A DNA stretch of 64,000 nt from Boudabousia marimammalium (GTDB lineage: Bacteria; Actinomycetota; Actinomycetes; Actinomycetales; Actinomycetaceae): NCBI RefSeq assembly GCF_001936115.1, contig NZ_MPDM01000004.1, positions 1 to 64,000 on the forward strand, given 5' to 3'. Position numbers and translations under genes: made by a program. Every line of letters starts with the position of its first letter. Within the stretch, counting starts at the first letter, position 1. Below, piece after piece: positions 1 to 64,000 of this stretch. The notes below the pieces were generated by a model that worked only from the letters and a program-made list of their open reading frames with translations, had not been told where the DNA came from and ran no database searches.

Positions 1-68
1 CGACTTGCATGTGTTAAGCACGCCGCCAGCGTTCGTCCTGAGCCAGGATCAAACTCTCCGAACAAAAA
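1..68 (-). rRNA. rrs: 16S ribosomal RNA, 5' end only (truncated by window edge)
   Basis: The reverse complement reads GAGAGTTTGATCCTGGCTC followed by the universally conserved start of bacterial 16S rRNA up to the ACATGCAAGTCG block at the window edge. Only about the first 65 nt are present. The mature 5' end should lie near position 66-68 by analogy with the mycobacterial TTTTGTTTGGAGAGTTTGATC start. The gene is transcribed leftward, downstream of tyrS, and continues outside the window. Confidence 0.97.
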
Positions 69-280
69 ACCATACAAAACATACAATCTTTCAAAAACGG
101 AAAGAAAAACAACAAACACAAGACACCCAAAAAGACACCCAGCATCCATCATCAATCCCAACCAAAAAAACAGAATCATCAAAAATAAAGAAATCAACAA
201 AAAATCAAAAAATAACAAAAACAAAACCACACAACCAAAAAAAGGCCATGCAATCCCATCAAGACATAAAAGAAAAAATA

Positions 281-307
281 GACACACTATCGAGTTATCA
301 AACAACA
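281..307 (-). promoter_or_regulatory. Conserved actinobacterial rRNA leader (boxA/antitermination-type) element
   Basis: On the minus strand this reads TGTTGTTTGATAACTCGATA followed by GTGTG. It closely resembles the TTGTTTGAGAACTCAATAGTGTG element of mycobacterial and other actinobacterial rrn leaders, which is linked to Nus-dependent antitermination and RNase III processing. It lies about 215 nt upstream of the predicted 16S 5' end, as expected for a leader element. Its identity is inferred from sequence memory and position. Confidence 0.7.
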
Positions 308-423
308 CCCCCACAAGCCCCAAAAACGCGCAAAAACACACGCAATCAAAACAAGGAGGAAAACCCAGAAACCAGAAAAACCAGCCCCGGCAACCGCCAC
401 AATCACTCGCGACGACTGGATTA

Positions 424-452
424 ACTTTAGTGGAACTGCGTCCCAAACGCAA
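424..452 (-). promoter_or_regulatory. Candidate rRNA operon promoter
   Basis: On the minus strand a TTGCGT -35 (447-452) and a TAAAGT -10 (424-429) are separated by exactly 17 nt, which predicts a start near 417 and a leader of about 350 nt. It lies between the tyrS terminator and the rRNA leader element, where an rRNA promoter should be. Neither hexamer is a perfect match, and an overlapping TTGGGA-17-TAATCC alternative exists. Confidence 0.45.
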
Positions 453-543
453 ACCCAGAAGGAGTGCCCTCCGACACATTTCCCTATCCACCTGAGTCTA
501 GCCGAAAGATAAGCTTCCGTCTAGTACCTTTCCGAAATTGAGA

Positions 544-583
544 AAACCGCTCTCTCACCTGAAAAATGGTCAGAAAGCGGTTT
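544..583 (-). terminator. Candidate tyrS terminator
   Basis: Arms at 544-559 and 568-583 pair through AAACCGCT/AGCGGTTT and an inner stem with two mismatches around an A-rich loop. On the minus strand the stem is followed by TTCTC and ATTTC, a modest U-tract. It lies just past the tyrS stop and before the candidate rRNA promoter, so it would separate the two units. Confidence 0.6.
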
Positions 584-597
584 CCCAAACGAAGCTA

Positions 598-1860
598 TTA
601 CTTCACATGTCCAACACCCATATTGCGTCGCCCCTTCCGGAACAACACTAGATCACCAGGCAAAACATCGGCACTGGTTAACGGCGCATCCTCATCCTCG
701 GCCTTCTCCCCGTTAACGTAAGCACCACCGGAAGCAACCGTGCGACGAGCAGCCCCACGCCCCTTTTCCAAGCCGGAATCGACCAAGAGATCAACGATAG
801 TAGTCTCCCCCAGCACCACATCAGCAGAAGGCAAAGAAGCCGTCGCATCACGCAACGTACGCCCATCAAGGGTACGTAGATCTCCCTTCCCAAACAGAGC
901 CTCTGAAGCGGCAATGACCTGGGCAGTCGCCTCCGCACCATGTACGAAAGTGGTTACCTCAGCTGCCAGACGACGCTGACCAATCCGCTGATGCGGCGCA
1001 GCGGCAGACTCAGCCACTAGCTGCGCAATCTGCTCGCGACCCAAGAAAGTGAACACCTTCAACAAGCGCTCAACGTCAGCATCCTCAGTACCCAGCCAGA
1101 ACTGGTAGAAAGCGTAGGGTGACATCATGTCGGCATCCAGCCAAATCGCACCCCCCTCAGACTTGCCAAACTTAGTGCCATCCGCCTTCGTAATCAGCGG
1201 AGTAGTCAGCACATGCACCGACTTGCCCTCAGCCTTGCGAATCAAATCAGTGCCGCCAATCAAATTGCCCCACTGATCATTACCGCCAGTTTCTAAGACA
1301 CAGCCGTAACGACGGTAAAGCTCTAGGTAGTCATTTGCCTGCAAAAGCTGATACGAGAACTCGGTGAAAGAAATACCCTCATCAGAAGCGAGGCGGCGGG
1401 CTACAGTATCCTTCGCAATCATGGTGCCCAAACGGAAATGCTTACCCAAATCACGAAGCAAGGAGATTGCAGTCATCTCCCCAGTCCAGTCATAGTTATT
1501 CACCATGCGGGCGGCAGCAGGACCCTCAAAATCAAGGAAACGCTCAATCTGCGCCCGAAGCTTCTCAGACCATTCGGCGACCGTCTTGGCCTCATTCAAA
1601 GTCCGCTCACCAGACATGCGCGGATCACCAATCAGACCGGTTGCACCACCGACCAAAGCCAAAGGCTTATGGCCAGCCATCTGCAAATGACGCATCACCA
1701 TAATCTGAACCAAATGGCCATGATGCAAAGATGCGGCCGTTGGATCATAGCCGGTATAGAAAGTAATCGGACCTTCCTGCATCAACGCACGCAACTCGTC
1801 AAGGTCAGTGTGCTGCGCAATCAGTCCGCGCCACTCCAACTCATCTAGGACATCAACCAC
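598..1860 (-). CDS. tyrS: Tyrosyl-tRNA synthetase
   Basis: Charges tRNA-Tyr with tyrosine in the cytoplasm. At 420 aa it has the normal bacterial length. The class I signature is HHGH at residues 46-49 and the KMSKS loop is KFGKS at 230-234; the tyrosine pocket motif YTGYDPTA is near 35-42. Residues from about 350 form the C-terminal S4 RNA-binding domain. The start is GTG, preceded by GGGAG at a suitable distance. It is the last gene of the pheST-argR-tyrS stretch, 104 nt after argR, and a hairpin follows its stop. No T-box leader (GGGUGGNACCGCG-type block) is visible upstream. Confidence 0.97.
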   Translation of the reverse strand: MVDVLDELEWRGLIAQHTDLDELRALMQEGPITFYTGYDPTAASLHHGHLVQIMVMRHLQMAGHKPLALVGGATGLIGDPRMSGERTLNEAKTVAEWSEKLRAQIERFLDFEGPAAARMVNNYDWTGEMTAISLLRDLGKHFRLGTMIAKDTVARRLASDEGISFTEFSYQLLQANDYLELYRRYGCVLETGGNDQWGNLIGGTDLIRKAEGKSVHVLTTPLITKADGTKFGKSEGGAIWLDADMMSPYAFYQFWLGTEDADVERLLKVFTFLGREQIAQLVAESAAAPHQRIGQRRLAAEVTTFVHGAEATAQVIAASEALFGKGDLRTLDGRTLRDATASLPSADVVLGETTIVDLLVDSGLEKGRGAARRTVASGGAYVNGEKAEDEDAPLTSADVLPGDLVLFRKGRRNMGVGHVK

Positions 1861-1964
1861 AAGAAACTCCCATGTGAAAACAACAGTTAACCAAATACCA
1901 AGATACTACTTCACCAAGCATCCGGCAGAGCAACGTGAGAAATGCCTAGGCGCGCTAAGAAAGA

Positions 1965-2468
1965 CTAATCGGAGGTACCCGTGAAGGAACTCAACACCTT
2001 CATCAGTTCCTCTTGGAAAGCGCGTGCGGATTCTTCAGACTGGCAAATCACCAGTACTGTGTCATCACCAGCGATCGATCCGAGCACTCTCGGATCTTCG
2101 GCCTCGTCCAGCCCTGAGGCCAAGAACTGGGCTGCACCAGCATGGGTGCGTAGCACCACCTGATTGACTGCCTGCCCGGTGGAGACAATCAGCTCTGCAG
2201 CCAGTCGGAACAGGCGCTCAGACAGCTCAGCCACTTCTTTGTCTACCGCAATCGGGGAAATCCGGTACACCAAGTCCCCGTGCGCATCACGCACACGCGC
2301 GGCGCGCAACTCAACTAAGTCACGAGACACGGTAGTTTGAGTAACCGAGAAACCTAGCTGAGCCAGCCTATCAACCAACTGAACCTGGCTAGAGACCCGC
2401 GTAGTTGACAAAAAGTCCCTAATCGCGCGCAAACGCCCGGTTTTCGTCAATGGATATAACTCACTCAT
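1965..2468 (-). CDS. argR: Arginine repressor ArgR
   Basis: A hexameric arginine-responsive regulator that represses arginine biosynthesis. At 167 aa it is full length. The N-terminal winged helix has the recognition helix TQTTVSRDL at residues 43-51. The C-terminal oligomerisation and arginine-binding domain has GSIAGDD at 130-136, matching the family's GTIAGDDT. The ATG start follows a strong AGGAGGA. Unusually for an actinobacterium, no arg biosynthesis genes are adjacent; it lies between pheT and tyrS, so its targets must be elsewhere. A short palindrome upstream (2560-2573) could be an autoregulatory site. Confidence 0.95.
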   Translation of the reverse strand: MSELYPLTKTGRLRAIRDFLSTTRVSSQVQLVDRLAQLGFSVTQTTVSRDLVELRAARVRDAHGDLVYRISPIAVDKEVAELSERLFRLAAELIVSTGQAVNQVVLRTHAGAAQFLASGLDEAEDPRVLGSIAGDDTVLVICQSEESARAFQEELMKVLSSFTGTSD

Positions 2469-2559
2469 CGTGTTTTGTTTCCTCCTGCAGAGTAAGCAAA
2501 CAGCTTAATATGACAATGATAGCCAGAACTAATAGCTTACGTCGTCCCAATCCACAAAA

Positions 2560-2573
2560 TGTCAATTATGACA
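2560..2573. promoter_or_regulatory. Candidate operator in the pheT-argR gap
   Basis: TGTCAATTATGACA is a perfect palindrome with 5-nt arms around ATTA, 92 nt upstream of argR. A half-site, TATGACAA, recurs near 2510. ARG boxes are A/T-rich palindromes of similar size, so ArgR autoregulation is possible, but the match to known consensus is weak. Confidence 0.3.
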
Positions 2574-2626
2574 ACTTTACCCAAGCAATGCGATAAACCC
2601 TTCAGACGCAAAGCGCTCTCCGTAAC

Positions 2627-5290
2627 CTAGGCGGAACGGTGCTCTGCCCCGAACCGCTTGGCTAACGAAGCTAAAACCCGCTCCCTCACCGTTGCCTGCT
2701 CCTCAGCAGTCAAAGTATGGTCAGAGCCACGAGTCTGCAAGCTGAAAGCCAAAGACTTCTTGCCTTCGGGCAACTGGTCACTTCGGTAAACATCGAACAG
2801 GTAGGCATCCTCCAGAAGTTCCCCGCCAGTGCGCATAATATCAGCTAACAACTCACCAGCGGTAATCTGCTCATCCACAATCACAGCGATATCTTCCTTA
2901 CCCATCGGGTAGGTGGAAATCGGTGAGACCTGCAACGGAGACAATCCAGTAACCTGTCCAAGGGCCTGCAAATCCAATTCGAAAGCACAGGCTCGCCGTG
3001 GCAGATTAAAAGCATCCACCACCCGAGGATGGAGCTCACCGGCGTACCCCACGGTCTGCTGTTTCTTACCGACCTTGATTCGCAACTGGGCGACCCGTCC
3101 CGGATGGAACGGAGCCAAAGAATCACGGGTAACAACCTCAATGCCCTGCCCCTGCAAGGCACGCGGATTAATATGCGCCGGCACTTCGCCCTCAAGAATC
3201 GGTTGCGCTACCAAAAGCTCCACCCCAATAGTCGAAGCAACCAACTGGGCTGATTCGATCGCGTCAGCCCAATCATAAGAACGGCGATCAACCAAGACGC
3301 CCTCGGGAGCAGTACTACCTGCCAACACGCCACCAACATGCCACGGTTGAGCCGGAACCTGAGACCTAATCGCCGCAACTTGCTCTACCGAGGGGGTCTG
3401 CACCTCAGGCATCACGGCTGCCGGGGTACCTGCCGGCCGCGTCACCATTCCCAGTTCGTACAAAGAAAGAGAAGAGTTACCGCGGGCGATGTTACGCTGC
3501 GCCACCGTCAAAAGAGTGTCCAAAATCGAAGTCCGCAACCTCGGCGCATCATTGGCAATTGGATTCGCCAGAGCAAGCGCCTGACGACGCGGATCATCCT
3601 CGGCGAAACCCTGCAAATCATGAGACTGCCCAATGAACGGATAGGAAATAACCTGCGTATGACCAGAGGCAGCCAAAGCTTGCGCGACCTGACGACGCAA
3701 AGCCACCGAGTCGGATAACCCGGCCTCGCTAATCCTTGCCTGGGGCACCACGGAAGGCAACTCATCGTAGCCGCCCAAGCGGGCAATTTCCTCCACCAGA
3801 TGCGCTGAACCGACTAGGTCAGGACGCCAAGTTGGCGGCACCACGGTGAGGACATCTCCCTCACCAGAAACTTCACAGCCAATCTTGGTCAGAGCCGAAA
3901 CAACATCATCACGGGAATACTCCACGCCAATCAGTTTCGTTGCGGCATCCACTTGGAACTCCAGCGAAGGCATCGCGACAGTATTGTCCTCATCGAAAAC
4001 CTCAGGGCCAGCGATACCACCACCGTACTCGACCAAGAGGTCTACTACGCGCTGCGCAGCCACGGCCGGGAGCTGCGGATCCACGCCCCGCTCAAAGCGC
4101 TTGGATGCCTCACTGGGAAGATGATGACGACGCGCAGCACGAGCGATAGTAATCGGATCGAAATGGGCTGCTTCAATCAGTACATCCGTCGTTTTGTCAG
4201 TGACTTCAGAGGAAGCACCGCCCATTACACCGGCGAGGCCGAGGGCGCGTGAGCCTTCACCATCCGGCGAATCTGTAATCAACAGATCCTCAACATGAAG
4301 CTCACGTTTAGCCTCGTCCAAAGTAACGAGAGACTCTCCCGCTTTCGCGCGGCGCACCACAATGGGAGCAGACACTTGAGCTAAATCATAAGCATGCAGA
4401 GGCTGACCCAAATCCAACATCACATAGTTGGTAATGTCAACGGTCAAAGAGATTGGACGCATACCAGCGGCAACAATTCGGCGCACCATCCAATCAGGGG
4501 TGGGGGCCGCAGGGTTAACGCTACGGACGATTCGAGTGACAAAGCGATCACAGCCGATATGTCCGCGAATGGGGGCATCATCCTTAATTAGAACCGGAAA
4601 GCCCTCCGCATTGGCCGCAGGTACTTCCTTGACCAGATTGCCGACGAGGGCAGGGTCATGGAACTGAACGCCAGTCGAATGAGAATACTCACGGGCCACA
4701 CCACGCATGGAGAAACAATAGCCACGGTCTGGCGTAATGTTGATTTCGAGGGTTTCCTCGCCCAAACCCAGCAGTTTGATTGCGTCAGTGCCAGGAGCAG
4801 GAACCTCTCCAGGCAGGAACTCTTCCAAGACAATGATGCCTTCAGCGCTGTCAGCCAGCCCCAGCTCAGCTTCTGAACAAATCATACCGTCTGATACATG
4901 ACCATAGGTTTTGCGTGCTGCAATCGCAAAATCTCCGGGCAGAACTGCACCAGGCAAGGAAACCACCACATGGTCTCCGACTTTGAAATTGTGCGCGCCA
5001 CAAATGATGCCACGGCTAGGCAATTCAGAAGGCTCAGCGCCAGTACCCGGAGCATCATTGAACTGTTCACCCACATCAACACGGCAATAATTGATTACCT
5101 TCCCGTTCGATTGTGCTTTGGGGTCTAGTGTCAATACCTTGCCGACTACCAGCGGGCCTTGCACTGCAGGAGGAACGATTCGTTCTTCCTCCAGACCGAC
5201 CTTCACCAAATCGGCGGCCAGTTCAGCAACAGTGGCGTCAGCGGGGACATCAACATGCGCGCCCAGCCATTCAAGAGATACATATGGCAT
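2627..5290 (-). CDS. pheT: Phenylalanyl-tRNA synthetase beta subunit
   Basis: The large subunit of the alpha2-beta2 enzyme that charges tRNA-Phe. At 887 aa it is slightly longer than usual (about 800-830 aa). An EMAP-type tRNA-binding fold (about residues 45-160) is followed by the B3/B4 editing region, the B5 domain and a C-terminal anticodon-binding FDX-ACB domain from about residue 790 (ISTYPMGKEDIAVIV onward). The N-terminus MPYVSLEWLGAHVDVP matches the family. The ATG lies 2 nt after the pheS stop, so the two subunits are translationally coupled. It is followed by 158 nt before argR. Confidence 0.97.
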   Translation of the reverse strand: MPYVSLEWLGAHVDVPADATVAELAADLVKVGLEEERIVPPAVQGPLVVGKVLTLDPKAQSNGKVINYCRVDVGEQFNDAPGTGAEPSELPSRGIICGAHNFKVGDHVVVSLPGAVLPGDFAIAARKTYGHVSDGMICSEAELGLADSAEGIIVLEEFLPGEVPAPGTDAIKLLGLGEETLEINITPDRGYCFSMRGVAREYSHSTGVQFHDPALVGNLVKEVPAANAEGFPVLIKDDAPIRGHIGCDRFVTRIVRSVNPAAPTPDWMVRRIVAAGMRPISLTVDITNYVMLDLGQPLHAYDLAQVSAPIVVRRAKAGESLVTLDEAKRELHVEDLLITDSPDGEGSRALGLAGVMGGASSEVTDKTTDVLIEAAHFDPITIARAARRHHLPSEASKRFERGVDPQLPAVAAQRVVDLLVEYGGGIAGPEVFDEDNTVAMPSLEFQVDAATKLIGVEYSRDDVVSALTKIGCEVSGEGDVLTVVPPTWRPDLVGSAHLVEEIARLGGYDELPSVVPQARISEAGLSDSVALRRQVAQALAASGHTQVISYPFIGQSHDLQGFAEDDPRRQALALANPIANDAPRLRTSILDTLLTVAQRNIARGNSSLSLYELGMVTRPAGTPAAVMPEVQTPSVEQVAAIRSQVPAQPWHVGGVLAGSTAPEGVLVDRRSYDWADAIESAQLVASTIGVELLVAQPILEGEVPAHINPRALQGQGIEVVTRDSLAPFHPGRVAQLRIKVGKKQQTVGYAGELHPRVVDAFNLPRRACAFELDLQALGQVTGLSPLQVSPISTYPMGKEDIAVIVDEQITAGELLADIMRTGGELLEDAYLFDVYRSDQLPEGKKSLAFSLQTRGSDHTLTAEEQATVRERVLASLAKRFGAEHRSA

Positions 5291-5292
5291 GA

Positions 5293-6378
5293 TTATTTAC
5301 CCTTCCCGGTGATACCGAACTGCTGAGAGAAACGAACATCGCCTTCGACAATGTCGTGCATGTCTGAAATGCCATGGCGAAGCATCAAGGTACGCTCAAC
5401 GCCCATACCGAAGGCAAAGCCCTGATAAACCTTGGGGTCAATTCCGCAGGCGATTAGCACATTGGGGTTAACCATGCCGCAGCCACCCCATTCAATCCAG
5501 CCGGGACCACCCTTCTTTTGCGGGAACCAAAGATCCATTTCCGCGCTAGGCTCAGTGAAGGGGAAGAAGGAAGGACGTAGTCGAGTCTTCGCCTCTGGAC
5601 CAAACATGTGGCGAGCAAAAGCATCCAAAACACCCTTCAGGTGCGCCATTGTCAGGCCTTTATCTACCGCGAGGCCCTCTACCTGGTGGAATACTGGGGA
5701 GTGCGTCTGGTCCAGCTCATCAGAACGGAAAACCTTACCCGGGCAAGCCAAGTAGATTGGAGGCTCCTGACTGGTCATTACGCGCGCCTGTACCGGTGAG
5801 GTATGAGTACGCATCACCAGATGGGAGGAATCTGCACTACCATCAGCCACAGAAGCAGGGTCCACATATAAAGTATCCTGCATCTGGCGGGCAGGATGAT
5901 CGGGATCCAAGTTGAGGGCATCGAAGTTGAACCATTCGTGCTCAATCTCCGGTCCTTCACCAATCTGCCAGCCCATTGAACTGAAGAAGTCAGCAATCTC
6001 ATCCATGACTAGCTCAAGCGGGTGCCGTCCCCCCGGCAGATGGCGCGGAGAAGCCACAGTCACATCCACTGTTTCCTCACGGAGCAGACGTTCTTCCGCC
6101 TCAACCTCAAGCACCTCGGTTCGGAAAGCTACCGCACGCTCAATAGCACCCTTCGCTTCACCTACCATTTTGCCCACTACCTTGCGGTCAGCCGGCGGCA
6201 CATCCTTAATGGACTTCTTTGCATTAGCCAAGACTGAGCCTTCGCCCAGTGAACGATTCCTAACCTGTTTTAGTTCGGCGATAGAAGTGGCTGCTTCGAT
6301 TGCAGACACGGCCTCCCTCACAGCTGCCTCGATCCGATCGGCCGATAGGACGTCGGAGTCGCGATCTGGCACTGTCAT
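5293..6378 (-). CDS. pheS: Phenylalanyl-tRNA synthetase alpha subunit
   Basis: The catalytic subunit of PheRS, a class II synthetase. Motif 2 is visible at FRSDELDQTHSPVFHQVEG and motif 3 at GMGVERTLMLRHG. The N-terminal coiled-coil tRNA arm covers roughly the first 90 residues. I start it at the ATG at 6378 (MTVPDRDSD), which follows AAGGGGGA; an in-frame upstream start at 6441 would add 21 unlikely residues that cover the promoter. This gives 361 aa, typical of the family. It is co-transcribed with pheT and divergent from map. Confidence 0.96.
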   Translation of the reverse strand: MTVPDRDSDVLSADRIEAAVREAVSAIEAATSIAELKQVRNRSLGEGSVLANAKKSIKDVPPADRKVVGKMVGEAKGAIERAVAFRTEVLEVEAEERLLREETVDVTVASPRHLPGGRHPLELVMDEIADFFSSMGWQIGEGPEIEHEWFNFDALNLDPDHPARQMQDTLYVDPASVADGSADSSHLVMRTHTSPVQARVMTSQEPPIYLACPGKVFRSDELDQTHSPVFHQVEGLAVDKGLTMAHLKGVLDAFARHMFGPEAKTRLRPSFFPFTEPSAEMDLWFPQKKGGPGWIEWGGCGMVNPNVLIACGIDPKVYQGFAFGMGVERTLMLRHGISDMHDIVEGDVRFSQQFGITGKGK

Positions 6379-6418
6379 GGGTCCCCCTTGGAATAAGATT
6401 TGCATAGCAACGTGTAAC

Positions 6419-6447
6419 ATTCTAACTCTCTTAACAGACATTGACAG
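6419..6447 (-). promoter_or_regulatory. Candidate pheST promoter
   Basis: On the minus strand CTGTCA (6442-6447) and TAGAAT (6419-6424) are 17 nt apart. The predicted start near 6412 gives a leader of about 34 nt to the chosen pheS ATG. Such a short leader leaves no room for a T-box or attenuator. Confidence 0.45.
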
Positions 6448-6455
6448 GGTTCGGC

Positions 6456-6470
6456 TTACGCGAAGCGTAA
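6456..6470. repeat. Inverted repeat between pheS and map
   Basis: TTACGC-GAA-GCGTAA is a perfect palindrome with 6-nt arms in the divergent promoter region. A TTGACA lies at 6441-6446 and a TAAAAT at 6468-6473, but they are 21 nt apart, too far for a normal promoter. The repeat could be an operator for map or simply a chance palindrome. Confidence 0.4.
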
Positions 6471-6522
6471 AATGCTAGGCAGGGAAAGCGCATTCGGGCT
6501 CTCATTGAGGTAATCTACAGGC

Positions 6523-7446
6523 ATGAATTCACGAATCTTAGAACTAGCGCGCCGGGCCCCCCTCGGCAATCTGACCCCCGGAAAAATCTCCCCAATGCGT
6601 AGCGTTCCCGCTAGCATTGAGCGTCCCGAATACATGTTCCACGACGGACCAGAGGTGGTTACCGCATCAGATGTGAAGAGCCCCGAAACCGTTGAGAAGA
6701 TTCGCCGCGCTGGAACCATTGCCGCGAATGCAGTGATGTTGGCGGGTTCCCTTGCGAAGCCCGGAGTCACCACCGAAGAACTAGACATAGCCGCCCATGA
6801 ATACTTGATTTCTCAAGGCGCCTATCCGTCTACTTTGGGATACATGGGATTCCCGAAATCTTGTTGCACTTCAGTCAACGAAGTGATTTGTCATGGCATC
6901 CCCGATGATCGTCCCCTTGAAGACGGAGACATCATTAACATCGATATCACCGCCTATATCGATGGCGTTCATGGTGATACCTGCGCAATGTTCACCGTGG
7001 GTGAGGTTGATGAGGAATCCCAGAAACTAATCGATGTCACCTACAAGTCAATGATGCGTGCCATCAAAACAGTTAAACCGGGCCGTGAGATCAATGTAAT
7101 CGGCCGCGTGATTGAATCATATGCGAAACGATTCGAATACGGGGTGGTACGCGACTATACCGGTCACGGTGTTGGTGAAGCTTTCCACTCCGGCCTGATC
7201 ATTCCCCACTACGACTCAGCACCCGCATACTCGCAAATAATCGAACCCGGCATGGTGTTCACTATCGAACCGATGCTCACCCTTGGGACCATCGAATGGG
7301 AGCAGTGGGATGATGAATGGACGGTAGTAACCCAAGACCGCTCTCGCACTGCCCAGTTCGAACACACCATTGTGGTGACCGAGGACGGCGCTGAAATTCT
7401 GACCCTACCCGACAACGGACTGCCGCATGCAGCCAGTCAGCTTTAA
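6523..7446 (+). CDS. map: Methionine aminopeptidase, type I
   Basis: Removes the N-terminal methionine from nascent proteins after deformylation. At 307 aa it has the N-terminal extension typical of actinobacterial MetAP, including the [13 protein letters not shown] block. The metal ligands are all present: D141, D152, H215, E249 and E280, and the substrate-binding His is H124 (ICHG). The ATG follows TTGAGGTAA at a rather long spacing. It is 27 nt from ppgK and probably co-transcribed with it. The partner enzyme, peptide deformylase, is elsewhere in the window at 22706. Confidence 0.96.
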
Positions 7447-7473
7447 TCTGCATTGTTATCAAAGGAGATAATT

Positions 7474-8232
7474 ATGAAAACCGCATTCGGTATCGATATC
7501 GGAGGCTCCGGTATTAAAGGCGCCCTCGTCAACCTAGAAACCGGCGGGTTTATTGGCGAGCAGTTCCTGATTCCCACACCCCAGCCTTCCACCCCGGAAG
7601 CAGTCACCGACGCCTGCGCTGAAATGATTTCTCATTTCAACTTGGCCCCAGACATCCCCGTAGGTATCACATTCCCTGCACCAGTTAAGAATGACACCGT
7701 TCGGTTCGTTGCCAATCTTGACCAGTCCTGGACCGGCGTTAACGTGCGTGACCTGATGCGGCAGCGGATTGGGCGCACGGTTACGGCTGTCAATGACGCC
7801 GACGCAGCTGGCTTCGCCGAAGCAGTCCTAGGCGCCGCTAAAAATGTTAAGGGCCTGGTCATTGTAACTACGCTGGGCACCGGGATTGGCTCCGCTTTCA
7901 TCTACAACGGGGGGCTGATTCCCAACACGGAGCTGGGCCATGTCACATTGCGCGGGGACTCCGCTGAGAAGTATGCGGCTGCTTCCGTGCGGCGGATTGA
8001 AGATTTGTCGTGGCCAGATTGGACTGCCCGTTTGCAGGAATACTACGGCCATATCGACATGCTCTTCTCCCCCGACATGTTCGTGGTGGGCGGAGGGGTC
8101 TCAGAGAGGGCAGATATGTTCTTGCCTCACCTGAAGCTATCATGCCCAATTGTTCCCGCGAAACTACGCAATACTGCTGGAATTGTTGGCGGCGCAGCCT
8201 TGGCCGCCAAAGCTGAGGGACTAGCTTTCTAG
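7474..8232 (+). CDS. ppgK: Polyphosphate glucokinase
   Basis: Phosphorylates glucose using polyphosphate, and usually ATP too. It is a ROK/ASKHA-family enzyme largely confined to actinobacteria. The N-terminal phosphate loop is GIDIGGSGIKGA, followed by NDADAAG and TTLGTGIGSAFIYNGG, the PNTELGH segment and the C-terminal FSPDMFVVGGGVS adenosine-site motif. I use the ATG at 7474, which has AAAGGAG just upstream, giving 252 aa; an in-frame start seven codons earlier lacks this site. It follows map closely on the same strand. Confidence 0.95.
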   Translation: MKTAFGIDIGGSGIKGALVNLETGGFIGEQFLIPTPQPSTPEAVTDACAEMISHFNLAPDIPVGITFPAPVKNDTVRFVANLDQSWTGVNVRDLMRQRIGRTVTAVNDADAAGFAEAVLGAAKNVKGLVIVTTLGTGIGSAFIYNGGLIPNTELGHVTLRGDSAEKYAAASVRRIEDLSWPDWTARLQEYYGHIDMLFSPDMFVVGGGVSERADMFLPHLKLSCPIVPAKLRNTAGIVGGAALAAKAEGLAF

Positions 8233-8278
8233 ATTCCTCAGCTAGGCTCCAGAGTAATTATCTGAGCAGACATGGTTG

Positions 8279-8655
8279 GGGATGAGTCGCCCGATACGCC
8301 GGGTTCTGTATTCGGTACCGTTACCGGTATTCGAATGACGGCCATTTCTCTAGGGCCTGTGTTACCACAGGTCTCAAGCAACCTACCCGTGAACTAGGCG
8401 AGCAGCTTACATTCACTGTTTGGTCTTGCTCCCGATGAGGTTTACCGTGCGAAGCCAGTCACCTGACTCCCGGTGGTCTCTTACACCACCGTTTCACCCT
8501 TACCCCTGCCGAAGGTATAGGAAGAGGCGGTCTGTTTTCTGTGGCACTATCTCGCGGGTCACCCCGGGTGGCTGTTAACCACCATCGCGCTCTGTGGAGC
8601 CCGGACGTTCCTCGGCAACACGAAGTGCTGACGCGACCGTCTGGACGACTCATCC
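8279..8655 (-). ncRNA. rnpB: RNase P RNA, bacterial type A
   Basis: This is the catalytic RNA of RNase P, which trims tRNA 5' leaders. On the minus strand the conserved blocks are GAGGAACGTCCGGGCTCC near the 5' end, GGTAAACCTCATC with GCAAGACCAAA in the middle, and ACAGAACCCGGC near the 3' end. The ends pair through GGATGAGTCG and CGACTCATCC, forming helix P1 and fixing the boundaries to within a few bases. It is antiparallel to both flanking genes, and its 5' end lies only 25 nt from the yaaA start codon. Confidence 0.96.
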
Positions 8656-8661
8656 GGTTCA

Positions 8662-8690
8662 ACTGTACTATGAAAATCTGATGTTGATAT
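8662..8690 (-). promoter_or_regulatory. Candidate rnpB promoter overlapping the yaaA start
   Basis: A TACAGT -10 (8662-8667 on the minus strand) sits 6 nt before the P1-defined 5' end of rnpB. The matching -35 (weak, ATATCA or TATCAA near 8684-8690) falls inside the first codons of yaaA. The -10 position is well supported by the RNA end; the -35 is weak. Confidence 0.45.
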
Positions 8691-9472
8691 TGTTACCGCC
8701 CAGTGAAGGCAAGAATTTTGATTCGGTTGAAGGCGATCGCCTAGACCTCGACGAACTGAGTTTCCCGCAGCTTAAACCAGTTAGAGAGCTACTTTTAGAT
8801 GAGCTAATTGACCTATCTGAGAGCGGGTTCGCGCGTGAAATCATAGGCGTCGGCCCGAAAAAGGCTGCTGAGGTTGCATTCCATGCCCAGCTCCGGAGCG
8901 CTCCGACGCGTCCCGCCGCCGAAGTGTACTCTGGCGTCCTTTATGAGGCCGCCAGATGGGCTGATTGGCCGCTCAATGATGCCGCCGAAACCGTTTATGT
9001 TACTTCAGCTCTTTGGGGATTGGTCTCCCCCATTGACATGATTTTGCCGTACCGGCTGTCGATGGGAGTTAGCCTTCCGGAGGCAGGCGCAGTGAAGCAG
9101 CTTTGGAAACAGGCCCTGACACCGGTCCTTGATGAGCGGGCGGCCAATGAAATCGTCCTAGATTTCAGATCTGGCGCTTATCAGGCGGTTTGGCCACCCA
9201 CACTGTCCACTGCACGCAGGGCAGGCACCAGTTTTGTCACCGTGCGCGTGGTAACTCGAAAAAACGGCGTGGAAAAGGTCGTCTCTCATCACGCTAAGCA
9301 CGCCCGAGGCGAGCTGGCAGGGTACCTAATCTCAACAAATACCATGGTCACCTCCGTTGCAGAGGCTTTCCGAGCGGCGCAGGACCTTGCCGCAGCAGGT
9401 ACCTCCACAGTAATCGAGGCAAGGCTTGAAGGCGCCGAGGGCGTCCACCAACTGACTCTGGTGACAGCCTAG
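8681..9472 (+). CDS. yaaA: Peroxide stress protein YaaA (DUF328)
   Basis: A DUF328/UPF0246 protein. The E. coli member binds DNA and limits intracellular iron and oxidative damage during peroxide stress. The N-terminal signature LLPPSEGK is at residues 4-11, and the C-terminal block KVVSHHAKHARGELAGYL matches the family. The open frame extends upstream into rnpB, so I take the ATG at 8681 (MLILLPPSEGK), giving 263 aa. No clear ribosome-binding site precedes it, so a leaderless transcript is possible. It converges on the RNase H/phosphatase gene 21 nt away. Confidence 0.9.
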   Translation: MLILLPPSEGKNFDSVEGDRLDLDELSFPQLKPVRELLLDELIDLSESGFAREIIGVGPKKAAEVAFHAQLRSAPTRPAAEVYSGVLYEAARWADWPLNDAAETVYVTSALWGLVSPIDMILPYRLSMGVSLPEAGAVKQLWKQALTPVLDERAANEIVLDFRSGAYQAVWPPTLSTARRAGTSFVTVRVVTRKNGVEKVVSHHAKHARGELAGYLISTNTMVTSVAEAFRAAQDLAAAGTSTVIEARLEGAEGVHQLTLVTA

Positions 9473-9493
9473 AGCACGGTGAGAAATAGCGCT

Positions 9494-10825
9494 TTAGCGT
9501 CCAAGTTCTGGATCCAGCGCGGCAGCCACTAAAGTTACTTTACCGTCGGCGTGCCGACGCAAAATCGTGGTGGAAGCAAGCGGAATCTCCAAGCCCGCGA
9601 TTACCGGCCCAGGCCAGTGCAGAGCGTAGGCGGCAATCACCCTAGTGACAATCTCGTGGCAGGCCACTACTACGGTTTCGCCTTCATGTCGTTTCCAAAC
9701 ATTCTCAGTGAACGAACCAAGCCGCTCGATCATGCTGCCTAGAGACTCCAGCCCGGGCCAGATGTCTTTTTCAAAGCGCATCCATCGTTTAGGCAGATCC
9801 GGATGGGTTGCGAACAGCTCAGTGATGGACTTCCCCAGCCCTTCGCCTACGTTAATTTCACGCAGTCTCTCATCAGTCTGAACCGGCAGTGCTAGGTTCT
9901 CGCCCAGTAACTCCCCAAGTTGCGCCGCCCGTTTCACCGGCGAGGCATACAGGGTAGTAGGTTCAGGAATCCAGCTGTACACGGTTTTGCCCAGTTTCTT
10001 AGTCAAGGCAGCCGCTCCTGAGATCTGGTGAAGGCCGGCTTCTGATAGCGGGGGATCAATTTCGTCGTATCCGCCACAAAGCAAGCCCGCTTCGGTATAT
10101 TTGGTAGCTCCATGTCGTACTAAAACTAGGTAGGTGTCAGTAGCGGTTTCGGTAAGGGTAGATGACTGCGCAGCCATAGTGTTTTGATCCTCCTTGATCG
10201 GTGCACTCTGCTCTTCAGATTTTTGGGTTTCATCTAGGTTAGCAAAGATTTCACCATCTAAGGCAACTTGAGTAGCGTTCTCATTCGCGTTCAGAGAAGA
10301 TAACGCCTTCTCAGAAGTTGCAGTCAGCTTTCGTGCTTGCGCGGCTTGGTCCTTTGCCGCTTCGGCAGCGGCCTGAACTTTATCCGCATCTGCTGGGTCA
10401 TCTGGATTGAATCCTCGGTCCATGGCTTCATTAGCAAGGGCGTCTGCATGCTTGTTTTCCGCCCTCGGCACCCACTTGTAAGTAACCAGGCGGGCCGGAT
10501 AGGCCCGTTGCGCGGCAATCGCTAAACGCTGCAGTGAACTGTCCTTAATCTTCCAGTTCCCGGTCATCTGTTCGACCACCAGTTTGGAATCAGCTCTGAC
10601 CATGACTTGAGCAGCTTCCCCCCACTCTTTGGTCAAGGCAGCAACCTGCATTAACGCGTCAACTAGAGCCGAGTACTCGGCCACATTATTGGTCGCCTCG
10701 GCGATAAACACAGACCTGGTTAAGATTTCCTCTTCCGTGTCGGCATCGACAATCACTAGGCCATATCCGGCGATACCTGGATTCCCGCGAGAGCCTCCAT
10801 CGGTATTAATAACCAGACGGCGCAT
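9494..10825 (-). CDS. Bifunctional RNase HI / histidine-phosphatase protein
   Basis: An actinobacterial fusion of the Rv2228c type. The N-terminal RNase HI domain (about residues 1-140) carries NTDGGSRGNPG, NNVAEYSAL and RADSKLV, supplying the Asp-Glu-Asp catalytic set for cleaving RNA in RNA:DNA hybrids. A charged linker of about 75 residues leads to a histidine phosphatase domain with LVRHGATKY, ASPVKRA and VVACHEIV, related to CobC alpha-ribazole phosphatase. The ATG at 10825 overlaps the upstream stop as TGATG; an upstream in-frame start would add nine residues lying inside the preceding gene. The chosen start gives 443 aa. The phosphatase substrate is unknown. Confidence 0.92.
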   Translation of the reverse strand: MRRLVINTDGGSRGNPGIAGYGLVIVDADTEEEILTRSVFIAEATNNVAEYSALVDALMQVAALTKEWGEAAQVMVRADSKLVVEQMTGNWKIKDSSLQRLAIAAQRAYPARLVTYKWVPRAENKHADALANEAMDRGFNPDDPADADKVQAAAEAAKDQAAQARKLTATSEKALSSLNANENATQVALDGEIFANLDETQKSEEQSAPIKEDQNTMAAQSSTLTETATDTYLVLVRHGATKYTEAGLLCGGYDEIDPPLSEAGLHQISGAAALTKKLGKTVYSWIPEPTTLYASPVKRAAQLGELLGENLALPVQTDERLREINVGEGLGKSITELFATHPDLPKRWMRFEKDIWPGLESLGSMIERLGSFTENVWKRHEGETVVVACHEIVTRVIAAYALHWPGPVIAGLEIPLASTTILRRHADGKVTLVAAALDPELGR

Positions 10826-11556
10826 CAGTCTTCCACCCGAACCAAGATCCACTCCATATCTTCACTGGTAATGACTTCGTCAGGAGCCGCACTACGAATC
10901 CGTTCCCACTCAGTAGCAGTGAACTGGATTGACATGCTTTCAACGACCCTGCCCCGTAAAGCAACCGCTCCGAGGCCGCCGGTGGATTTACGGATAGCAT
11001 CATATTCTGCGGTGAGTTCAGGACCCACAATCTCCATCGCGGCGCGGCGCTTATCAATCAGCGGCTGAGCCTGAGATTTCAAGTCAGCCAGCAGCTCATC
11101 ACGGTGTTTCATGGTTGCGGCAACATCCTCGTTGAGCGCAACTAGCTCTTTCTTACCGTTCTCCAAGCGGGTTTCCAGCTCAGCGATTGTTTCATCGCTT
11201 TCCATCTGCTGGTATTCCACCTTTTCTAGGCGCTTAGCAATGGTGTCAAGCTCATCTTGCATCCGCTGGAGCTCCTTCATATCACCTAGGCCTTTATCGA
11301 GACGTTCTTGAGTGAGTGCCTGACGGGATTTGAGACGTTCAACGTCAGCGGTGATTTTCTGTGCTTCTCGGCGCTGATCTCCCAGCTCAGATTGGGCGGT
11401 CGCAACGAAACGTGTCATATCGTCTCTACGGCCGGTGATCTCAGCTAGTTTTTTGTGTTCGGGCAGGTTTTGCGCATCATAGGTTAAGCGAGCGAGTTTA
11501 GTATCGCACTCTTGCATTACCAGCAGCTCCAGTTGCTGTCGCGGGCTTGCTTTCAT
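10825..11556 (-). CDS. CdsZ-type coiled-coil protein with degenerate zinc ribbon
   Basis: A 243-aa protein homologous to the C4-type zinc ribbon proteins (CdsZ / Rv2229c) found between RNase H-CobC and Nif3 genes. Most of it (about residues 20-190) is a long charged coiled coil. The C-terminal 44 residues still align with the zinc ribbon through PDEV and WILVR, but all four cysteines are gone: the first CxxC is V204/S207 and the second is S231/M234. The only Cys in the protein is near residue 17. It should therefore not bind zinc there. It overlaps the next gene by 1 nt and lies 3 nt after the Nif3 gene. Confidence 0.85.
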   Translation of the reverse strand: MKASPRQQLELLVMQECDTKLARLTYDAQNLPEHKKLAEITGRRDDMTRFVATAQSELGDQRREAQKITADVERLKSRQALTQERLDKGLGDMKELQRMQDELDTIAKRLEKVEYQQMESDETIAELETRLENGKKELVALNEDVAATMKHRDELLADLKSQAQPLIDKRRAAMEIVGPELTAEYDAIRKSTGGLGAVALRGRVVESMSIQFTATEWERIRSAAPDEVITSEDMEWILVRVED

Positions 11557-11559
11557 TAT

Positions 11560-12408
11560 TCACTCACTTTCAGTTGTGGGTAACCACAGAGTCCATGGTT
11601 CGGTTACAAGGTCGGATACTTTTACTTCACATGCCAGATTAGCGGCAGCGAATTCGCGTCGCAAACTCTTCGCCGCCACTTCACACCAAACCGATTCAGT
11701 GGCCCAATGGGAGGCGTTGATCAGGTAGGGTTTACCACCTTCTAGGTGCTCCGAGGCGGGATGATGTCGCAAATCGGCCGTGACGTACACGTCCGCTCCA
11801 GCAGCGCGCGCAGCGCCGAGGAAGCTATCACCGGACCCGCCAGATACGACCACCTTCTGAACTAAGTCCTCTAAGTCGCCACCGACGAGGAGGCCATTGG
11901 GGCCACCGGGCAGAGCTTTAGCTACTTGCTGCGCAAAAGCTCTCAGACTGATAGCTTCGGGAAGCTTGCCAACCCTCCCCAGCCCCGGATGCTGCACATC
12001 ATCGCTGGGAACTAACGGCTCATTCGTTTGTAGCCCAATCCTTTCTGCCAATGCTTGAGCTACGCCTTCGGCGGCGGCATCCGCATTGGTGTGAGCATTC
12101 ATTAAGGCGCAGCCGTTCTTGATTAGGCGATGCACTAGCGCGCCCTTAGGGTCGTTAGCAGGAAGAAATGAGGTTCCGCGCAGGTAGAGCGGGTGGTGGG
12201 TAAATAGTAGATCTACACCTTCCGCAATTGCCTGATCTACTGTGGCTGCTACTGGATCAAGAGCGATGAGGATACGCTCTACTGGTTGCTGGGGGTCGCC
12301 GGTAATCAGTCCAACTTTGTCCCATTCTTCCTTCAACTTTGGAGGATACAAGGAATCTATTAGGCTCACTACCTGCTCAAGAGAAGGGGTGTTATCGCTA
12401 TTGCTCAT
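11560..12408 (-). CDS. Nif3-like / GTP cyclohydrolase I type 2 family protein
   Basis: A NIF3 (YqfO/YbgI) dinuclear-metal protein of 282 aa. Family hallmarks are WDKVGLITGDP near the N-terminus, THHPLYLR (metal-binding His pair at about residues 90-91), NAHTNADAA and the C-terminal HxxxE region (NASHWATESVWCE). Some members are annotated as GTP cyclohydrolase I type 2, but the physiological reaction is unsettled. It heads a three-gene unit with the CdsZ-like and RNase H/phosphatase genes. This neighbourhood is conserved in actinobacteria, including mycobacteria. Confidence 0.9.
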   Translation of the reverse strand: MSNSDNTPSLEQVVSLIDSLYPPKLKEEWDKVGLITGDPQQPVERILIALDPVAATVDQAIAEGVDLLFTHHPLYLRGTSFLPANDPKGALVHRLIKNGCALMNAHTNADAAAEGVAQALAERIGLQTNEPLVPSDDVQHPGLGRVGKLPEAISLRAFAQQVAKALPGGPNGLLVGGDLEDLVQKVVVSGGSGDSFLGAARAAGADVYVTADLRHHPASEHLEGGKPYLINASHWATESVWCEVAAKSLRREFAAANLACEVKVSDLVTEPWTLWLPTTESE

Positions 12409-12443
12409 GCAACCATCTTAACGGTAGTGGAATGAAAAATGTG

Positions 12444-12517
12444 TGGGCCCAGCCGGATTCGAACCGACGACCCCTTGGGTGTAAACCAAGTGCTCTAACC
12501 AACTGAGCTACGGGCCC
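12444..12517 (-). tRNA. tRNA-Val (anticodon TAC)
   Basis: The minus strand folds into a cloverleaf with acceptor GGGCCCG, D-arm TAGCTCAGTTGGTTAGAGCA, an anticodon stem CTTGG/CCAAG enclosing TTTACAC (anticodon TAC, reading GUA) and T-arm GGTTCGAATCC. CCA is not encoded. It lies between the Nif3 gene and DUF3052. Confidence 0.96.
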
Positions 12518-12666
12518 TATCTAACTAAGAACGTACTGGCGAAGGTGCGCTCTCAGAAAGACAAGCATCCTTTTACGGACACCGGAACAGCGTACAGCAA
12601 TCTCAACTGCTGTGCCACTTGAACACGGGAACAGCAACACTGACCTGCAGTTAGATATGGAGAAGT

Positions 12667-13077
12667 CTATTTACGAGGGCGTGACATCAACCTAGTGCCA
12701 GCCCAGCGTTTTCCTAGCGAAGCAGTTGAAGTTGTGGAAAGACCGGCGACCTTTGCGGCCTCAGCAATTATGAAAGGTTCCACATAAAGATCCTCGCCGG
12801 CTTTCGGCGTCAGCACCCAAATCAGCCCGCCATTATCGAGATTGCCGGCGGCGTCAACTAGCAGGTCAGTTAAGTCCTCGACCTCGCCATCTTCGGAACG
12901 CCACCAGATTAAGGCACCATCAACGACGTCGTCATAGTCTTCATCAACTAGTTCTTCACCAGTTTCTTGTTCGATTAAATCACGAAGCGTCGTTTCAGCG
13001 TCGTCATCGACGTAAAACTCTTGAACTACCGCACCTTTCGCAAAACCAAAGTGAGCGCGTGCGTTGTCGGCAGACAC
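12667..13077 (-). CDS. DUF3052 family protein
   Basis: A 136-aa actinobacterial protein of unknown function with a DUF3052-type sequence: LGFAKGAVVQEF-like opening (HFGFAKGAVVQEF), a very acidic middle (residues 24-55) and WVLTPKAGED. No signal peptide or membrane segment is seen. The start is GTG, preceded by AGGGGA. It is divergent from aceE across a 250-nt gap, an arrangement also found in mycobacteria (Rv2239c-aceE). Confidence 0.85.
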   Translation of the reverse strand: MSADNARAHFGFAKGAVVQEFYVDDDAETTLRDLIEQETGEELVDEDYDDVVDGALIWWRSEDGEVEDLTDLLVDAAGNLDNGGLIWVLTPKAGEDLYVEPFIIAEAAKVAGLSTTSTASLGKRWAGTRLMSRPRK

Positions 13078-13150
13078 GGAAGGCTATCCCCTTTCATAAA
13101 AGCCGGAACTTCCGGCTTGTTTGCATTAAGCATAACTAATCAAGTTTTCA

Positions 13151-13179
13151 TTGTCGATACAAGCAAATACAGATAACAA
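13151..13179 (+). promoter_or_regulatory. Candidate aceE promoter
   Basis: TTGTCG (13151-13156) and TAACAA (13174-13179) are 17 nt apart, predicting a start near 13186. The region is A/T-rich. The -10 lies inside one inverted repeat and the predicted start lies just upstream of the 20-bp palindrome at 13196. Confidence 0.35.
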
Positions 13180-13198
13180 AGCGATAATTTAGTTATCT
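13171..13198. repeat. Inverted repeat across the aceE promoter
   Basis: AGATAAC (13171-13177) and GTTATCT (13192-13198) are perfect 7-nt arms 14 nt apart. They bracket the predicted -10 and start site of aceE and overlap the first bases of the following palindrome. It could be a second protein-binding site. Confidence 0.5.
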
Positions 13199-13215
13199 AG
13201 GACACCAGTCCTAGA
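13196..13215. promoter_or_regulatory. 20-bp palindromic operator candidate upstream of aceE
   Basis: TCTAGGAC-ACCA-GTCCTAGA is a perfect palindrome with 8-nt arms, 113 nt upstream of the aceE start. The same TCTAGGA-N6-TCCTAGA pattern occurs at 17690-17709 upstream of aspA. Two such matches in front of two central-metabolism genes suggest a shared regulator. I do not recognise the motif as a known actinobacterial operator. Confidence 0.6.
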
Positions 13216-13234
13216 CTCGCTCCCCCTTTAAGCT

Positions 13235-13354
13235 ATGGACTGTGCTCAAATTGTGGGTAAACTTAGGAAAGAAATTGGGTTGCCCGAAGACGGAGCAGCC
13301 GAGGCTATTGAAAAGGACCGTGAAGTAAGTGAGCGACACCAGCCCCTTGATTGA
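13235..13354 (+). CDS. Possible 39-aa small protein or leader ORF before aceE
   Basis: An ATG-to-TGA frame of 39 codons, [20 protein letters not shown] and onward, ends 26 nt inside aceE in another frame. Its composition is protein-like (charged and helix-prone). It could be a translated upstream ORF that feeds ribosomes into aceE, whose own GTG lacks a well-placed ribosome-binding site. No clear Shine-Dalgarno precedes this ATG either, so chance is a real alternative. Confidence 0.25.
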
Positions 13355-16052
13355 TGGATTACTCAGCCAGGTTCCCGATCATGATCCCGAGGAGACCAGC
13401 GAATGGCTTGAGTCTCTAAGCGGACTGATTGAGGAGAAAGGCGGCCCCCGGGCCCGATACATTCTGTTGTCGATGCTCCGTGAGGCGCGGCTACACAATG
13501 TTTCCGTACCTACCTCGCTGAACACCCCGTTCGTGAACACCATTGGCGTTCACCAAGAACCTTACTTCCCCGGCGACGAAGTAACTGAACGTCAGATCCG
13601 CCGCTGGATTCGCTGGAACGCAGCTGTGCTGGTTACCCGCGCACAGCGCCCCGGCATTAAGGTGGGTGGACACATTTCCTCCTACGCCTCCGTGGCAACA
13701 CTGTACGAGGTTGGTTTTAACCACTTCTTCCGCGGCAAGGATCACCCCGGCGGCGGCGACCATGTCTTCTTCCAGGGGCACTCTTCGCCCGGTAACTACG
13801 CTCGCGCCTTCTTAGAAGGGCGTCTCTCCGAAGCTGACCTAGACGGTTTCCGTCAGGAACACTCCAGTGAAAACGGTATCCCCTCATACCCCCACCCGCG
13901 CATGATGCCTGAGTTCTGGGAGTACCCGACCGTCTCCATGGGTCTGGGACCAGCTGAAGCAATCTACCAGGCATGGTTCGACAAGTACCTACACATGCGC
14001 GGCATCAAAGACACTTCACAGCAGCACACTTGGGCCTTCCTGGGTGATGGTGAAATGGATGAGCCTGAATCACGCGGCATGCTACAGCTAGCTGCCCAGC
14101 AGAAGCTGGACAATCTAACCTTCGTCGTGAACTGTAACCTCCAGCGTCTGGACGGCCCGGTTCGTGGTAACGGCAAGATCATTCAGGAACTCGAAGCCTT
14201 CTTCCGCGGGGCCGGCTGGAATGTCATCAAGGTGGTCTGGGGCCGTGAGTGGGACGTCTTGCTGAACGCTGATAAGGACCGCGCCCTCGTCAACTTGATG
14301 AATGAAACCCTTGACGGTGACTACCAGGCATTCCGCGCTAATGACGGTGCTTTCATTCGCGAGAACTTCTTCAACCGTGATCCGCGCACCAAGGAAATGG
14401 TGAAGGACTGGTCAGATGACGACATCTGGAAGCTCAAGCGCGGCGGACACGACTACCGCAAGGTTTACGCTGCCTACAAGGCAGCCATGGAGCATACCGA
14501 TCAGCCGACAGTTATCTTGGCTCATACGGTTAAGGGCTACGCCCTCGGCACCCACTTCTCCGGCCGTAACTCAGCCCACCAGATGAAGAAGATGGCTGTT
14601 GACGACCTGAAGGCAATGCGCGATCTGCTGAAGATTCCTTTCACTGATGAGGAACTTGAGCGCGACCCTTACCAGCCCCCGTACTACCGCCCATCCGATG
14701 ACGATCCGGCTTTGCAGTACATGATTGAACGACGTCGCGCACTGGGCGGCTTCCTGCCCTCCCGCCCGGTTCAGCATGCTGAGCTGGAAATGCCGAAGGA
14801 AAAGGTGTGGGGCGCTCTCAAGGGTGGCTCTGGCAAGATGGAAGTGGCCACCACTATGGCTTTTGTCCGGATGCTGAAGGACCTGTTGAAGGATAAGAGC
14901 TTCGGCAAGCACATCGTGCCGATTATTCCCGATGAGGCTCGCACCTTCGGTTTGGATGCTATCTTCCCGAGCGCGAAGATTTTCAACACTTTGGGCCAGA
15001 ACTACACCCCGGTTGATGCGGAAATGATGCTCTCATACCGTGAAGCAACCAACGGTCAGATTCTGCACATGGGCATTAATGAGGCTGGTTCTGCCGCTGC
15101 CTTCCAGGTGGCTGGCACTTCCTACTCTACCCATGGTGTACCGATGGTTCCCGTTTACATCTTCTACTCGATGTTCGGTTTCCAGCGTACTGCCGACCAG
15201 TTCTGGGCAGCTGGCGACCAGTTGGCTCGTGGCTTCATTATGGGCGCAACCGCTGGTCGCACCACGCTGGCCGGTGAAGGCACCCAGCACATGGACGGCC
15301 ATTCGCCGTTGATTGCGGGTACGAATACCGCTGTAGTACAGTACGATCCAGCCTACGCCTACGAGATTCCTTACATCTTCCGTGATGGTTTGGAGCGCAT
15401 GTATGGCCCGAAGGGTGACCGCGATCCGAACGTCATGTACTACCTGACCATTTACAACGAGGCTATGCACCAGCCTGCAGAGCCAGAAAACTTGGATGTG
15501 GAAGGCCTGCTTAAGGGTATCTACAAGGTTGCTGAGGCCGAGGGTGAGGGCCCGCAGGTGAACCTGCTGGCTTCTGGTGTTGGTGTGCCGTGGGCAATGA
15601 AGGCCCGTGAACGTCTCCGTAACGAGTGGGGCGTTAAGGCTACCGTCTGGTCTGTGACCAGCTGGAATGAACTGCGTCGCGACGGCTTGGAGGCCGATAA
15701 GCACAACCTGCTGCATCCTGAGGAAGCTCCGCGCGAAGCGTATGTGACTACGAAGCTGTCTGGCGAGTCCGGCCCGTTCGTAGCTACCTCTGATTACGAT
15801 AATCTGGTGCAAGATCAGATTCGTAAGTGGATTCCTGGCGAGTACGCGGTGCTGGGCGCTGACGGATTTGGTTTCTCCGATACCCGTCCTTCTGCTCGAC
15901 GCCACTACTTCATTGATGCTGAATCAATGGTTGTATCTGCTTTAGCTAGCTTGGAAAAGACCGGACAGTACCGCGCTGGTGCTGCTCGCGAAGCGATTGA
16001 GAAATACGACCTGTTCAACGTCAATGCTGAGTCGACACAGAACCTAGAGTAA
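13329..16052 (+). CDS. aceE: Pyruvate dehydrogenase E1 component, homodimeric
   Basis: Decarboxylates pyruvate with thiamine diphosphate and reductively acetylates the E2 lipoyl domain, feeding acetyl-CoA to lipid synthesis and the TCA cycle. At 907 aa it is a full-length homodimeric E1 of the actinobacterial/E. coli AceE type. The ThDP-binding motif runs from GDGEMDE (about residue 239) to VVNCN (about 267); GGHISSYAS and NSAHQMKK are also conserved. The start is GTG at 13329, with AAGGA somewhat far upstream. E2, E3 and lipoate genes are not in the window. A strong hairpin follows the stop. Regulation by the upstream palindrome is inferred. Confidence 0.97.
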
Positions 16053-16069
16053 CTCTAGACATAAAGTTT

Positions 16070-16103
16070 GATGGGGCGGAAAGGATTTCCTTTCCGCCCC
16101 ATC
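16070..16103. terminator. Terminator between convergent aceE and aspA
   Basis: A perfect 15-bp stem, GATGGGGCGGAAAGG paired with its complement around ATTT, lies 17 nt after the aceE stop. U-tracts are weak on either side, but position and stem strength fit a bidirectional terminator between two convergent genes. Confidence 0.8.
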
Positions 16104-16144
16104 AGTCTATTCAGGAGTGCGCGTAAGCTTACAAGCTAGGTCCC

Positions 16145-17626
16145 CTATACCCCATAGTCAGGGATGGGAAGGATTGGGGCAAACTCATCTGGCACAATAT
16201 CGTCATCTTCGGGAATCTCAATAGTACCCGTGTACTGTGGCCGGGCCAGGTTCTCAGGCGAAAGTATCTCATCTACTTGTTCCTCACTGAGAAGACCCTT
16301 TTCAATAATCAGCTCACGGATTCCTTTCCCGGTTCGGGCTGCTTCCTGACCAATCATGTCACCGTTGTAGTGACCGATAATGTCATTGAAATAGGTGACG
16401 ATGCCAATCGAGTTCATTACATAATTACGACCGGATTCCTCATTTGCTTCGATCCCCTCCACACAGTATTCACGCAGTGTCCGAACCGCCTGGGTAAGTA
16501 GGCTAAGGGACTCATAAAGCGATTGCCCAATCACTGGCTCCATAACGTTCAGCTGGAGCTGACCCGCCTGAGCTGCCATGGTGACTGTAATATCATTGCC
16601 GAAGACCTTGAAGCAGACCTGGTTCACTACTTCGGGAATCACCGGATTCACCTTGGCCGGCATGATCGATGATCCGGCGGCGCGCTGCGGCAGACGAATC
16701 TCCGCTAGGCCCGCCCTCGGCCCTGAAGAGAGCAAACGCAAGTCGTTACAAATCTTCGCAAGCTTCGTCGCGGTGCGCTTCAAGGTGCCGTGCATGGAAA
16801 CGTAACGTCCTGTATCCTGCGTTGCTTCAATCAGGTTGGTAGCGCCCACCACCGGAGCGCCCGTAACCTCACGAAGACGCGCCACGACCCGTTCCTGGTA
16901 TCCCGGAGGCGTGTTCAAACCGGTACCGATTGCGGTCGCACCTAGGTTAGTTTCTAGCAGTAGGTTCGCATTGTTCTCCAGCCTGCTATCTTCTTCCGCT
17001 AGGTTCACCGCAAAAGCCGCGAACTCTTGACCCAAAGTCATCGGGACGGCATCTTGCAGCTGGGTGCGCCCCATCTTGAGGACGTCACGGAACTCTAGAC
17101 CCTTGTCTGCGAAAGCCTCGACCAGTTTCGCTAACTCGAGGCGGAAATCCTGCACGCCTTGATAGACTGCCAAGCTCAAACCGGTCGGGAAAGTGTCGTT
17201 AGTCGACTGTGAGCGGTTCAGGTGATCATTCGGGTCCAAGACATCGTAGTCTCCGCGCGGACGCCCCATCATCTCCAAAGCTAGGTTGGCAATAACCTCA
17301 TTGGTGTTCATATTGACTGAAGTGCCGGCTCCACCCTGAAACTGGTCTATGGGGAACTGATCCATGCAAAGACCCTTGTCCAAAATTGCATCACAGGCGT
17401 TGACAATAGCGCGAACTCGCCATCTACGCATTGTGCCTAAGTCTCCGTTGGCGAGGACGCAAGCCTTCTTGACCATCACCATTGAGCGAATCATCGCCGG
17501 ATAGTCATTGAGGGTTCGGGCAGAAATCTGGTAGTTCTCTATTGCCCTGAGAGTGTGAATACCCCAGTAGGCGTCTTTCGGGACTTCTCTGGCTCCTAAC
17601 AAATCACGCTCTGTGCGCGTCTCCAT
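16145..17626 (-). CDS. aspA: Aspartate ammonia-lyase (aspartase)
   Basis: Interconverts L-aspartate with fumarate and ammonia. It is a tetrameric member of the fumarase/aspartase superfamily, 493 aa. The flexible catalytic loop signature [11 protein letters not shown] lies at about residues 315-325. The N-terminus [11 protein letters not shown] with [14 protein letters not shown], and the [17 protein letters not shown] segment after the signature, favour aspartase over fumarase C. The ATG follows GGAGTG. It is convergent with aceE and carries an upstream 20-bp palindrome that matches the one before aceE. It could supply fumarate for anaerobic respiration or let aspartate serve as a nitrogen source. 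Confidence 0.92.
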
Positions 17627-17689
17627 TTTTCACTCCATCGTGTAGATAGTGTTCCGAGGGGATAACGGGCTTGGAATCACAAACCCGCA

Positions 17690-17709
17690 TCTAGGATGTT
17701 CGTCCTAGA
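17690..17709. promoter_or_regulatory. 20-bp palindromic operator candidate upstream of aspA
   Basis: TCTAGGA-TGTTCG-TCCTAGA has perfect 7-nt arms and lies 63 nt upstream of the aspA ATG. It matches the aceE site at 13196-13215 in both arms and in spacing. Two TAAAGT blocks lie immediately upstream of it in the aspA direction and could serve as a -10, so a bound protein would sit over the transcription start. Confidence 0.6.
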
Positions 17710-17754
17710 CTTTACTTTACCTTCTCTTTCCAGTTTTGGGGAGCGATAATCGCT

Positions 17755-18135
17755 CTATATTTCTTGGATTGTTACCAGAATATCTCCAATGCTGTGCCAA
17801 GCTTCTACGTCTTGGTCAAGAAGTTCTACCTTTAGTTCGGTTTCAATGGTCGAAGCGATGGCACATCTGGCGATTTTTCCAATCTCAAGAGAGTCAAGGG
17901 AGGTCTCAGCAGTGAGCAAACTCGGATCAGTGTCAGTGTGCCTCAGTATGGCTGCTGTAGCGGTCTCCAGAGCTTTCTGGGTAAATGAGTCTGCCTCCGG
18001 CTGAGAAGCCACCGTCGTATCTTCATGAACCTCTGTAGGCGCATCCTCAGTCTCTGCTACTACCGGCTGGTCGCCTTCTTCTGCTTCTAGTTTCGCTTTA
18101 AACGCGGAGAGGGCAGATAAATCCACTACGGTCAC
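17755..18135 (-). CDS. Acyl carrier protein with N-terminal extension
   Basis: A 126-aa acyl carrier-like protein. The C-terminal ~75 residues form the carrier domain; the phosphopantetheine attachment Ser is S82 in LDSLEI, matching the DSL motif. The first ~50 residues are an acidic, probably disordered extension (EAEEGDQPVVAETED...), longer than in ordinary ACPs. The start is GTG and overlaps the DUF3145 stop by 4 nt (GTGA). In mycobacteria the gene at this relative place is acpM, next to fabD and kasA; here no ketosynthase or malonyl transferase is adjacent. Its acyl partner is therefore unknown. Confidence 0.8.
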   Translation of the reverse strand: MTVVDLSALSAFKAKLEAEEGDQPVVAETEDAPTEVHEDTTVASQPEADSFTQKALETATAAILRHTDTDPSLLTAETSLDSLEIGKIARCAIASTIETELKVELLDQDVEAWHSIGDILVTIQEI

Positions 18136-18632
18136 CCCACCCGGTGCAACCAGCGCACTGGTACGCCGGCTCCCGCATAGCGGAAGGGTTCAAGTTCTTC
18201 ATCCCAAGCCTGCCCGAGGGCTAGGTTGAGGGCTGCGCGTAGTTCGCTGTCACTATTAGCGCTTTCGAGGGCTCCTCGAACTCGCTCTTCTGAGACGACC
18301 GCATTCCCGTGCGCATCCATTTGGGCGTAAAAGATTCCGAGGGAAGGTGTATGGGACCAGCGGCCTCCATCTGTTCCGAGGGTGGCTTCTTCGGTGACTT
18401 CATAACGAAGGTGCTCCCACCCTCGCAATGCTGAAGCCAACCGTGCCCCTGACCCCACTGGACCAACCCAAGAAACTTCGGCCCTGAACATGCCGGGGGC
18501 TGCCGGTTGCTCAGTCCAGTCGAGGCGAACCGGAGCATTCAAGACGTCTGATGCAGCCCACTCCAGATGCGGGCACAGCGCCCGTGGCGCTGAGTGCACA
18601 AAAAGCACACCGCAGGTTCTTGACTCGTTCAT
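18132..18632 (-). CDS. DUF3145 family protein
   Basis: A 166-aa actinobacterial protein of unknown function. The N-terminal GVLFVHSAPRALCPHLEWA is the DUF3145 signature. No membrane segment or signal peptide is present. The ATG follows AAGGAGA. It is translationally coupled to the acyl carrier protein. In streptomycetes a DUF3145 gene follows the fabD-fabH-acpP-fabF operon, so both genes here look like remainders of a fatty-acid synthesis locus. A TATAAT lies about 80 nt upstream. Confidence 0.85.
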   Translation of the reverse strand: MNESRTCGVLFVHSAPRALCPHLEWAASDVLNAPVRLDWTEQPAAPGMFRAEVSWVGPVGSGARLASALRGWEHLRYEVTEEATLGTDGGRWSHTPSLGIFYAQMDAHGNAVVSEERVRGALESANSDSELRAALNLALGQAWDEELEPFRYAGAGVPVRWLHRVG

Positions 18633-18712
18633 GCTGTCTCCTTATACCTGAGAGTCGTCTTCCCCTACGTTCTCAGTTCGGATAGCCACGTGTCGGCGGT
18701 GTATCAGTACTC

Positions 18713-18718
18713 ATTATA
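18713..18718 (-). promoter_or_regulatory. -10 element for DUF3145-ACP
   Basis: The minus strand carries a perfect TATAAT 81 nt upstream of the DUF3145 ATG, inside GTGTATAATGAG. No good -35 is found 17-18 nt upstream, where the arm of a preceding hairpin lies, so the promoter may be weak or activator-dependent. Confidence 0.45.
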
Positions 18719-18720
18719 CA

Positions 18721-18763
18721 CAGATGGGGCGAAAAGCATACACCTACTCTCCCGCCCCATCTG
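18721..18763 (-). terminator. Hairpin after the first LPVTG gene
   Basis: CAGATGGGGCG and CGCCCCATCTG are perfect 11-nt arms separated by 21 nt, 27 nt past the stop of the surface protein gene at 18790. No U-tract follows on the minus strand; instead the arm abuts the TATAAT of the next unit. It is probably a terminator, but the long loop and missing U-tract leave doubt. Confidence 0.5.
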
Positions 18764-18789
18764 GGTACCACTCAACTCTTTATTTCTCC

Positions 18790-20529
18790 TTAGGAGACTT
18801 TACGTTTAGCGGCGTAGATTCCGGCCGCTCCAAGCATCACTAGGACAGAGGAAAGCAATGCTATACCGCTACCCGCAATGCCGGTAACTGGCAGAGTACC
18901 AGCGCTTGGACCGGAGACAGTCGAGGTTGCTGTTGCCTCAGGAGAAGACACAGTGGCCTCAACAGAAGGCTCACCAGTTATTTCTGGGCTCGGATCTGGA
19001 GTGGGCACCACAAAGTTCTCTAAGCGACAAAGATCAATGTCTTGTAAAACCTTAGTCCCAGTATTTTCACTTCCATCTCCCTGCAAGAACTCAACTTGCT
19101 GAGCAGAACCACGAATCACCCAACGCCCCGGCACAGGCTGTAACACCTTAGGATTCCAAGTCTTAGCATCAACCGTTTGGGTATTAAAAGGATGCATAAC
19201 CGCCGTACCGCGAATAGCTACCCTATTTTCTTCCGGAGTTGCTACGCTCAAATCACAGCTATCAAAATAGTTCACATTTACGGCGGGAGCCCACACATGC
19301 TTTACATCAAAGTCAGCATTAAAGTTCTTAGCGCGATAATCGTAGGAGTTACCTCCTGCGACCAAGACGTTCTCAACGGTAGAAGTAGTCGGGAACAGCG
19401 ACAGCGGCTCCCCCGCCGAGTTAATCACCTCACCCACGTTACTAAACAATGAGGCGCTACCGCCGTCCACAATAGTTTTCACATTATTTTGTCCGATATT
19501 GTTTGGGTATAGGTAATAGACTGAATCCTCAAGAACCCTGATGAAGCTCTTTCCTGTATCGGATTCGCCCAGAGTCGCACTCCCGATAACCGCTTCATTA
19601 CCTTTAAAAGTTATCTGCGAATCTGTGAGAACCACGCCATGACCTGCATCAGTCGTGTCTGAGCCTGAATGATCAATGATTCCTACCAAAGTGTTTTCAA
19701 AGTTTAGGTTAGCACCCTCTGCAGTCAATGCTTTCATCATGGAGCATGCTACTGGTTCCGGGGGTTTCTGGCAGGCAGGGATTCTTTGATTAGGAACATG
19801 TACGTCAAAGGTTGAGTCAACAGCTTGAATGGAAGCTCCGGGTTTCAAATCGACTGCGGCCTTCGCATTAGCACTAACATGGAAATGGCTATTAGAGATG
19901 TTTATAGGAGCCTCAGAGATAAAGGCACTATTCTCAATATTCCCGCCTTCTTGAATTATATGAAGGTAAGAGCTGTCTACTGCAACCTGTTTTACTCCGG
20001 CCCCGAAAACCATTGAATGCTCGGTGGTATCCAATGCCTCACTAACAAAAAGACCGCTGTCCTTGATGGAGAAAGTGCCATTCTGATTAGCTGCATCCAC
20101 GCCTATTCCACTAGTGTATTTCGCACTAATGGAGCTGTCACCCACACCGTCACCAACGATAGACACATCAGCATTACCAGACACTTTAATTGCACCGTTC
20201 TTGGCATAAAGTATGTTGATTTCACCATGATTTAGCAACTCTAGATTGGCCGTAATATCCAGACCAGGTGCGCTCGGGCCGTTTACACTAACAACTACAC
20301 CGTCATCAATTCTCATAGTAGTAGCCACCGTAACCTTAATCCCGCTGGTTAGAACTACGTTCTCCGAAAAATGAATGACACTAATATTAGGATCAGCAAT
20401 AGCAGCGTTAATCTGCTCAGCCGTTGTCTGACTCGTCACTTCGAAAGTATTTTCATCAGCAGATGCCACGTCGACGCCAGCGCCGAGTAAAAGCGCAATT
20501 GCTGCGCCAACAGATAGTAATTTATTCAT
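18790..20529 (-). CDS. LPVTG-anchored beta-helix-like surface protein (paralogue 1)
   Basis: A 579-aa predicted cell wall protein. It has a signal peptide (MNKLLSVGAAIALLLGAG, cleavage near ASA-DE, residue 24), then about 370 residues rich in short Ile/Val/Asn/Gly strands such as HGEINIL and ADVSIVGDG that look like a right-handed beta-helix (pectate-lyase-like) fold. A more compact domain follows with KHVWAPAVN, YFDSCD and VLQDIDLC, whose Cys pair could form a disulfide. A Pro/Ser/Thr stalk, LPVTG at 546-550, a hydrophobic segment and the tail AAKRKVS complete a sortase substrate. The ATG follows AAGGGGAA. It is homologous along its length to the gene upstream. The ligand or substrate is unknown. 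Confidence 0.88.
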   Translation of the reverse strand: MNKLLSVGAAIALLLGAGVDVASADENTFEVTSQTTAEQINAAIADPNISVIHFSENVVLTSGIKVTVATTMRIDDGVVVSVNGPSAPGLDITANLELLNHGEINILYAKNGAIKVSGNADVSIVGDGVGDSSISAKYTSGIGVDAANQNGTFSIKDSGLFVSEALDTTEHSMVFGAGVKQVAVDSSYLHIIQEGGNIENSAFISEAPINISNSHFHVSANAKAAVDLKPGASIQAVDSTFDVHVPNQRIPACQKPPEPVACSMMKALTAEGANLNFENTLVGIIDHSGSDTTDAGHGVVLTDSQITFKGNEAVIGSATLGESDTGKSFIRVLEDSVYYLYPNNIGQNNVKTIVDGGSASLFSNVGEVINSAGEPLSLFPTTSTVENVLVAGGNSYDYRAKNFNADFDVKHVWAPAVNVNYFDSCDLSVATPEENRVAIRGTAVMHPFNTQTVDAKTWNPKVLQPVPGRWVIRGSAQQVEFLQGDGSENTGTKVLQDIDLCRLENFVVPTPDPSPEITGEPSVEATVSSPEATATSTVSGPSAGTLPVTGIAGSGIALLSSVLVMLGAAGIYAAKRKVS

Positions 20530-20563
20530 TTCTTTCCCCTTGCACTATTAGCCTAACAAAAAC

Positions 20564-22354
20564 CTATTTACGTGCCCGTGATCTACGAGCAACAGATAAA
20601 CTCAAAGCACCCCATAGTCCCAGCAATGCTATAGCCGCAAAACCAACCTGCAAGCTAACACCCGTGACAGGCAAAGTAGCACCGGCCGGACGAGATACAG
20701 TCGGGCTTACTGTTCCCTCAGGGGAAGACACAGTAGCCTCAACAGAGGGCTCGACAGTCATCTCGGGACTTGACACAGTAGCCTCAACACTTGGCTCAGT
20801 AGTAGGCTCAGGAGTTTCAGAAGTCGGCTCAGGAGTTGACTGCGGAGGCTTGGGGCAGATATCCAAATCCTGCAGGACAGTGGTTGCCTCAACTGTTGCG
20901 GTTGTAGCCTCATAGAAGGCTTGTTCAGGGCTAACTCCCATCACTACCCATTCTCCGCCTTCGACAGTAGTTGCATTGAAGTCGTTCTCAACTGCCGTAC
21001 CGCGGATCAACTGCTTACGAGATTTCGGGGTGCTGGCCGGGGACGCATCGCAGGAAGCAAAGTAGCGTAAGTTTACTGCAGGAGCCCACACATGCTTATT
21101 TGCGTCCTCTGACGTTTTCGTAACATTGTAGGTGTAGGCATAGGGGTCGGAGATGCTGATACTGCCACCAGTCGCCTTAGAGACGAACTCTGTAAGAGCT
21201 TCTGCACCCGAGTTAATCACACCTGAAGTAGTAGGAGGCAACACAACAGTGCCAGAGTCTACCGTGGTCACAATTCGTGGGTCTAACGAAGCGCCATTAC
21301 CGGCCCCGATTTCAACTTTTGAATCGCCATTAATTTTTAGCGTACTACCACTAGTCTGCTTGGCATCCACACCTGCTGAGTCAGCATAGACATGACTATT
21401 CGAAATTATGTAGTTTGCATCCTGGAACTGTAAAGACTGATGGGCCGCATTTGGATTGCTCCCTCCGGTAGTTTCTACACGCAGTTCCGAATCTTGAATG
21501 GTGACAGTATTACCTGCAGTGTTCAAGCCCACATAAGGCTTACAAACTGTGAAAAAGAAGAGTCTGTTACACTTTGCTTCAGCATTATTGGAGGTATGCA
21601 AAGAGATACCAGACCGCAAAATATTCAAAGGCGCACCATTCACAATGGAAAGATTGTAGTCGGAAGCCGTCTCTGACTGTAAGCTGCTGTCAATAAACTC
21701 AACAGGAGCCTCGGAGTAGATAGCCGCTCGCCAAGGTTTCACACCATTTTGTTTTAAAACATTGACTGAAGCGTTTTCAAAGGTGACCTGAGTGACCCCC
21801 TGATTGAAAATCATGGGGCCCTCTTTACCCTCTTGAGGCGACAGCACGAACAGGCTCACATTAGATACTTTAAAGAGCCCTTCTTGGCCTTGGGAATCAA
21901 TACCGTAGCCACGGTTATTCGCAACAGTGAAGACACTGGAAGCTAGGTCATCACCAATCAAAGTGAAGTTAGCTTTCCCGTTAACATGAATGCCATAGTT
22001 CTTGAACTCATTTACTATCACTCTACCGTGATTCCGGAAGACCAAATCACTGGTCACGTTAAACCCGCGGCTGATTTTGTGCGCATTTCCGCTCAGATTA
22101 ACTTCAACACCTTTGTCGACAAAAATCTCCGTCGGAGAACTGATGTTTATGGTACCGGTCAAATTCTTATTCTGCCCGAAATGAATCTGGTTGATTGCAG
22201 GATCTGCAATAGCCGCATTAATCTCTTGCACAGTCGTATCTGCACCCACATCAAAGACAGTAGGATCAGCTGACGCTAAAGCGACACCGCCCCAGATCCA
22301 AATCAACAGAGCTACCGCTCCAGCGACCACCTTTTTCATATTCAATCCATTCAT
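20564..22354 (-). CDS. LPVTG-anchored beta-helix-like surface protein (paralogue 2)
   Basis: A 596-aa paralogue of the following gene, 34 nt apart. Shared features are INAAIADP near the mature N-terminus, the strand-rich helix region, KHVWAPAVN, an SCD...LDIC cysteine pair and IRGTAV. The signal peptide ends near ASA-DP. The stalk carries two copies of a 15-residue EPSVEATVSSPE unit, and LPVTG is at 561-565, followed by a membrane segment and ARRSRARK. The start is uncertain: ATG 22354 or ATG 22339 (MKKVVAGAV), neither with a strong ribosome-binding site. No sortase gene is in the window. Likely an adhesin or a wall-bound glycan-binding protein; this is inference. Confidence 0.87.
   Translation of the reverse strand: MNGLNMKKVVAGAVALLIWIWGGVALASADPTVFDVGADTTVQEINAAIADPAINQIHFGQNKNLTGTINISSPTEIFVDKGVEVNLSGNAHKISRGFNVTSDLVFRNHGRVIVNEFKNYGIHVNGKANFTLIGDDLASSVFTVANNRGYGIDSQGQEGLFKVSNVSLFVLSPQEGKEGPMIFNQGVTQVTFENASVNVLKQNGVKPWRAAIYSEAPVEFIDSSLQSETASDYNLSIVNGAPLNILRSGISLHTSNNAEAKCNRLFFFTVCKPYVGLNTAGNTVTIQDSELRVETTGGSNPNAAHQSLQFQDANYIISNSHVYADSAGVDAKQTSGSTLKINGDSKVEIGAGNGASLDPRIVTTVDSGTVVLPPTTSGVINSGAEALTEFVSKATGGSISISDPYAYTYNVTKTSEDANKHVWAPAVNLRYFASCDASPASTPKSRKQLIRGTAVENDFNATTVEGGEWVVMGVSPEQAFYEATTATVEATTVLQDLDICPKPPQSTPEPTSETPEPTTEPSVEATVSSPEMTVEPSVEATVSSPEGTVSPTVSRPAGATLPVTGVSLQVGFAAIALLGLWGALSLSVARRSRARK
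20708..20797 (-). repeat. Two 45-nt tandem repeats in the wall stalk
   Basis: These encode EPSVEATVSSPEMTV followed by EPSVEATVSSPEGTV in paralogue 2. Paralogue 1 has one EPSVEATVSSPE copy at the same place (near 18950). The near-identical DNA units suggest recent duplication and possible copy-number variation of stalk length. Confidence 0.85.
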
Positions 22355-22496
22355 AAACTCAGTTCACACATGAATCACAATAGCAAATATTGACTGCACA
22401 TCAGGCACTTATAAGATATTTCACACAAAATATTTCTTTGCAAAACAATTAAGGACTACGCTAAAGCGTCAACTATCCCATCCTCAAGGCACCTCC

Positions 22497-22531
22497 AAAA
22501 AAAATCGGCCCTAGATCACAAGTCAAGGCCG
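22497..22531 (-). terminator. Short hairpin followed by eight U
   Basis: On the minus strand CGGCC and GGCCG arms enclose 16 nt, and the second arm is followed by A and TTTTTTTT. The U-run is perfect but the stem is only 5 bp. It could end a short transcript arising after the def terminator, or be incidental. Confidence 0.3.
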
Positions 22532-22552
22532 CAAGCCCAGAATGAGCTGTCC

Positions 22553-22568
22553 GGTAGAATCTTCTACC
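22553..22568. repeat. 16-nt palindrome upstream of the surface protein genes
   Basis: GGTAGAA-TC-TTCTACC has perfect 7-nt arms, about 200 nt upstream of paralogue 2. It could be an operator or part of a small RNA hairpin. No known motif is recognised. Confidence 0.4.
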
Positions 22569-22652
22569 TGCCAGAAGCATCCAGAGACAGTCCCTGAAGG
22601 GAAAGGAGAATGCACTTTGCTCACGCCTCCAGATTCGGTCGCACAACGCAAA

Positions 22653-22687
22653 CCGCCGCGCGTCCTCAACATCTGAACGCGCGGCGG
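22653..22687 (-). terminator. def operon terminator
   Basis: CCGCCGCGCGT (22653-22663) and ACGCGCGGCGG (22677-22687) form a perfect 11-bp GC-rich stem with a 13-nt loop, followed on the minus strand by TTTGCGTTG. It lies 18 nt past the def stop and ends the long proS-def unit. Confidence 0.85.
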
Positions 22688-22705
22688 ATACGTACTAGTG
22701 ACTAA

Positions 22706-23239
22706 CTACTTACTAAAGAAAGATGAGCTAGGGGAAGACTTTGTGGGTTCCATAATCTTACGAACCTCACGCATTGCTTTTGAACGTAGCTTGGGACTGA
22801 GACGATCTAGATAGAGATGCCCGTCGAGGTGGTCAGTTTCGTGTTGCAGAGCCCGAGCCATTAGCTCTTCACCCTCAACCACAATCTCATGCCCGTCAAG
22901 GTCGATGCCGGTTACCCTTGCATACCAAGCACGCTTGGTTGGGAACCAAAGCTCTGGAACCGACAGACATCCCTCATCGCCATCTTGATACTCTGAAAAA
23001 TCTAGATCAGCAATTACGGGATTCAGAATGTATCCGACCTCGCCTTCAATATTCCACGAAAAAGCCCGCAAGCTAACACCAATCTGATTGGCGGCAAGAC
23101 CAGCCCTTCCGTCCATATCTACCCCCTCCAGCAGATCCTCCACAAGGATTCGGACTGCCTTCGATTTCGGGTCGGTGATGGGAGCACAAGGAGTGCGTAG
23201 AACCGGATCGCCAATAATACGAATATCTCTAATGGCCAT
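22706..23239 (-). CDS. def: Peptide deformylase
   Basis: Removes the formyl group from nascent N-formylmethionine, ahead of methionine aminopeptidase. At 177 aa it has all three motifs: GRAGLAANQ at residues 44-52 (motif 1 usually starts GxGLAA; here GRAGLAA), EGCLS at 89-93 and HETDH at 133-137, giving the Cys/His/His metal site. The ATG overlaps the proS stop by one nucleotide (TAATG). It is the last gene of the operon before a strong terminator. The C-terminal [10 protein letters not shown] tail is not part of the core fold. Confidence 0.95.
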
Positions 23240-25044
23240 TACTTTGCCGCCTTTGCTGCCTTGATTTCGCTCAAAATAACGTCGACTGCGTCCTCGATCC
23301 GCAAAACGCGCTGCTCCCCGGTCTTACGGACGCGGAACTCGACTTCCCCGTCACGTAATCCCCGTCCGACCACCAACACATAGGGCATACCCAAGAGCTC
23401 AGAGTCGGCAAACTTTACACCAGCAGAAACCTTAGGGCGGTCATCCAGCAGCACATCCAGCTCTCCAGTCAGCAAGTCAGAGAGAGACTGAGCGGTGTCA
23501 AAGATCTCCTGGCCCTTACCGGTAGCCAAAACATGAATATCAAAAGGCGCCAAACCAAGCGGCCAGGCCAGCCCCTTCTCATCACAGTTCTGTTCTGCCA
23601 AAGCCGCCATCACACGGGAGACGCCGATGCCGTAGGAGCCCATGGTAACAACCTGAGATTTACCGTTCTCATCAAGTACCGTCAGGCCCAAAGCCTTGGC
23701 GTACTTGCGACCCAGCTGGAAGATATGTCCCACCTCAATGCCACGGGCCAGCTCCAAAGGACCAGAACCATCAGGAGCCGGGTCGCCAACGCGAATCTCC
23801 GCGGCCTCCATCGTGCCATCGGCCTCAAAGTCACGTCCTTTAACGACATGGAAAATATGAGCGTCAACCTCATTACCACCGGTGATCCACTGCGTGCCGT
23901 CCACCACGCGAGGATCCAAGAAGTAGCGGACTGAACCGCTCAGATTACCGTCCTTGTCCGTGGTGCGGTTAGCTGAGTTCGGACCCAAAACCTGCGGGCC
24001 CACATAGCCTAGGACCAGCTCAGGATGCTTCGCCAAGTCTTCCGGGGTGGCCATTTCAACCTCTGCGGGAGCAACGGAAGCTTCTAGACGCTTCATGTCA
24101 ATCTCTCGGTCACCTGGAAGGCCAACACAAATAACTTCACGCTCACCGCCGGCATGAATCAACGTGACAAGCACATTCTTCAAAGTATCCGCAGCTTCCC
24201 ACGGACGATCCTCCCGCGGAGCGATCTGATTAGCCATCTCCACTAGGTCAGCAATAGTCTTAGCTCCCGGAGTGGGGCGCTTCACCGGTTCCGGCTGTCC
24301 TGCAATCGGCAGGGCGTCAGGAACAACAGTAGTAACCGCCTCAGCATTAGCGGTGTAGCCACCAGGTGAACGGACGAAAGTGTCCTCACCGATCGCACAA
24401 GGATGCAAGAATTCTTCAGAACGAGAACCACCCATAGCGCCGGAAGTTGCTTTACAAATCGCTACTTCCAAACCCAGCCGGGCAAAAATCCGCTGATATG
24501 CGGCCCGCTGATTATTGTAGGAAGCGTCCAATCCTTCATCGGTCAGATCGAAAGTGTAGGCATCCTTCATAACAAACTCACGGCCACGAATCAGGCCCGC
24601 GCGCGGGCGCGCCTCATCACGGTACTTGGTCTGGATTTGATACAAGGTCAAAGGAAGATCCTTGTACGAGGAATACAAATCCTTCACCAGCAAGGTGAAC
24701 ATTTCCTCATGAGTGGGGGCCAACAGGTAGTCATTCTGGCGACGGTCCTGCAAACGGAACAGGTTCGGGCCGTACTCAGTCCAACGATCTGTAGCCTCAT
24801 AGGGTTCACGCGGCAACAATGCGGGGAACAGAACTTCCTGCGCACCGGAAGCGTCCATCTCTTCACGCACAACCTGCTCAACCTTACGCAGTACCCGCAA
24901 CCCAAGTGGCAGCCAAGTGTAAACGCCAGGTGCAACCCTGCGGATATAGCCTGCCCGAAGCAGTAGCTTATGGCTCATCACCTCAGCATCGGCAGGATCA
25001 TCGCGCAAAGTGCGGACGAAATAAGACGACATCTTGTTTAACAT
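23239..25044 (-). CDS. proS: Prolyl-tRNA synthetase, bacterial type
   Basis: Charges tRNA-Pro; class II, 601 aa. The N-terminal [36 protein letters not shown] is typical. Motif 2 ([26 protein letters not shown]) and motif 3 ([11 protein letters not shown]) are clear. An inserted editing (INS) domain lies between them, covering roughly residues 220-390, and the anticodon-binding domain occupies the last ~110 residues (FDIHVLATG onward). Overlaps def by 1 nt and follows ispG by 30 nt. The first ATG at 25044 is kept because nothing resembling a ribosome-binding site precedes the ATG four codons later. Confidence 0.96.
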
Positions 25045-25074
25045 TGCTAACCTGTTCTTTCCTGAAGCAAACGC

Positions 25075-26235
25075 CTACGCGATTACTTCTACCTCACCAG
25101 AGCCCTCTTCAAGGCCCATTTCTTCAGCTAATTCATTCGCTTTCGCGATTAAAGTCTCAACAATCTGATCTTCTGGCACAGTCGCCACGACTTTGCCCTT
25201 AATGAAAATCTGACCCTTTCCGTTGCCGGAAGCGCAACCCAAGTCAGCTTCCCGAGCCTCACCTGGACCATTAACGACACAGCCCATCACCGCGACCCGC
25301 AAAGGCACCTTCACGTCTTTTAAGCCTTCTGTGACTTCCTCGGCGAGGGTGTACACGTCCACCTGAGCGCGGCCACAAGAAGGACAAGACACAATCTCCA
25401 AAGTTCGCTCACGCAAACCCAGCGACTGCAGAATCGAAATACCAACCTTGACTTCCTCAACCGGAGGAGCCGAAAGAGAAACACGGATGGTATCGCCGAT
25501 ACCCTGGGACAACAGTGCACCAAAAGCAGTAGCAGACTTAATTGTTCCCTGGAAGGCAGGTCCAGCCTCAGTCACACCCAAGTGCAAAGGCCAGTCCCCC
25601 GCCTCAGAGAGCATCTCATAAGCACGAACCATGGTGACCACGTCATGATGCTTAACCGAAATCTTAAAATCATGGAAACCATGCTCTTCAAACAAAGACG
25701 CTTCCCAAATCGCTGATTCCACTAGTGCTTCAGGAGTGGCCTTACCATATTTCTTAAGCAGGCGTGGATCCAAAGAACCGGCATTCACACCGATACGCAA
25801 AGAGCATCCGTAGTCTGAAGCTGCCTTACAAATATCTTTCACCTGATCGTCAAACTTGCGGATATTACCGGGATTAACGCGAACTGCCGCACAACCGCCC
25901 TCAATGGCCTGGAAAACGTAGCGAGGCTGGAAATGAATATCCGCAATCACCGGAATATTAGACTTGCGAGCAATAACCGGCAGCGCTTCAGCGTCCTCAG
26001 GACGGGGGCAAGCCACGCGGACAATATCGCAACCAGTGGCAGTCAGTTCAGCAATCTGCTGCAAGGTGGCACCAATATCGTGGGTCGGTGTAGTAGTCAT
26101 CGACTGAACAGAAATAGGTGCGTCACCACCAACGTACACGTCTCCAACCTTGATTTTTCGGGTCTTCTTTCGAGGACGAAGCACTTGCGGGGCTTCCTTC
26201 ACCTTAGGAATTCCTAGGGAAACTTCTGTACTCAC
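25075..26235 (-). CDS. ispG: 4-hydroxy-3-methylbut-2-en-1-yl diphosphate synthase
   Basis: The penultimate enzyme of the MEP isoprenoid pathway; it converts methylerythritol cyclodiphosphate to HMBPP using a [4Fe-4S] cluster. Cluster cysteines are in SCPSCGR and [10 protein letters not shown] near the C-terminal end; the TIM-barrel part has [20 protein letters not shown] and NPGNIR. I choose GTG at 26235 ([12 protein letters not shown]) because AGGA precedes it at a good distance; an in-frame TTG eleven codons upstream has weaker support. The product is 386 aa. It clusters with dxr and rip1, the usual actinobacterial dxr-rip1-ispG arrangement. Confidence 0.95.
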
Positions 26236-26264
26236 ACCTAATTCCTGTCTTATGCCGATGCTTA

Positions 26265-27485
26265 TCAAACAATTGGAGCTACAAAATCTGCTACTACCAG
26301 AATAACGGTCATTAGCAAAAGTAGCCCACCGACAAGGTAAGAAAGCGGAATTAATCGCGCTACATCAGCCGCCCCGACATCAGATTTACCCCGCATTCGG
26401 CGCCATTCTCGGCGAATCCACTCAAAAATCGCGCTAACTACATGGCCCCCATCAAGTGGCAACAAAGGAATCAGGTTAAAGATAAACAAAGCCATATTAA
26501 GGGAAGCCAGCAGCAACAAAATCATGCCGATCCGGTCAACGACCGAAACTGCCGGGTTCTCGGTGCCACCGATGCTGGCGCCCATCTGCACAATACCAAC
26601 CACAGAGACAGGAACATTCCGGTTGTCTTGCTGCATGCCAAACATCTGGCTAATACGCACCCAAGTGGCCTGCGGTAGGCGCAACACCAAGCCAGCCGTC
26701 CCTTTGGCCTGCGCCCAAACGGTCTGCGCTACCTCAGAAACGCTGGCCTTCTCCTGCACGAAAGCCGGGGTAATCCCGACCAAGCTGCGACCAGCAGAAG
26801 CGTATGGAACCACCTGTAGGACTTGAGCATCCCCACTCCTGCTAATGGTCATCTGCAACGGCTCCCCCGCAGGGGCGGCACTGATCTGAGCGACTAGCTC
26901 ATTCCAGCTAGCTACAGACTTACCATCCACCGCTAGGACCTTATCGCCGGCCTGTAAGCCTGCTTTCTGAGCGGGACACTGGCTACTCTCAGACTGACAC
27001 ACAGTCACCGAATCCACCACAGTCGTCGGAGCTGGCTGTCCGATCCCCAGCAGAGAAACGAAAGTCAAAATGATAGCCAAGAACAGGTTCATGAAGATAC
27101 CACCAGCCATAATGACCAGCTTCTTCCACGGTGCAAGGAGATACATGGGGGCGAGCCCCTCATTCTCCTCCAACTCTGCCCGCATCTGCGCACGGGTCTC
27201 GTTAGCGATTTTAGCACCCCAGCTACCAATTAAACCACGATTCGAGACAACCGGCGTCGGACGAATCATACCTACAATCCGGACGAAGCCACCCAACGGG
27301 ATGGCTCGAAGATGATAGGTGGTTTGTCCCCATTTGCGATGCACCAGGCTAGGGCCGAAGCCTACCGAATACTGCGGTACCCCGACACCAAATAGCTTAG
27401 CTGGAACCATGTGGCCAAACTCGTGCAAAGCCACTGAGACCACTAGGCCGAAGATTAAAGCAAGGGCGCCTAGCAAAACTCCCAT
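26265..27485 (-). CDS. rip1: Site-2 protease, RseP/Rip1 family (M50)
   Basis: An intramembrane zinc metalloprotease that clears anti-sigma factors and possibly signal peptides. The catalytic HEFGH is at residues 21-25 in the first membrane helix; a PDZ domain (about residues 160-250, [20 protein letters not shown]) follows, then the second zinc-ligand helix [13 protein letters not shown] and a last membrane helix. I use the ATG at 27485, preceded by GGGGGTG, giving 406 aa; an upstream in-frame TTG would add six residues. It lies between dxr and ispG. Which regulators it cleaves cannot be told from the window. Confidence 0.93.
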
Positions 27486-27538
27486 TGTGCACCCCCGTAA
27501 CAAAAACTGAACATTCTAAAGCCAATCATCAAAATAGT

Positions 27539-28768
27539 TTAGCGTGTAGCAATTAGGTGGCGGGCGTAAGACTGCGCCCAAGTGACCGCCGTAGATACCT
27601 CTTCGTGAGAAGTTCCCGGTAACGTCTCATGCTCAGAGCAGACCTCCTGAACCCTAGCAACGATGTCTAGAAAACCGATTCGCTCATCTCTAAAGGCCTG
27701 CACGCATACCTCGTTGGCAGCGTTCATTACTGCCGGCATTGTGCCACCTGCCGCGGCGCACTCTCGAGCAAGCTGCAAAGCTGGGAAAGTCTGCAAATCT
27801 ACCGGCTCAAAATCCCAACTGAACGGAAAATCAAACAGGTTTGCTGGAGCGACCGCTTCCAAACGGTCCGGCCATGAGAGCCCTAAAGCAATGGGAATCA
27901 GCATCGAAGGAGGAGAAGTCTGTGCGATAGTTGACCCATCCTTCCACTGCACCATCGAATGGATATGCGACTGAGGATGGACTACCGGAATGATGTGTTC
28001 GGGAGCAATATCAAATAGCACGTGAGCCTCAATTAGCTCGAGCGCCTTATTCATCAGCGTCGCAGAGTTGATAGTAACCACTGGACCCATATCCCAAGTA
28101 GGATGATTCAAAGCCTGCGCGACGGTCACTGTTTCTAGCTCGGCACGAGTTTTACCCCGGAAAGGCCCACCAGAAGCAGTCAGGACTAAGGAAGACACAT
28201 CAGTCTTTCCAGATACTACCGGAACCGTCAAGCCGCGCTCGTGACGTCCTGACCGTAAGCACTGCGCGATGGCGGAGTGTTCAGAATCAACCGGCACGAT
28301 TTGTCCTGGACGTTGCAAGGCTGAACGTATCAAGGGAGCGCCAGCCACCAGCGACTCCTTATTCGCAAGCGCTAAGGTCGCTCCCGCTCGAAGCGCAGCG
28401 AGAGAAGGGTCAAGCCCAATAGCGCCGGTAATCCCGTTGACTACCACAGTGTCGGCAGAGGAAGAAGCTGCGCATTCAGTTGCCGCCCGTTCCCCCACTA
28501 GAATCTGTAGTCGTCGAACGGGCAGTCCCTCTGTCTGAAAAGCTTGTCGTAACTCAGCTTCAAGCTCAGCTTTGTCACCGTCAGCGATGGCGACGATTTC
28601 CACACCCAATCTCACGCATTGTCTTGCCAGTAGAGCAAGATTATGGCCACCTGCGGCCAAAGCAGTCACCCGATATAGGTTCGGATTACGTTCAATAACT
28701 CGAATGCATTGGGTTCCGATAGATCCCGTAGAGCCGAGGATAACTACAGGACGTTGGCTGGAGGACAT
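27539..28768 (-). CDS. dxr: 1-deoxy-D-xylulose 5-phosphate reductoisomerase
   Basis: The second enzyme of the MEP pathway, converting DXP to methylerythritol 4-phosphate with NADPH and a divalent metal. At 409 aa it is full length. The nucleotide-binding start VILGSTGSIGTQ is at residues 8-19; LANKESLVAGAPL and the metal/substrate segment DSEHSAIAQCL are intact, as is TASGGPFRG. ATG start. It works with ispG 1.3 kb downstream. The C-terminal residues after the helical domain are ordinary. Confidence 0.96.
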   Translation of the reverse strand: MSSSQRPVVILGSTGSIGTQCIRVIERNPNLYRVTALAAGGHNLALLARQCVRLGVEIVAIADGDKAELEAELRQAFQTEGLPVRRLQILVGERAATECAASSSADTVVVNGITGAIGLDPSLAALRAGATLALANKESLVAGAPLIRSALQRPGQIVPVDSEHSAIAQCLRSGRHERGLTVPVVSGKTDVSSLVLTASGGPFRGKTRAELETVTVAQALNHPTWDMGPVVTINSATLMNKALELIEAHVLFDIAPEHIIPVVHPQSHIHSMVQWKDGSTIAQTSPPSMLIPIALGLSWPDRLEAVAPANLFDFPFSWDFEPVDLQTFPALQLARECAAAGGTMPAVMNAANEVCVQAFRDERIGFLDIVARVQEVCSEHETLPGTSHEEVSTAVTWAQSYARHLIATR

Positions 28769-28779
28769 AAAATATCCGT

Positions 28780-29328
28780 CTACTCTACTGCAAGCATCAC
28801 TTCAAGAAGCGCGTTCAGGTAAGCGTCTACGCTGACCTCAGAGTATGCTTTGTCACCACGCTTTGCCTTGAATACGATATTGCGAACATCGCGCGCTGAA
28901 AGAGGCTGCCCCTCATTGAAGAAAGCCACTACTCGAGTCAAGAACGCGTCCACCTCAGCAACAGAATAACCGCTTTCGCCCTTTTCTGGATGTGTGAAGC
29001 GCTCTCCCTCGGGACGACTCAAACGGGGATAAAGCACGGTGGCCCGATCAGCGACATGGTCTAGCCAAGCCTGCTGTCCATGGCGGGCCACATAGTCCGC
29101 ACGGTCACGCTTCACGAAAGCCGCAGCGAGACGGTCGAGCGTCGCATCTACTGAGACCCGCTTATATCCACCCTTCTGAGTCGAAAAAGCCGCAGCGAGA
29201 ACCGAACGCGCGTTAATTTCACTGGAGGAACCCTCATATGAGGCGCGCGCCCGTGCCATAAAGTCATCTACTTCATCGATGGCGTAGCCTGCACGAAGCC
29301 CACCGACCTTATTGAACATTTCTGACAT
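28780..29328 (-). CDS. Small DivIVA-motif protein with duplicated module
   Basis: A 182-aa protein made of two copies of a module. Each has a DivIVA-like GY..xEVDxF(M/L)xR motif (residues 14-27, GYAIDEVDDFMARA; about 119-132, GYSVAEVDAFLTRV), followed by a second GGY/AYxxVSVDAxLxxL block. There is no long coiled coil, unlike Wag31 in this window. The start ATG follows GAGGAGGG and overlaps the rlmN end by 20 nt. Similar DivIVA-domain proteins sit between rlmN and dxr in other Actinomycetales; the function is unknown, though membrane-curvature or polar localisation is suggested by the motif. Confidence 0.8.
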   Translation of the reverse strand: MSEMFNKVGGLRAGYAIDEVDDFMARARASYEGSSSEINARSVLAAAFSTQKGGYKRVSVDATLDRLAAAFVKRDRADYVARHGQQAWLDHVADRATVLYPRLSRPEGERFTHPEKGESGYSVAEVDAFLTRVVAFFNEGQPLSARDVRNIVFKAKRGDKAYSEVSVDAYLNALLEVMLAVE

Positions 29329-30562
29329 TTGCCCTCCTCGTTGCTGCCTTTTGGCTATTTACTTCAGTCGCCAGCTGACCGCAGGCACCGTCAATATCTG
29401 AGCCACGGGTATCACGGATGGTAGTCCGGATTCCCGCTGCCCTCAATTGTTGCACAAAAGCATCTTGTTGTTCAGGAAGTGAAGCCGTCCAGATCGATCC
29501 CGGAGTGGGATTCAACGGAATCGGATTCACATGAGCCCAACCGCGACCGCGCTGATTAAGCTCGTCAGCAAGCAGTTGTGCTCTCCATACATGGTCATTC
29601 ATATCCTGAATCAACGCATATTCAATGGATACACGCCGACCAGTTACCGAGTAGTAATGATATGCCGCGTCCAGCAAATCGCCAACTTTCCAGCGACTAT
29701 TCGCCGGAATCAGGTCATCACGAAGCTCATCATCTGGGGCGTGCAAAGAAACCGCCAAGGTAACGGGCAGACCCAAATCTGCAAGCTTATAAATGCTGGG
29801 TACCAAGCCAACCGTAGAGACTGTGATATTACGCGCCGACAGACCGAAGCCCTCCGGGGAGGGATCAATCATGCGGTGCAAAGCCTCCACGATTGCTCGG
29901 TAGTTCACCAAAGGTTCACCCATTCCCATGAACACCACATTGGTGAGACGATTCGGACCAATCTTAAGCTTGCCATCCTGCGCTGTGAGCATCGCGTGAC
30001 GTACCTGCTCGAGAATCTCACCAGTGGATAAATTACGGATGAAGCCCATCTGACCGGTTGCACAGAATGGGCATGCCATTCCACAACCTGCCTGAGAAGA
30101 GACGCACAGAGTGACCCTGTCCTTGTATCCCATCAATACGGATTCAACCCGAGAATTATCAAAAAGTTCCCACACGGTCTTAAGGGTACGCCCCTCATCA
30201 GCAACCAGTTCACGTGCCGAATTAATCAAAGTCGGGAGCAAAGTATCAGTCACAATGTCGTGCATGGAGGCTGGCACGTCGGGCATCTTATCTACTTCGG
30301 CAACGCAACGCCCAAAATAGTGGCGGGAAATCTGATCCGCCCTAAAGCCAGGTAATCCAGCAGATTTCAAAAGCTCTTTCCGAGCTTTCACATCTAAATC
30401 AGCTAGGTGCGAGGGAGGGTACCCACGCCGCTGCGCGGTGAATGAAAGCATTGGTTTTGCATCGGGAGTGGTGGCCCCCTCAGGAGGCTGATCCGTAGGC
30501 AAAACCTGCCGTGTAGCCCGGCGGCGGAGATCTTCAACAGAGAAAGTAGTTTTTTGAGTCAC
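29309..30562 (-). CDS. rlmN: 23S rRNA (A2503)/tRNA (A37) C2-methyltransferase RlmN
   Basis: A radical SAM enzyme that methylates A2503 of 23S rRNA and A37 of certain tRNAs. The cluster motif CGMACPFC (CxxxCxxC) lies near residue 155-162, GMGEPL and SLHAPDDELRDDLIPAN follow, and the C-terminal part includes the catalytic-Cys region IRDTRGSDIDGACGQL. The apparent start is GTG, 4 nt after the cdsA stop, with no strong ribosome-binding site, so translation may be coupled. The product of 417 aa has a slightly long N-terminus. Confidence 0.94.
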   Translation of the reverse strand: MTQKTTFSVEDLRRRATRQVLPTDQPPEGATTPDAKPMLSFTAQRRGYPPSHLADLDVKARKELLKSAGLPGFRADQISRHYFGRCVAEVDKMPDVPASMHDIVTDTLLPTLINSARELVADEGRTLKTVWELFDNSRVESVLMGYKDRVTLCVSSQAGCGMACPFCATGQMGFIRNLSTGEILEQVRHAMLTAQDGKLKIGPNRLTNVVFMGMGEPLVNYRAIVEALHRMIDPSPEGFGLSARNITVSTVGLVPSIYKLADLGLPVTLAVSLHAPDDELRDDLIPANSRWKVGDLLDAAYHYYSVTGRRVSIEYALIQDMNDHVWRAQLLADELNQRGRGWAHVNPIPLNPTPGSIWTASLPEQQDAFVQQLRAAGIRTTIRDTRGSDIDGACGQLATEVNSQKAATRRANVRNVQ

Positions 30563-30566
30563 GTAG

Positions 30567-31472
30567 TTACCAAGAGAGAGCGAAGTGCATAATCAGATAG
30601 CACGCGGGTGCTGAAACCAAAAGAGAATCCAGTCGATCCATGAACCCGCCATGTCCAGGCAGGATACTGCCCATGTCTTTCAATCCTAAATCGCGCTTAA
30701 TCAGTGATTCAGCCAAGTCCCCGGTTGTCGCGGTAATAGCGATTGCAATTCCCAGAATAACACCCCACCACGACGATGCGCCCAGCAGGTGCATTGAAAT
30801 CGTGCCAATAGTGATAGTTGCCGCAATTGATCCGGCAAAACCTTCCCATGATTTCTTAGGTGAAATAGAGGCAGCCATCGGATGCTTACCTTTCAAGACA
30901 CCCGCGATATACCCTCCAGTGTCGTTTCCGACCGGCAAGAGGACAAAGACAATCACAGCCCAGTATCCACCATTAGTCAGCATGCGCACCGCGAAGGCAG
31001 CCAGAAGCGGCACATACCCCAGTAAGAAAACTGAGGCGGCAGAGTTTCTAGTGGTCTCACGCACCGGAGAATTAGCGAGCACATGCCATACAATGGCTAC
31101 GCCCGCAGCAGCGTAGAAAGAGATAAAGGCCGCTTCCATTCCCAAGAAGTACGCCGAGGTTAAGATACCTACCGCACCTACAGCTAAGACCGGATATGCC
31201 ACGTTCAAATGAGCGCGCGCACAAGCATTTTTCAGCTCATACAAGGCATAAACACAACCGACGCTACTCAGCCCCAAGAACCCGATTGGGTGAATCAGAA
31301 TGGATAGCAAAAATAGTGCCGCCAAACTGATGCCAACCGTAATAGCTGCCCGTAAATCCCGGCCTCCTTTGTACTGTTTATCCGGTTTCGGGGCATCAAC
31401 TGGGACGGGTGCGTCCGCCGCACGCAGTCTATCGCGGCGGCGTTTGAGAGTTTCAGAGTCTAAAGGGCTCAT
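30567..31472 (-). CDS. cdsA: Phosphatidate cytidylyltransferase
   Basis: Makes CDP-diacylglycerol from phosphatidate and CTP, the branch point of phospholipid synthesis. It is a 301-aa integral membrane protein with about eight hydrophobic segments after a ~40-residue polar N-terminus. The family signature SLIKRDLGLKDMGSILPGHGG continuing to FMDRLDSL is complete, and SPKKSWEG is also conserved. ATG start, 14 nt after frr. The gene order pyrH-frr-cdsA-rlmN is common in actinobacteria. Confidence 0.95.
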   Translation of the reverse strand: MSPLDSETLKRRRDRLRAADAPVPVDAPKPDKQYKGGRDLRAAITVGISLAALFLLSILIHPIGFLGLSSVGCVYALYELKNACARAHLNVAYPVLAVGAVGILTSAYFLGMEAAFISFYAAAGVAIVWHVLANSPVRETTRNSAASVFLLGYVPLLAAFAVRMLTNGGYWAVIVFVLLPVGNDTGGYIAGVLKGKHPMAASISPKKSWEGFAGSIAATITIGTISMHLLGASSWWGVILGIAIAITATTGDLAESLIKRDLGLKDMGSILPGHGGFMDRLDSLLVSAPACYLIMHFALSW

Positions 31473-31486
31473 CTGCTTTGCCTAAA

Positions 31487-32044
31487 TCAGACAGTGAGTA
31501 GTTCAGATTCTTTCACAGAGAGAACTTCATCAACCTGGTCAACATGACGCTTAGTGAGAGCTTCCAGCTCTTTTTCAGCCCGCTCTACCTCATCTTCGCC
31601 AGCGTCACCGTCCTTCTTTAGCTTGTCTAAAGCATCCTTAGATTTACGACGAATACCGCGAATCGAGATGCGGGACTCTTCCGCCTTGTTCTTGGCCTGC
31701 TTCACATACTCCTTACGCCGTTCTTCAGTCAAAGCGGGTAGGCTAACGCGGATAACCTGTCCGTCATCAGTGGGGTTCACCCCAAGGTTTGACTCGCGGA
31801 TAGCCTTAATGATTTCGTTTACAGCTCCGCGATCATAAGGGCTGATAAGTACGGTACGGGCCTCTGGAATCTGGAAAGAAGCCAGCTGCTGCATCGGAGT
31901 GGGAGCACCATAATAGTCCACGGTTAAGGAGCTGAACATACTGGAGTTGGCGCGTCCGGTGCGAATATTCGCAAACTCTGAACGGACAGCATCAATCGCC
32001 TTGCCCATCTTTTCTTCTGCTTCAAGCAGGATTTCGTCAATCAC
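31487..32044 (-). CDS. frr: Ribosome recycling factor
   Basis: Splits the post-termination ribosome together with EF-G. At 185 aa it is normal. The sequence opens [20 protein letters not shown] and contains [32 protein letters not shown] and [35 protein letters not shown], the standard RRF landmarks in both domains. The start is GTG and overlaps the pyrH stop as GTGA, so it is translated by coupling to pyrH. Confidence 0.97.
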
Positions 32045-32781
32045 TTCTCGTTCTCTTTCTGCTGTGAGGTAACCAAAGTACCGATTTCTTCACCCAAAAG
32101 GGCTCGTTTTACGTTGCCTGGCTCATTCATACCGAAGACACGCATATTAACATTATTGTCCATACATAGTGAAAATGCTGCCGCATCAACGACTTTGAGT
32201 CCCTGAGCTAAGGCATCTTGATAGGTAAGGTCACGTAGCAGCCGCGCATCCGGGTTAACTCGAGGATCATCAGTATAAACACCGTCGACGCCATTCTTCG
32301 CCACCAGCATCTCATCGCACTTAGTTTCAAGTGCGCGCTGCGCGGCCACCGTATCAGTGGAGAAGTACGGAAGACCCGCACCAGCACCAAAGACCACGAC
32401 GCGTCCTTTTTCGAGATGACGAATGGCACGCAACGGAATGTATGATTCAGCCACCTGCCCCATGGCGATAGCGGTTTGCACGCGAGTGGAAACACCAACC
32501 TGCTCAAGGAAATCCTGCAAAGCCAGCGCATTCATTACTGTGCCAAGGATTCCCACATAGTCAGCGCGGGCCCGGTCGAAGCCACGCTGGCTTAGTTCCG
32601 CACCACGGAAAAAGTTTCCGCCGCCCACAACGATGGCGATTTGGACACCAGCTTCGCGAGCTTCTTTGATTTGATTAGCAATCTGGGAAATCACGTCAGG
32701 ATCAAGGCCGACGCTCCCACCACCGAAAACTTCACCTGATAATTTCAGTAACACTCTGCGAGGCTTGGTCGTTTCCGACAT
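32041..32781 (-). CDS. pyrH: UMP kinase
   Basis: Phosphorylates UMP to UDP; a hexameric amino acid kinase-family enzyme unlike eukaryotic UMP kinases. [12 protein letters not shown] (phosphate site) near the N-terminus, [30 protein letters not shown] and [21 protein letters not shown] are all typical. I choose ATG 32781 (MSETTKPRR), preceded by AAAGGACG, instead of an upstream in-frame start; this gives 246 aa. It overlaps frr and is separated from tsf by a strong terminator, so pyrH-frr-cdsA begins a new unit. Confidence 0.96.
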
Positions 32782-32835
32782 TAGCGTCCTTTCGGCCGGT
32801 TTCATTCTTCCTGTCCATCATAGTTGATAGATAAG

Positions 32836-32872
32836 GAAACAGCTCTGGGACACGTCGCCCCAGAGCTGTTTC
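32836..32872 (-). terminator. rpsB-tsf terminator
   Basis: GAAACAGCTCTGGG (32836-32849) and its perfect complement (32859-32872) form a 14-bp stem with a 9-nt loop, 21 nt past the tsf stop. The following minus-strand bases are CTTATC after TTTC, a modest U-tract. It separates rpsB-tsf from pyrH. Confidence 0.8.
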
Positions 32873-32893
32873 TGATTAGTAGCTTAAGCTATC

Positions 32894-33733
32894 TCATGCA
32901 CCGACATGGAAGCGGACGAAAGCTACGACCTGGCCACCAGTTTCCTCGACAATCTTGCCGACAGTGGTCTTCGGGTCCTTAGCGAAAGCCTGATCCATCA
33001 GGGTGTTCTCCTTGAAGAAACCGTTCATGCGGCCTTCAACAATCTTCGGCAAAGCAGCTTCAGGCTTGCCTTCGGAGCGAGTCAGCTCTTCCAAAGTGGT
33101 GCGTTCCTTCTCAATCACGTCAGCGGGAACGCTGTCACGATCGAGGTACTCGGGCTGGTATGCAGCAATGTGCAAAGCGATATCATGAGCAACCGAAGCC
33201 GCCTTCTCATCGGTACCAACTAGAACGCCAACCTGCGGAGGCAAATCGGGGTTAGAGTGATGCAGGTAAGAGGTAACTGCGGGAGCCTCAACGCGAGCAA
33301 TGCGGGAAACCACAATCTTTTCGCCGATTACTGAAGCAACACCGTCGACCATGTCCTTGACAGTGCCTTCAGCAGCCGGAGCGGCCAAGAGCTCTTCAGC
33401 GCTCTGAGCGCCAGACTCAACAGCGGCGGCAAGAACCTTGTCCGCGAACTCGATGAACTTTTCATTCTTAGCAACGAAGTCGGTTTCGGAGTTAACTTCC
33501 ACCATGATGCCTACCTGGCCGTTGTCCTGATCAGCAATGTGAACTAGAACGAGGCCTGCGGAGGCAGCGCGACCTTCACGCTTAGACAGGGACTTGATAC
33601 CCTTCAAGCGAATGATCTCTAGCGCTTTTTCTTTGTTACCTTCAGCTTCGTCAAGAGCCTTCTTAACGTCCAGCAGTCCGGCGCCAGTCTGCTCGCGCAG
33701 GGCCTTAATATCGGCAGTAGTGTAGTTAGCCAT
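32894..33733 (-). CDS. tsf: Elongation factor Ts
   Basis: The nucleotide exchange factor for EF-Tu. At 279 aa it opens MANYTTADIKALREQTGAGLLDVKKALDEAEGN with the UBA-like N-terminal domain, followed by the conserved core including VNSETDFVAKNEKF, which contacts the EF-Tu G domain. The ATG start is 27 nt after rpsB and has AAAGGTAATA upstream. It forms the usual rpsB-tsf operon and ends at a strong hairpin. Confidence 0.97.
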   Translation of the reverse strand: MANYTTADIKALREQTGAGLLDVKKALDEAEGNKEKALEIIRLKGIKSLSKREGRAASAGLVLVHIADQDNGQVGIMVEVNSETDFVAKNEKFIEFADKVLAAAVESGAQSAEELLAAPAAEGTVKDMVDGVASVIGEKIVVSRIARVEAPAVTSYLHHSNPDLPPQVGVLVGTDEKAASVAHDIALHIAAYQPEYLDRDSVPADVIEKERTTLEELTRSEGKPEAALPKIVEGRMNGFFKENTLMDQAFAKDPKTTVGKIVEETGGQVVAFVRFHVGA

Positions 33734-33760
33734 AAGGGTTATTACCTTTCGTAGGTGTGT

Positions 33761-34648
33761 TTAGGCTTCGGTGTTCTCGTCAGCTTCAGCTTTAGGAGCT
33801 TCAGCTTCCTCGGTCTTAGCTTCTTCGGCCTTGGGCTCTTCGGCCTTGGGCTCTTCAGCTACCTCAGTTTCTTCGGACGCATTGAGGAGCTCACGCTCCC
33901 ACTCGGCTAAAGGCTGTTCGCCAGCTTCTGCTTCCTGACCGGTCTTGGACTTTGCTTCGCTGCGGGCAACAAGGCCCTCAGCGCAGGCATCAGCAACAAT
34001 GCGAGTGAGCAAGGCAACGGCGCGAATGGCGTCATCGTTTCCGGGGATCGAGTAGTCGATTTCATCCGGATCACAGTTGGTGTCAAGAATAGCAACTACC
34101 GGGATGTTGAGCTTGCGAGCTTCAGCAATCGCAAGATGCTCCTTCTTGGTGTCTACGATCCAGAGAGCGGAAGGTACCTTAACCATGTCACGAATACCGT
34201 TCAGGGTACGGGACAGCTTGTCCTTTTCGCGACGCATCATCAGCAGTTCCTTCTTGGTGTACTGAGAAGCAGCAACATCCTCGAAGTCAACCTGTTCCAG
34301 TTCCTTCATGCGCTGAATACGCTTGGAGACGGTCTGGAAGTTAGTGAGCATACCGCCCAACCAACGGTGGTTCACGTAGGGCATACCAACGCGAGTAGCT
34401 TGCTCTTCAACAGCGGACTGTGCCTGCTTCTTGGTACCAACGAACAGAACGGTACCCGAGTGAGCAACGGTTTCCTTCAGGAACTCGTATGCCTTATCAA
34501 TGTGGGTTACAGTCTGCTGCAAGTCAATGATGTAGATGCCGTTACGCTCAGTCAGAATAAAGCGCTTTACCTTCGGGTTCCAACGACGGGTCTGGTGTCC
34601 GAAATGCACACCTGCCTGAAGGAGCTCACTCATCTTTACGACTGCCAT
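33761..34648 (-). CDS. rpsB: 30S ribosomal protein S2
   Basis: A small-subunit protein bridging head and body. The start is the ATG at 34648 ([30 protein letters not shown]), preceded by AAAGGAATGAAT; a longer frame start at 34672 is not supported. The product is 295 aa, longer than the ~240 of many bacteria because of a C-terminal tail of about 50 residues made of Glu/Lys/Ala/Pro repeats ([12 protein letters not shown]), a common actinobacterial variation. Two adjacent hairpins precede the ribosome-binding site and could allow autoregulation by S2. Confidence 0.97.
33824..33853 (-). repeat. Two perfect 15-nt repeats in the rpsB tail
   Basis: The 15-nt unit is present twice without change and encodes EPKAE in the acidic C-terminal tail of S2. 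Degenerate copies continue on both sides. The repeat implies slippage-prone variation of tail length. Confidence 0.8.
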
Positions 34649-35062
34649 ATTCATTCCTTTCCACACGCTCATGCGTGCGAGGGCGAAACGCCCTTTGGTT
34701 GTTCTCGAGTTTTGTGTCGAACACGAATGTGTCCAACCCTAGTGCTCTAATATGTTCCGCCCCGTAGGGACCGCCGGTTCATATCCGCCGCCGCGCGATT
34801 AAGCATTTGACCCAATCAGCTTTAGCAAAAGAGCACGCGAAGTCACCCAAAACAGTCGGGTGCTAGATTCATTTTAGCCTAGTAATCACAGGCGTGATAA
34901 CGCAGACCACAGTTTCGGATTAGAGATTAGTCACCTTCTCACCGTTGCTTACTGGCCGGATCTCCCTCGGCAGGGCAAATCTCGGCACGTAAACTCATTA
35001 AACCTAGGCAAGAGGGCGTAACCTTGAAGGAACAACTGGAGTGTTTACGAGGAGGAAACTAC
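34649..35062. other. Divergent intergenic region between rpsB and the GH13 gene
   Basis: This 414-nt gap carries the rpsB leader (hairpins at 34664-34693) and promoters for both flanking genes. A TTGACC is at 34808-34813 on the plus strand, but no convincing full promoter could be assigned. No other gene or RNA is recognised. The plus-strand end contains the ribosome-binding site of the GH13 gene (GGAGG at 35051-35055). Confidence 0.6.
34664..34693 (-). promoter_or_regulatory. Tandem hairpins in the rpsB leader
   Basis: Going toward rpsB, the transcript forms GGGCG-TTT-CGCCC (34681-34693) and then CACGC-ATGA-GCGTG (34664-34677), the second only a few nucleotides before the AAAGGAA ribosome-binding site. 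Ribosomal protein leaders often carry such structures for feedback by their product. The assignment to S2 autoregulation is inference. Confidence 0.45.
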
Positions 35063-36343
35063 TTGTCCTGGAAAGAACATATGCAATGGTGGCATGTCTA
35101 CCCCCTCGGAGCTTTGGGAGCTGACACAACCGGCCAGGATTCCACCTGCCATCATTCCCTCAAGGAACTGATTCCATGGTTGGACCATGCCCGTGATCTC
35201 GGGCTGAATGGCATCGCTTTGGGGCCTATATTCGCTTCTGAACTGCACGGCTACGACACGCTTGACTACTTCCAAATCGATCAGCGTCTAGGCAATCTCG
35301 AAGATTTCCACGCCCTAGTTGCGGCCGCCCACGAACGCGGCATGAAAGTAATGTTAGATGGCGTATTCAACCATATTTCGCGCAACCACCCCCTCCTTGA
35401 GGACCCGGCGCAGGCAATCGAAAACGGCCTCGTCCATGCCGACAATACCGGCCAGCCGCGCGCTTTTGAAGGTCACGGACAGCTGATTGAACTGAAGCAC
35501 TCCTCCCCTGCCGTCCAAGACCTGATCGTGGAAATCATGACGCACTGGCTGAGTATGGGAGCTGATGCGTGGCGTTTGGATGCCGCTTACACGCTGGCGC
35601 CCGAACTCTGGAAACCGATCTTGGGCCGAGTCAAAGAACGCTATCCAGATGTCTACATTATGGGCGAGGTGATTCACGGCGACTATATTCATACCGTGAC
35701 CGCCAGCGGGATGGATGCAGTCACCGAATACGAGCTTTGGAAAGCTATCTGGTCATCTCTTAATGACCAGAACATGCATGAGCTGGCATGGACGCTCAAG
35801 CGTCACAATGAGTTCACTGAAGCTTTTTTGCCATACACTTTTGTGGGCAACCACGACGTCACCCGCATCGCTACGCAGGTGCCTGCCCCGCTCACCGATT
35901 TGACTTACGTCATTTTGACTACAGTTTCTGGCACTCCCGCGATCTACTATGGTGATGAGCTTGACTGGACTGGCCACAAAGAGGAGCGCTTTGGTGGCGA
36001 TGACGCGATCCGTGCTGCCCTGCCGCCCTTCCCACCCGCCCCGGCTGAGCGCCCTGATAGCTACCGGCTGCTACAACACCTGCTCAGCATCCGTCGGCGC
36101 GTTCCCGAACTAATCCATTCACGGACCCGGCCGATTGCGGTGGACGGGCCCGTGATTGCCTATGTCTGCGAATCTAACCCGGAGGGGCGACCCTTGCTCA
36201 CCGTGGCTTTGAACAGCGGGGAAAATGCTGTCGACGTGGAATGCGAAGGCGGCAATCTGATTGCCCACCGCGACGCGCATCAAAACGCTGACGGAATCCA
36301 CCTGGGACCTGCCGGCTGGGCGATTCTTGCCCACACTATCTGA
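35063..36343 (+). CDS. GH13 alpha-amylase family glycoside hydrolase
   Basis: A single-domain-plus-C-terminal TIM-barrel enzyme of the alpha-amylase family acting on alpha-glucosidic bonds. Conserved regions are DGVFNH (I), AWRLDAA with nucleophile D173 (II), GEVIHGD with acid/base E202 (III) and FVGNHD with D265 (IV), so the catalytic triad is intact. There is no signal peptide, so it should be cytoplasmic and act on glycogen/maltodextrin-derived sugars or trehalose-type substrates. I start it at TTG 35063 because GGAGG lies 7 nt upstream; ATG 35081 is an alternative. The product is 426 aa. Exact specificity cannot be read from the sequence. Confidence 0.85.
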   Translation: MSWKEHMQWWHVYPLGALGADTTGQDSTCHHSLKELIPWLDHARDLGLNGIALGPIFASELHGYDTLDYFQIDQRLGNLEDFHALVAAAHERGMKVMLDGVFNHISRNHPLLEDPAQAIENGLVHADNTGQPRAFEGHGQLIELKHSSPAVQDLIVEIMTHWLSMGADAWRLDAAYTLAPELWKPILGRVKERYPDVYIMGEVIHGDYIHTVTASGMDAVTEYELWKAIWSSLNDQNMHELAWTLKRHNEFTEAFLPYTFVGNHDVTRIATQVPAPLTDLTYVILTTVSGTPAIYYGDELDWTGHKEERFGGDDAIRAALPPFPPAPAERPDSYRLLQHLLSIRRRVPELIHSRTRPIAVDGPVIAYVCESNPEGRPLLTVALNSGENAVDVECEGGNLIAHRDAHQNADGIHLGPAGWAILAHTI

Positions 36344-36353
36344 GAGGAAAACC

Positions 36354-38120
36354 TTGGGGTATCAACGCGGCAAGCGTCAGTTTTCAAGACCCGAACCAGT
36401 GGATTCAGACCTGAGTGGACTACTCAATGCTTTAGAGAAAGCCGATGGGCGTAACTATGGCGCCTACAAATCCATGATTGGGCAGTACCGGATGGATATT
36501 TGGCGGCCGGGCGCTGTCCTCTATCTTGATAGAGTCCAGTCCGATCCTTATGCGCCGCCTTCGGATTTTCGTCTGCGTTTGGGGCCGCAGCAGCTTCCTT
36601 TCGCTGATCAATGGTGGGAGGATGACACCGCCCGTGAGGCGATTGCGGACTATCTGGCGCGTCGCCTCTGCTCGGTGATTCACAGCTTTAGTCCGGCGCG
36701 CCCCCATTTCAGTATGGCTCAGCCGGGGCAGGAGATTTTACGTCGCTCCTCAGTCATGTTGGCCCCGCACCCTGATATTCCGGGCTTGCCGAGGGGGATG
36801 GAGTTACGTTTTCGGATGCAGTTGCCTGCCCGAGGGCGAAGCATTTTGGGAAAGACAGCCGCAGATTTAATCGAATACGACCTGATTGATATTCTGGACG
36901 AAGCTATCTTCCGAGCTCCCAAGCAGCAGCTGGAAAAGCAGATCCAAGTCTTGCATGACTACCGTGTGGCCAGAAATGAGTTGGAGCAGCGGGGACTGGT
37001 GGCATTCATCGCAGATGGCTCTTTGCTGGCAAGAGAAAGCGGCGTGAGCGATCGTCCTCTGCAAAATGCAATCAAGACTACGGCGCCAGAGTCTTTAGCA
37101 GTAACCATGGACCTTCCCTACGCTGGGCCCACCCGCGGTTTAGGAATCAAGTCAGGGCTAACATTGATTGTGGGAGGTGGTTTTCACGGGAAATCGACGC
37201 TTTTGCGCGCGGTTGAGCGAGGCATCTATCCGCATATTCCTGGTGATGGCCGGGAGCTAGTGGTCACCAATCCAACCGCGATGAAGCTCAGGGCCGAGGA
37301 TGGTCGTCCCGTCCAAGCCGTCTGCATCAACGATTTCATTAGCGACCTGCCCAGCGGCGTTGACACCCTGAGTTTCTCCACAGAGAATGCGTCTGGCTCC
37401 ACTTCGCAGGCCGCCGCAATAGTGGAGGCAGTCGAATCTGGTAGCAAGGTATTGCTCTTAGATGAGGACACTTCTGCCACAAACTTGCTGATTAGAGATC
37501 CACTCATGCGGTGTTTGGTCCCCTCCGAGCCGATTACTCCTCTAGTTGATCGGGTTGAGGAAATGGTCGCCGCGGGTTTGTCCTTGATTATCGTGATGGG
37601 TGGCTCTAGCGACTACTTGCCCCTAGCTAATCAGGTGATTCTGTTAGAGGACTATCTTTTGCATGATGTGACCGAGCGAAGTCGTAGCCTGTTTCTGGGA
37701 AAGGAAACTGAGGTTACAAATCGGCGGGGAGACGCTCAAAAGCTGGCCCTGCTGAGCGCGCACCGGCCTTGGCCACGCGCCACCAGATTAGGCGATCGAC
37801 TGAAGTTGAAAACTCAAGGGGTGGATGCTTTCAGTATCAACCATGAGCTAGTTGATCTCAGGGCTGTAGAGCAACTGGTGGATTCAGCGCAGACAGCCTT
37901 GCTGGCGCGAGTGATCGTCAGTATCCTGGGGCGAAGTCACCAGCTGAGAGACCAGAATGACTCCCTGACGCAACTGATTGACTCACTACTGTCCGAAGTG
38001 AGACAGAAGGGCCTAGGCGCCTTGGGAACACAAAACCCCTTGAGCGGCGACCTAGCTGAAGTACGCACCCAAGAAATCCATGCCGCCTTGAGCCGGCTAC
38101 GAAGCCTACGTTTCGAATGA
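36354..38120 (+). CDS. Predicted ABC-class ATPase (PF09818-type)
   Basis: A 588-aa soluble ATPase of the 'ABC class' family, not a transporter component: no membrane segment or transport partner is present. The Walker A motif is GGGFHGKST (about residue 278), the Walker B is KVLLLDED, and between them FSTENASGSTSQAA replaces the usual signature, as in this family. The frame opens upstream within the GH13 gene; I use TTG 36354, 10 nt after the GH13 stop and preceded by AGAGGAAA. Function is unknown; some relatives are mislabelled as isopentenyl-diphosphate isomerase. It probably shares a transcript with the GH13 gene. Confidence 0.82.
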   Translation: MGYQRGKRQFSRPEPVDSDLSGLLNALEKADGRNYGAYKSMIGQYRMDIWRPGAVLYLDRVQSDPYAPPSDFRLRLGPQQLPFADQWWEDDTAREAIADYLARRLCSVIHSFSPARPHFSMAQPGQEILRRSSVMLAPHPDIPGLPRGMELRFRMQLPARGRSILGKTAADLIEYDLIDILDEAIFRAPKQQLEKQIQVLHDYRVARNELEQRGLVAFIADGSLLARESGVSDRPLQNAIKTTAPESLAVTMDLPYAGPTRGLGIKSGLTLIVGGGFHGKSTLLRAVERGIYPHIPGDGRELVVTNPTAMKLRAEDGRPVQAVCINDFISDLPSGVDTLSFSTENASGSTSQAAAIVEAVESGSKVLLLDEDTSATNLLIRDPLMRCLVPSEPITPLVDRVEEMVAAGLSLIIVMGGSSDYLPLANQVILLEDYLLHDVTERSRSLFLGKETEVTNRRGDAQKLALLSAHRPWPRATRLGDRLKLKTQGVDAFSINHELVDLRAVEQLVDSAQTALLARVIVSILGRSHQLRDQNDSLTQLIDSLLSEVRQKGLGALGTQNPLSGDLAEVRTQEIHAALSRLRSLRFE

Positions 38121-38121
38121 T

Positions 38122-39333
38122 TTAACGACGCAAACGCGAAGTGGCGTCCAAGTTCCAGATTGTTGCCACCCCAGCTAGGCTCACGAAAGCAGCCAAGATT
38201 ACTGCGGTAGTAATGCCGGGGATCTTACCCAACCAGTCCACTAGCGGGCCAGCGCCCATCGCGCCCAGAGCCACACCCAGATTCACAACGGCGATGACCC
38301 AGCCATTAGCTTCCGCTAAACGAGTCGGCAGGCAGGTCCTTTCCACCATTTGGAATCCGGCAGTCAAACCAATCGGAAATGCCAAACCGGAAAGCACTGA
38401 AAGCACGCAATACAGCCACAAGGGCGCTCCTAAGAAAGCCAAAGGCGCATAGCCGACAGCCACAGCCACTCCGATGAAAGAGATCTGTCGCAGGTTCATG
38501 GTGCCGGTTTTGAGTTTGGAGACGGAGAGCGCCCCCAGAGTGCCACCACACGCATAAGCTGCGAAAGCAAATCCGGAAGCGGTAGCTGAGCCATGAAACT
38601 CACCATAATTCGTGGCGGCGATAGCTTGCACACCGACAGGTACTCCAAGTCCAAACATGAAGATAAGCAGCCGAGTGAAGAAAGCATCGCTAATCAATGA
38701 CTGATGCTTAACGATACCGGCGGGAGCTGCTTCCTCGGCCCGTTTTGCGGGTTCTGGAATCAGCGCAAAGGCGAGCGCACCAAATAGGCCGATTGCTACA
38801 ATGCCCCAAAGGTTCCCACGCGAACCCAGCCAAGCAATCCCGAGAGCCGAAAGTAAGGGACCAAACACATAAATGAGCTGCTGCCCCATCAGATCCAGAC
38901 CATAAGCCTGATCGAGCTGCGTGCCGCGTTTCATCATGCGTGGCCAATAAACCCGAGCGGCCGACTCTAGCGGTGGCGTTGCGAAACCTGCGATAGCCCC
39001 AAGCGGCAACACTAACCAAACCAAGCCCGTAGGGGTGAGCGCTAAACCGGCAAAAGCCATAGAGGCAATGGTACCGGTCCCAATAATAATCCTGGCCGAG
39101 CCAAAACGATCAATAAGTCGTCCAAACAGTGGCTGTCCTAAGGTACCGGCAATCACAAAAGTCGACACTAAGGCTGACGCGTAAGCGAAGCTACCGCCCT
39201 CATCACGGATGAACTGGATAAAAGCCAGTGAAACCATGCCCTGCGGGAGACGTCCGAAAAGCACTGTAACTAAAATCGCCAAGGTTCCCGGGACTCGAAT
39301 AGCGTGTACGGTAGTTTCCTGTTTCTCTTCCAT
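38122..39333 (-). CDS. Major facilitator superfamily transporter
   Basis: A 403-aa membrane protein with about 12 hydrophobic helices. The loop 2-3 motif GQPLFGRLIDRFGSARI (MFS motif A variant) is at about residues 67-83. It lies one nucleotide from the stop of the convergent ATPase gene and downstream of the EEP-hydrolase gene on its strand. I use ATG 39333, directly following an in-frame GTG; neither has a clear ribosome-binding site. The substrate cannot be deduced; drug or sugar efflux are the usual possibilities for this subgroup. Confidence 0.85.
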   Translation of the reverse strand: MEEKQETTVHAIRVPGTLAILVTVLFGRLPQGMVSLAFIQFIRDEGGSFAYASALVSTFVIAGTLGQPLFGRLIDRFGSARIIIGTGTIASMAFAGLALTPTGLVWLVLPLGAIAGFATPPLESAARVYWPRMMKRGTQLDQAYGLDLMGQQLIYVFGPLLSALGIAWLGSRGNLWGIVAIGLFGALAFALIPEPAKRAEEAAPAGIVKHQSLISDAFFTRLLIFMFGLGVPVGVQAIAATNYGEFHGSATASGFAFAAYACGGTLGALSVSKLKTGTMNLRQISFIGVAVAVGYAPLAFLGAPLWLYCVLSVLSGLAFPIGLTAGFQMVERTCLPTRLAEANGWVIAVVNLGVALGAMGAGPLVDWLGKIPGITTAVILAAFVSLAGVATIWNLDATSRLRR

Positions 39334-39345
39334 CACTGCAATATT

Positions 39346-40335
39346 CTACTGCGTCGCAGCCAGTTGCACCCGTCCCCAGACGCCTAGATGGTCACTATTA
39401 GGGATAGCGAATGTGCCTCCATCAACTGGAATCAGATTCCAAGTCAGCACGTGGTCAATCCGCGTGAAAGGGAGCTTAGTCGGCCAAGTCGCCTGCGGTT
39501 TCCACCAATCACCGGCCGTCACCGCATCGATAGAGCCAGCAGAGAGATCACGAAACTCCGGATGGCAAGTGGCGGCGTTAAAATCTCCAGCAGCAATAGT
39601 TGGCAGATTCTCGCTATCTACCCATTTACGTAAGAGAGACATCTCTTGGTTCCAGATAGCTGCTCTTCCCGGCATTGGCGGCATGATATGGGTCCCCGCA
39701 ATACGGACGGGACCTTTACCGGTCTGTAGCTTGACGATGGGCACTTGGAAAGTAGTAGCGGCATTGAAGGCGTCGGCCAGATACTGCTGCGATTCCATGG
39801 GTAACCGGGAGAGAATCCAAGTTTCTAAAGCATCTTCATCTTCCGGGTCGCTCGTCCGGTACTTGTATTCAGGGAGCATCGGCACCAGCTTATTCGCGAA
39901 ACTTTTGGTGGCTTCCACGATGACAATTGCGTCGGCAGAGACTTCCCTAGCCTGCTTGGCGATTGCGACTGGGTCCCCTCCCCCGAACTCCACATTCGCT
40001 GAAATAACGGTTAGTTCTAGCCGGCCTCCAGTCTGTTTCTCAAGTAGAGTCTCCATAGTGTTCTCCGCCCACCAGTATCGTGAGGAGACGGGCCCCGCCA
40101 GAGGGAAGAATAAGTATGTGCCAGCTAACAAAAGTGCTAGCAAGAGCGCCGCAATAGCTTTAGCTATCCGCAGTTTGAAGAGCGCAAATACGCCAATCCC
40201 TAGGGGCACTACGAAGAGGAAGCCGGCAAGGACCTGCGAAACCGAAATCCACCAGTAACCGCTACTGGGCACCCAGTAGAGGGCAATGGCTGTCAGTGTG
40301 ATCAGCCAAGCTAGAAAAGTAAAGAACTTTCTCAT
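39346..40335 (-). CDS. Membrane-anchored endonuclease/exonuclease/phosphatase family protein
   Basis: A 329-aa protein with three N-terminal membrane helices (about residues 4-70) followed by an EEP-fold domain outside or inside the membrane face. The EEP landmarks are VISANVEFGG, IVIVEAT (catalytic Glu), GTHIMPP, AAGDFNA and the C-terminal SDHLGV, so the metal and catalytic residues appear intact. ATG 40335 follows AAAGGAG and overlaps the thiL stop as ATGA. Relatives include phosphodiesterases and DNases; the substrate is unknown. Confidence 0.85.
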   Translation of the reverse strand: MRKFFTFLAWLITLTAIALYWVPSSGYWWISVSQVLAGFLFVVPLGIGVFALFKLRIAKAIAALLLALLLAGTYLFFPLAGPVSSRYWWAENTMETLLEKQTGGRLELTVISANVEFGGGDPVAIAKQAREVSADAIVIVEATKSFANKLVPMLPEYKYRTSDPEDEDALETWILSRLPMESQQYLADAFNAATTFQVPIVKLQTGKGPVRIAGTHIMPPMPGRAAIWNQEMSLLRKWVDSENLPTIAAGDFNAATCHPEFRDLSAGSIDAVTAGDWWKPQATWPTKLPFTRIDHVLTWNLIPVDGGTFAIPNSDHLGVWGRVQLAATQ

Positions 40336-41336
40336 TCCCGGGTCTCCTTTCGGAAATGATCCCAGCCTAGTACCGCAGGCGCGGGCATCTTGTCGAGGTA
40401 TAGTTCTGTTTTCCCGTCTTCCACGCATTCACCAATGCGGTGGAAACGCTTGGGAAGCGGGACGCCGAGGGGGAAGGTCGCCAGCATTCCGTGGTCTTCA
40501 CCGCCGGCTAGCACCCACTGTCTCACATCGGCGTTGAGCCAAGCCGCAAGCTTTGTTAAAGGCTCAATATAGTGTTTCAAGAGCACGGAATCTAGGCGCG
40601 CTGAAGTTTCGCTGGCCTGACAGATTCTCTCTAGGTCACGCAGTAGCCCATCCGAAACGTCCAGCATTGCGCTGGCACCAGCCTGCCTGGCTTCTACGCC
40701 CGCAGTCAAAGGCGGCTCAGCTGCTTTGAAGATTCTCAGACTATCCGCAGCTATTGCTCTTAGACTCTCAGGTAGTGTGTAAAGGTCCTCAGTTTGTATA
40801 TATCCTGCCTCGCACAGCGAGAGCCCGGCAGCAGAGCGCCCAAGCGTCCCAGCGAGGGCGATAATGTCTCCCGCGCTGGCTCCGGAGCGAAGGACCGGCT
40901 CTGCCCCATCCAGATTCCCCGTAATGGTTGCAGAGGCGACAATCACCGGGGCACCGGAGAGATCCCCACCTGCGAGTCCTACCCCAGCTTCCCGACACCT
41001 TAGGGAGATACCCGCAGTGAAGTCTTTCACCCACTGCACTTCGAGGTCGCGGGGAACCCCTAAACACACCAGCAGGGAAGTTGGCTGAGCGCCCATAGCG
41101 GCACAGTCAGCCAAATTCTGGGCTGCTAGGCGCTGACCTACCTCGAAACCAGTAGACCAGTCACGACGAAAATCAAGGTTTTCCACCAGCATGTCAGTCG
41201 AGGTTACGAACCTAGCATCTGGGGCTGCGATTAACGCGCAATCATCGCCGGGACCAATCAACTGGGCTTGACCAGCCGGGAGGTCTGGGACAAAACAATT
41301 TAACAGTTCTGCTTCAGATAGTTCAGAGACTAACAT
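40332..41336 (-). CDS. thiL: Thiamine-monophosphate kinase
   Basis: Phosphorylates thiamine monophosphate to thiamine diphosphate, the cofactor of AceE in this window. At 334 aa it has the AIR synthase-like fold markers GPGDDCA (residues 28-34), STDMLVE, AAQNLADCAAMGA, GGDLS, DVSDGL and GGEDHGML. ATG start. It overlaps the downstream EEP gene by 4 nt and follows the SpoU methyltransferase by 16 nt. No thiamine riboswitch is seen nearby. Confidence 0.95.
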   Translation of the reverse strand: MLVSELSEAELLNCFVPDLPAGQAQLIGPGDDCALIAAPDARFVTSTDMLVENLDFRRDWSTGFEVGQRLAAQNLADCAAMGAQPTSLLVCLGVPRDLEVQWVKDFTAGISLRCREAGVGLAGGDLSGAPVIVASATITGNLDGAEPVLRSGASAGDIIALAGTLGRSAAGLSLCEAGYIQTEDLYTLPESLRAIAADSLRIFKAAEPPLTAGVEARQAGASAMLDVSDGLLRDLERICQASETSARLDSVLLKHYIEPLTKLAAWLNADVRQWVLAGGEDHGMLATFPLGVPLPKRFHRIGECVEDGKTELYLDKMPAPAVLGWDHFRKETRE

Positions 41337-41352
41337 GAGGATTCATCTCACC

Positions 41353-42198
41353 CTATGACTGGTGACGAACCCGCGCCACGGCGGAGGTGATAACTGCAGC
41401 AGCCGTAGCCACATTCAGGGATTCGGCCTCACCATACATGGGGATGGAAAGTAACTCATCGCAAAGCTCACGCTCATCTTCAGCTAAACCCCGCGCCTCA
41501 TTACCGAAAACCAGAGCTACCGGGCCCTGTAGGGACTGGGAACGGGAGGCAAGTAGCTCATCCAGTGTCAAAGTCGCCTGCACCGCAGTACCAAAGACCT
41601 GATATCCGTCCCGCCGCAAAGCTGAGACGAGGTCTGAAAACTGTCCAGTGACAATCGGGAGGTGGAAAGCAGACCCGGCCGAGGCGCGAACCACTTTGGG
41701 ACTGGTCATGTCAACCGTCCCCGAGGTGGCATAGACCGCCTGCGCGCCGAAAGCGTCAGCCACGCGAATCATGGTGCCGGCGTTCCCAGGATCTTGAATT
41801 CTAGCTAAAACCATAATCAATTCATTACTGGGAGCGGCGAACTGTTCCGCAGAAACAATAGGAAGCTGTTCCAGATTTGCTACCGCGCAAATTCCTTGTG
41901 CATCAGAACTCATGGCGTTGACTACCTGGCGAGTACAAGGATGCACAAAGTCAGTAATTTTACGTGCCTCAACCAGCAGGTCATGATGATGTTTGACGAG
42001 CTCAACGTCGACGTAAACATCACGTACTGCAGCAGGGGCGAAACGAACCAGCTCTCTAACTGCTTGCGGGCCTTCCACAAGGAGTTGTTCGTATTTGCTA
42101 CGTGCTTTTCGGTTACTCAGATGAGCAACGAAAGAGACGCGTCCTGCGGTGGGATTATCTAGCAGGTCCACACGTTCAGAGAAGAGTGATGTAGTCAT
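41353..42198 (-). CDS. SpoU/TrmH-family RNA 2'-O-methyltransferase
   Basis: A SPOUT-class enzyme of 281 aa that should 2'-O-methylate a ribose in rRNA or tRNA. The three SpoU motifs are present: RIQDPGNAGTMIRVADAFG, VALVFGNEARGL and IPMYGEAESLNVATAAAV, with the knot-forming C-terminus. The N-terminal domain (VSFVAHLSNRKARSKYEQLLVEGPQAV) resembles the L30e-like substrate-binding domain. The position next to rplT matches the family's frequent location in actinobacteria. The exact target cannot be inferred. Confidence 0.9.
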   Translation of the reverse strand: MTTSLFSERVDLLDNPTAGRVSFVAHLSNRKARSKYEQLLVEGPQAVRELVRFAPAAVRDVYVDVELVKHHHDLLVEARKITDFVHPCTRQVVNAMSSDAQGICAVANLEQLPIVSAEQFAAPSNELIMVLARIQDPGNAGTMIRVADAFGAQAVYATSGTVDMTSPKVVRASAGSAFHLPIVTGQFSDLVSALRRDGYQVFGTAVQATLTLDELLASRSQSLQGPVALVFGNEARGLAEDERELCDELLSIPMYGEAESLNVATAAAVITSAVARVRHQS

Positions 42199-42248
42199 AG
42201 CTGTAAGTGTAACTGTTTTCTTGGTAAGACTGGGGTTAGAGGTGAAAA

Positions 42249-42287
42249 AAATAGATGACCCAGAGCTTAACTCTGGATCATCTATTT
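42249..42287 (-). terminator. infC-rpmI-rplT terminator
   Basis: Arms 42249-42265 and 42271-42287 pair over 17 positions with one G-U, around a 5-nt loop, and the minus strand continues with a run of U (42245-42250). This is a textbook intrinsic terminator 32 nt past the rplT stop. Confidence 0.92.
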
Positions 42288-42318
42288 AATGTCTGATACT
42301 CAACTCAAGAGAACCGAT

Positions 42319-42702
42319 TCAGGCGTTCTTAGGTGCGTTAACATCCTTGGGGAGAGCAGCCTTTGCGGTTTGAACCAATGCCTTGAATGCCTCGGGCTCG
42401 CTCACGGCAAGTTCGGCCAGCATACGACGATCGATCTCGATCTCAGCTAGGTGCAGGCCCTGGATGAACCGGTTGTAGGTCATGCCCTGAGCACGAACTG
42501 CAGCGTTGATGCGAGCAATCCAGAGACGACGGAAGTCGTTCTTGCGAGCTTTGCGGTCACGGTAGGAGTACACAAAAGAGTGTGTAACCTGTTCCTTAGC
42601 CTTACGGTACAAACGTGAACGCTGACCACGGTAACCGGAAGCGCGTTCCAATGTGACGCGACGCTTCTTCTTAGCGTTGACTGACCTCTTTACGCGTGCC
42701 AT
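42319..42702 (-). CDS. rplT: 50S ribosomal protein L20
   Basis: An early-assembly large-subunit protein that binds 23S rRNA. The 127-aa sequence [35 protein letters not shown] and [24 protein letters not shown] are diagnostic. The C-terminal ~15 residues extend beyond the usual end. The ATG follows AAGGAGAAA. In Firmicutes and E. coli L20 represses its own operon by binding leader RNA; whether that happens here is not shown. Third gene of the infC-rpmI-rplT operon. Confidence 0.98.
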
Positions 42703-42731
42703 ATCATTTTCTCCTTAACTTCGGGTCCGGC

Positions 42732-42926
42732 TCACTTGCCGAGCAGTTTCTTGATCTTCTTTGCGTCTGCAGGAGCCACAACCTGGTCCTTAGACAGGCG
42801 ACGCGTACGACGCGATGACTTGTGCTCCAGCAAGTGACGCTTGCCAGCCTGCTCGCGCATGAGCTTACCGGAACCGGTACGGCGAATGCGCTTTTTCATC
42901 CCGGAGTGGGTCTTGTTCTTCGGCAT
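42732..42926 (-). CDS. rpmI: 50S ribosomal protein L35
   Basis: A 64-aa basic protein of the large subunit. [44 protein letters not shown] is the family signature. The ATG follows AGAGGGTAAGA. Lies between infC and rplT with short gaps of 69 and 29 nt. No irregularities. Confidence 0.98.
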
Positions 42927-42995
42927 GTTCTTACCCTCTGTCTATATCGGTGTGCCTTAGCGGCACATTATTCCCGGCTTTAACCGGAGGTCTAC

Positions 42996-43613
42996 TTACT
43001 GTTCTTGAGATTTGGTGGTGCGTTCGGAACGCTGCTGGCGGCGAGCCCGACGTTCTTCTCGTACTTCTTCACGTCGCTTCCGCGCTTCATTAACCGCGTC
43101 AGCCTTCTTACGCAATGGAGCTACCACCATGTTCATGCGGCGACCATCAATCCGAGGACGGGTCTCCACGCTGCCGTATTCAGAAATCTCCTCAGCGAGA
43201 CGTTCAAGCAACTTGACGCCTAGCTCTGGACGGGACTGCTCACGACCACGGAACACGATGACGACCTTAACTTTGTCTCCGCCTTTGAGAAAGCGAACCA
43301 CATGTCCGGTCTTAGTTTCGAAGTCGTGATCATCAATCTTGAGCCGGAACTGAATTTCCTTCATCTGGGTGTTCGCTTGGTTACGGCGAGCATTCCGCTC
43401 TTTCTGAGCTGTCTCATACTTGAACTTGCCGTAGTCCATCAACTTAGCTACCGGAGGGTGCGCTTCAGGGGCAACTTCGACAAGATCCAAATCCGCTTCC
43501 TGGGCAAGGCGCATAGCGTCTTCAACGCGGACTACGCCAACTTGTTCTCCTTGGGGACCGACTAGGCGGACCTCAGGGACGCGAATACGATCATTAACAC
43601 GAGGCTCAGTGAT
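42996..43613 (-). CDS. infC: Translation initiation factor IF-3, probable AUC start
   Basis: IF-3 binds the 30S subunit and checks start codon choice. The conserved region begins [26 protein letters not shown] and continues through [29 protein letters not shown] and [12 protein letters not shown]. No ATG, GTG or TTG lies at the expected start. The codon immediately before TEPRVND is ATC at 43613, preceded by GGAG at a 7-nt spacing; infC is known to start at AUU or AUC in other bacteria, where IF-3 thereby represses itself. The next usable start (ATG 43712) would add 33 residues translated from a hairpin leader. With AUC the product is 205 aa. Confidence 0.9.
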
Positions 43614-43658
43614 GACCCTTCTCCATTCTCTCAAGAAGTTTTCACACAGAAACCAAAA

Positions 43659-43685
43659 GGTCTTCGGCAACTGCGCGCGAAGACC
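43659..43685 (-). terminator. Attenuator-like hairpin in the infC leader
   Basis: GGTCTTCG and CGAAGACC are perfect 8-nt arms with an 11-nt loop, followed on the minus strand by TTTTGGTTTCTG. It lies 45 nt upstream of the AUC start, inside the untranslated leader. It looks like an intrinsic terminator that could control read-through into the operon. Confidence 0.55.
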
Positions 43686-43832
43686 ACAAAACAACACAAA
43701 GTAAGACATCATCAGATGCCCCGACTACGCGATGTACCCGAACCCTATTTCTCACACATACTGTGTGCCGGATCCCAGGTGGGAGTGGCCTCCACTTACG
43801 TTAGGGCACAAATACCCTTGTCGTTCTCAACT

Positions 43833-43841
43833 AGTGTAGCA
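43833..43841 (-). promoter_or_regulatory. Extended -10 promoter candidate for infC operon
   Basis: TGC-TACACT on the minus strand is an extended -10 element; no good -35 is visible. It predicts a start near 43826 and a leader of about 210 nt, which includes the attenuator-like hairpin. Confidence 0.4.
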
Positions 43842-43895
43842 AATCTACAACCAGATAGTGCTTTATAAAGAGAGGTCTTGCACACAATCGCACTG

Positions 43896-44603
43896 CTAGA
43901 CAGCTACGACGGGCTTCGGGATCACAGAAAGTTTCCCGCAGGCAGCGCCCACCCTAGGAAGTTCCCTAAACTCCTGTACCGCTTTCGTCACCTGCTCACG
44001 CGCCAAAGAAATATTGATATCGACCAGTAGCTCCAAGACGGTACCATCAATGGACGGCAAAAAACGTAATGCCCGCAATGCAGGATACTTCTCCAACACC
44101 TGGGTCATCTCTCTATTTAGGGGCTCATCATCCCAAGGGGCCACCCAAGTATCACCGGTTGCCAAAGCTGCCAGAGCGGAGAGGGGAACTACCAGATCCG
44201 GACGCCGGTCAATGACAACAGGTTGATTTGCTAGCGCGGCCGCCATTGCCAACTGTTGGACTGGAATCGGTACGGGCCGTGCTACTTCACTACTCTTGCT
44301 CAGCTCAGCAACTGAAGAGAAAGCGGAAATTAGCTGCACCCCGTCCAGTTCAACCCGAACCAGTTGCTCAGTAAGCGACGTATGATTCTCGTGGCTATCA
44401 GTGGCGTGAGGGAAGACCGGAATTAACAGTCGGGAATCAGATAGCGCAGCCACCACCGCGCTCAACCGAGCCGCGGCAGACTCGACCCGCAGGGCAGCAG
44501 CCATCTGTCTGGTTAAAGAACCATCGTCTAAGATGTTCTTCTGTCCCAACCGTTGACTCAGTTTGGCGCGCTGTTGGGGAGAAAGCTCAGGGAGGCCATT
44601 CAT
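43896..44603 (-). CDS. SseB-family protein
   Basis: A 235-aa protein resembling the SseB N-terminal domain family: SRLLIPVFPH near the start, GVQLISAFSSVAEL, and VVIDRRPDLVVPLSALAALATG. No signal peptide, membrane segment or catalytic motif is visible. I use ATG 44603 (MNGLPELSPQQRAKL), preceded by AAGGA; the longer frame overlaps the upstream gene. It follows that gene with 1 nt between stop and start, so the pair is coupled. It lies upstream of infC on the same strand, a conserved actinobacterial arrangement. Its role is unknown. Confidence 0.75.
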   Translation of the reverse strand: MNGLPELSPQQRAKLSQRLGQKNILDDGSLTRQMAAALRVESAAARLSAVVAALSDSRLLIPVFPHATDSHENHTSLTEQLVRVELDGVQLISAFSSVAELSKSSEVARPVPIPVQQLAMAAALANQPVVIDRRPDLVVPLSALAALATGDTWVAPWDDEPLNREMTQVLEKYPALRALRFLPSIDGTVLELLVDINISLAREQVTKAVQEFRELPRVGAACGKLSVIPKPVVAV

Positions 44604-44604
44604 C

Positions 44605-45279
44605 TCAGTCCTTCTTGCCGCGGTTAAACCAAGCTTGCTTGATTGCCTGCAGAGTCGGCCACGCTGACTGCGAAGGCTCATAGTTGTTGTGGGTGAGTGG
44701 ATCTGTCCGGCCGACCAGCAGATCCTCCACATCCTCGGCCATAGAAGACACCACTAGACCTCCATGCAAAGGCTCCACTGTTCCAGCCTTAGTGACCCGC
44801 CAAGCCACAATCTGACCGGCGACTGAAACCTCATCGTCTTCATCATCAACCCGGAGCCAAGACTGCGCCACAATCACGTTACGACCAATCACCTCAGCAA
44901 TCCGCTGAGCTACCCTAGCTAACTCATCCGCAACGGGCCGGGCATCACCCAATAGTGCCGCAAACTCATCTTCCTCATCCCCCTCAAGGGAAACCGGCAC
45001 CCAAAGCACCGCGCCCGTTTCGGTTCCAAGTGCCCGGCCAGGCAGTTTTTCTAGCTCAACAATTTTTTGTAAGACCTCATAATGTAACAGCTCCGTCAGA
45101 ACCAGGCCGACACTACGTTTGCCGTCCTCAGCCGGACGAACCTCTTCAATCTGTAAGTCGGCGGGTGGAATCTCATAGGGAATCTCCGACTCCAAATCCG
45201 CGCTTTGCCCAGTAAGCTCCGTCCCAGCGTCGGTTCCGGACATAATCTTGTCGAACTCTTCATCAAAGTCCCGAGTCAT
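44605..45279 (-). CDS. Conserved hypothetical actinobacterial protein
   Basis: A 224-aa acidic protein of unknown function. An acidic N-terminal part (residues 1-50) precedes a region with GLVLTELLHYEVLQKIVELEKLPGRAL and RNVIVAQSWLRVDDEDDEVSVAGQIVAWRV. The C-terminal WPTLQAIKQAWFNRGKKD is basic. No signal, membrane segment or known motif is seen. The ATG at 45279 is plausible. It is coupled to the SseB-family gene, so the two probably act together. I do not recognise a family name. Confidence 0.7.
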   Translation of the reverse strand: MTRDFDEEFDKIMSGTDAGTELTGQSADLESEIPYEIPPADLQIEEVRPAEDGKRSVGLVLTELLHYEVLQKIVELEKLPGRALGTETGAVLWVPVSLEGDEEDEFAALLGDARPVADELARVAQRIAEVIGRNVIVAQSWLRVDDEDDEVSVAGQIVAWRVTKAGTVEPLHGGLVVSSMAEDVEDLLVGRTDPLTHNNYEPSQSAWPTLQAIKQAWFNRGKKD

Positions 45280-45403
45280 CTAAGTCCCCCTATTAGTTCT
45301 GCTAGTTTCAACTTTACCAGCGTCAAGGCATTTCCCTGCAACTGATAGGACAACTCACCGTCCGCACAAAGACAGCGCGAAACAAGTATGCGAATATTGC
45401 AGT

Positions 45404-45634
45404 ATGAAAATCGAAATCGTTGAAGTACGCGGAAATATTCGTCTAGGCCAGTTCCTCAAGCTTTCTGGCCTGGCAGATTCGGGCGCTCACGCCACTAGCC
45501 TCATCAAAGAAGGATTAGTAGCAGTTGATGGAGAGGTCTCCACCGCGCGCGCTCAGCAACTCCAGCATGGTGAAGTTGTCTCCCTACAGGTGGAAGATAC
45601 ACCTTTCGCCGCGCAAGTTGCGGTAATCGACTAA
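45404..45634 (+). CDS. Small S4-domain RNA-binding protein (YbcJ-like)
   Basis: A 76-aa protein consisting of a single S4 fold: IRLGQFLKLSGLADSGAHATSLIKEGLVAVDGEVSTARAQQLQHGEVVSLQ. Relatives (YbcJ/YaaA-like S4 proteins) bind structured RNA; the target is unknown. The ATG has no recognisable ribosome-binding site and lies close to a TATGCGAATAT stretch, so a short-leader or leaderless mRNA is possible. It is convergent with dnaE and divergent from the hypothetical gene. Confidence 0.88.
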   Translation: MKIEIVEVRGNIRLGQFLKLSGLADSGAHATSLIKEGLVAVDGEVSTARAQQLQHGEVVSLQVEDTPFAAQVAVID

Positions 45635-45666
45635 GCCCACGTGAAGGTAGCCACTCAAAACTAGTG

Positions 45667-49206
<3,540 letters not shown>

Positions 49207-49326
49207 GCGTATAGTTTACTGACCTTGGAGATAAATATCGACGTACTCTCACTGAGCGATATTGCCCCAGTGGCCACCGTGCGCGGCTTATCGCCATTCT
49301 GACCAGATTGTGAAGTATTGCACGTC

Positions 49327-50280
49327 CTATTTTTGTTTAAGAGCCCTAGTCGACTCTCCATATTGTCGGGCTTTTTCCAAAACGATTTGCAAATCCTCCG
49401 GATAGGTAGAGGAAAACTCCAGCGGCTCGCCGGTAACCGGATGAACAAAAGCCAGATTGCTAGCATGTAGCCATTGACGCCGGGCCGCGAGAGCCTGCGA
49501 CAGCCGAGGATTAGCTCCGTACTGGCTATCCCCAATGCAGGGACGATGTAATGCTGCACAGTGAACCCTAATCTGATGGGTGCGCCCAGTTTCCAGTTCA
49601 ATCTGCAACAGATCAGTCTCTAGATGTTTCTCCACTACCTGGTAGTGAGTGATAGCAGGTTTTCCATCGTTGCGAATAGCCATGCGGAAGTCTTTAGTAC
49701 TACTGCGGCCGATGGGCGCGTCAATAGTTCCGTTCATATGCGGCATATGTCCCTGCACTAGTGCATGGTAGGTTTTCTTTACCTCACGGTGCTGGAAGGC
49801 AGTCTTAAGCGCCTGAAAGGCTACCTCAGTCCGGGCGACCACCATTAGTCCTGTGGTGGCGGCATCTAATCGGTGTACGATTCCCTGACGGTAGCTATCC
49901 CCACTGGTTTGAATGTCATAGCCATCCGCAATTAGTGCCCCCAGCACAGTTGGACCGTCCCAACCGTGGGCAGGGTGCGCAGCCATGCCCATTGGTTTAT
50001 CTATCACGAGAATATGTTCATCAACGTAGTGCACTGGAAGCGGATACGGGGTGGGAGCCGCGGAGAGCTCTTCCAGCTCAGTTACCTTGGCTTCAATCTC
50101 GTCTCCCGCACGTAGGGAGTAGCTTTTCCTTACTCCTGCACCGTTAACCAAAACTTCACCGGCCAAGATGGCTTTATGCACACGTGAGCGTGGGATTTGC
50201 AGACTATCTGCCAGAAGGATATCCAGTCTGATGCCAGATTCCGCCTCTGTTGCTACAAATTTGAATGGGCGTTCAGTCAC
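49327..50280 (-). CDS. rluD: Ribosomal large subunit pseudouridine synthase, RluD-type
   Basis: Isomerises uridines in 23S rRNA to pseudouridine. An S4 domain (IRLDILLADSLQIPRSRVHKAILAGEVLVNG) precedes the catalytic domain, whose HRLDAATTGLMVVA contains the catalytic Asp. VVEKHLETDLLQIELETGRTHQIRVH and HRPCIGDSQYG follow. I use GTG 50280 (MTERPFKF), overlapping the lspA stop by 8 nt; no strong ribosome-binding site is visible, so it is probably coupled to lspA. The product is 317 aa. The lspA-rluD pairing is common. Confidence 0.93.
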   Translation of the reverse strand: MTERPFKFVATEAESGIRLDILLADSLQIPRSRVHKAILAGEVLVNGAGVRKSYSLRAGDEIEAKVTELEELSAAPTPYPLPVHYVDEHILVIDKPMGMAAHPAHGWDGPTVLGALIADGYDIQTSGDSYRQGIVHRLDAATTGLMVVARTEVAFQALKTAFQHREVKKTYHALVQGHMPHMNGTIDAPIGRSSTKDFRMAIRNDGKPAITHYQVVEKHLETDLLQIELETGRTHQIRVHCAALHRPCIGDSQYGANPRLSQALAARRQWLHASNLAFVHPVTGEPLEFSSTYPEDLQIVLEKARQYGESTRALKQK

Positions 50281-50815
50281 GTGTATCAGTTTCTGTCGTG
50301 GTTTCCGAGGGGGATCCGGTAACTGCAGAGATAGCTGGATTACCACTCGGAATCCCCCGAATAAGTAGTAAGGCAATAGCGGCAACGGCAAGCACGATAT
50401 AAATATCTGCAATATTGCCGATGAACCAACCATTGTAACTAATCATATCTATCACATGACCTCGCCCAAATCCCGGGGACTGGAAGAGACGGTCAATCAG
50501 ATTCCCCACCGCTCCAGCCAGAAGCACGGAGATAGAAATCCACCAAATTCGGTGTTGCATTGACCGAACTGCAGTCACCAAAGCAATGATGACTACGACA
50601 GAAATGACGGTGAAAATCCAAGTCGTTTCCTCGCCAAGGGAAAAAGCTGCGCCAGGATTTCGAATCAATCGTAGCGCCAGGAAATCTCCGATCAGGTGGA
50701 TTGTCTGCCCCTTTGACAGGGAGCGAATAGCCCACAGTTTAGTGACTTGGTCTAGGAATACACCAAGTATAAAAATCAACCAAAACAGTGGTTTAGTTAG
50801 GGCACTTTTAGTCAC
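50273..50815 (-). CDS. lspA: Lipoprotein signal peptidase II
   Basis: An integral membrane aspartyl protease that removes signal peptides from prolipoproteins. The 180-aa product has four hydrophobic segments; catalytic Asp residues are D123 (GHVIDM) and D137 (FIGNIADIYI), with VGNLIDRLF also conserved. The start is GTG with AAGGACAAGTC upstream. It follows wag31, from which it is separated by a strong terminator, so it should have its own promoter. The C-terminal 25 residues are polar. Confidence 0.95.
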   Translation of the reverse strand: MTKSALTKPLFWLIFILGVFLDQVTKLWAIRSLSKGQTIHLIGDFLALRLIRNPGAAFSLGEETTWIFTVISVVVIIALVTAVRSMQHRIWWISISVLLAGAVGNLIDRLFQSPGFGRGHVIDMISYNGWFIGNIADIYIVLAVAAIALLLIRGIPSGNPAISAVTGSPSETTTETDTRD

Positions 50816-50833
50816 GACTTGTCCTTAAAAATA

Positions 50834-50872
50834 CGCTGGTGGCGACATGTTAGACATGTCGCCACCAGCGTT
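50834..50872 (-). terminator. wag31 terminator
   Basis: Perfect 18-nt arms (50834-50851 and 50855-50872) surround a 3-nt loop, and the minus strand continues with ATTTTTAAGG. One of the strongest intrinsic terminators in the window. It isolates wag31 and upstream division genes from lspA. Confidence 0.93.
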
Positions 50873-50881
50873 AATGAATGA

Positions 50882-51436
50882 TTAGTTCTGGGGGCCCTGT
50901 TCCAAGTTGCCTAGCAAGCTCTCAAGATGGCTACGAACCTGTGAACGGTAGTCACGTTCGAAGGTCTTAAGCCCTTCGATGGTACCTTCCAACTCATCGC
51001 GCTGCTGCGCCAAGTTCTCTAGCACACCATCACGCTCAGTCTCTGCTTTGCGAACAATATCCTTGGCCTGTTCACGAGATTCAGCAATGATACGGTCACC
51101 TTCTTCGCGACCGTCCCGCACGTACTCATCGTGAACGCGCTGAGCAAGTGCCAGCATGGAGGTGGCGGAAGCGGGCTCTGCAGGAGTATGAGGCTCTACG
51201 TCGACCGGTGCCGATACTGGAGTAGCGACCGGCATGCCGCCGTCGCCTACCTCGTCGAGACGACGCTCAGCCGCTTCTAGTTTGGATTTTAGCTCAGTGT
51301 TCTCTTCCTGGAGCAAAACCATCGACTCGATGACCCTGTCCAGAAAAGCATCTACTGCATCCGGGTCAAAGCCTTCTTTGAACTTTGTCCGCGGAAATTC
51401 GTGATGAAGGATATCGTCAATCGTTAGAATTGCCAA
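50882..51436 (-). CDS. wag31: DivIVA/Wag31 polar growth protein
   Basis: A coiled-coil protein that marks poles and septa and directs wall growth in actinobacteria. MAILTIDDILHHEFPRTKFKEGFDPDAVDAFLDRVIESM forms the N-terminal DivIVA membrane-binding domain with the GFDxDxVDxFLDR motif. A linker of about 35 residues rich in Pro and Val (residues 70-100) separates two coiled coils, the second ending near the C-terminus. At 184 aa it is shorter than mycobacterial Wag31. ATG start; a small hairpin lies in the leader at 51459-51477. It is near yggT and sepF, the standard context. Confidence 0.93.
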   Translation of the reverse strand: MAILTIDDILHHEFPRTKFKEGFDPDAVDAFLDRVIESMVLLQEENTELKSKLEAAERRLDEVGDGGMPVATPVSAPVDVEPHTPAEPASATSMLALAQRVHDEYVRDGREEGDRIIAESREQAKDIVRKAETERDGVLENLAQQRDELEGTIEGLKTFERDYRSQVRSHLESLLGNLEQGPQN

Positions 51437-51547
51437 AGTCTTTACCTCGTATCATTAGTTGTGGCCGGGAACCACAATTCGTGTTCTGTATTTGTATGTT
51501 CCAACATCGGCCAGATAGCTCGAGAGGTTGTCTCACCGACAAGTTTA

Positions 51548-51568
51548 CACATCTTCAGCCAAGATGTG
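51548..51568 (-). terminator. Weak terminator after yggT
   Basis: CACATCTT and AAGATGTG are perfect 8-nt arms around CAGCC, 18 nt past the yggT stop. The minus strand continues TAAACTTG, not a clear U-tract. It may end or slow transcription before wag31. Confidence 0.5.
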
Positions 51569-51585
51569 CGCTTAATCAGCGAGTT

Positions 51586-51876
51586 TTAGGAGATTGCCAC
51601 CACCAAACGCTGCAAAATTCCGATTGCCAGTAACAACGCTACCAAGCTGAAATCAAAATAGATGCTCCCCATTTTGACCGGCGGGATAAATCTTCTAAGT
51701 AATCGCAAAGGGGGATCAGTTAGGGCCATCACAAAATTTCCTACAGTGGCGATAACCGCACCTGGCTCCCAGTCAGGAACAAAACTGAGCACTAAATCAA
51801 ATACGAAACGAGCCAAAACCAAGAGCGTATAAGCCCACAGAATAAAGTAAGCGACTTCTGCTGCTACTGTCTGCAT
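51586..51876 (-). CDS. yggT: YggT family membrane protein
   Basis: A 96-aa integral membrane protein with two hydrophobic segments at residues 6-32 and 72-92. The conserved loop VGNFVMALTDPPLRLLRRFIPP is the YggT signature. Members cluster with sepF and divIVA and have roles suggested in envelope or osmotic homeostasis. It lies 8 nt after sepF and precedes wag31, with ATG start. Function in this organism is unproven. Confidence 0.9.
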   Translation of the reverse strand: MQTVAAEVAYFILWAYTLLVLARFVFDLVLSFVPDWEPGAVIATVGNFVMALTDPPLRLLRRFIPPVKMGSIYFDFSLVALLLAIGILQRLVVAIS

Positions 51877-51884
51877 CTGAAACT

Positions 51885-52346
51885 TTACCGACGCTTGGAG
51901 GTCAGGTCTTTGCCCTCACCGTTGTAGATTTTTACACGTTCTGGGGAAAGCAGGTAGACCATTGAGGTCACGTGCTGCATATTGCCTTCCAGTACGTAAA
52001 TGATACCGGACATGAAATCAAGCAGGCTCTGCTGTCCACGCTCATCGAGGTTTCCGATATGAACGATAACGGGCACACCGTCCTTGAGGGAATTAGCAAT
52101 CGCCAAGGTATCTTCATCCCCATAGCGACTGGGTCGAACCGTCACAATCCGGGAAAGATCAGCAGCGGGAGCGTGCTGCGGCATAGGAACAACCTGGGCT
52201 GTCTCAGAATCTTCCCATGAGTCTTCCGCATAGGGGTACTCATCACTGTATGCGTAGTCACCCTCATAGGAGTCGTCATACTCCTCAGTTTCTTCAGGCG
52301 CGCGAAGATTCATTCTCTCCATCACGTTCCACAGTGCGTTCGCCAT
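51885..52346 (-). CDS. sepF: Cell division protein SepF
   Basis: Anchors FtsZ to the membrane in bacteria without FtsA. A 153-aa protein: an N-terminal helix (ALWNVMERMNL) is followed by an acidic Tyr-rich linker (EYDDSYEGDYAYSDEYPYAED) and the conserved SepF domain with VTVRPSRYGDEDTLAIANSLKDGVPVIVHIGNLDERGQQSLLDFMSGIIYVLEGNMQHV. ATG start. It lies 9 nt before yggT and follows pgeF, in the classical ftsZ-pgeF-sepF-yggT-divIVA order. Confidence 0.95.
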   Translation of the reverse strand: MANALWNVMERMNLRAPEETEEYDDSYEGDYAYSDEYPYAEDSWEDSETAQVVPMPQHAPAADLSRIVTVRPSRYGDEDTLAIANSLKDGVPVIVHIGNLDERGQQSLLDFMSGIIYVLEGNMQHVTSMVYLLSPERVKIYNGEGKDLTSKRR

Positions 52347-52434
52347 GATTGACCCCTTATAGAATACGGTTCAGTACTAGTTCTTAGATTAGTTCGCTTG
52401 CTCGCGTACCAGCTGATTTATGCTCGGCGAGTCA

Positions 52435-53178
52435 TTAGGAGGAAGGCGGAGAAACAATAATTCCGCATTGGCGGCCAGTTCTTCCGCTCCGGCGGTAAGA
52501 GTAGAGCTCCTGGTGTTCGAAGGTGCACCGGCTATCCTCGTGCGCGAGCACCACTCCCGACTGCTCCAGCTGGGTGCGCGCTACAGCGCCCAAGTTGAGG
52601 GCAAGAGTACCCAGAGCTGTGCTCGCCGCAGCCATCGGCCAGACATCACACATTTCGGTGTAGGTTTGTTGATCAACCTCGTAATGTTTCGCGCAAATAT
52701 GCGGGCCGAGGGCGGCCTGTAACTGGGTCGCCCCTAGCTTCCTTAACTTTTCTGCAGCAACCTTGATGATATTAAGAGAGATTCCTCTACGACCAGCATG
52801 AACGGCAGCGCAATATTGCGTATCTGTCGCGATGAGAACAGGAATACAATCCGCAACTAGCACCGCCGCGGCAAGCCCTTCACCTACTATCACCCCATCA
52901 GCGTTCACAGGCCCCCGTTGAGATACATCGGTTACTACAGCGACCTCACTGCTATGCGTCTGGTTCATCCAAACTACCGGGGTTCGCGCCCACTCCCGTA
53001 ATGCCTGTCGATGGTCCTCTACCTGCACGGGGTCGTCTCCAACGTAATCACCAAGGTTGAAGTTCCCGTATCTCGATACGGGTGTGCCGCCTCCAGCATC
53101 TGTGAAGGCGGCACTAAACCCGGCTAGACCAAAATCTGGCAATGGACTAACGCAAGAAATCGGGGATATCCAGCCCAT
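52435..53178 (-). CDS. pgeF: Polyphenol oxidase family / purine nucleoside phosphorylase-like PgeF
   Basis: A DUF152/YfiH (YlmD) metalloprotein. Family members remove UDP-MurNAc-L-Ser errors in peptidoglycan precursors (PgeF) and show purine nucleosidase activity. The zinc ligands lie in [19 protein letters not shown] and [20 protein letters not shown] is also conserved. I choose ATG 53178 (MMGWISPIS), overlapping the ftsZ end by 32 nt and with GAGGAAG just upstream; the exact Met is uncertain. The product is 247 aa. The position between ftsZ and sepF is standard. Confidence 0.88.
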
Positions 53179-54490
53179 CATCTTCCTCGTTCTCATCGAA
53201 CACACGAGGAACCTGCAAGCCCTGAGGCTGTCCAAATTCTCTGCCCTCAACCGGAGCTGAAGGCGCTTGAGGACGCGGAGCGGGAGCTGGGTTCACTCGA
53301 GACGGAGGAGCAACTGAGGAACGCTGACGGTGCGGAACAGGAGCATCGTAGCTTTCTTCGGCCTCATAACTGCCATAGCTGCCGGGAGCGGGCTTTGTCG
53401 GCACTGGTTCCTGCCACTGGGGAGCGGCCGGGGCGGGTGCTTCATTGGCCGCCTGAGGTGCCGGAGCTATCTGGGGTTCAGCTGATGCAATCGGCGCCCC
53501 CTTACGGGCGGTTCGACTGACCGGAGTCGCGGTCGAATTCTGGTTATCTTCGTTAAATCCTGCGGCAATCACAGTCACGCGAACCTCATCACCGAAACTG
53601 TCATCAATAACGGCACCGAAAATAATATTCGCGTCCGGGTGAGCTGCTTCCTGAACTAGGTCAGCAGCTTCCTTAATCTCAAAGATGCCAAGGCCGGATG
53701 CGCCTTGGAAGAAGATTAGAGCACCAGCAGCGCCATCGATTGAGGCTTCTAACAGTGGAGAGGCAATAGCGGCTTCCGCTGCCCGCAATACGCGGTTTTC
53801 GCCGCTGGCTTCACCAATACCCATTAGTGCAGAACCAGCATCCTTCATCACTGACTTGACATCGGCAAAGTCAACGTTAATCATGCCGGGAATCGTGATT
53901 AGGTCGGTAATGCCTTGTACGCCAGACATGAGCACCTGATCGGCGAGGATGAAGGCATCGGTCATGGAGAGATTCTTATCAGCTGACTCCAGTAGACGGT
54001 CGTTGGGGATAACTACCAGCGCGTCTACCTTCTCACGTAGCTCTTCAATACCCTTTTCAGCTTGGTTAGAACGGCGCGGACCTTCAAAGCTAAATGGACG
54101 GGTTACAACACCGATGGTGAGAGCCCCTAGTTCGCGGGCAATGCCGGCTACTACCGGAGCGGCACCAGTTCCGGTTCCGCCGCCTTCACCTGCGGTGACG
54201 AACACCATGTCGGCACCCTCGAGGGCTTTCCGGATTACCTCTTCATTCTCTTCGGCACTCTTGCGTCCCACGTTGGGATCAGCACCTGCACCAAGGCCGC
54301 GCGTAAGTTCACGGCCAATGTCAAGTTTTAGATCAGCCTCACTCAGCAGCATTGCCTGCGCGTCGGTGTTTATGGCAATGTACTCAACACCCGCCACCCC
54401 GGCATCGATCATTCGGTTCACAGCGTTTACGCCGCCGCCGCCGATACCAGCCACTTTAATGATTGCGCCGGATACTTCTTCAGTGTTCAT
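53147..54490 (-). CDS. ftsZ: Cell division protein FtsZ
   Basis: The tubulin-like GTPase that forms the Z-ring. The GTP-binding loop [10 protein letters not shown] is at about residues 100-109 and the catalytic T7 loop [11 protein letters not shown] is intact. The C-terminal linker (residues 315-430) is Pro/Ala-rich; the final peptide LDIPDFLR is the conserved tail that docks SepF or other anchors. I use ATG 54490 (MNTEEVSG), preceded by GAGGAGA, giving 447 aa. It follows ftsQ across a 165-nt gap, where a separate promoter may exist. No ftsA is present, as in most actinobacteria. Confidence 0.98.
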
Positions 54491-54655
54491 CAGCTTCTCC
54501 TCATTCCCCAACCCTCAACCTCAAGTTGAGGCTGAAGCTATTTCGCCATTTATGCGCACTTAAACTACGGTCGAATTCACTCTCAAGCAAGACTGCTGGC
54601 GGCGTGTCTAAACATCATCACAAACTCGTCTTAGCTGACTCAGAAAATAAGCCAT

Positions 54656-55939
54656 TTAGGAAGTTACTGGAGCGGTAGGAATACTGACATCATAGATTTT
54701 GGCGGGTTGCTTCAAGAGCACAGTTAGAACCCTAACCTTAAACTCAATCTCATCTCTGGAGCCCCATTTCACCACAGCCCCATTCTTAAGCACAAAATGA
54801 AAATTAGTTGGCGACAGAATCGTGTACTGCTTTACCTGGTCACGAATCTCCGGAGGGAGCTCACTGATCACACCAACTGCAGTCAAGACAGCTCGTTGTT
54901 GGTCAGCTTCGGTGGTTTGTAGTTCCAATAGGGGTAGCTCTAACTCAGCAGCATTCAAGTAGCTCAGTTCGGTCGCATCCTGATCGACAGCGGTCAACGA
55001 ACCACCGCGCTTAATTGCTACTACGGGAACGCGCTCTTTCACCACCACGCTGGCGGAATTGGGGAAACTCCGATCGATTTCGACTTCACGCACCCAGACG
55101 TTCTCACGAAGCTTGCTCTCCCACTGGCTGACACTGATACCTACCAGCGGTTTCCCCACATACGGTTGCGAGTCTGCTAGAAGCTTCGCCGTATGTTCTT
55201 CGGTAGCACCTGTAATACTGAGTTTCTCTGCTTTGAGGGAAAACATGGGGGCAAACCACAACACGGCAGCAGCGGCCACAAAGACAGCTAGAACCGCGGC
55301 TACTGACAGTAGTGCAGTGTAGCGGCGGCGTCGTTTAGCACGTTTCCGCTCTTCCAAATACGGTCTCAGCTCGATGGTGTCGCCTTCAGTGCCGCTTTGA
55401 CCAGACTTTGAATTCCGGTTGTGATTACGGGAACCTAGTAGCTCTGTAACGGAGTGAACTGCAGCTGCTGAAGCCTGCCGAGACCGTTCCATCACAGAAT
55501 TCTTCTCCGGTTCTTTGCCGGCGGTATCAGAGGGGTCAGAAACAGTGTCAGTAACCCACTTTTTCAGCTCAGTTTCCAGGCTCTCTGCGGAGATTCTCTC
55601 AGTCGGAGTTTCATCAGGGCTCTGAAGCTCAACTTCAGGCTCTGAAACCCGTTTTCTGCGCGCCGCTAGACGGCTCACTCCATCGGCTAGCTTCCCCGCA
55701 CCGTCACTTAGTTTACTCACCCATCCGGCGCTCTCCGAGGCCGGTTTGAGAGCTGAGTTTACGGCAGGCTTTTCTTTATTCGAAGGGCTCTCTTGCGCAG
55801 AGAAGGCAGGGACAGGACCATTCGGCCGCAACTTCCTGCCTGATTGCTCTGGCTTGGGCTGGGCCGAATTAGGCTGAGGCGCCTCTGTCTGCCCGCTATG
55901 GGGGCGCCGAGGGGGACGCGGTGGGGTCGGTCGTTTCAT
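54656..55939 (-). CDS. ftsQ: Cell division protein FtsQ
   Basis: A bitopic divisome protein. About 210 N-terminal cytoplasmic residues rich in Pro, Ser and charged residues precede a single membrane helix (YTALLSVAAVLAVFVAAAAVLWFAP) and an extracytoplasmic POTRA domain (KLSITGATEEHTAKLLADSQPYVGKPLVGISV). A beta domain follows with RSFPNSASVVVKERVPVVAI. The N-terminal part is longer than in most FtsQ proteins. At 427 aa the start ATG overlaps the murC stop (TAATG). Confidence 0.92.
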   Translation of the reverse strand: MKRPTPPRPPRRPHSGQTEAPQPNSAQPKPEQSGRKLRPNGPVPAFSAQESPSNKEKPAVNSALKPASESAGWVSKLSDGAGKLADGVSRLAARRKRVSEPEVELQSPDETPTERISAESLETELKKWVTDTVSDPSDTAGKEPEKNSVMERSRQASAAAVHSVTELLGSRNHNRNSKSGQSGTEGDTIELRPYLEERKRAKRRRRYTALLSVAAVLAVFVAAAAVLWFAPMFSLKAEKLSITGATEEHTAKLLADSQPYVGKPLVGISVSQWESKLRENVWVREVEIDRSFPNSASVVVKERVPVVAIKRGGSLTAVDQDATELSYLNAAELELPLLELQTTEADQQRAVLTAVGVISELPPEIRDQVKQYTILSPTNFHFVLKNGAVVKWGSRDEIEFKVRVLTVLLKQPAKIYDVSIPTAPVTS

Positions 55940-57315
55940 TACTTCATACCGCCCGACTGCGCCTCTCGAGCTTTAAGTAGTTTTAGAATCTGCGGACCGG
56001 CAGTAGTGATGTCACCCGCGCCCATTGTCAAAACCACATCACCCAAACGCGCCTGCTCAGCAACCTGTTCAGCAGTATCCGCCAAAGAGCCGCTCGGCAC
56101 AGCGCGCTGAGCCAAAGTGGTGATCGTAGTGGCGTCAACGTCGTCTCGTTCGTCCTCACGCGCCCGATAAATATCGCTCACAAAAGCCAGATCCGCCCCG
56201 TCCAAAGCGTCCGCGAACTCTTGGGCGAAGCTCAAAGTACGAGAGTATAGATGCGGCTGGAAAGCTACAATCACGCGCCCTTCTCCCGCGACTTTACGTG
56301 CCTGCGCAACGGCCATCGCTACCTCTGTCGGGTGGTGAGCGTAGTCATCGAATATTCGCACCCCACAGGCCTCTCCGCGAGGATCAAAGCGGCGCGCGGT
56401 GCCGGTAAAGGCAGACAGTGATTCAGCAGCGGTTTGCGGATCAACACCCAGCTCACAAGCGGCAGCCCATGCGGCTGTTGCGTTGCGTGCGTTATGGATT
56501 CCTCCGACCGCCAGATTCAGAGTGTACTGCCCCTGTGCTGACTGAATCTTCACGGCCTGCCCGAGGCCGGTATCGGCGCATTCTCGGATCTTGACATCCG
56601 CACTGTCGCTCTGACCGTAGGTAACTACCCGACGCGAAGCACGCGTTTGCGCAGCTAGTTCAGCCGAACCTGGATTATCCGCGAATGCCACTAAGACTCC
56701 CTCAGAAACCAGGTTCTCAGCAAAGTTAGCGAAAGCGGTCTTCACCTGCTCAAAGGTACCGTAGAAATCAAGATGGTCGGGTTCTACGCTAGTGACAATC
56801 TCCACGGTGGGAGAATAGTTCAAAAATGAACCGTCTGATTCATCTGCTTCCGCCACAAAAATATCACCGGAGCCAAGATGAGCGCCCGAGTTATAGCCCT
56901 TGACTATAGAGCCGACCGCGAAGGAGGGATCTAGCTTCGCCTGTGAAAGCAGGACGGATAGCATTCCCGAAGTGGTGGTTTTGCCGTGCGCGCCAGCAAC
57001 CGCTACGAAACGCATGCCCGTTGCAGCTAAAGCCAATGCTTGGGACCGGTGAATCACCCGTTGCCCACGGCGTCTGGCCTGCGCCAATTCGGGGTTGTTA
57101 TCTCGAATGGCGGTAGAGACAACCACGACGGCATCTTCAGGAACTTGAGCGGCATCATGGCTACTGTAGACCGAGATCCCCTGTTCTTGTAGCTGGCGCA
57201 AAATGGCAGAGTCGCTTTGGTCTGAGCCTGAAACTTCCGCGCCCGCGTCGTGAAGGAGCTGAGCCACCACGGACATTCCAGCTCCGCCAATGCCGATCAG
57301 ATGAAACTTAGTCAT
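55939..57315 (-). CDS. murC: UDP-N-acetylmuramate-L-alanine ligase
   Basis: Adds L-Ala to UDP-MurNAc, the first peptide-stem step. At 458 aa it shows LIGIGGAGMSVVAQLLHDAG at the N-terminus (UDP-binding domain), AGAHGKTTTSGML for ATP, EADESDGSFL, and HHPTEV in the C-terminal domain. ATG start, 11 nt after murG; overlaps ftsQ by 1 nt. This places it in the conserved mraY-murD-ftsW-murG-murC-ftsQ sequence. Confidence 0.97.
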   Translation of the reverse strand: MTKFHLIGIGGAGMSVVAQLLHDAGAEVSGSDQSDSAILRQLQEQGISVYSSHDAAQVPEDAVVVVSTAIRDNNPELAQARRRGQRVIHRSQALALAATGMRFVAVAGAHGKTTTSGMLSVLLSQAKLDPSFAVGSIVKGYNSGAHLGSGDIFVAEADESDGSFLNYSPTVEIVTSVEPDHLDFYGTFEQVKTAFANFAENLVSEGVLVAFADNPGSAELAAQTRASRRVVTYGQSDSADVKIRECADTGLGQAVKIQSAQGQYTLNLAVGGIHNARNATAAWAAACELGVDPQTAAESLSAFTGTARRFDPRGEACGVRIFDDYAHHPTEVAMAVAQARKVAGEGRVIVAFQPHLYSRTLSFAQEFADALDGADLAFVSDIYRAREDERDDVDATTITTLAQRAVPSGSLADTAEQVAEQARLGDVVLTMGAGDITTAGPQILKLLKAREAQSGGMK

Positions 57316-57326
57316 AGCTGTACAGC

Positions 57327-58433
57327 CTACCTTAACTGCTCCACGAGGGAGGCAAAGCTACTAGCTGCATCCCTTCTCCCGCACCGCGCTGCAGCTAGTG
57401 CGCTTTCCTGCAGACGTGCCTTATCCAGCGCCCAAGGCACTACCACATCACCGATGGTTTTAGCCGAGAAATCCCTATCGGAAACCAGCTTCGCCCCACC
57501 GGCAGCAACCACTTCAGCAGCATTTAGCTTTTGTTCACCGTTTCCAATCGGAAGTGGCACATAGACGGCCGGCAACCCTAAAGCAGTCATTTCTGCTACG
57601 GTCCCAGCACCTGAACGACACACTACGAGGTCTGCGCAGGCCAGCACTTGTTCCATTTCCATGGAGTATTCAAGTACCAGATAGTTATCCCGATTAGCTT
57701 TGCTGACCGAGTCCTTGACCAAACCGGATTTACCTTTCCCGGTCAAATGAATGACTTGCAGTTCCGGCGGCAAAGTGGGAACTGCTGCAGCGAAGGCCTC
57801 ATTGAGATGTAAAGCGCCGAGGGAGCCTCCGGTAACCACCACTGTGGGAAGCTCAGGGTTGACTCCTAATGACTGGGCGGCCTTCTGCCTCAGCTGGTCA
57901 CTCAAACCAGTGGCACGATTTTGCGCGAGGGCATGGATGGCAGGACGCAAAGGTAAGCCAACTACTTCTGTTCTCCCCTTTTTCGCTTCCAAAGGAGTGC
58001 CAGAGAACGTCAATCCTACTAGATCTGCCCAGCGAGCACCGAGACGGTTAGCCAACCCGGGTCGCGCATTTTGCTCGTGGATTGCCAAAGGAATATTGAG
58101 TTTCTTAGCCGCGCGATAGAAGGGAGTGGACACGTATCCCCCAAAACCGATAACCACGTCAGCTTCAGTTTTCTCCAACAAAGCAACAGCAGCCTTAGTC
58201 GCGGCAGCGAAAGCTGCTGGGAAACGCAACATATAAAGATTCGGGCGACGTGGGAAAGGCACCCGAAGGATAGTTTCCAACTGGTATCCAGCAGCCGGAA
58301 CTAGTTCAGTCTCAAGCCCTTCTTCAGTCCCGACAATCGTCACGCTATGAGACTTTTTAGACAGTTCAGCCGCCACTGCTAACAGTGGATTGACGTGTCC
58401 GGCTGTGCCCCCACCAGCTAAAACGATGTTCAT
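57327..58433 (-). CDS. murG: UDP-GlcNAc:lipid I GlcNAc transferase
   Basis: Converts lipid I to lipid II at the membrane's inner face. The 368-aa GT-B enzyme begins NIVLAGGGTAGHVNPLLAVA with the diphosphate-binding G-loop; GFGGYVSTPFYRAAKKLNIPLAIHEQN is the second conserved block. The C-terminal nucleotide site has CRSGAGTVAEMTALGLPAVYVPLP. ATG start overlaps the ftsW stop as ATGA. Confidence 0.97.
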   Translation of the reverse strand: MNIVLAGGGTAGHVNPLLAVAAELSKKSHSVTIVGTEEGLETELVPAAGYQLETILRVPFPRRPNLYMLRFPAAFAAATKAAVALLEKTEADVVIGFGGYVSTPFYRAAKKLNIPLAIHEQNARPGLANRLGARWADLVGLTFSGTPLEAKKGRTEVVGLPLRPAIHALAQNRATGLSDQLRQKAAQSLGVNPELPTVVVTGGSLGALHLNEAFAAAVPTLPPELQVIHLTGKGKSGLVKDSVSKANRDNYLVLEYSMEMEQVLACADLVVCRSGAGTVAEMTALGLPAVYVPLPIGNGEQKLNAAEVVAAGGAKLVSDRDFSAKTIGDVVVPWALDKARLQESALAAARCGRRDAASSFASLVEQLR

Positions 58434-59698
58434 TTCTTTCCCTTCCCAGAAGCTCTTCCCACTAGACTTGTGGAACGCATTGCCCAGCCACGATTTGCCT
58501 GCAGTGCGGCCCTAGCTCCCGGCAATGTCCGTGCCTGAGACAGCACGCAGCCCAAGCCTAAAAGTAAGGACATCAGAGACGAATAGCCTTTCGAAATAAA
58601 AGGCAAAGGCACACCCAGCACGGGGAACACACCGATTACTACGCCAACGTTAACAATGGTCTGCACCGCAATCCAAGTACCGACACCAACGCAAAGGAGA
58701 CGGGCCCACTTCTTTTGATGACGCATTGCGACCGCGAAAATATTATAAATCAGGACGATAAAGGTGACTAACACCAATGTAGCACCGACAAAACCATATT
58801 CTTCACCAAGGATAGCGAAGATATAGTCAGATTCAGCAGTCGGAAGGTGCCGCCACTTCTCCCTCGACGCCCCCGGTCCCTGACCAGTCAAGCCACCATT
58901 GCCAATCGCCCATAAAGCGTGATCGGTTTGTGTCGCCGGACCGCTTTTAGCTGGAGCAGAGGAAGTGAGCGACTCCCAAAAGGTAACCACCCGGTGACGG
59001 CGTGAAGGACTGATTGCCACTAGGGTGCTAGCACCAAAAATACCAACCAGAATAAAACCGAACAGATACCGCCAGGAAACCTCTGACACGAAACACATGA
59101 TTACAAAGATGGCGATAAAAATCGAGGCAGAGCCAAGGTCACGGCTAAGCAGCACCGGACCCACAGTCAGAGCACAGATACCAGTCAGATAGGCTACCGC
59201 TCCCACACCTGAGCGAATCTGATGCTGCACATAGGTGAACATGGTCGCCAGAATCATAATGAAGCCCAGCTTCAGCAATTCTGAAGGCTGCACCGTAATG
59301 ACTCGCAAATCCAGCCAGTTACGGTTACCGCCAATGGTTTTACCAAAGAAAATAGTGATTACCTGCAGGAGCAATGCCACTGCATAGGTGACGTAGCTGA
59401 GCACTCTCCACCAAGCCAACGTTAGGCGTGAGGCGACAATCATTCCTCCGACACCGAAAGCGGTAAACACGGTTGGCTTCAAAATCTCAGCCCAAAACCG
59501 GCCATCTTCTTCTAGGGCTTTCACAGACAGCGCCGAGTACACCAAGATGAAGCCGACGGCAGTTAGGAATAGCGCAGAAAACAGAATCAGATAGTAAGGC
59601 TGAACTGGCCGCTGCGAGGAGCCATCATCCTCACGGCTAATCACCGGCTGAAAACTGCGGTTAAGCTGCGTCGATTTCAGTTGATTGAACCAGCTCAT
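58430..59698 (-). CDS. ftsW: SEDS peptidoglycan polymerase FtsW
   Basis: A multi-spanning SEDS glycosyltransferase that polymerises lipid II at the septum with FtsI. The 422-aa product has about ten hydrophobic helices, the extracytoplasmic segment GGLTGQGPGASREKW and the conserved GVFPVLGVPLPFISKGYSSLMSLLLGLGCVL. A polar N-terminus of about 35 residues precedes the first helix. ATG start overlaps murD and it overlaps murG downstream, both as ATGA. Confidence 0.95.
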   Translation of the reverse strand: MSWFNQLKSTQLNRSFQPVISREDDGSSQRPVQPYYLILFSALFLTAVGFILVYSALSVKALEEDGRFWAEILKPTVFTAFGVGGMIVASRLTLAWWRVLSYVTYAVALLLQVITIFFGKTIGGNRNWLDLRVITVQPSELLKLGFIMILATMFTYVQHQIRSGVGAVAYLTGICALTVGPVLLSRDLGSASIFIAIFVIMCFVSEVSWRYLFGFILVGIFGASTLVAISPSRRHRVVTFWESLTSSAPAKSGPATQTDHALWAIGNGGLTGQGPGASREKWRHLPTAESDYIFAILGEEYGFVGATLVLVTFIVLIYNIFAVAMRHQKKWARLLCVGVGTWIAVQTIVNVGVVIGVFPVLGVPLPFISKGYSSLMSLLLGLGCVLSQARTLPGARAALQANRGWAMRSTSLVGRASGKGKK

Positions 59699-61128
59699 TG
59701 GCTCTCCTGCTGCTCAGCTAAACGTTCCACGGCCTCAGCAAAAACGTCACCACGTTGAGCATAAGATTCGAACTGGTCCCATGAGGCGCAGGCTGGGGCA
59801 AGCAACACAGTGTCACCCGGCCGCGACAATGCTACGGCTTCATGCACAACTGACATCATAAAATCGTCATGTCCGTCTACTTCTACCCTCGGCACAGATG
59901 GAGCATGTCGTTGCAAAGCCTGAAGCATTTGTGACCTGTCTTCACCAATCACGATTACGCCACGCAGACGCGGAGCAACCTCTTTAACTAGGTCATCAAA
60001 AGTCTGTCCTTTGGTGTCTCCGCCCGCGATCCAAACAGCGCGGCCCGACGGCACGGAGAAGATAGCTGCTTTAGCGGCATGGGCGTTGGTGGCTTTAGAG
60101 TCATCAATCCAGGTGACCTCAGCAACCTCCCCCAAAGAATGAAAACGATGCCCGGCCTGCTGATAGTTTCTAAATCCTTCAGCGACAGGTTCCGGAGAGA
60201 CTCCGAGTGCCCTGGTCAAAGCTGCCGCAGCTACCGCGTCCAGCAACAGGGTTGGACTGGGAAGGGCATCCTCCTCACCCATCAAATCTGCGAATCTAGC
60301 TACCGCGATGGCTTCAGTATGACGGGTATCTAAAAATGCACGGTCCACCACCATGTCTTCAACCACGCCGCACTCCGAGATGGCAGGATGGTCCAGGCTA
60401 AAACCAATCGCCCTCGCCCCCTCGACCACATCCGCGTTCTCAACCATGCGCCGGACCTTGTCATCATTCACCGGATAGACACAGGCCACCTGGGTGTTCT
60501 CATAAACCTTAGCTTTCGCAGCCTCATACGCCTTTACGCTACCGTGCCAATCGATATGGTCCGCGGCCACATTCAAACAGACACTAGCCACAGGAGACAT
60601 TTCTTTCACCCCGTAAAGCTGAAAGCTGGATGCCTCTACCACTAAAGCGTCATAGTTATCTGCAGCGACTGTCTCAATGATAGAGATACCAATATTCCCG
60701 ACCGCATACGCTTTCTTACCGGCTGCCCGAAGAACCGACTCACACAGACCCACTGTGGTGGTTTTGCCGTTGGTGCCCGTAACCACAATCCACGGCTGTT
60801 GTCCGCCTTGTAAAGCCTGCAAACGCCATGCCAGCTCAAGTTCCGAAATGACCTCATGCTGCTCGTATACCGGGGCAAGGGCAGGCGCATGTGGAGGGAT
60901 CCCGGGAGACGCCACATACACGTCCGCTTCGGTAGCCGCGGCTGCCTGTCCCATAGCTTCTTCTGACTCGCTGACAATAGCAGTAACTCCGCTAAGCGAG
61001 GCTAGATCTGAACTGATGGCACGCGTATCGAAGACAGTGACTTGATAGCCACGTGATTGCAAAACTCGGGTACAAGCTTGTCCGGTCACCCCAGCTCCCA
61101 GGACAACTGCTGAAGGTATTTTACTCAT
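59695..61128 (-). CDS. murD: UDP-N-acetylmuramoyl-L-alanine-D-glutamate ligase
   Basis: Adds D-Glu to UDP-MurNAc-L-Ala. Features are VLGAGVTGQACTRVL at the N-terminus, the ATP loop VTGTNGKTTTVGL, and DDSKATNAHAAKAAI in the C-terminal domain. I start it at ATG 61128 (MSKIPSAVV), overlapping mraY as ATGA, giving 477 aa; a GTG six codons upstream is an alternative and neither has an ideal ribosome-binding site. Fits the conserved cluster order. Confidence 0.96.
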   Translation of the reverse strand: MSKIPSAVVLGAGVTGQACTRVLQSRGYQVTVFDTRAISSDLASLSGVTAIVSESEEAMGQAAAATEADVYVASPGIPPHAPALAPVYEQHEVISELELAWRLQALQGGQQPWIVVTGTNGKTTTVGLCESVLRAAGKKAYAVGNIGISIIETVAADNYDALVVEASSFQLYGVKEMSPVASVCLNVAADHIDWHGSVKAYEAAKAKVYENTQVACVYPVNDDKVRRMVENADVVEGARAIGFSLDHPAISECGVVEDMVVDRAFLDTRHTEAIAVARFADLMGEEDALPSPTLLLDAVAAAALTRALGVSPEPVAEGFRNYQQAGHRFHSLGEVAEVTWIDDSKATNAHAAKAAIFSVPSGRAVWIAGGDTKGQTFDDLVKEVAPRLRGVIVIGEDRSQMLQALQRHAPSVPRVEVDGHDDFMMSVVHEAVALSRPGDTVLLAPACASWDQFESYAQRGDVFAEAVERLAEQQESQ

Positions 61129-62213
61129 CGAATTTGTTGCACCCACTCCGCATAGAAGAGCACCACACCAAAAATAGCGAAGACACCCGCAATCAGCCAG
61201 AAACGAATCACAATCGTGATTTCCTTCCAGCCAGAAAGCTCAAAATGGTGATGGAGCGGAGCCATCTTAAACACACGCTTTCCGGTAAGTTTAAAGGATC
61301 CAATCTGAATCACGTCACTAAGCACGATCAAAACGAAGAGCCCGCCGATAATTACCGCTAGGAACTCAGTGCGAGTCAAGATAGACAAACCTGCAACGGC
61401 ACCACCCAAAGCCAAGGAGCCGGTATCCCCCATGAAAATCTGTGCGGGAGAGGCATTCCACCACAGGAAGCCGAAGCATGCCCCCACAATGGCGGAAGCC
61501 ACCACTGCAAGACCCAGCGGATTCGAAGTCGTATAGCAGGCCACTATCTCAGCTGGCTCACGCGCACAGTTCTGGTAGTACTGCCAAATGGAGACGAAGG
61601 TGTAAGCGCCGAAAACAACCATGGAAGAGCCAGTAGCTAAACCATCCAATCCATCGGTGAGGTTAACCGCGTTAGACCAAGCCGCCACCAGCAAGTTCAC
61701 CCACAAGAACATGAGGACGGCACCCAAAATGATGCCCCAATGCGCCAGATTAAGGGAAGTATCACGAACGAAAGAGATTGCCATTGAGGCAGGGGTGATA
61801 CCGTTGCTATCACGCACGAATACAGCTAAGAACGCAAATAGTGTGCCAATAATTAGCTGGCCAATGATCTTCGCTAAGGGGTTCAACCCAAGAGACCGCT
61901 GTTTCGAGATCTTAATGAAGTCATCTGCGAAACCAATAATTCCTAGCCCCACAAACAACATGATTAGGAGTGAAGAGGATAATGAGGGCCAAGTCCCCAC
62001 GAAAATATATGCGACCAGCCAGCCAATCACACTAGCGGAAATAATCACTACGCCACCCATAGTCGGGGTGCCACGTTTGGTGTAGTGGCCGGTGGGGCCA
62101 TCCTGCCGAATGAACTGGCCGTATTCATGCGCAACTAGGTAACGAATGAAGAGTGGAGTGCCGAACAGGGAAACTAGTAGAGAAACCCCCAGCGCAATTA
62201 AGATTGCCATCAT
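61125..62213 (-). CDS. mraY: Phospho-MurNAc-pentapeptide transferase
   Basis: Transfers phospho-MurNAc-pentapeptide to undecaprenyl phosphate, making lipid I. A 362-aa membrane protein with ten predicted helices. GTPTMGGVVI, GFADDFIKISKQRSLGLNP and NLTDGLDGLA carry the catalytic Asp residues; KMAPLHHHFELSGW is the C-terminal His-rich motif. ATG start overlaps the murF stop as ATGA. Confidence 0.97.
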   Translation of the reverse strand: MMAILIALGVSLLVSLFGTPLFIRYLVAHEYGQFIRQDGPTGHYTKRGTPTMGGVVIISASVIGWLVAYIFVGTWPSLSSSLLIMLFVGLGIIGFADDFIKISKQRSLGLNPLAKIIGQLIIGTLFAFLAVFVRDSNGITPASMAISFVRDTSLNLAHWGIILGAVLMFLWVNLLVAAWSNAVNLTDGLDGLATGSSMVVFGAYTFVSIWQYYQNCAREPAEIVACYTTSNPLGLAVVASAIVGACFGFLWWNASPAQIFMGDTGSLALGGAVAGLSILTRTEFLAVIIGGLFVLIVLSDVIQIGSFKLTGKRVFKMAPLHHHFELSGWKEITIVIRFWLIAGVFAIFGVVLFYAEWVQQIR

Positions 62214-63610
62214 CGTGGCATCAACTCCTCTGTCACCTCATCGGCAATAGTCCAAATCTTCGACCCGTACGACCCCTTCAATAGTACCGTGTCACCCGGC
62301 TGAATGAGTTTGTAGAGTCTGGTTTTAGCTTCCTCAATGTCGCCGCAGTGAATCGCTTCAATCTGCTGCTGAGCGGCGCCATGGGTAGGAATAGTTTCAT
62401 CACCGACTGTGAGTAAAAAATCAATCTTCTCCGCTACCGCAATGTGGCCAATATCGGCGTGAAGCTGATCAGAAGCCTCCCCCAGTTCAAGCATTGCCCC
62501 TACGACCGCAATAGTCCGCCCACCTACACCGAGGGGTCCCAACTGATGAAGAGCTTTCAACGCCGCCCTGAGAGAATCAGGATTCGCATTATATGAGTCA
62601 TCGATGTAACGCACCCCGGCCCGTTCGAACGTATTCATCCGGTGTGGGCTATCCGGTTCGGCAGCAGCCACCGCGGATACCGCAGCTTCGACCGAGACAT
62701 TTAGGCTTGCGGCCGCAGCAATCGCAGCGAGAGCATTGCTCACATGATGTTCGCCCACTAAACCGAGGGCGAGGGGGTACTCCCCCTCGGCACTATGCAA
62801 AGTGAAACTCGCCCTTCCCAAGTCATCTACCTGAATGTCAGTGGCATAAAAGTCTGCCGCATGGTTTCCCTGGGCGGAAAAGTAACGTATCTGCCCATTA
62901 GCCAGATCAGCCATGGCTCGAACATTGTCATCATCGTAATTAAGAACGGCAATGCCACCAGAACGCAGACCCGAAATCAGCTCAGATTTAGCTTGTGCGA
63001 CAGCCTCCCGAGAACCAAAGTGCCCAAGGTGTGCCGTACCAACAAAAAGTACCACTGCTACATCTAGAGGAACTAACGAAGTAAGATACTCCAGGTCGCC
63101 AATCTTATCCGCACCCATCTCACAGACCAAGAAGCGGGTCTCTTCGTCTGCACGCAGAGCCGTCAACGGCATACCTACTTCATTGTTAAATGAACCCACA
63201 TTGGCAATAGTCGGTCCTTGTGAGCTAAAGATTCGGGCCATCAGGTCTTTAGTGGTGGTTTTCCCTGCCGAACCAGTCACACCGATTACCTGCATCGAAT
63301 CCTCAGAGGCCCCTCTAAGTTTTTCCACCCAGAACTTAGCGGTTAAACCTAGCGCCTCGGTGCTATCTTTGACCAGGATCTGAGAAAGTGGCCAATCGCG
63401 TTTATACTGCACAAGTGCGGCAATAGCACCCGATTCTGCCGCTGCAGTCACGAAGCGGTGCCCGTCCAAGTTCTCTCCGATGCGGGCGGCATACAAACCA
63501 CGCGGCGTAGCTTGACGGGAATCAGTTACCACCGTGCCATCAATTAAAACGTCGTCACCATGCAGGGTTCCACCCACATATGCGGCCAGTTCACTAGCCT
63601 TGACCTTCAT
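62210..63610 (-). CDS. murF: UDP-MurNAc-tripeptide-D-alanyl-D-alanine ligase
   Basis: Adds D-Ala-D-Ala to the peptide stem, finishing the cytoplasmic precursor. The ATP loop is VTGSAGKTTTKDL; NEVGMPLT and DSYNANPDSLRAALKAL are family motifs. I choose ATG 63610 (MKVKASELAAYVGG), preceded by AGGGAAG, giving 466 aa; the longer frame lacks support. murE is expected upstream but lies beyond ftsI or outside the window. Overlaps mraY. Confidence 0.96.
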   Translation of the reverse strand: MKVKASELAAYVGGTLHGDDVLIDGTVVTDSRQATPRGLYAARIGENLDGHRFVTAAAESGAIAALVQYKRDWPLSQILVKDSTEALGLTAKFWVEKLRGASEDSMQVIGVTGSAGKTTTKDLMARIFSSQGPTIANVGSFNNEVGMPLTALRADEETRFLVCEMGADKIGDLEYLTSLVPLDVAVVLFVGTAHLGHFGSREAVAQAKSELISGLRSGGIAVLNYDDDNVRAMADLANGQIRYFSAQGNHAADFYATDIQVDDLGRASFTLHSAEGEYPLALGLVGEHHVSNALAAIAAAASLNVSVEAAVSAVAAAEPDSPHRMNTFERAGVRYIDDSYNANPDSLRAALKALHQLGPLGVGGRTIAVVGAMLELGEASDQLHADIGHIAVAEKIDFLLTVGDETIPTHGAAQQQIEAIHCGDIEEAKTRLYKLIQPGDTVLLKGSYGSKIWTIADEVTEELMPR

Positions 63611-63735
63611 TCGGTTCTTCCCTTCTGCTGTCCAGCTCAATACACAGCTAACGCTGCCACTGGCCGACTCTCATGGCTTCTGCTTAGGTATTCTACCGCT
63701 TTGCTCCAAGCTATCTTGGTTGCCACACTCTTTTA

Positions 63736-64000
63736 CTACTTGACCCGAACCGGATAGAGTTCTGGTTTCGCGGTGCTCGGGGGCACGCCCAACACCTGCA
63801 TGGTGCGCTGTGCCACCTGGTTGAAAGCAGGGACAGCAACTACTGAGCCGTAGGCGGTTGTTTTTGGTCGGTATGTGACCACTAGAATCGCAGCAACCGG
63901 GTCTTCAGCCGGAATCAGCCCAGCGAAGGAGCCAACATAACCTTTACGACCGAAAATCTGGGTAGTACCAGTCTTACCTGCGACATTGTAGCCGGGGACA
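63736..64000 (-). CDS. ftsI: Penicillin-binding protein FtsI, C-terminal part (truncated by window edge)
   Basis: About 88 codons of the C-terminus of a penicillin-binding transpeptidase. NVAGKTGTTQIFGRKGYVGSF contains the KTG active-site box, and FAGLIPAEDPVAAILVVTYRP follows as in FtsI/PBP2b. The stop codon TAG is at 63736-63738. The upstream remainder lies beyond the window, so the frame has no start here. Position next to murF, and 125 nt from it, identifies it as the division transpeptidase partner of FtsW. Confidence 0.9.
   Translation of the reverse strand, partial: VPGYNVAGKTGTTQIFGRKGYVGSFAGLIPAEDPVAAILVVTYRPKTTAYGSVVAVPAFNQVAQRTMQVLGVPPSTAKPELYPVRVK

Follow-up and report, generated by a model that had tools for sequence, protein, structure and literature searches.

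Palindromes in front of aceE and aspA

Two convergent genes of Boudabousia marimammalium carry the same palindrome in their upstream regions, which raises the question of what kind of regulator reads it and which other genes share it. The window (the whole stretch of 64,000 nucleotides that was analyzed) contains the following features around the two sites.

12667..13077, minus strand: 136-aa ORF, divergent neighbour of aceE, which the 13196 box might also control
13196..13215, no strand: putative DosR-type box in front of aceE, TCTAGGAC-ACCA-GTCCTAGA, starting 133 bp before the aceE start codon
13329..16052, plus strand: aceE, pyruvate dehydrogenase E1, 907 aa, an ORF with Pfam PDH_E1_M and transketolase domains; presumed target
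16069..16104, minus strand: terminator-like 16-bp hairpin between the convergent aceE and aspA, from the hairpin listing
16145..17626, minus strand: aspA, aspartate ammonia-lyase, 493 aa, an ORF with Pfam Lyase_1 and FumaraseC_C domains; presumed target
17690..17709, no strand: putative DosR-type box in front of aspA, TCTAGGAT-GTTC-GTCCTAGA, with 7 of 8 arm pairs

The initial annotation reported TCTAGGA-N6-TCCTAGA at 13196-13215 and 17690-17709, and both sites were found exactly there. It also described aceE and aspA as converging around a terminator, in agreement with the hairpin above, and its gene names fit the domains of a pyruvate dehydrogenase E1 and an aspartase/fumarase-superfamily lyase. 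Calling the second protein a putative aspartase rather than a fumarase follows the initial annotation. The 13196 site sits in a divergent intergenic region, a position from which control of the minus-strand ORF at 12667-13077 would also be possible.

The 13196 box is a perfect inverted repeat with 8-bp arms and a 4-base centre. Its core, GGAC at 13200-13203 and GTCC at 13208-13211, is the sole exact GGAC-N4-GTCC within the 64-kb window. Read in the direction of aspA, the 17690 box is TCTAGGACGAACATCCTAGA; it starts 83 bp before the aspA start codon and has the core with one substitution (GGAT in one half).

Allowing up to two mismatches, TCTAGGA-N6-TCCTAGA was observed twice in the window, against 0.15 expected from dinucleotide shuffles. 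In the own genome (1.84 Mb), these two are the only perfect copies, and five places lie within two mismatches compared with two for a reversed-pattern control.

The palindromes contain the core of the DosR/DevR box

The initial annotation took the motif to be of an unrecognised type. Its core, GGAC-N4-GTCC, is shared with the DosR/DevR box, for which an excerpt of PMC2275270 gives the consensus TTSGGGACTWWAGTCCCSAA, a 20-bp palindrome built on the same core in Mycobacterium tuberculosis. The aceE site has this core exactly, and the aspA site has GGAT in one half. The outer bases differ, being TCTA/TAGA here and TTSG/CSAA in the mycobacterial consensus, and the centres ACCA and GTTC depart from the TWWA of that consensus.

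We then built a matrix from 39 distinct sites upstream of pflB and nrdD in other genomes, which were picked for an exact core and did not include the own genome. In this matrix each of the two central bases is A or T at a frequency of 0.86. There are 18 places in the window within one mismatch of the GGAC-N4-GTCC core, and the matrix ranked the 13196 site first (13.6 bits) and the 17690 site second (13.2 bits) in the 64 kb, the next score being 9.3 bits. A chance similarity of the two palindromes is extremely improbable: while 2 of 100 shuffles also gave two matches at up to two mismatches, both real matches have no mismatch and both top an independently built matrix.

The likeness to DosR would be coincidental if TCTAGGA-N6-TCCTAGA were the specific site of a different regulator private to this species, such as a TetR- or MarR-type protein. 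Such a regulator would fit the full TCTA/TAGA flanks, which are common only to these two sites in the own genome and carry little weight in the pflB/nrdD matrix, and it would fit the lack of the motif at both genes in two relatives of the genus (G001 and G002). However, a matrix blind to the own genome placed both sites at the top of the window, and the boxes before lpd-aceF and nrdD of the own genome share the core with the window sites but not the full flanks, so we consider this explanation unlikely. The TCTA/TAGA flanks are a local detail. The shared regulator-type operator and the pyruvate/fumarate link proposed by the initial annotation were supported. Its view that the 14 fixed positions define the motif was not, the conserved part being GGAC-N4-GTCC.

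We infer that both palindromes are probably operators of the DosR/DevR type to which the DosR-like regulator of this genome binds. Sites of this class belonging to an aerobic/anaerobic metabolic regulon are the most likely reading. A non-exhaustive literature search found no report on such a regulon.

Recurrence of the box at functionally linked genes

Palindromes upstream of pflB, nrdD and aceE were counted for every combination of 256 half-sites and 13 spacers. GGAC-N4-GTCC was the commonest palindrome upstream of pflB, where it occurred in 22 of 50 family genomes from 11 genera; the next palindrome reached 10 of 50, and 200 shuffles gave a mean of 0.46 and a maximum of 3. In 17 of the 50 pflB upstreams, including all four g18 genomes read, no core was found even with one mismatch. 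Locus L163, for which the count used the 258 bp that it offers, is among these 17.

The same palindrome ranked first upstream of actinobacterial nrdD, in 13 of 30 loci within 400 bp (next palindrome, 11 of 30; shuffle mean, 0.56) and in 15 of 30 within 500 bp, and it was found in none of 50 non-actinobacterial nrdD loci. Upstream of aceE, the exact core was present in 5 of 30 genomes including the own (shuffle mean, 0.45; maximum, 3), and the unbiased count did not make GGAC-N4 prominent there, with 14 palindromes reaching at least 5 of 30. None of 30 aspA upstreams had the exact core, and seven had it within one mismatch.

In the own genome (G000), boxes were observed before aceE, lpd-aceF and nrdD, and boxes with GGAT in one half before aspA and pflB. 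Within the genus, a box was present at pflB in four of four genomes when one substitution was allowed, at nrdD in G001 and G002, and at sodA in G001 and G003.

This recurrence also bears on whether the palindromes act as RNA hairpins or terminators rather than as protein-binding DNA. The hairpin listing does include the 17690 palindrome, which is placed between the minus-strand ORF at 17755-18135 and aspA, as a terminator-like structure of the plus strand. The two genes that flank it, however, lie on the other strand, the listing omits the 13196 copy, and the upstream regions of pflB and nrdD repeatedly contain related boxes whose arms differ, all of which makes a role in RNA very unlikely.

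Conservation and abundance of the sites

Judged by the refuting condition that the initial annotation had set, conservation upstream of aceE and aspA in relatives was mixed. With the pflB/nrdD matrix, neither gene of G001 had a box reaching 9 bits, and in G002 only aceE had one, at 9.0 bits. Among the other family genomes read, boxes scoring 9 bits or more were found at aceE in 10 of 29 and at aspA in 2 of 29; G045, from another genus, had boxes at both genes. As a control, 60 kb of aceE coding sequence contained one match of at least 9 bits. The boxes are patchy, being present in some family genomes, absent from G001 and weak or absent in G002.

A scan of 200 genomes for TCTAGGA-N6-TCCTAGA with one mismatch gave 20 places against 28 for the control and thus no excess. 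Likewise, RGGACN4GTCCY and its reversed control gave 6 and 6, 6 and 10, 3 and 4, and 3 and 0 places in the four genus genomes, which was not above control overall. Since the abundance does not exceed that of the reversed controls, the number of sites alone is no evidence, and we relied on position and gene identity.

A DosR-like response regulator

The own genome encodes a candidate for reading these sites.

C2:262-933: DosR-like NarL/LuxR-type response regulator (P0001), 224 aa, beside mutM and rnc

The gene lies 261 bp from the contig end. The protein has a receiver and a GerE domain, and its best relative of solved structure is DevR/DosR (3c3w, E 1.2e-47). In the alignment with 3c3w, Asp8, Asp9, Asp54 and Lys104 are identical; these are functional receiver residues of DosR, and Lys179, Lys182 and Asn183 are its base contacts, according to an excerpt of PMC4082495. 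The base-contact stretch AEKTVKN of DosR is also identical in the own regulator, and EKTVKN was found in all 30 orthologue loci read. Both the DNA-contact and the phosphorylation residues of the M. tuberculosis protein were thus observed to be kept.

The reader of the boxes could instead be a different response regulator, as the genome contains four GerE proteins and the orphan regulator beside mutM showed no self-regulatory box. However, only the mutM-linked protein has the base-contact residues K-x-x-K-N, the other three having TTTIKTH, VKTVETH and AAAVSKH at that helix, and we regard another reader as quite unlikely. The DosR-like regulator is the preferred candidate. At the five loci that we scanned, its own gene lacked a box (best scores, 0.65-7.97 bits), which leaves autoregulation unsupported. 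An orthologue of at least 61% identity was present in 97 of 101 family genomes, the own included; with the regulator encoded almost throughout the family, its presence or absence cannot test a link to the sites.

A candidate sensor kinase behind the cyd cluster

A gene for a GAF-HisKA_3 kinase is located directly 3' of the cydAB-ABC transporter cluster. Its best relatives of solved structure include DevS and DosT, and Pfam gave the DosS/DosT domain order GAF-GAF-HisKA_3-HATPase in G000, G002 and G003, with one GAF only in G001. This kinase may be the partner of the regulator. The arrangement differs from that of DosS/DosT-DosR in that the two genes are not adjacent, the regulator being beside mutM and the kinase after the cyd cluster.

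We take the haem ligand of DosS and DosT to be His149 and His147, respectively, with an assumed chain offset for the alignment position. The G000 kinase has a histidine aligned with this presumed ligand, and none is found there in G001, G002 and G003; in contrast to DosS/DosT, it is not kept across the genus. Since the histidine occurs in G000 only and G001 has a single GAF domain, haem sensing of the DosS kind is not supported.

The cyd-cluster stretches of G001-G003 had no site above 7.2 bits. In G000, where the scan covered the cluster without the front of cydA, a site of 10.1 bits at the junction of the ABC gene and the kinase was unconvincing.

Comparison with other systems and proposed mechanism

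DosR, which governs the low-oxygen response of M. tuberculosis, is known mainly as a mycobacterial dormancy regulator. The genes predicted as targets here differ from its regulon, being those for pyruvate dehydrogenase, pyruvate formate-lyase, NrdD, aspartase and superoxide dismutase. OsdR/OsdK of Streptomyces coelicolor provides a DosR-type regulator outside the mycobacteria with a related palindrome, AGGGCCGATCGGCCCT; its half-site is GGGCC, compared with RGGAC here, and its predicted targets include a universal stress protein and developmental genes (excerpt of PMC5069765).

Rex, a redox repressor of anaerobic genes (excerpt of PMC2883068), overlaps in targets, but its site, TTGTGAAW4TTCACAA, does not match. 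The Rex N-terminal domain PF06971 (Put_DNA-bind_N) had no match in the own genome; in the family, 8 of 61 genomes had a match at E 0.001 and 1 of 61 over the cut-off, with the control positive in 7 of 14 genomes. Rex was discarded on the grounds of its site and of the missing PF06971 match in the own genome.

We propose that the phosphorylated regulator would bind as a dimer to GGAC-N4-GTCC and adjust the aceE and aspA promoters together with those of lpd-aceF, pflB and nrdD, and of sodA in sister species. Upon an oxygen or redox change, the cell would shift between respiratory and fermentative use of pyruvate, with the GAF-HisKA_3 kinase behind the cydAB-ABC cluster as the likely sensor; we infer the signal, and control could be by activation or repression. 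A broader proposal, to which we give about even weight for and against, is that a DosR-class regulator and a cyd-cluster kinase mostly without the DosS haem ligand form a general aerobic/anaerobic switch in the Actinomycetaceae and some neighbours, governing pyruvate dehydrogenase versus pyruvate formate-lyase, anaerobic ribonucleotide reductase, aspartase and superoxide dismutase.

In Escherichia coli, global oxygen control is exerted by ArcA and FNR. If the regulon is confirmed, its physiological role would be equivalent by analogy only, since the protein families and sites differ. A dormancy-type regulator would then perform the task that falls to ArcAB, FNR or Rex in other bacteria. The recurrence of the box in Actinomycetaceae at pflB, nrdD and aceE, and in two species also at sodA, suggests that the DosR class may have a wider task in the choice between respiration and fermentation. 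For the oxygen/redox response of the Actinomycetaceae, the proposal names a specific regulator, its site and a set of predicted targets.

Further matches

Among the one-mismatch matches to TCTAGGA-N6-TCCTAGA, 16 places lie outside the own genome, and we listed their neighbour genes: pflB (two), an NDH-2-like oxidoreductase (two), COX3 (two), lpd, PEP carboxylase, DUF5692, aldehyde dehydrogenase and an aspartate-kinase-like gene. Two places are intragenic, in cydA (G002) and, by eye, in a PTS-like gene (G071). Three are in G046, G098 and G140, and the G098 site scores 16.5 bits. The COX3 and aspartate-kinase-like sites, at 6.0, 4.8 and 1.0 bits, were left uncounted.

In the own genome, we discounted six places that probably match by chance: C1:44554 (hairpin-like), C5:67872 (inside an ORF), C3:33327, C3:58787, C11:25705 and C14:2679. 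A site of 17.5 bits at C2:290906 lies between the genes for a pyrimidine-nucleoside phosphorylase and a sodium-solute symporter.

A probable DosR-type palindrome precedes aceE and aspA

The initial annotation had reported one palindrome, TCTAGGA-N6-TCCTAGA, upstream of both aceE (pyruvate dehydrogenase E1) and aspA (an aspartase/fumarase-superfamily lyase), with the two genes converging on a single terminator. Both parts were confirmed by the following features:

13196-13215: palindrome TCTAGGACACCAGTCCTAGA, starting 133 bp ahead of aceE
17690-17709: palindrome TCTAGGATGTTCGTCCTAGA, starting 83 bp ahead of aspA
16069-16104: 16-bp hairpin between aceE and aspA, on which the genes converge

The two palindromes are the only perfect matches in the 1,842,889 bases of the B. 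marimammalium genome (G000). With up to two mismatches allowed, the window contained 2 matches versus a shuffle mean of 0.15, and two matches were found in 2 of 100 shuffles. The motif had also been described as being of an unrecognised type. That view is not supported, since the motif equals the published DosR consensus TTSGGGACTWWAGTCCCSAA (PMC2275270) in length, symmetry, spacer and the core GGAC-N4-GTCC, with one core substitution at the aspA site. We read them as probable DosR-class operator sites.

Elsewhere in the window, two tandem ORFs on the minus strand (18790-22354) carry repeated SVEATVSSPE segments and end in LPVTG-type sorting signals.

Near-matches point to pyruvate and redox metabolism

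With up to three mismatches to TCTAGGACNNNNGTCCTAGA, 9 places were found in G000 versus 5 in the control. The match at C3:223197 of G000 precedes a gene for dihydrolipoyl dehydrogenase (lpd) by about 40 bp, and a dehydrogenase acyltransferase gene comes next; thus a site stands before the E1 gene as well as before the linked E3 and E2 genes of a 2-oxoacid dehydrogenase, presumably pyruvate dehydrogenase. Among 200 family genomes, the pattern with one mismatch occurred in 17, at 20 places versus 28 for the reversed control, so that the match counts alone say nothing. Sixteen of the places lie in genomes other than G000. Their neighbouring genes, which include pflB (twice), an NDH-2-like gene (twice), lpd, PEP carboxylase and DUF5692, nevertheless pointed to pyruvate and redox metabolism; 5 of the 16 lie within genes or have no assigned gene.

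Near-matches also precede a DUF5692 membrane protein gene in G000 and in the family genome G059 (extracted loci L004 and L010, both 1501-1520; 5.5 and 11.9 bits by the matrix described below). Another near-match, in G098 (L011 1501-1520), scores 16.5 bits and is close to a contig end; it belongs to those without an assigned gene beside them.

The GGAC-N4-GTCC core is enriched upstream of pflB and nrdD

A pflB match was present in 88 family genomes, of which we used 50 (30 taken from the search output and 20 chosen across genera). In their upstream regions of up to 400 bp we counted all palindromes with 4-base arms and spacers of 0 to 12, with relatives not down-weighted. GGAC-N4-GTCC ranked first, in 22 of 50 upstreams and 11 genera, and the runner-up reached 10 of 50; in dinucleotide shuffles, the core had a mean count of 0.46 and a maximum of 3. 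Exact boxes begin between 106 and 324 bp ahead of the matched start. In 17 of the 50 upstreams the core was absent even when one mismatch was allowed. All four genomes of the genus have a pflB box whose core departs from the exact one at no more than one position.

pflB boxes in the four genomes of the genus
G000: TCTGGGATAAAAGTCCCAAC
G001: AATGGGACTATAGTCCCTTA
G002: TACGGGACGTTCGTCCCGTT
G003: TATGGGTCAAAAGTCCCGAA

A search of these four genomes for the exact core located boxes ahead of nrdD (G000, G001 and G002), aceE and lpd (G000) and pflB (G001 and G002), and directly ahead of sodA in G001 and G003 (L231 and L230, about 1500-1537); the protein families of the genes were checked. The total places versus control (6 versus 6, 6 versus 10, 3 versus 4 and 3 versus 0) were not above control in three of the four.

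Of the best 80 of 574 nrdD loci, 30 are titled actinobacterial. Fifteen of these have the core in the 500 bp ahead of the gene, against 0 of the 50 others. Within 400 bp the counts were 13 of 30, versus a shuffle mean of 0.56, and 0 of 50; the core ranked first among palindromes in these 30 actinobacterial loci, followed by CCAC-N8 (11 of 30), which we take to be the NrdR box. Since the carriers among these best 80 loci include Georgenia, Buchananella, Cellulomonas, Brachybacterium and Schaalia, the nrdD box extends beyond one family. In G000, the nrdD box (L234 1501-1560, C5:53029 onward) is immediately followed by two sequences that resemble NrdR boxes, an arrangement that suggests joint control of the anaerobic ribonucleotide reductase.

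Two further G000 palindromes were seen: a 17.5-bit box at C2:290906-290919 (L082), flanked by genes for a pyrimidine-nucleoside phosphorylase and a sodium-solute symporter, and an exact-core palindrome at C5:67872 (L235, about 1440-1520), inside an ORF and flanked by two TGCGTGRAAATCAACGC-like repeats with an iteron-like look.

A matrix from other genes and genomes recovers the window sites

We built a weight matrix from 39 distinct pflB and nrdD sites that have the exact core and lie in genomes other than G000. This choice of sites makes the core invariant in the matrix; because the training set was symmetrised, scanning one strand was enough. Over the 64-kb window, the best-scoring position was 13196 (13.6 bits), followed by 17690 (13.2 bits), and the third place reached 9.3 bits. 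Only the aceE site in the window carries the exact core. Eighteen places differ from it by at most one mismatch, and among these the aspA site has the highest score after the aceE site.

A match was present in 56 genomes for aceE and in 57 for aspA, and 30 loci of each were scanned with the same matrix. Conservation upstream of the two genes was partial. Eleven of the 30 aceE loci and three of the 30 aspA loci, G000 included, score at least 9 bits upstream of the gene; as background, 60 kb of coding sequence from aceE gave 1 match, or about 0.007 per 400 bp. The strongest aceE boxes, GGGACAATRGTCCC, belong to two genera (g10 and g11), and G045 pairs boxes at aceE (18.0 bits) and aspA (14.4 bits) as in the window. 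On the other hand, of the two other genus genomes read for these genes, G001 had no box at either and G002 reached only 9.0 bits, at aceE. The exact core was upstream of aspA in 0 of 30 loci, and in the unbiased aceE count GGAC-N4 was one of 14 palindromes that occurred in 5 or more of the 30 upstreams.

A DosR-like regulator with conserved base-contact residues

G000 encodes four GerE-domain proteins. The best solved relative of one, C2:262-933, is DevR/DosR (3c3w, E 1.2e-47). In DosR, Lys179, Lys182 and Asn183 are reported to contact bases (PMC4082495). The contact segment AEKTVKN is identical in C2:262-933 and differs in the other three proteins, and EKTVKN was present in all 30 orthologue loci read. 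Orthologues of at least 61% identity occur in 97 of 101 family genomes, G000 included; G016 has a match at 44% only, and G009, G032 and G065 have none at E 1e-30. The gene adjoins mutM and then rnc in G000, G001 and G002, and mutM in G028 (neighbour families profile-checked for G000 and G028, by eye for the rest). No kinase gene adjoins it in the stretches seen, the G000 copy being at a contig end.

The sites lie enriched at functionally linked genes, and the regulator retains the DosR contact residues. We infer that one oxygen or redox state would place phosphorylated regulator dimers on the boxes, which would shift aceE and aspA transcription in step with lpd-aceF, pflB and nrdD. No sign of control was assigned because the distances to the start codons fit activation and repression alike. 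DosR-type control outside mycobacteria is known from OsdR of Streptomyces (PMC5069765), so what is new is not the class but the content and arrangement of the regulon; our literature search, which was not exhaustive, found no description of a DosR-type regulon with these targets.

A candidate sensor kinase follows the cytochrome bd genes

Two of three HisKA_3 kinases in G000 adjoin other regulators. The remaining one, of 574 aa with the domains GAF-GAF-HisKA_3-HATPase, is encoded after cydA, cydB and two ABC-transporter genes, a gene order common to G002 and, by eye, to G001 and G003.

GAF-HisKA_3 kinase genes after the cytochrome-bd and ABC genes (extracted loci)
L329 1716-3440 (G000)
L330 7809-9518
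L331 8030-9805
L332 8563-10263

Pfam detects a pair of GAF domains in the kinases of G000, G002 and G003 and a single one in that of G001. The closest solved relatives of the kinase include domains of DevS and DosT; for its catalytic part, the top match is a GAF-domain protein that carries no name. Its architecture, and its being the only detected kinase without a partner, make it a possible partner of the DosR-like regulator. A histidine aligns with the presumed haem ligand in G000 and in none of G001 to G003, so haem sensing in the manner of DosS is not supported. Separately, the reading frame of a HisKA_3 match at C1:23174-23392 of G000 (L244) contains an in-frame TAG.
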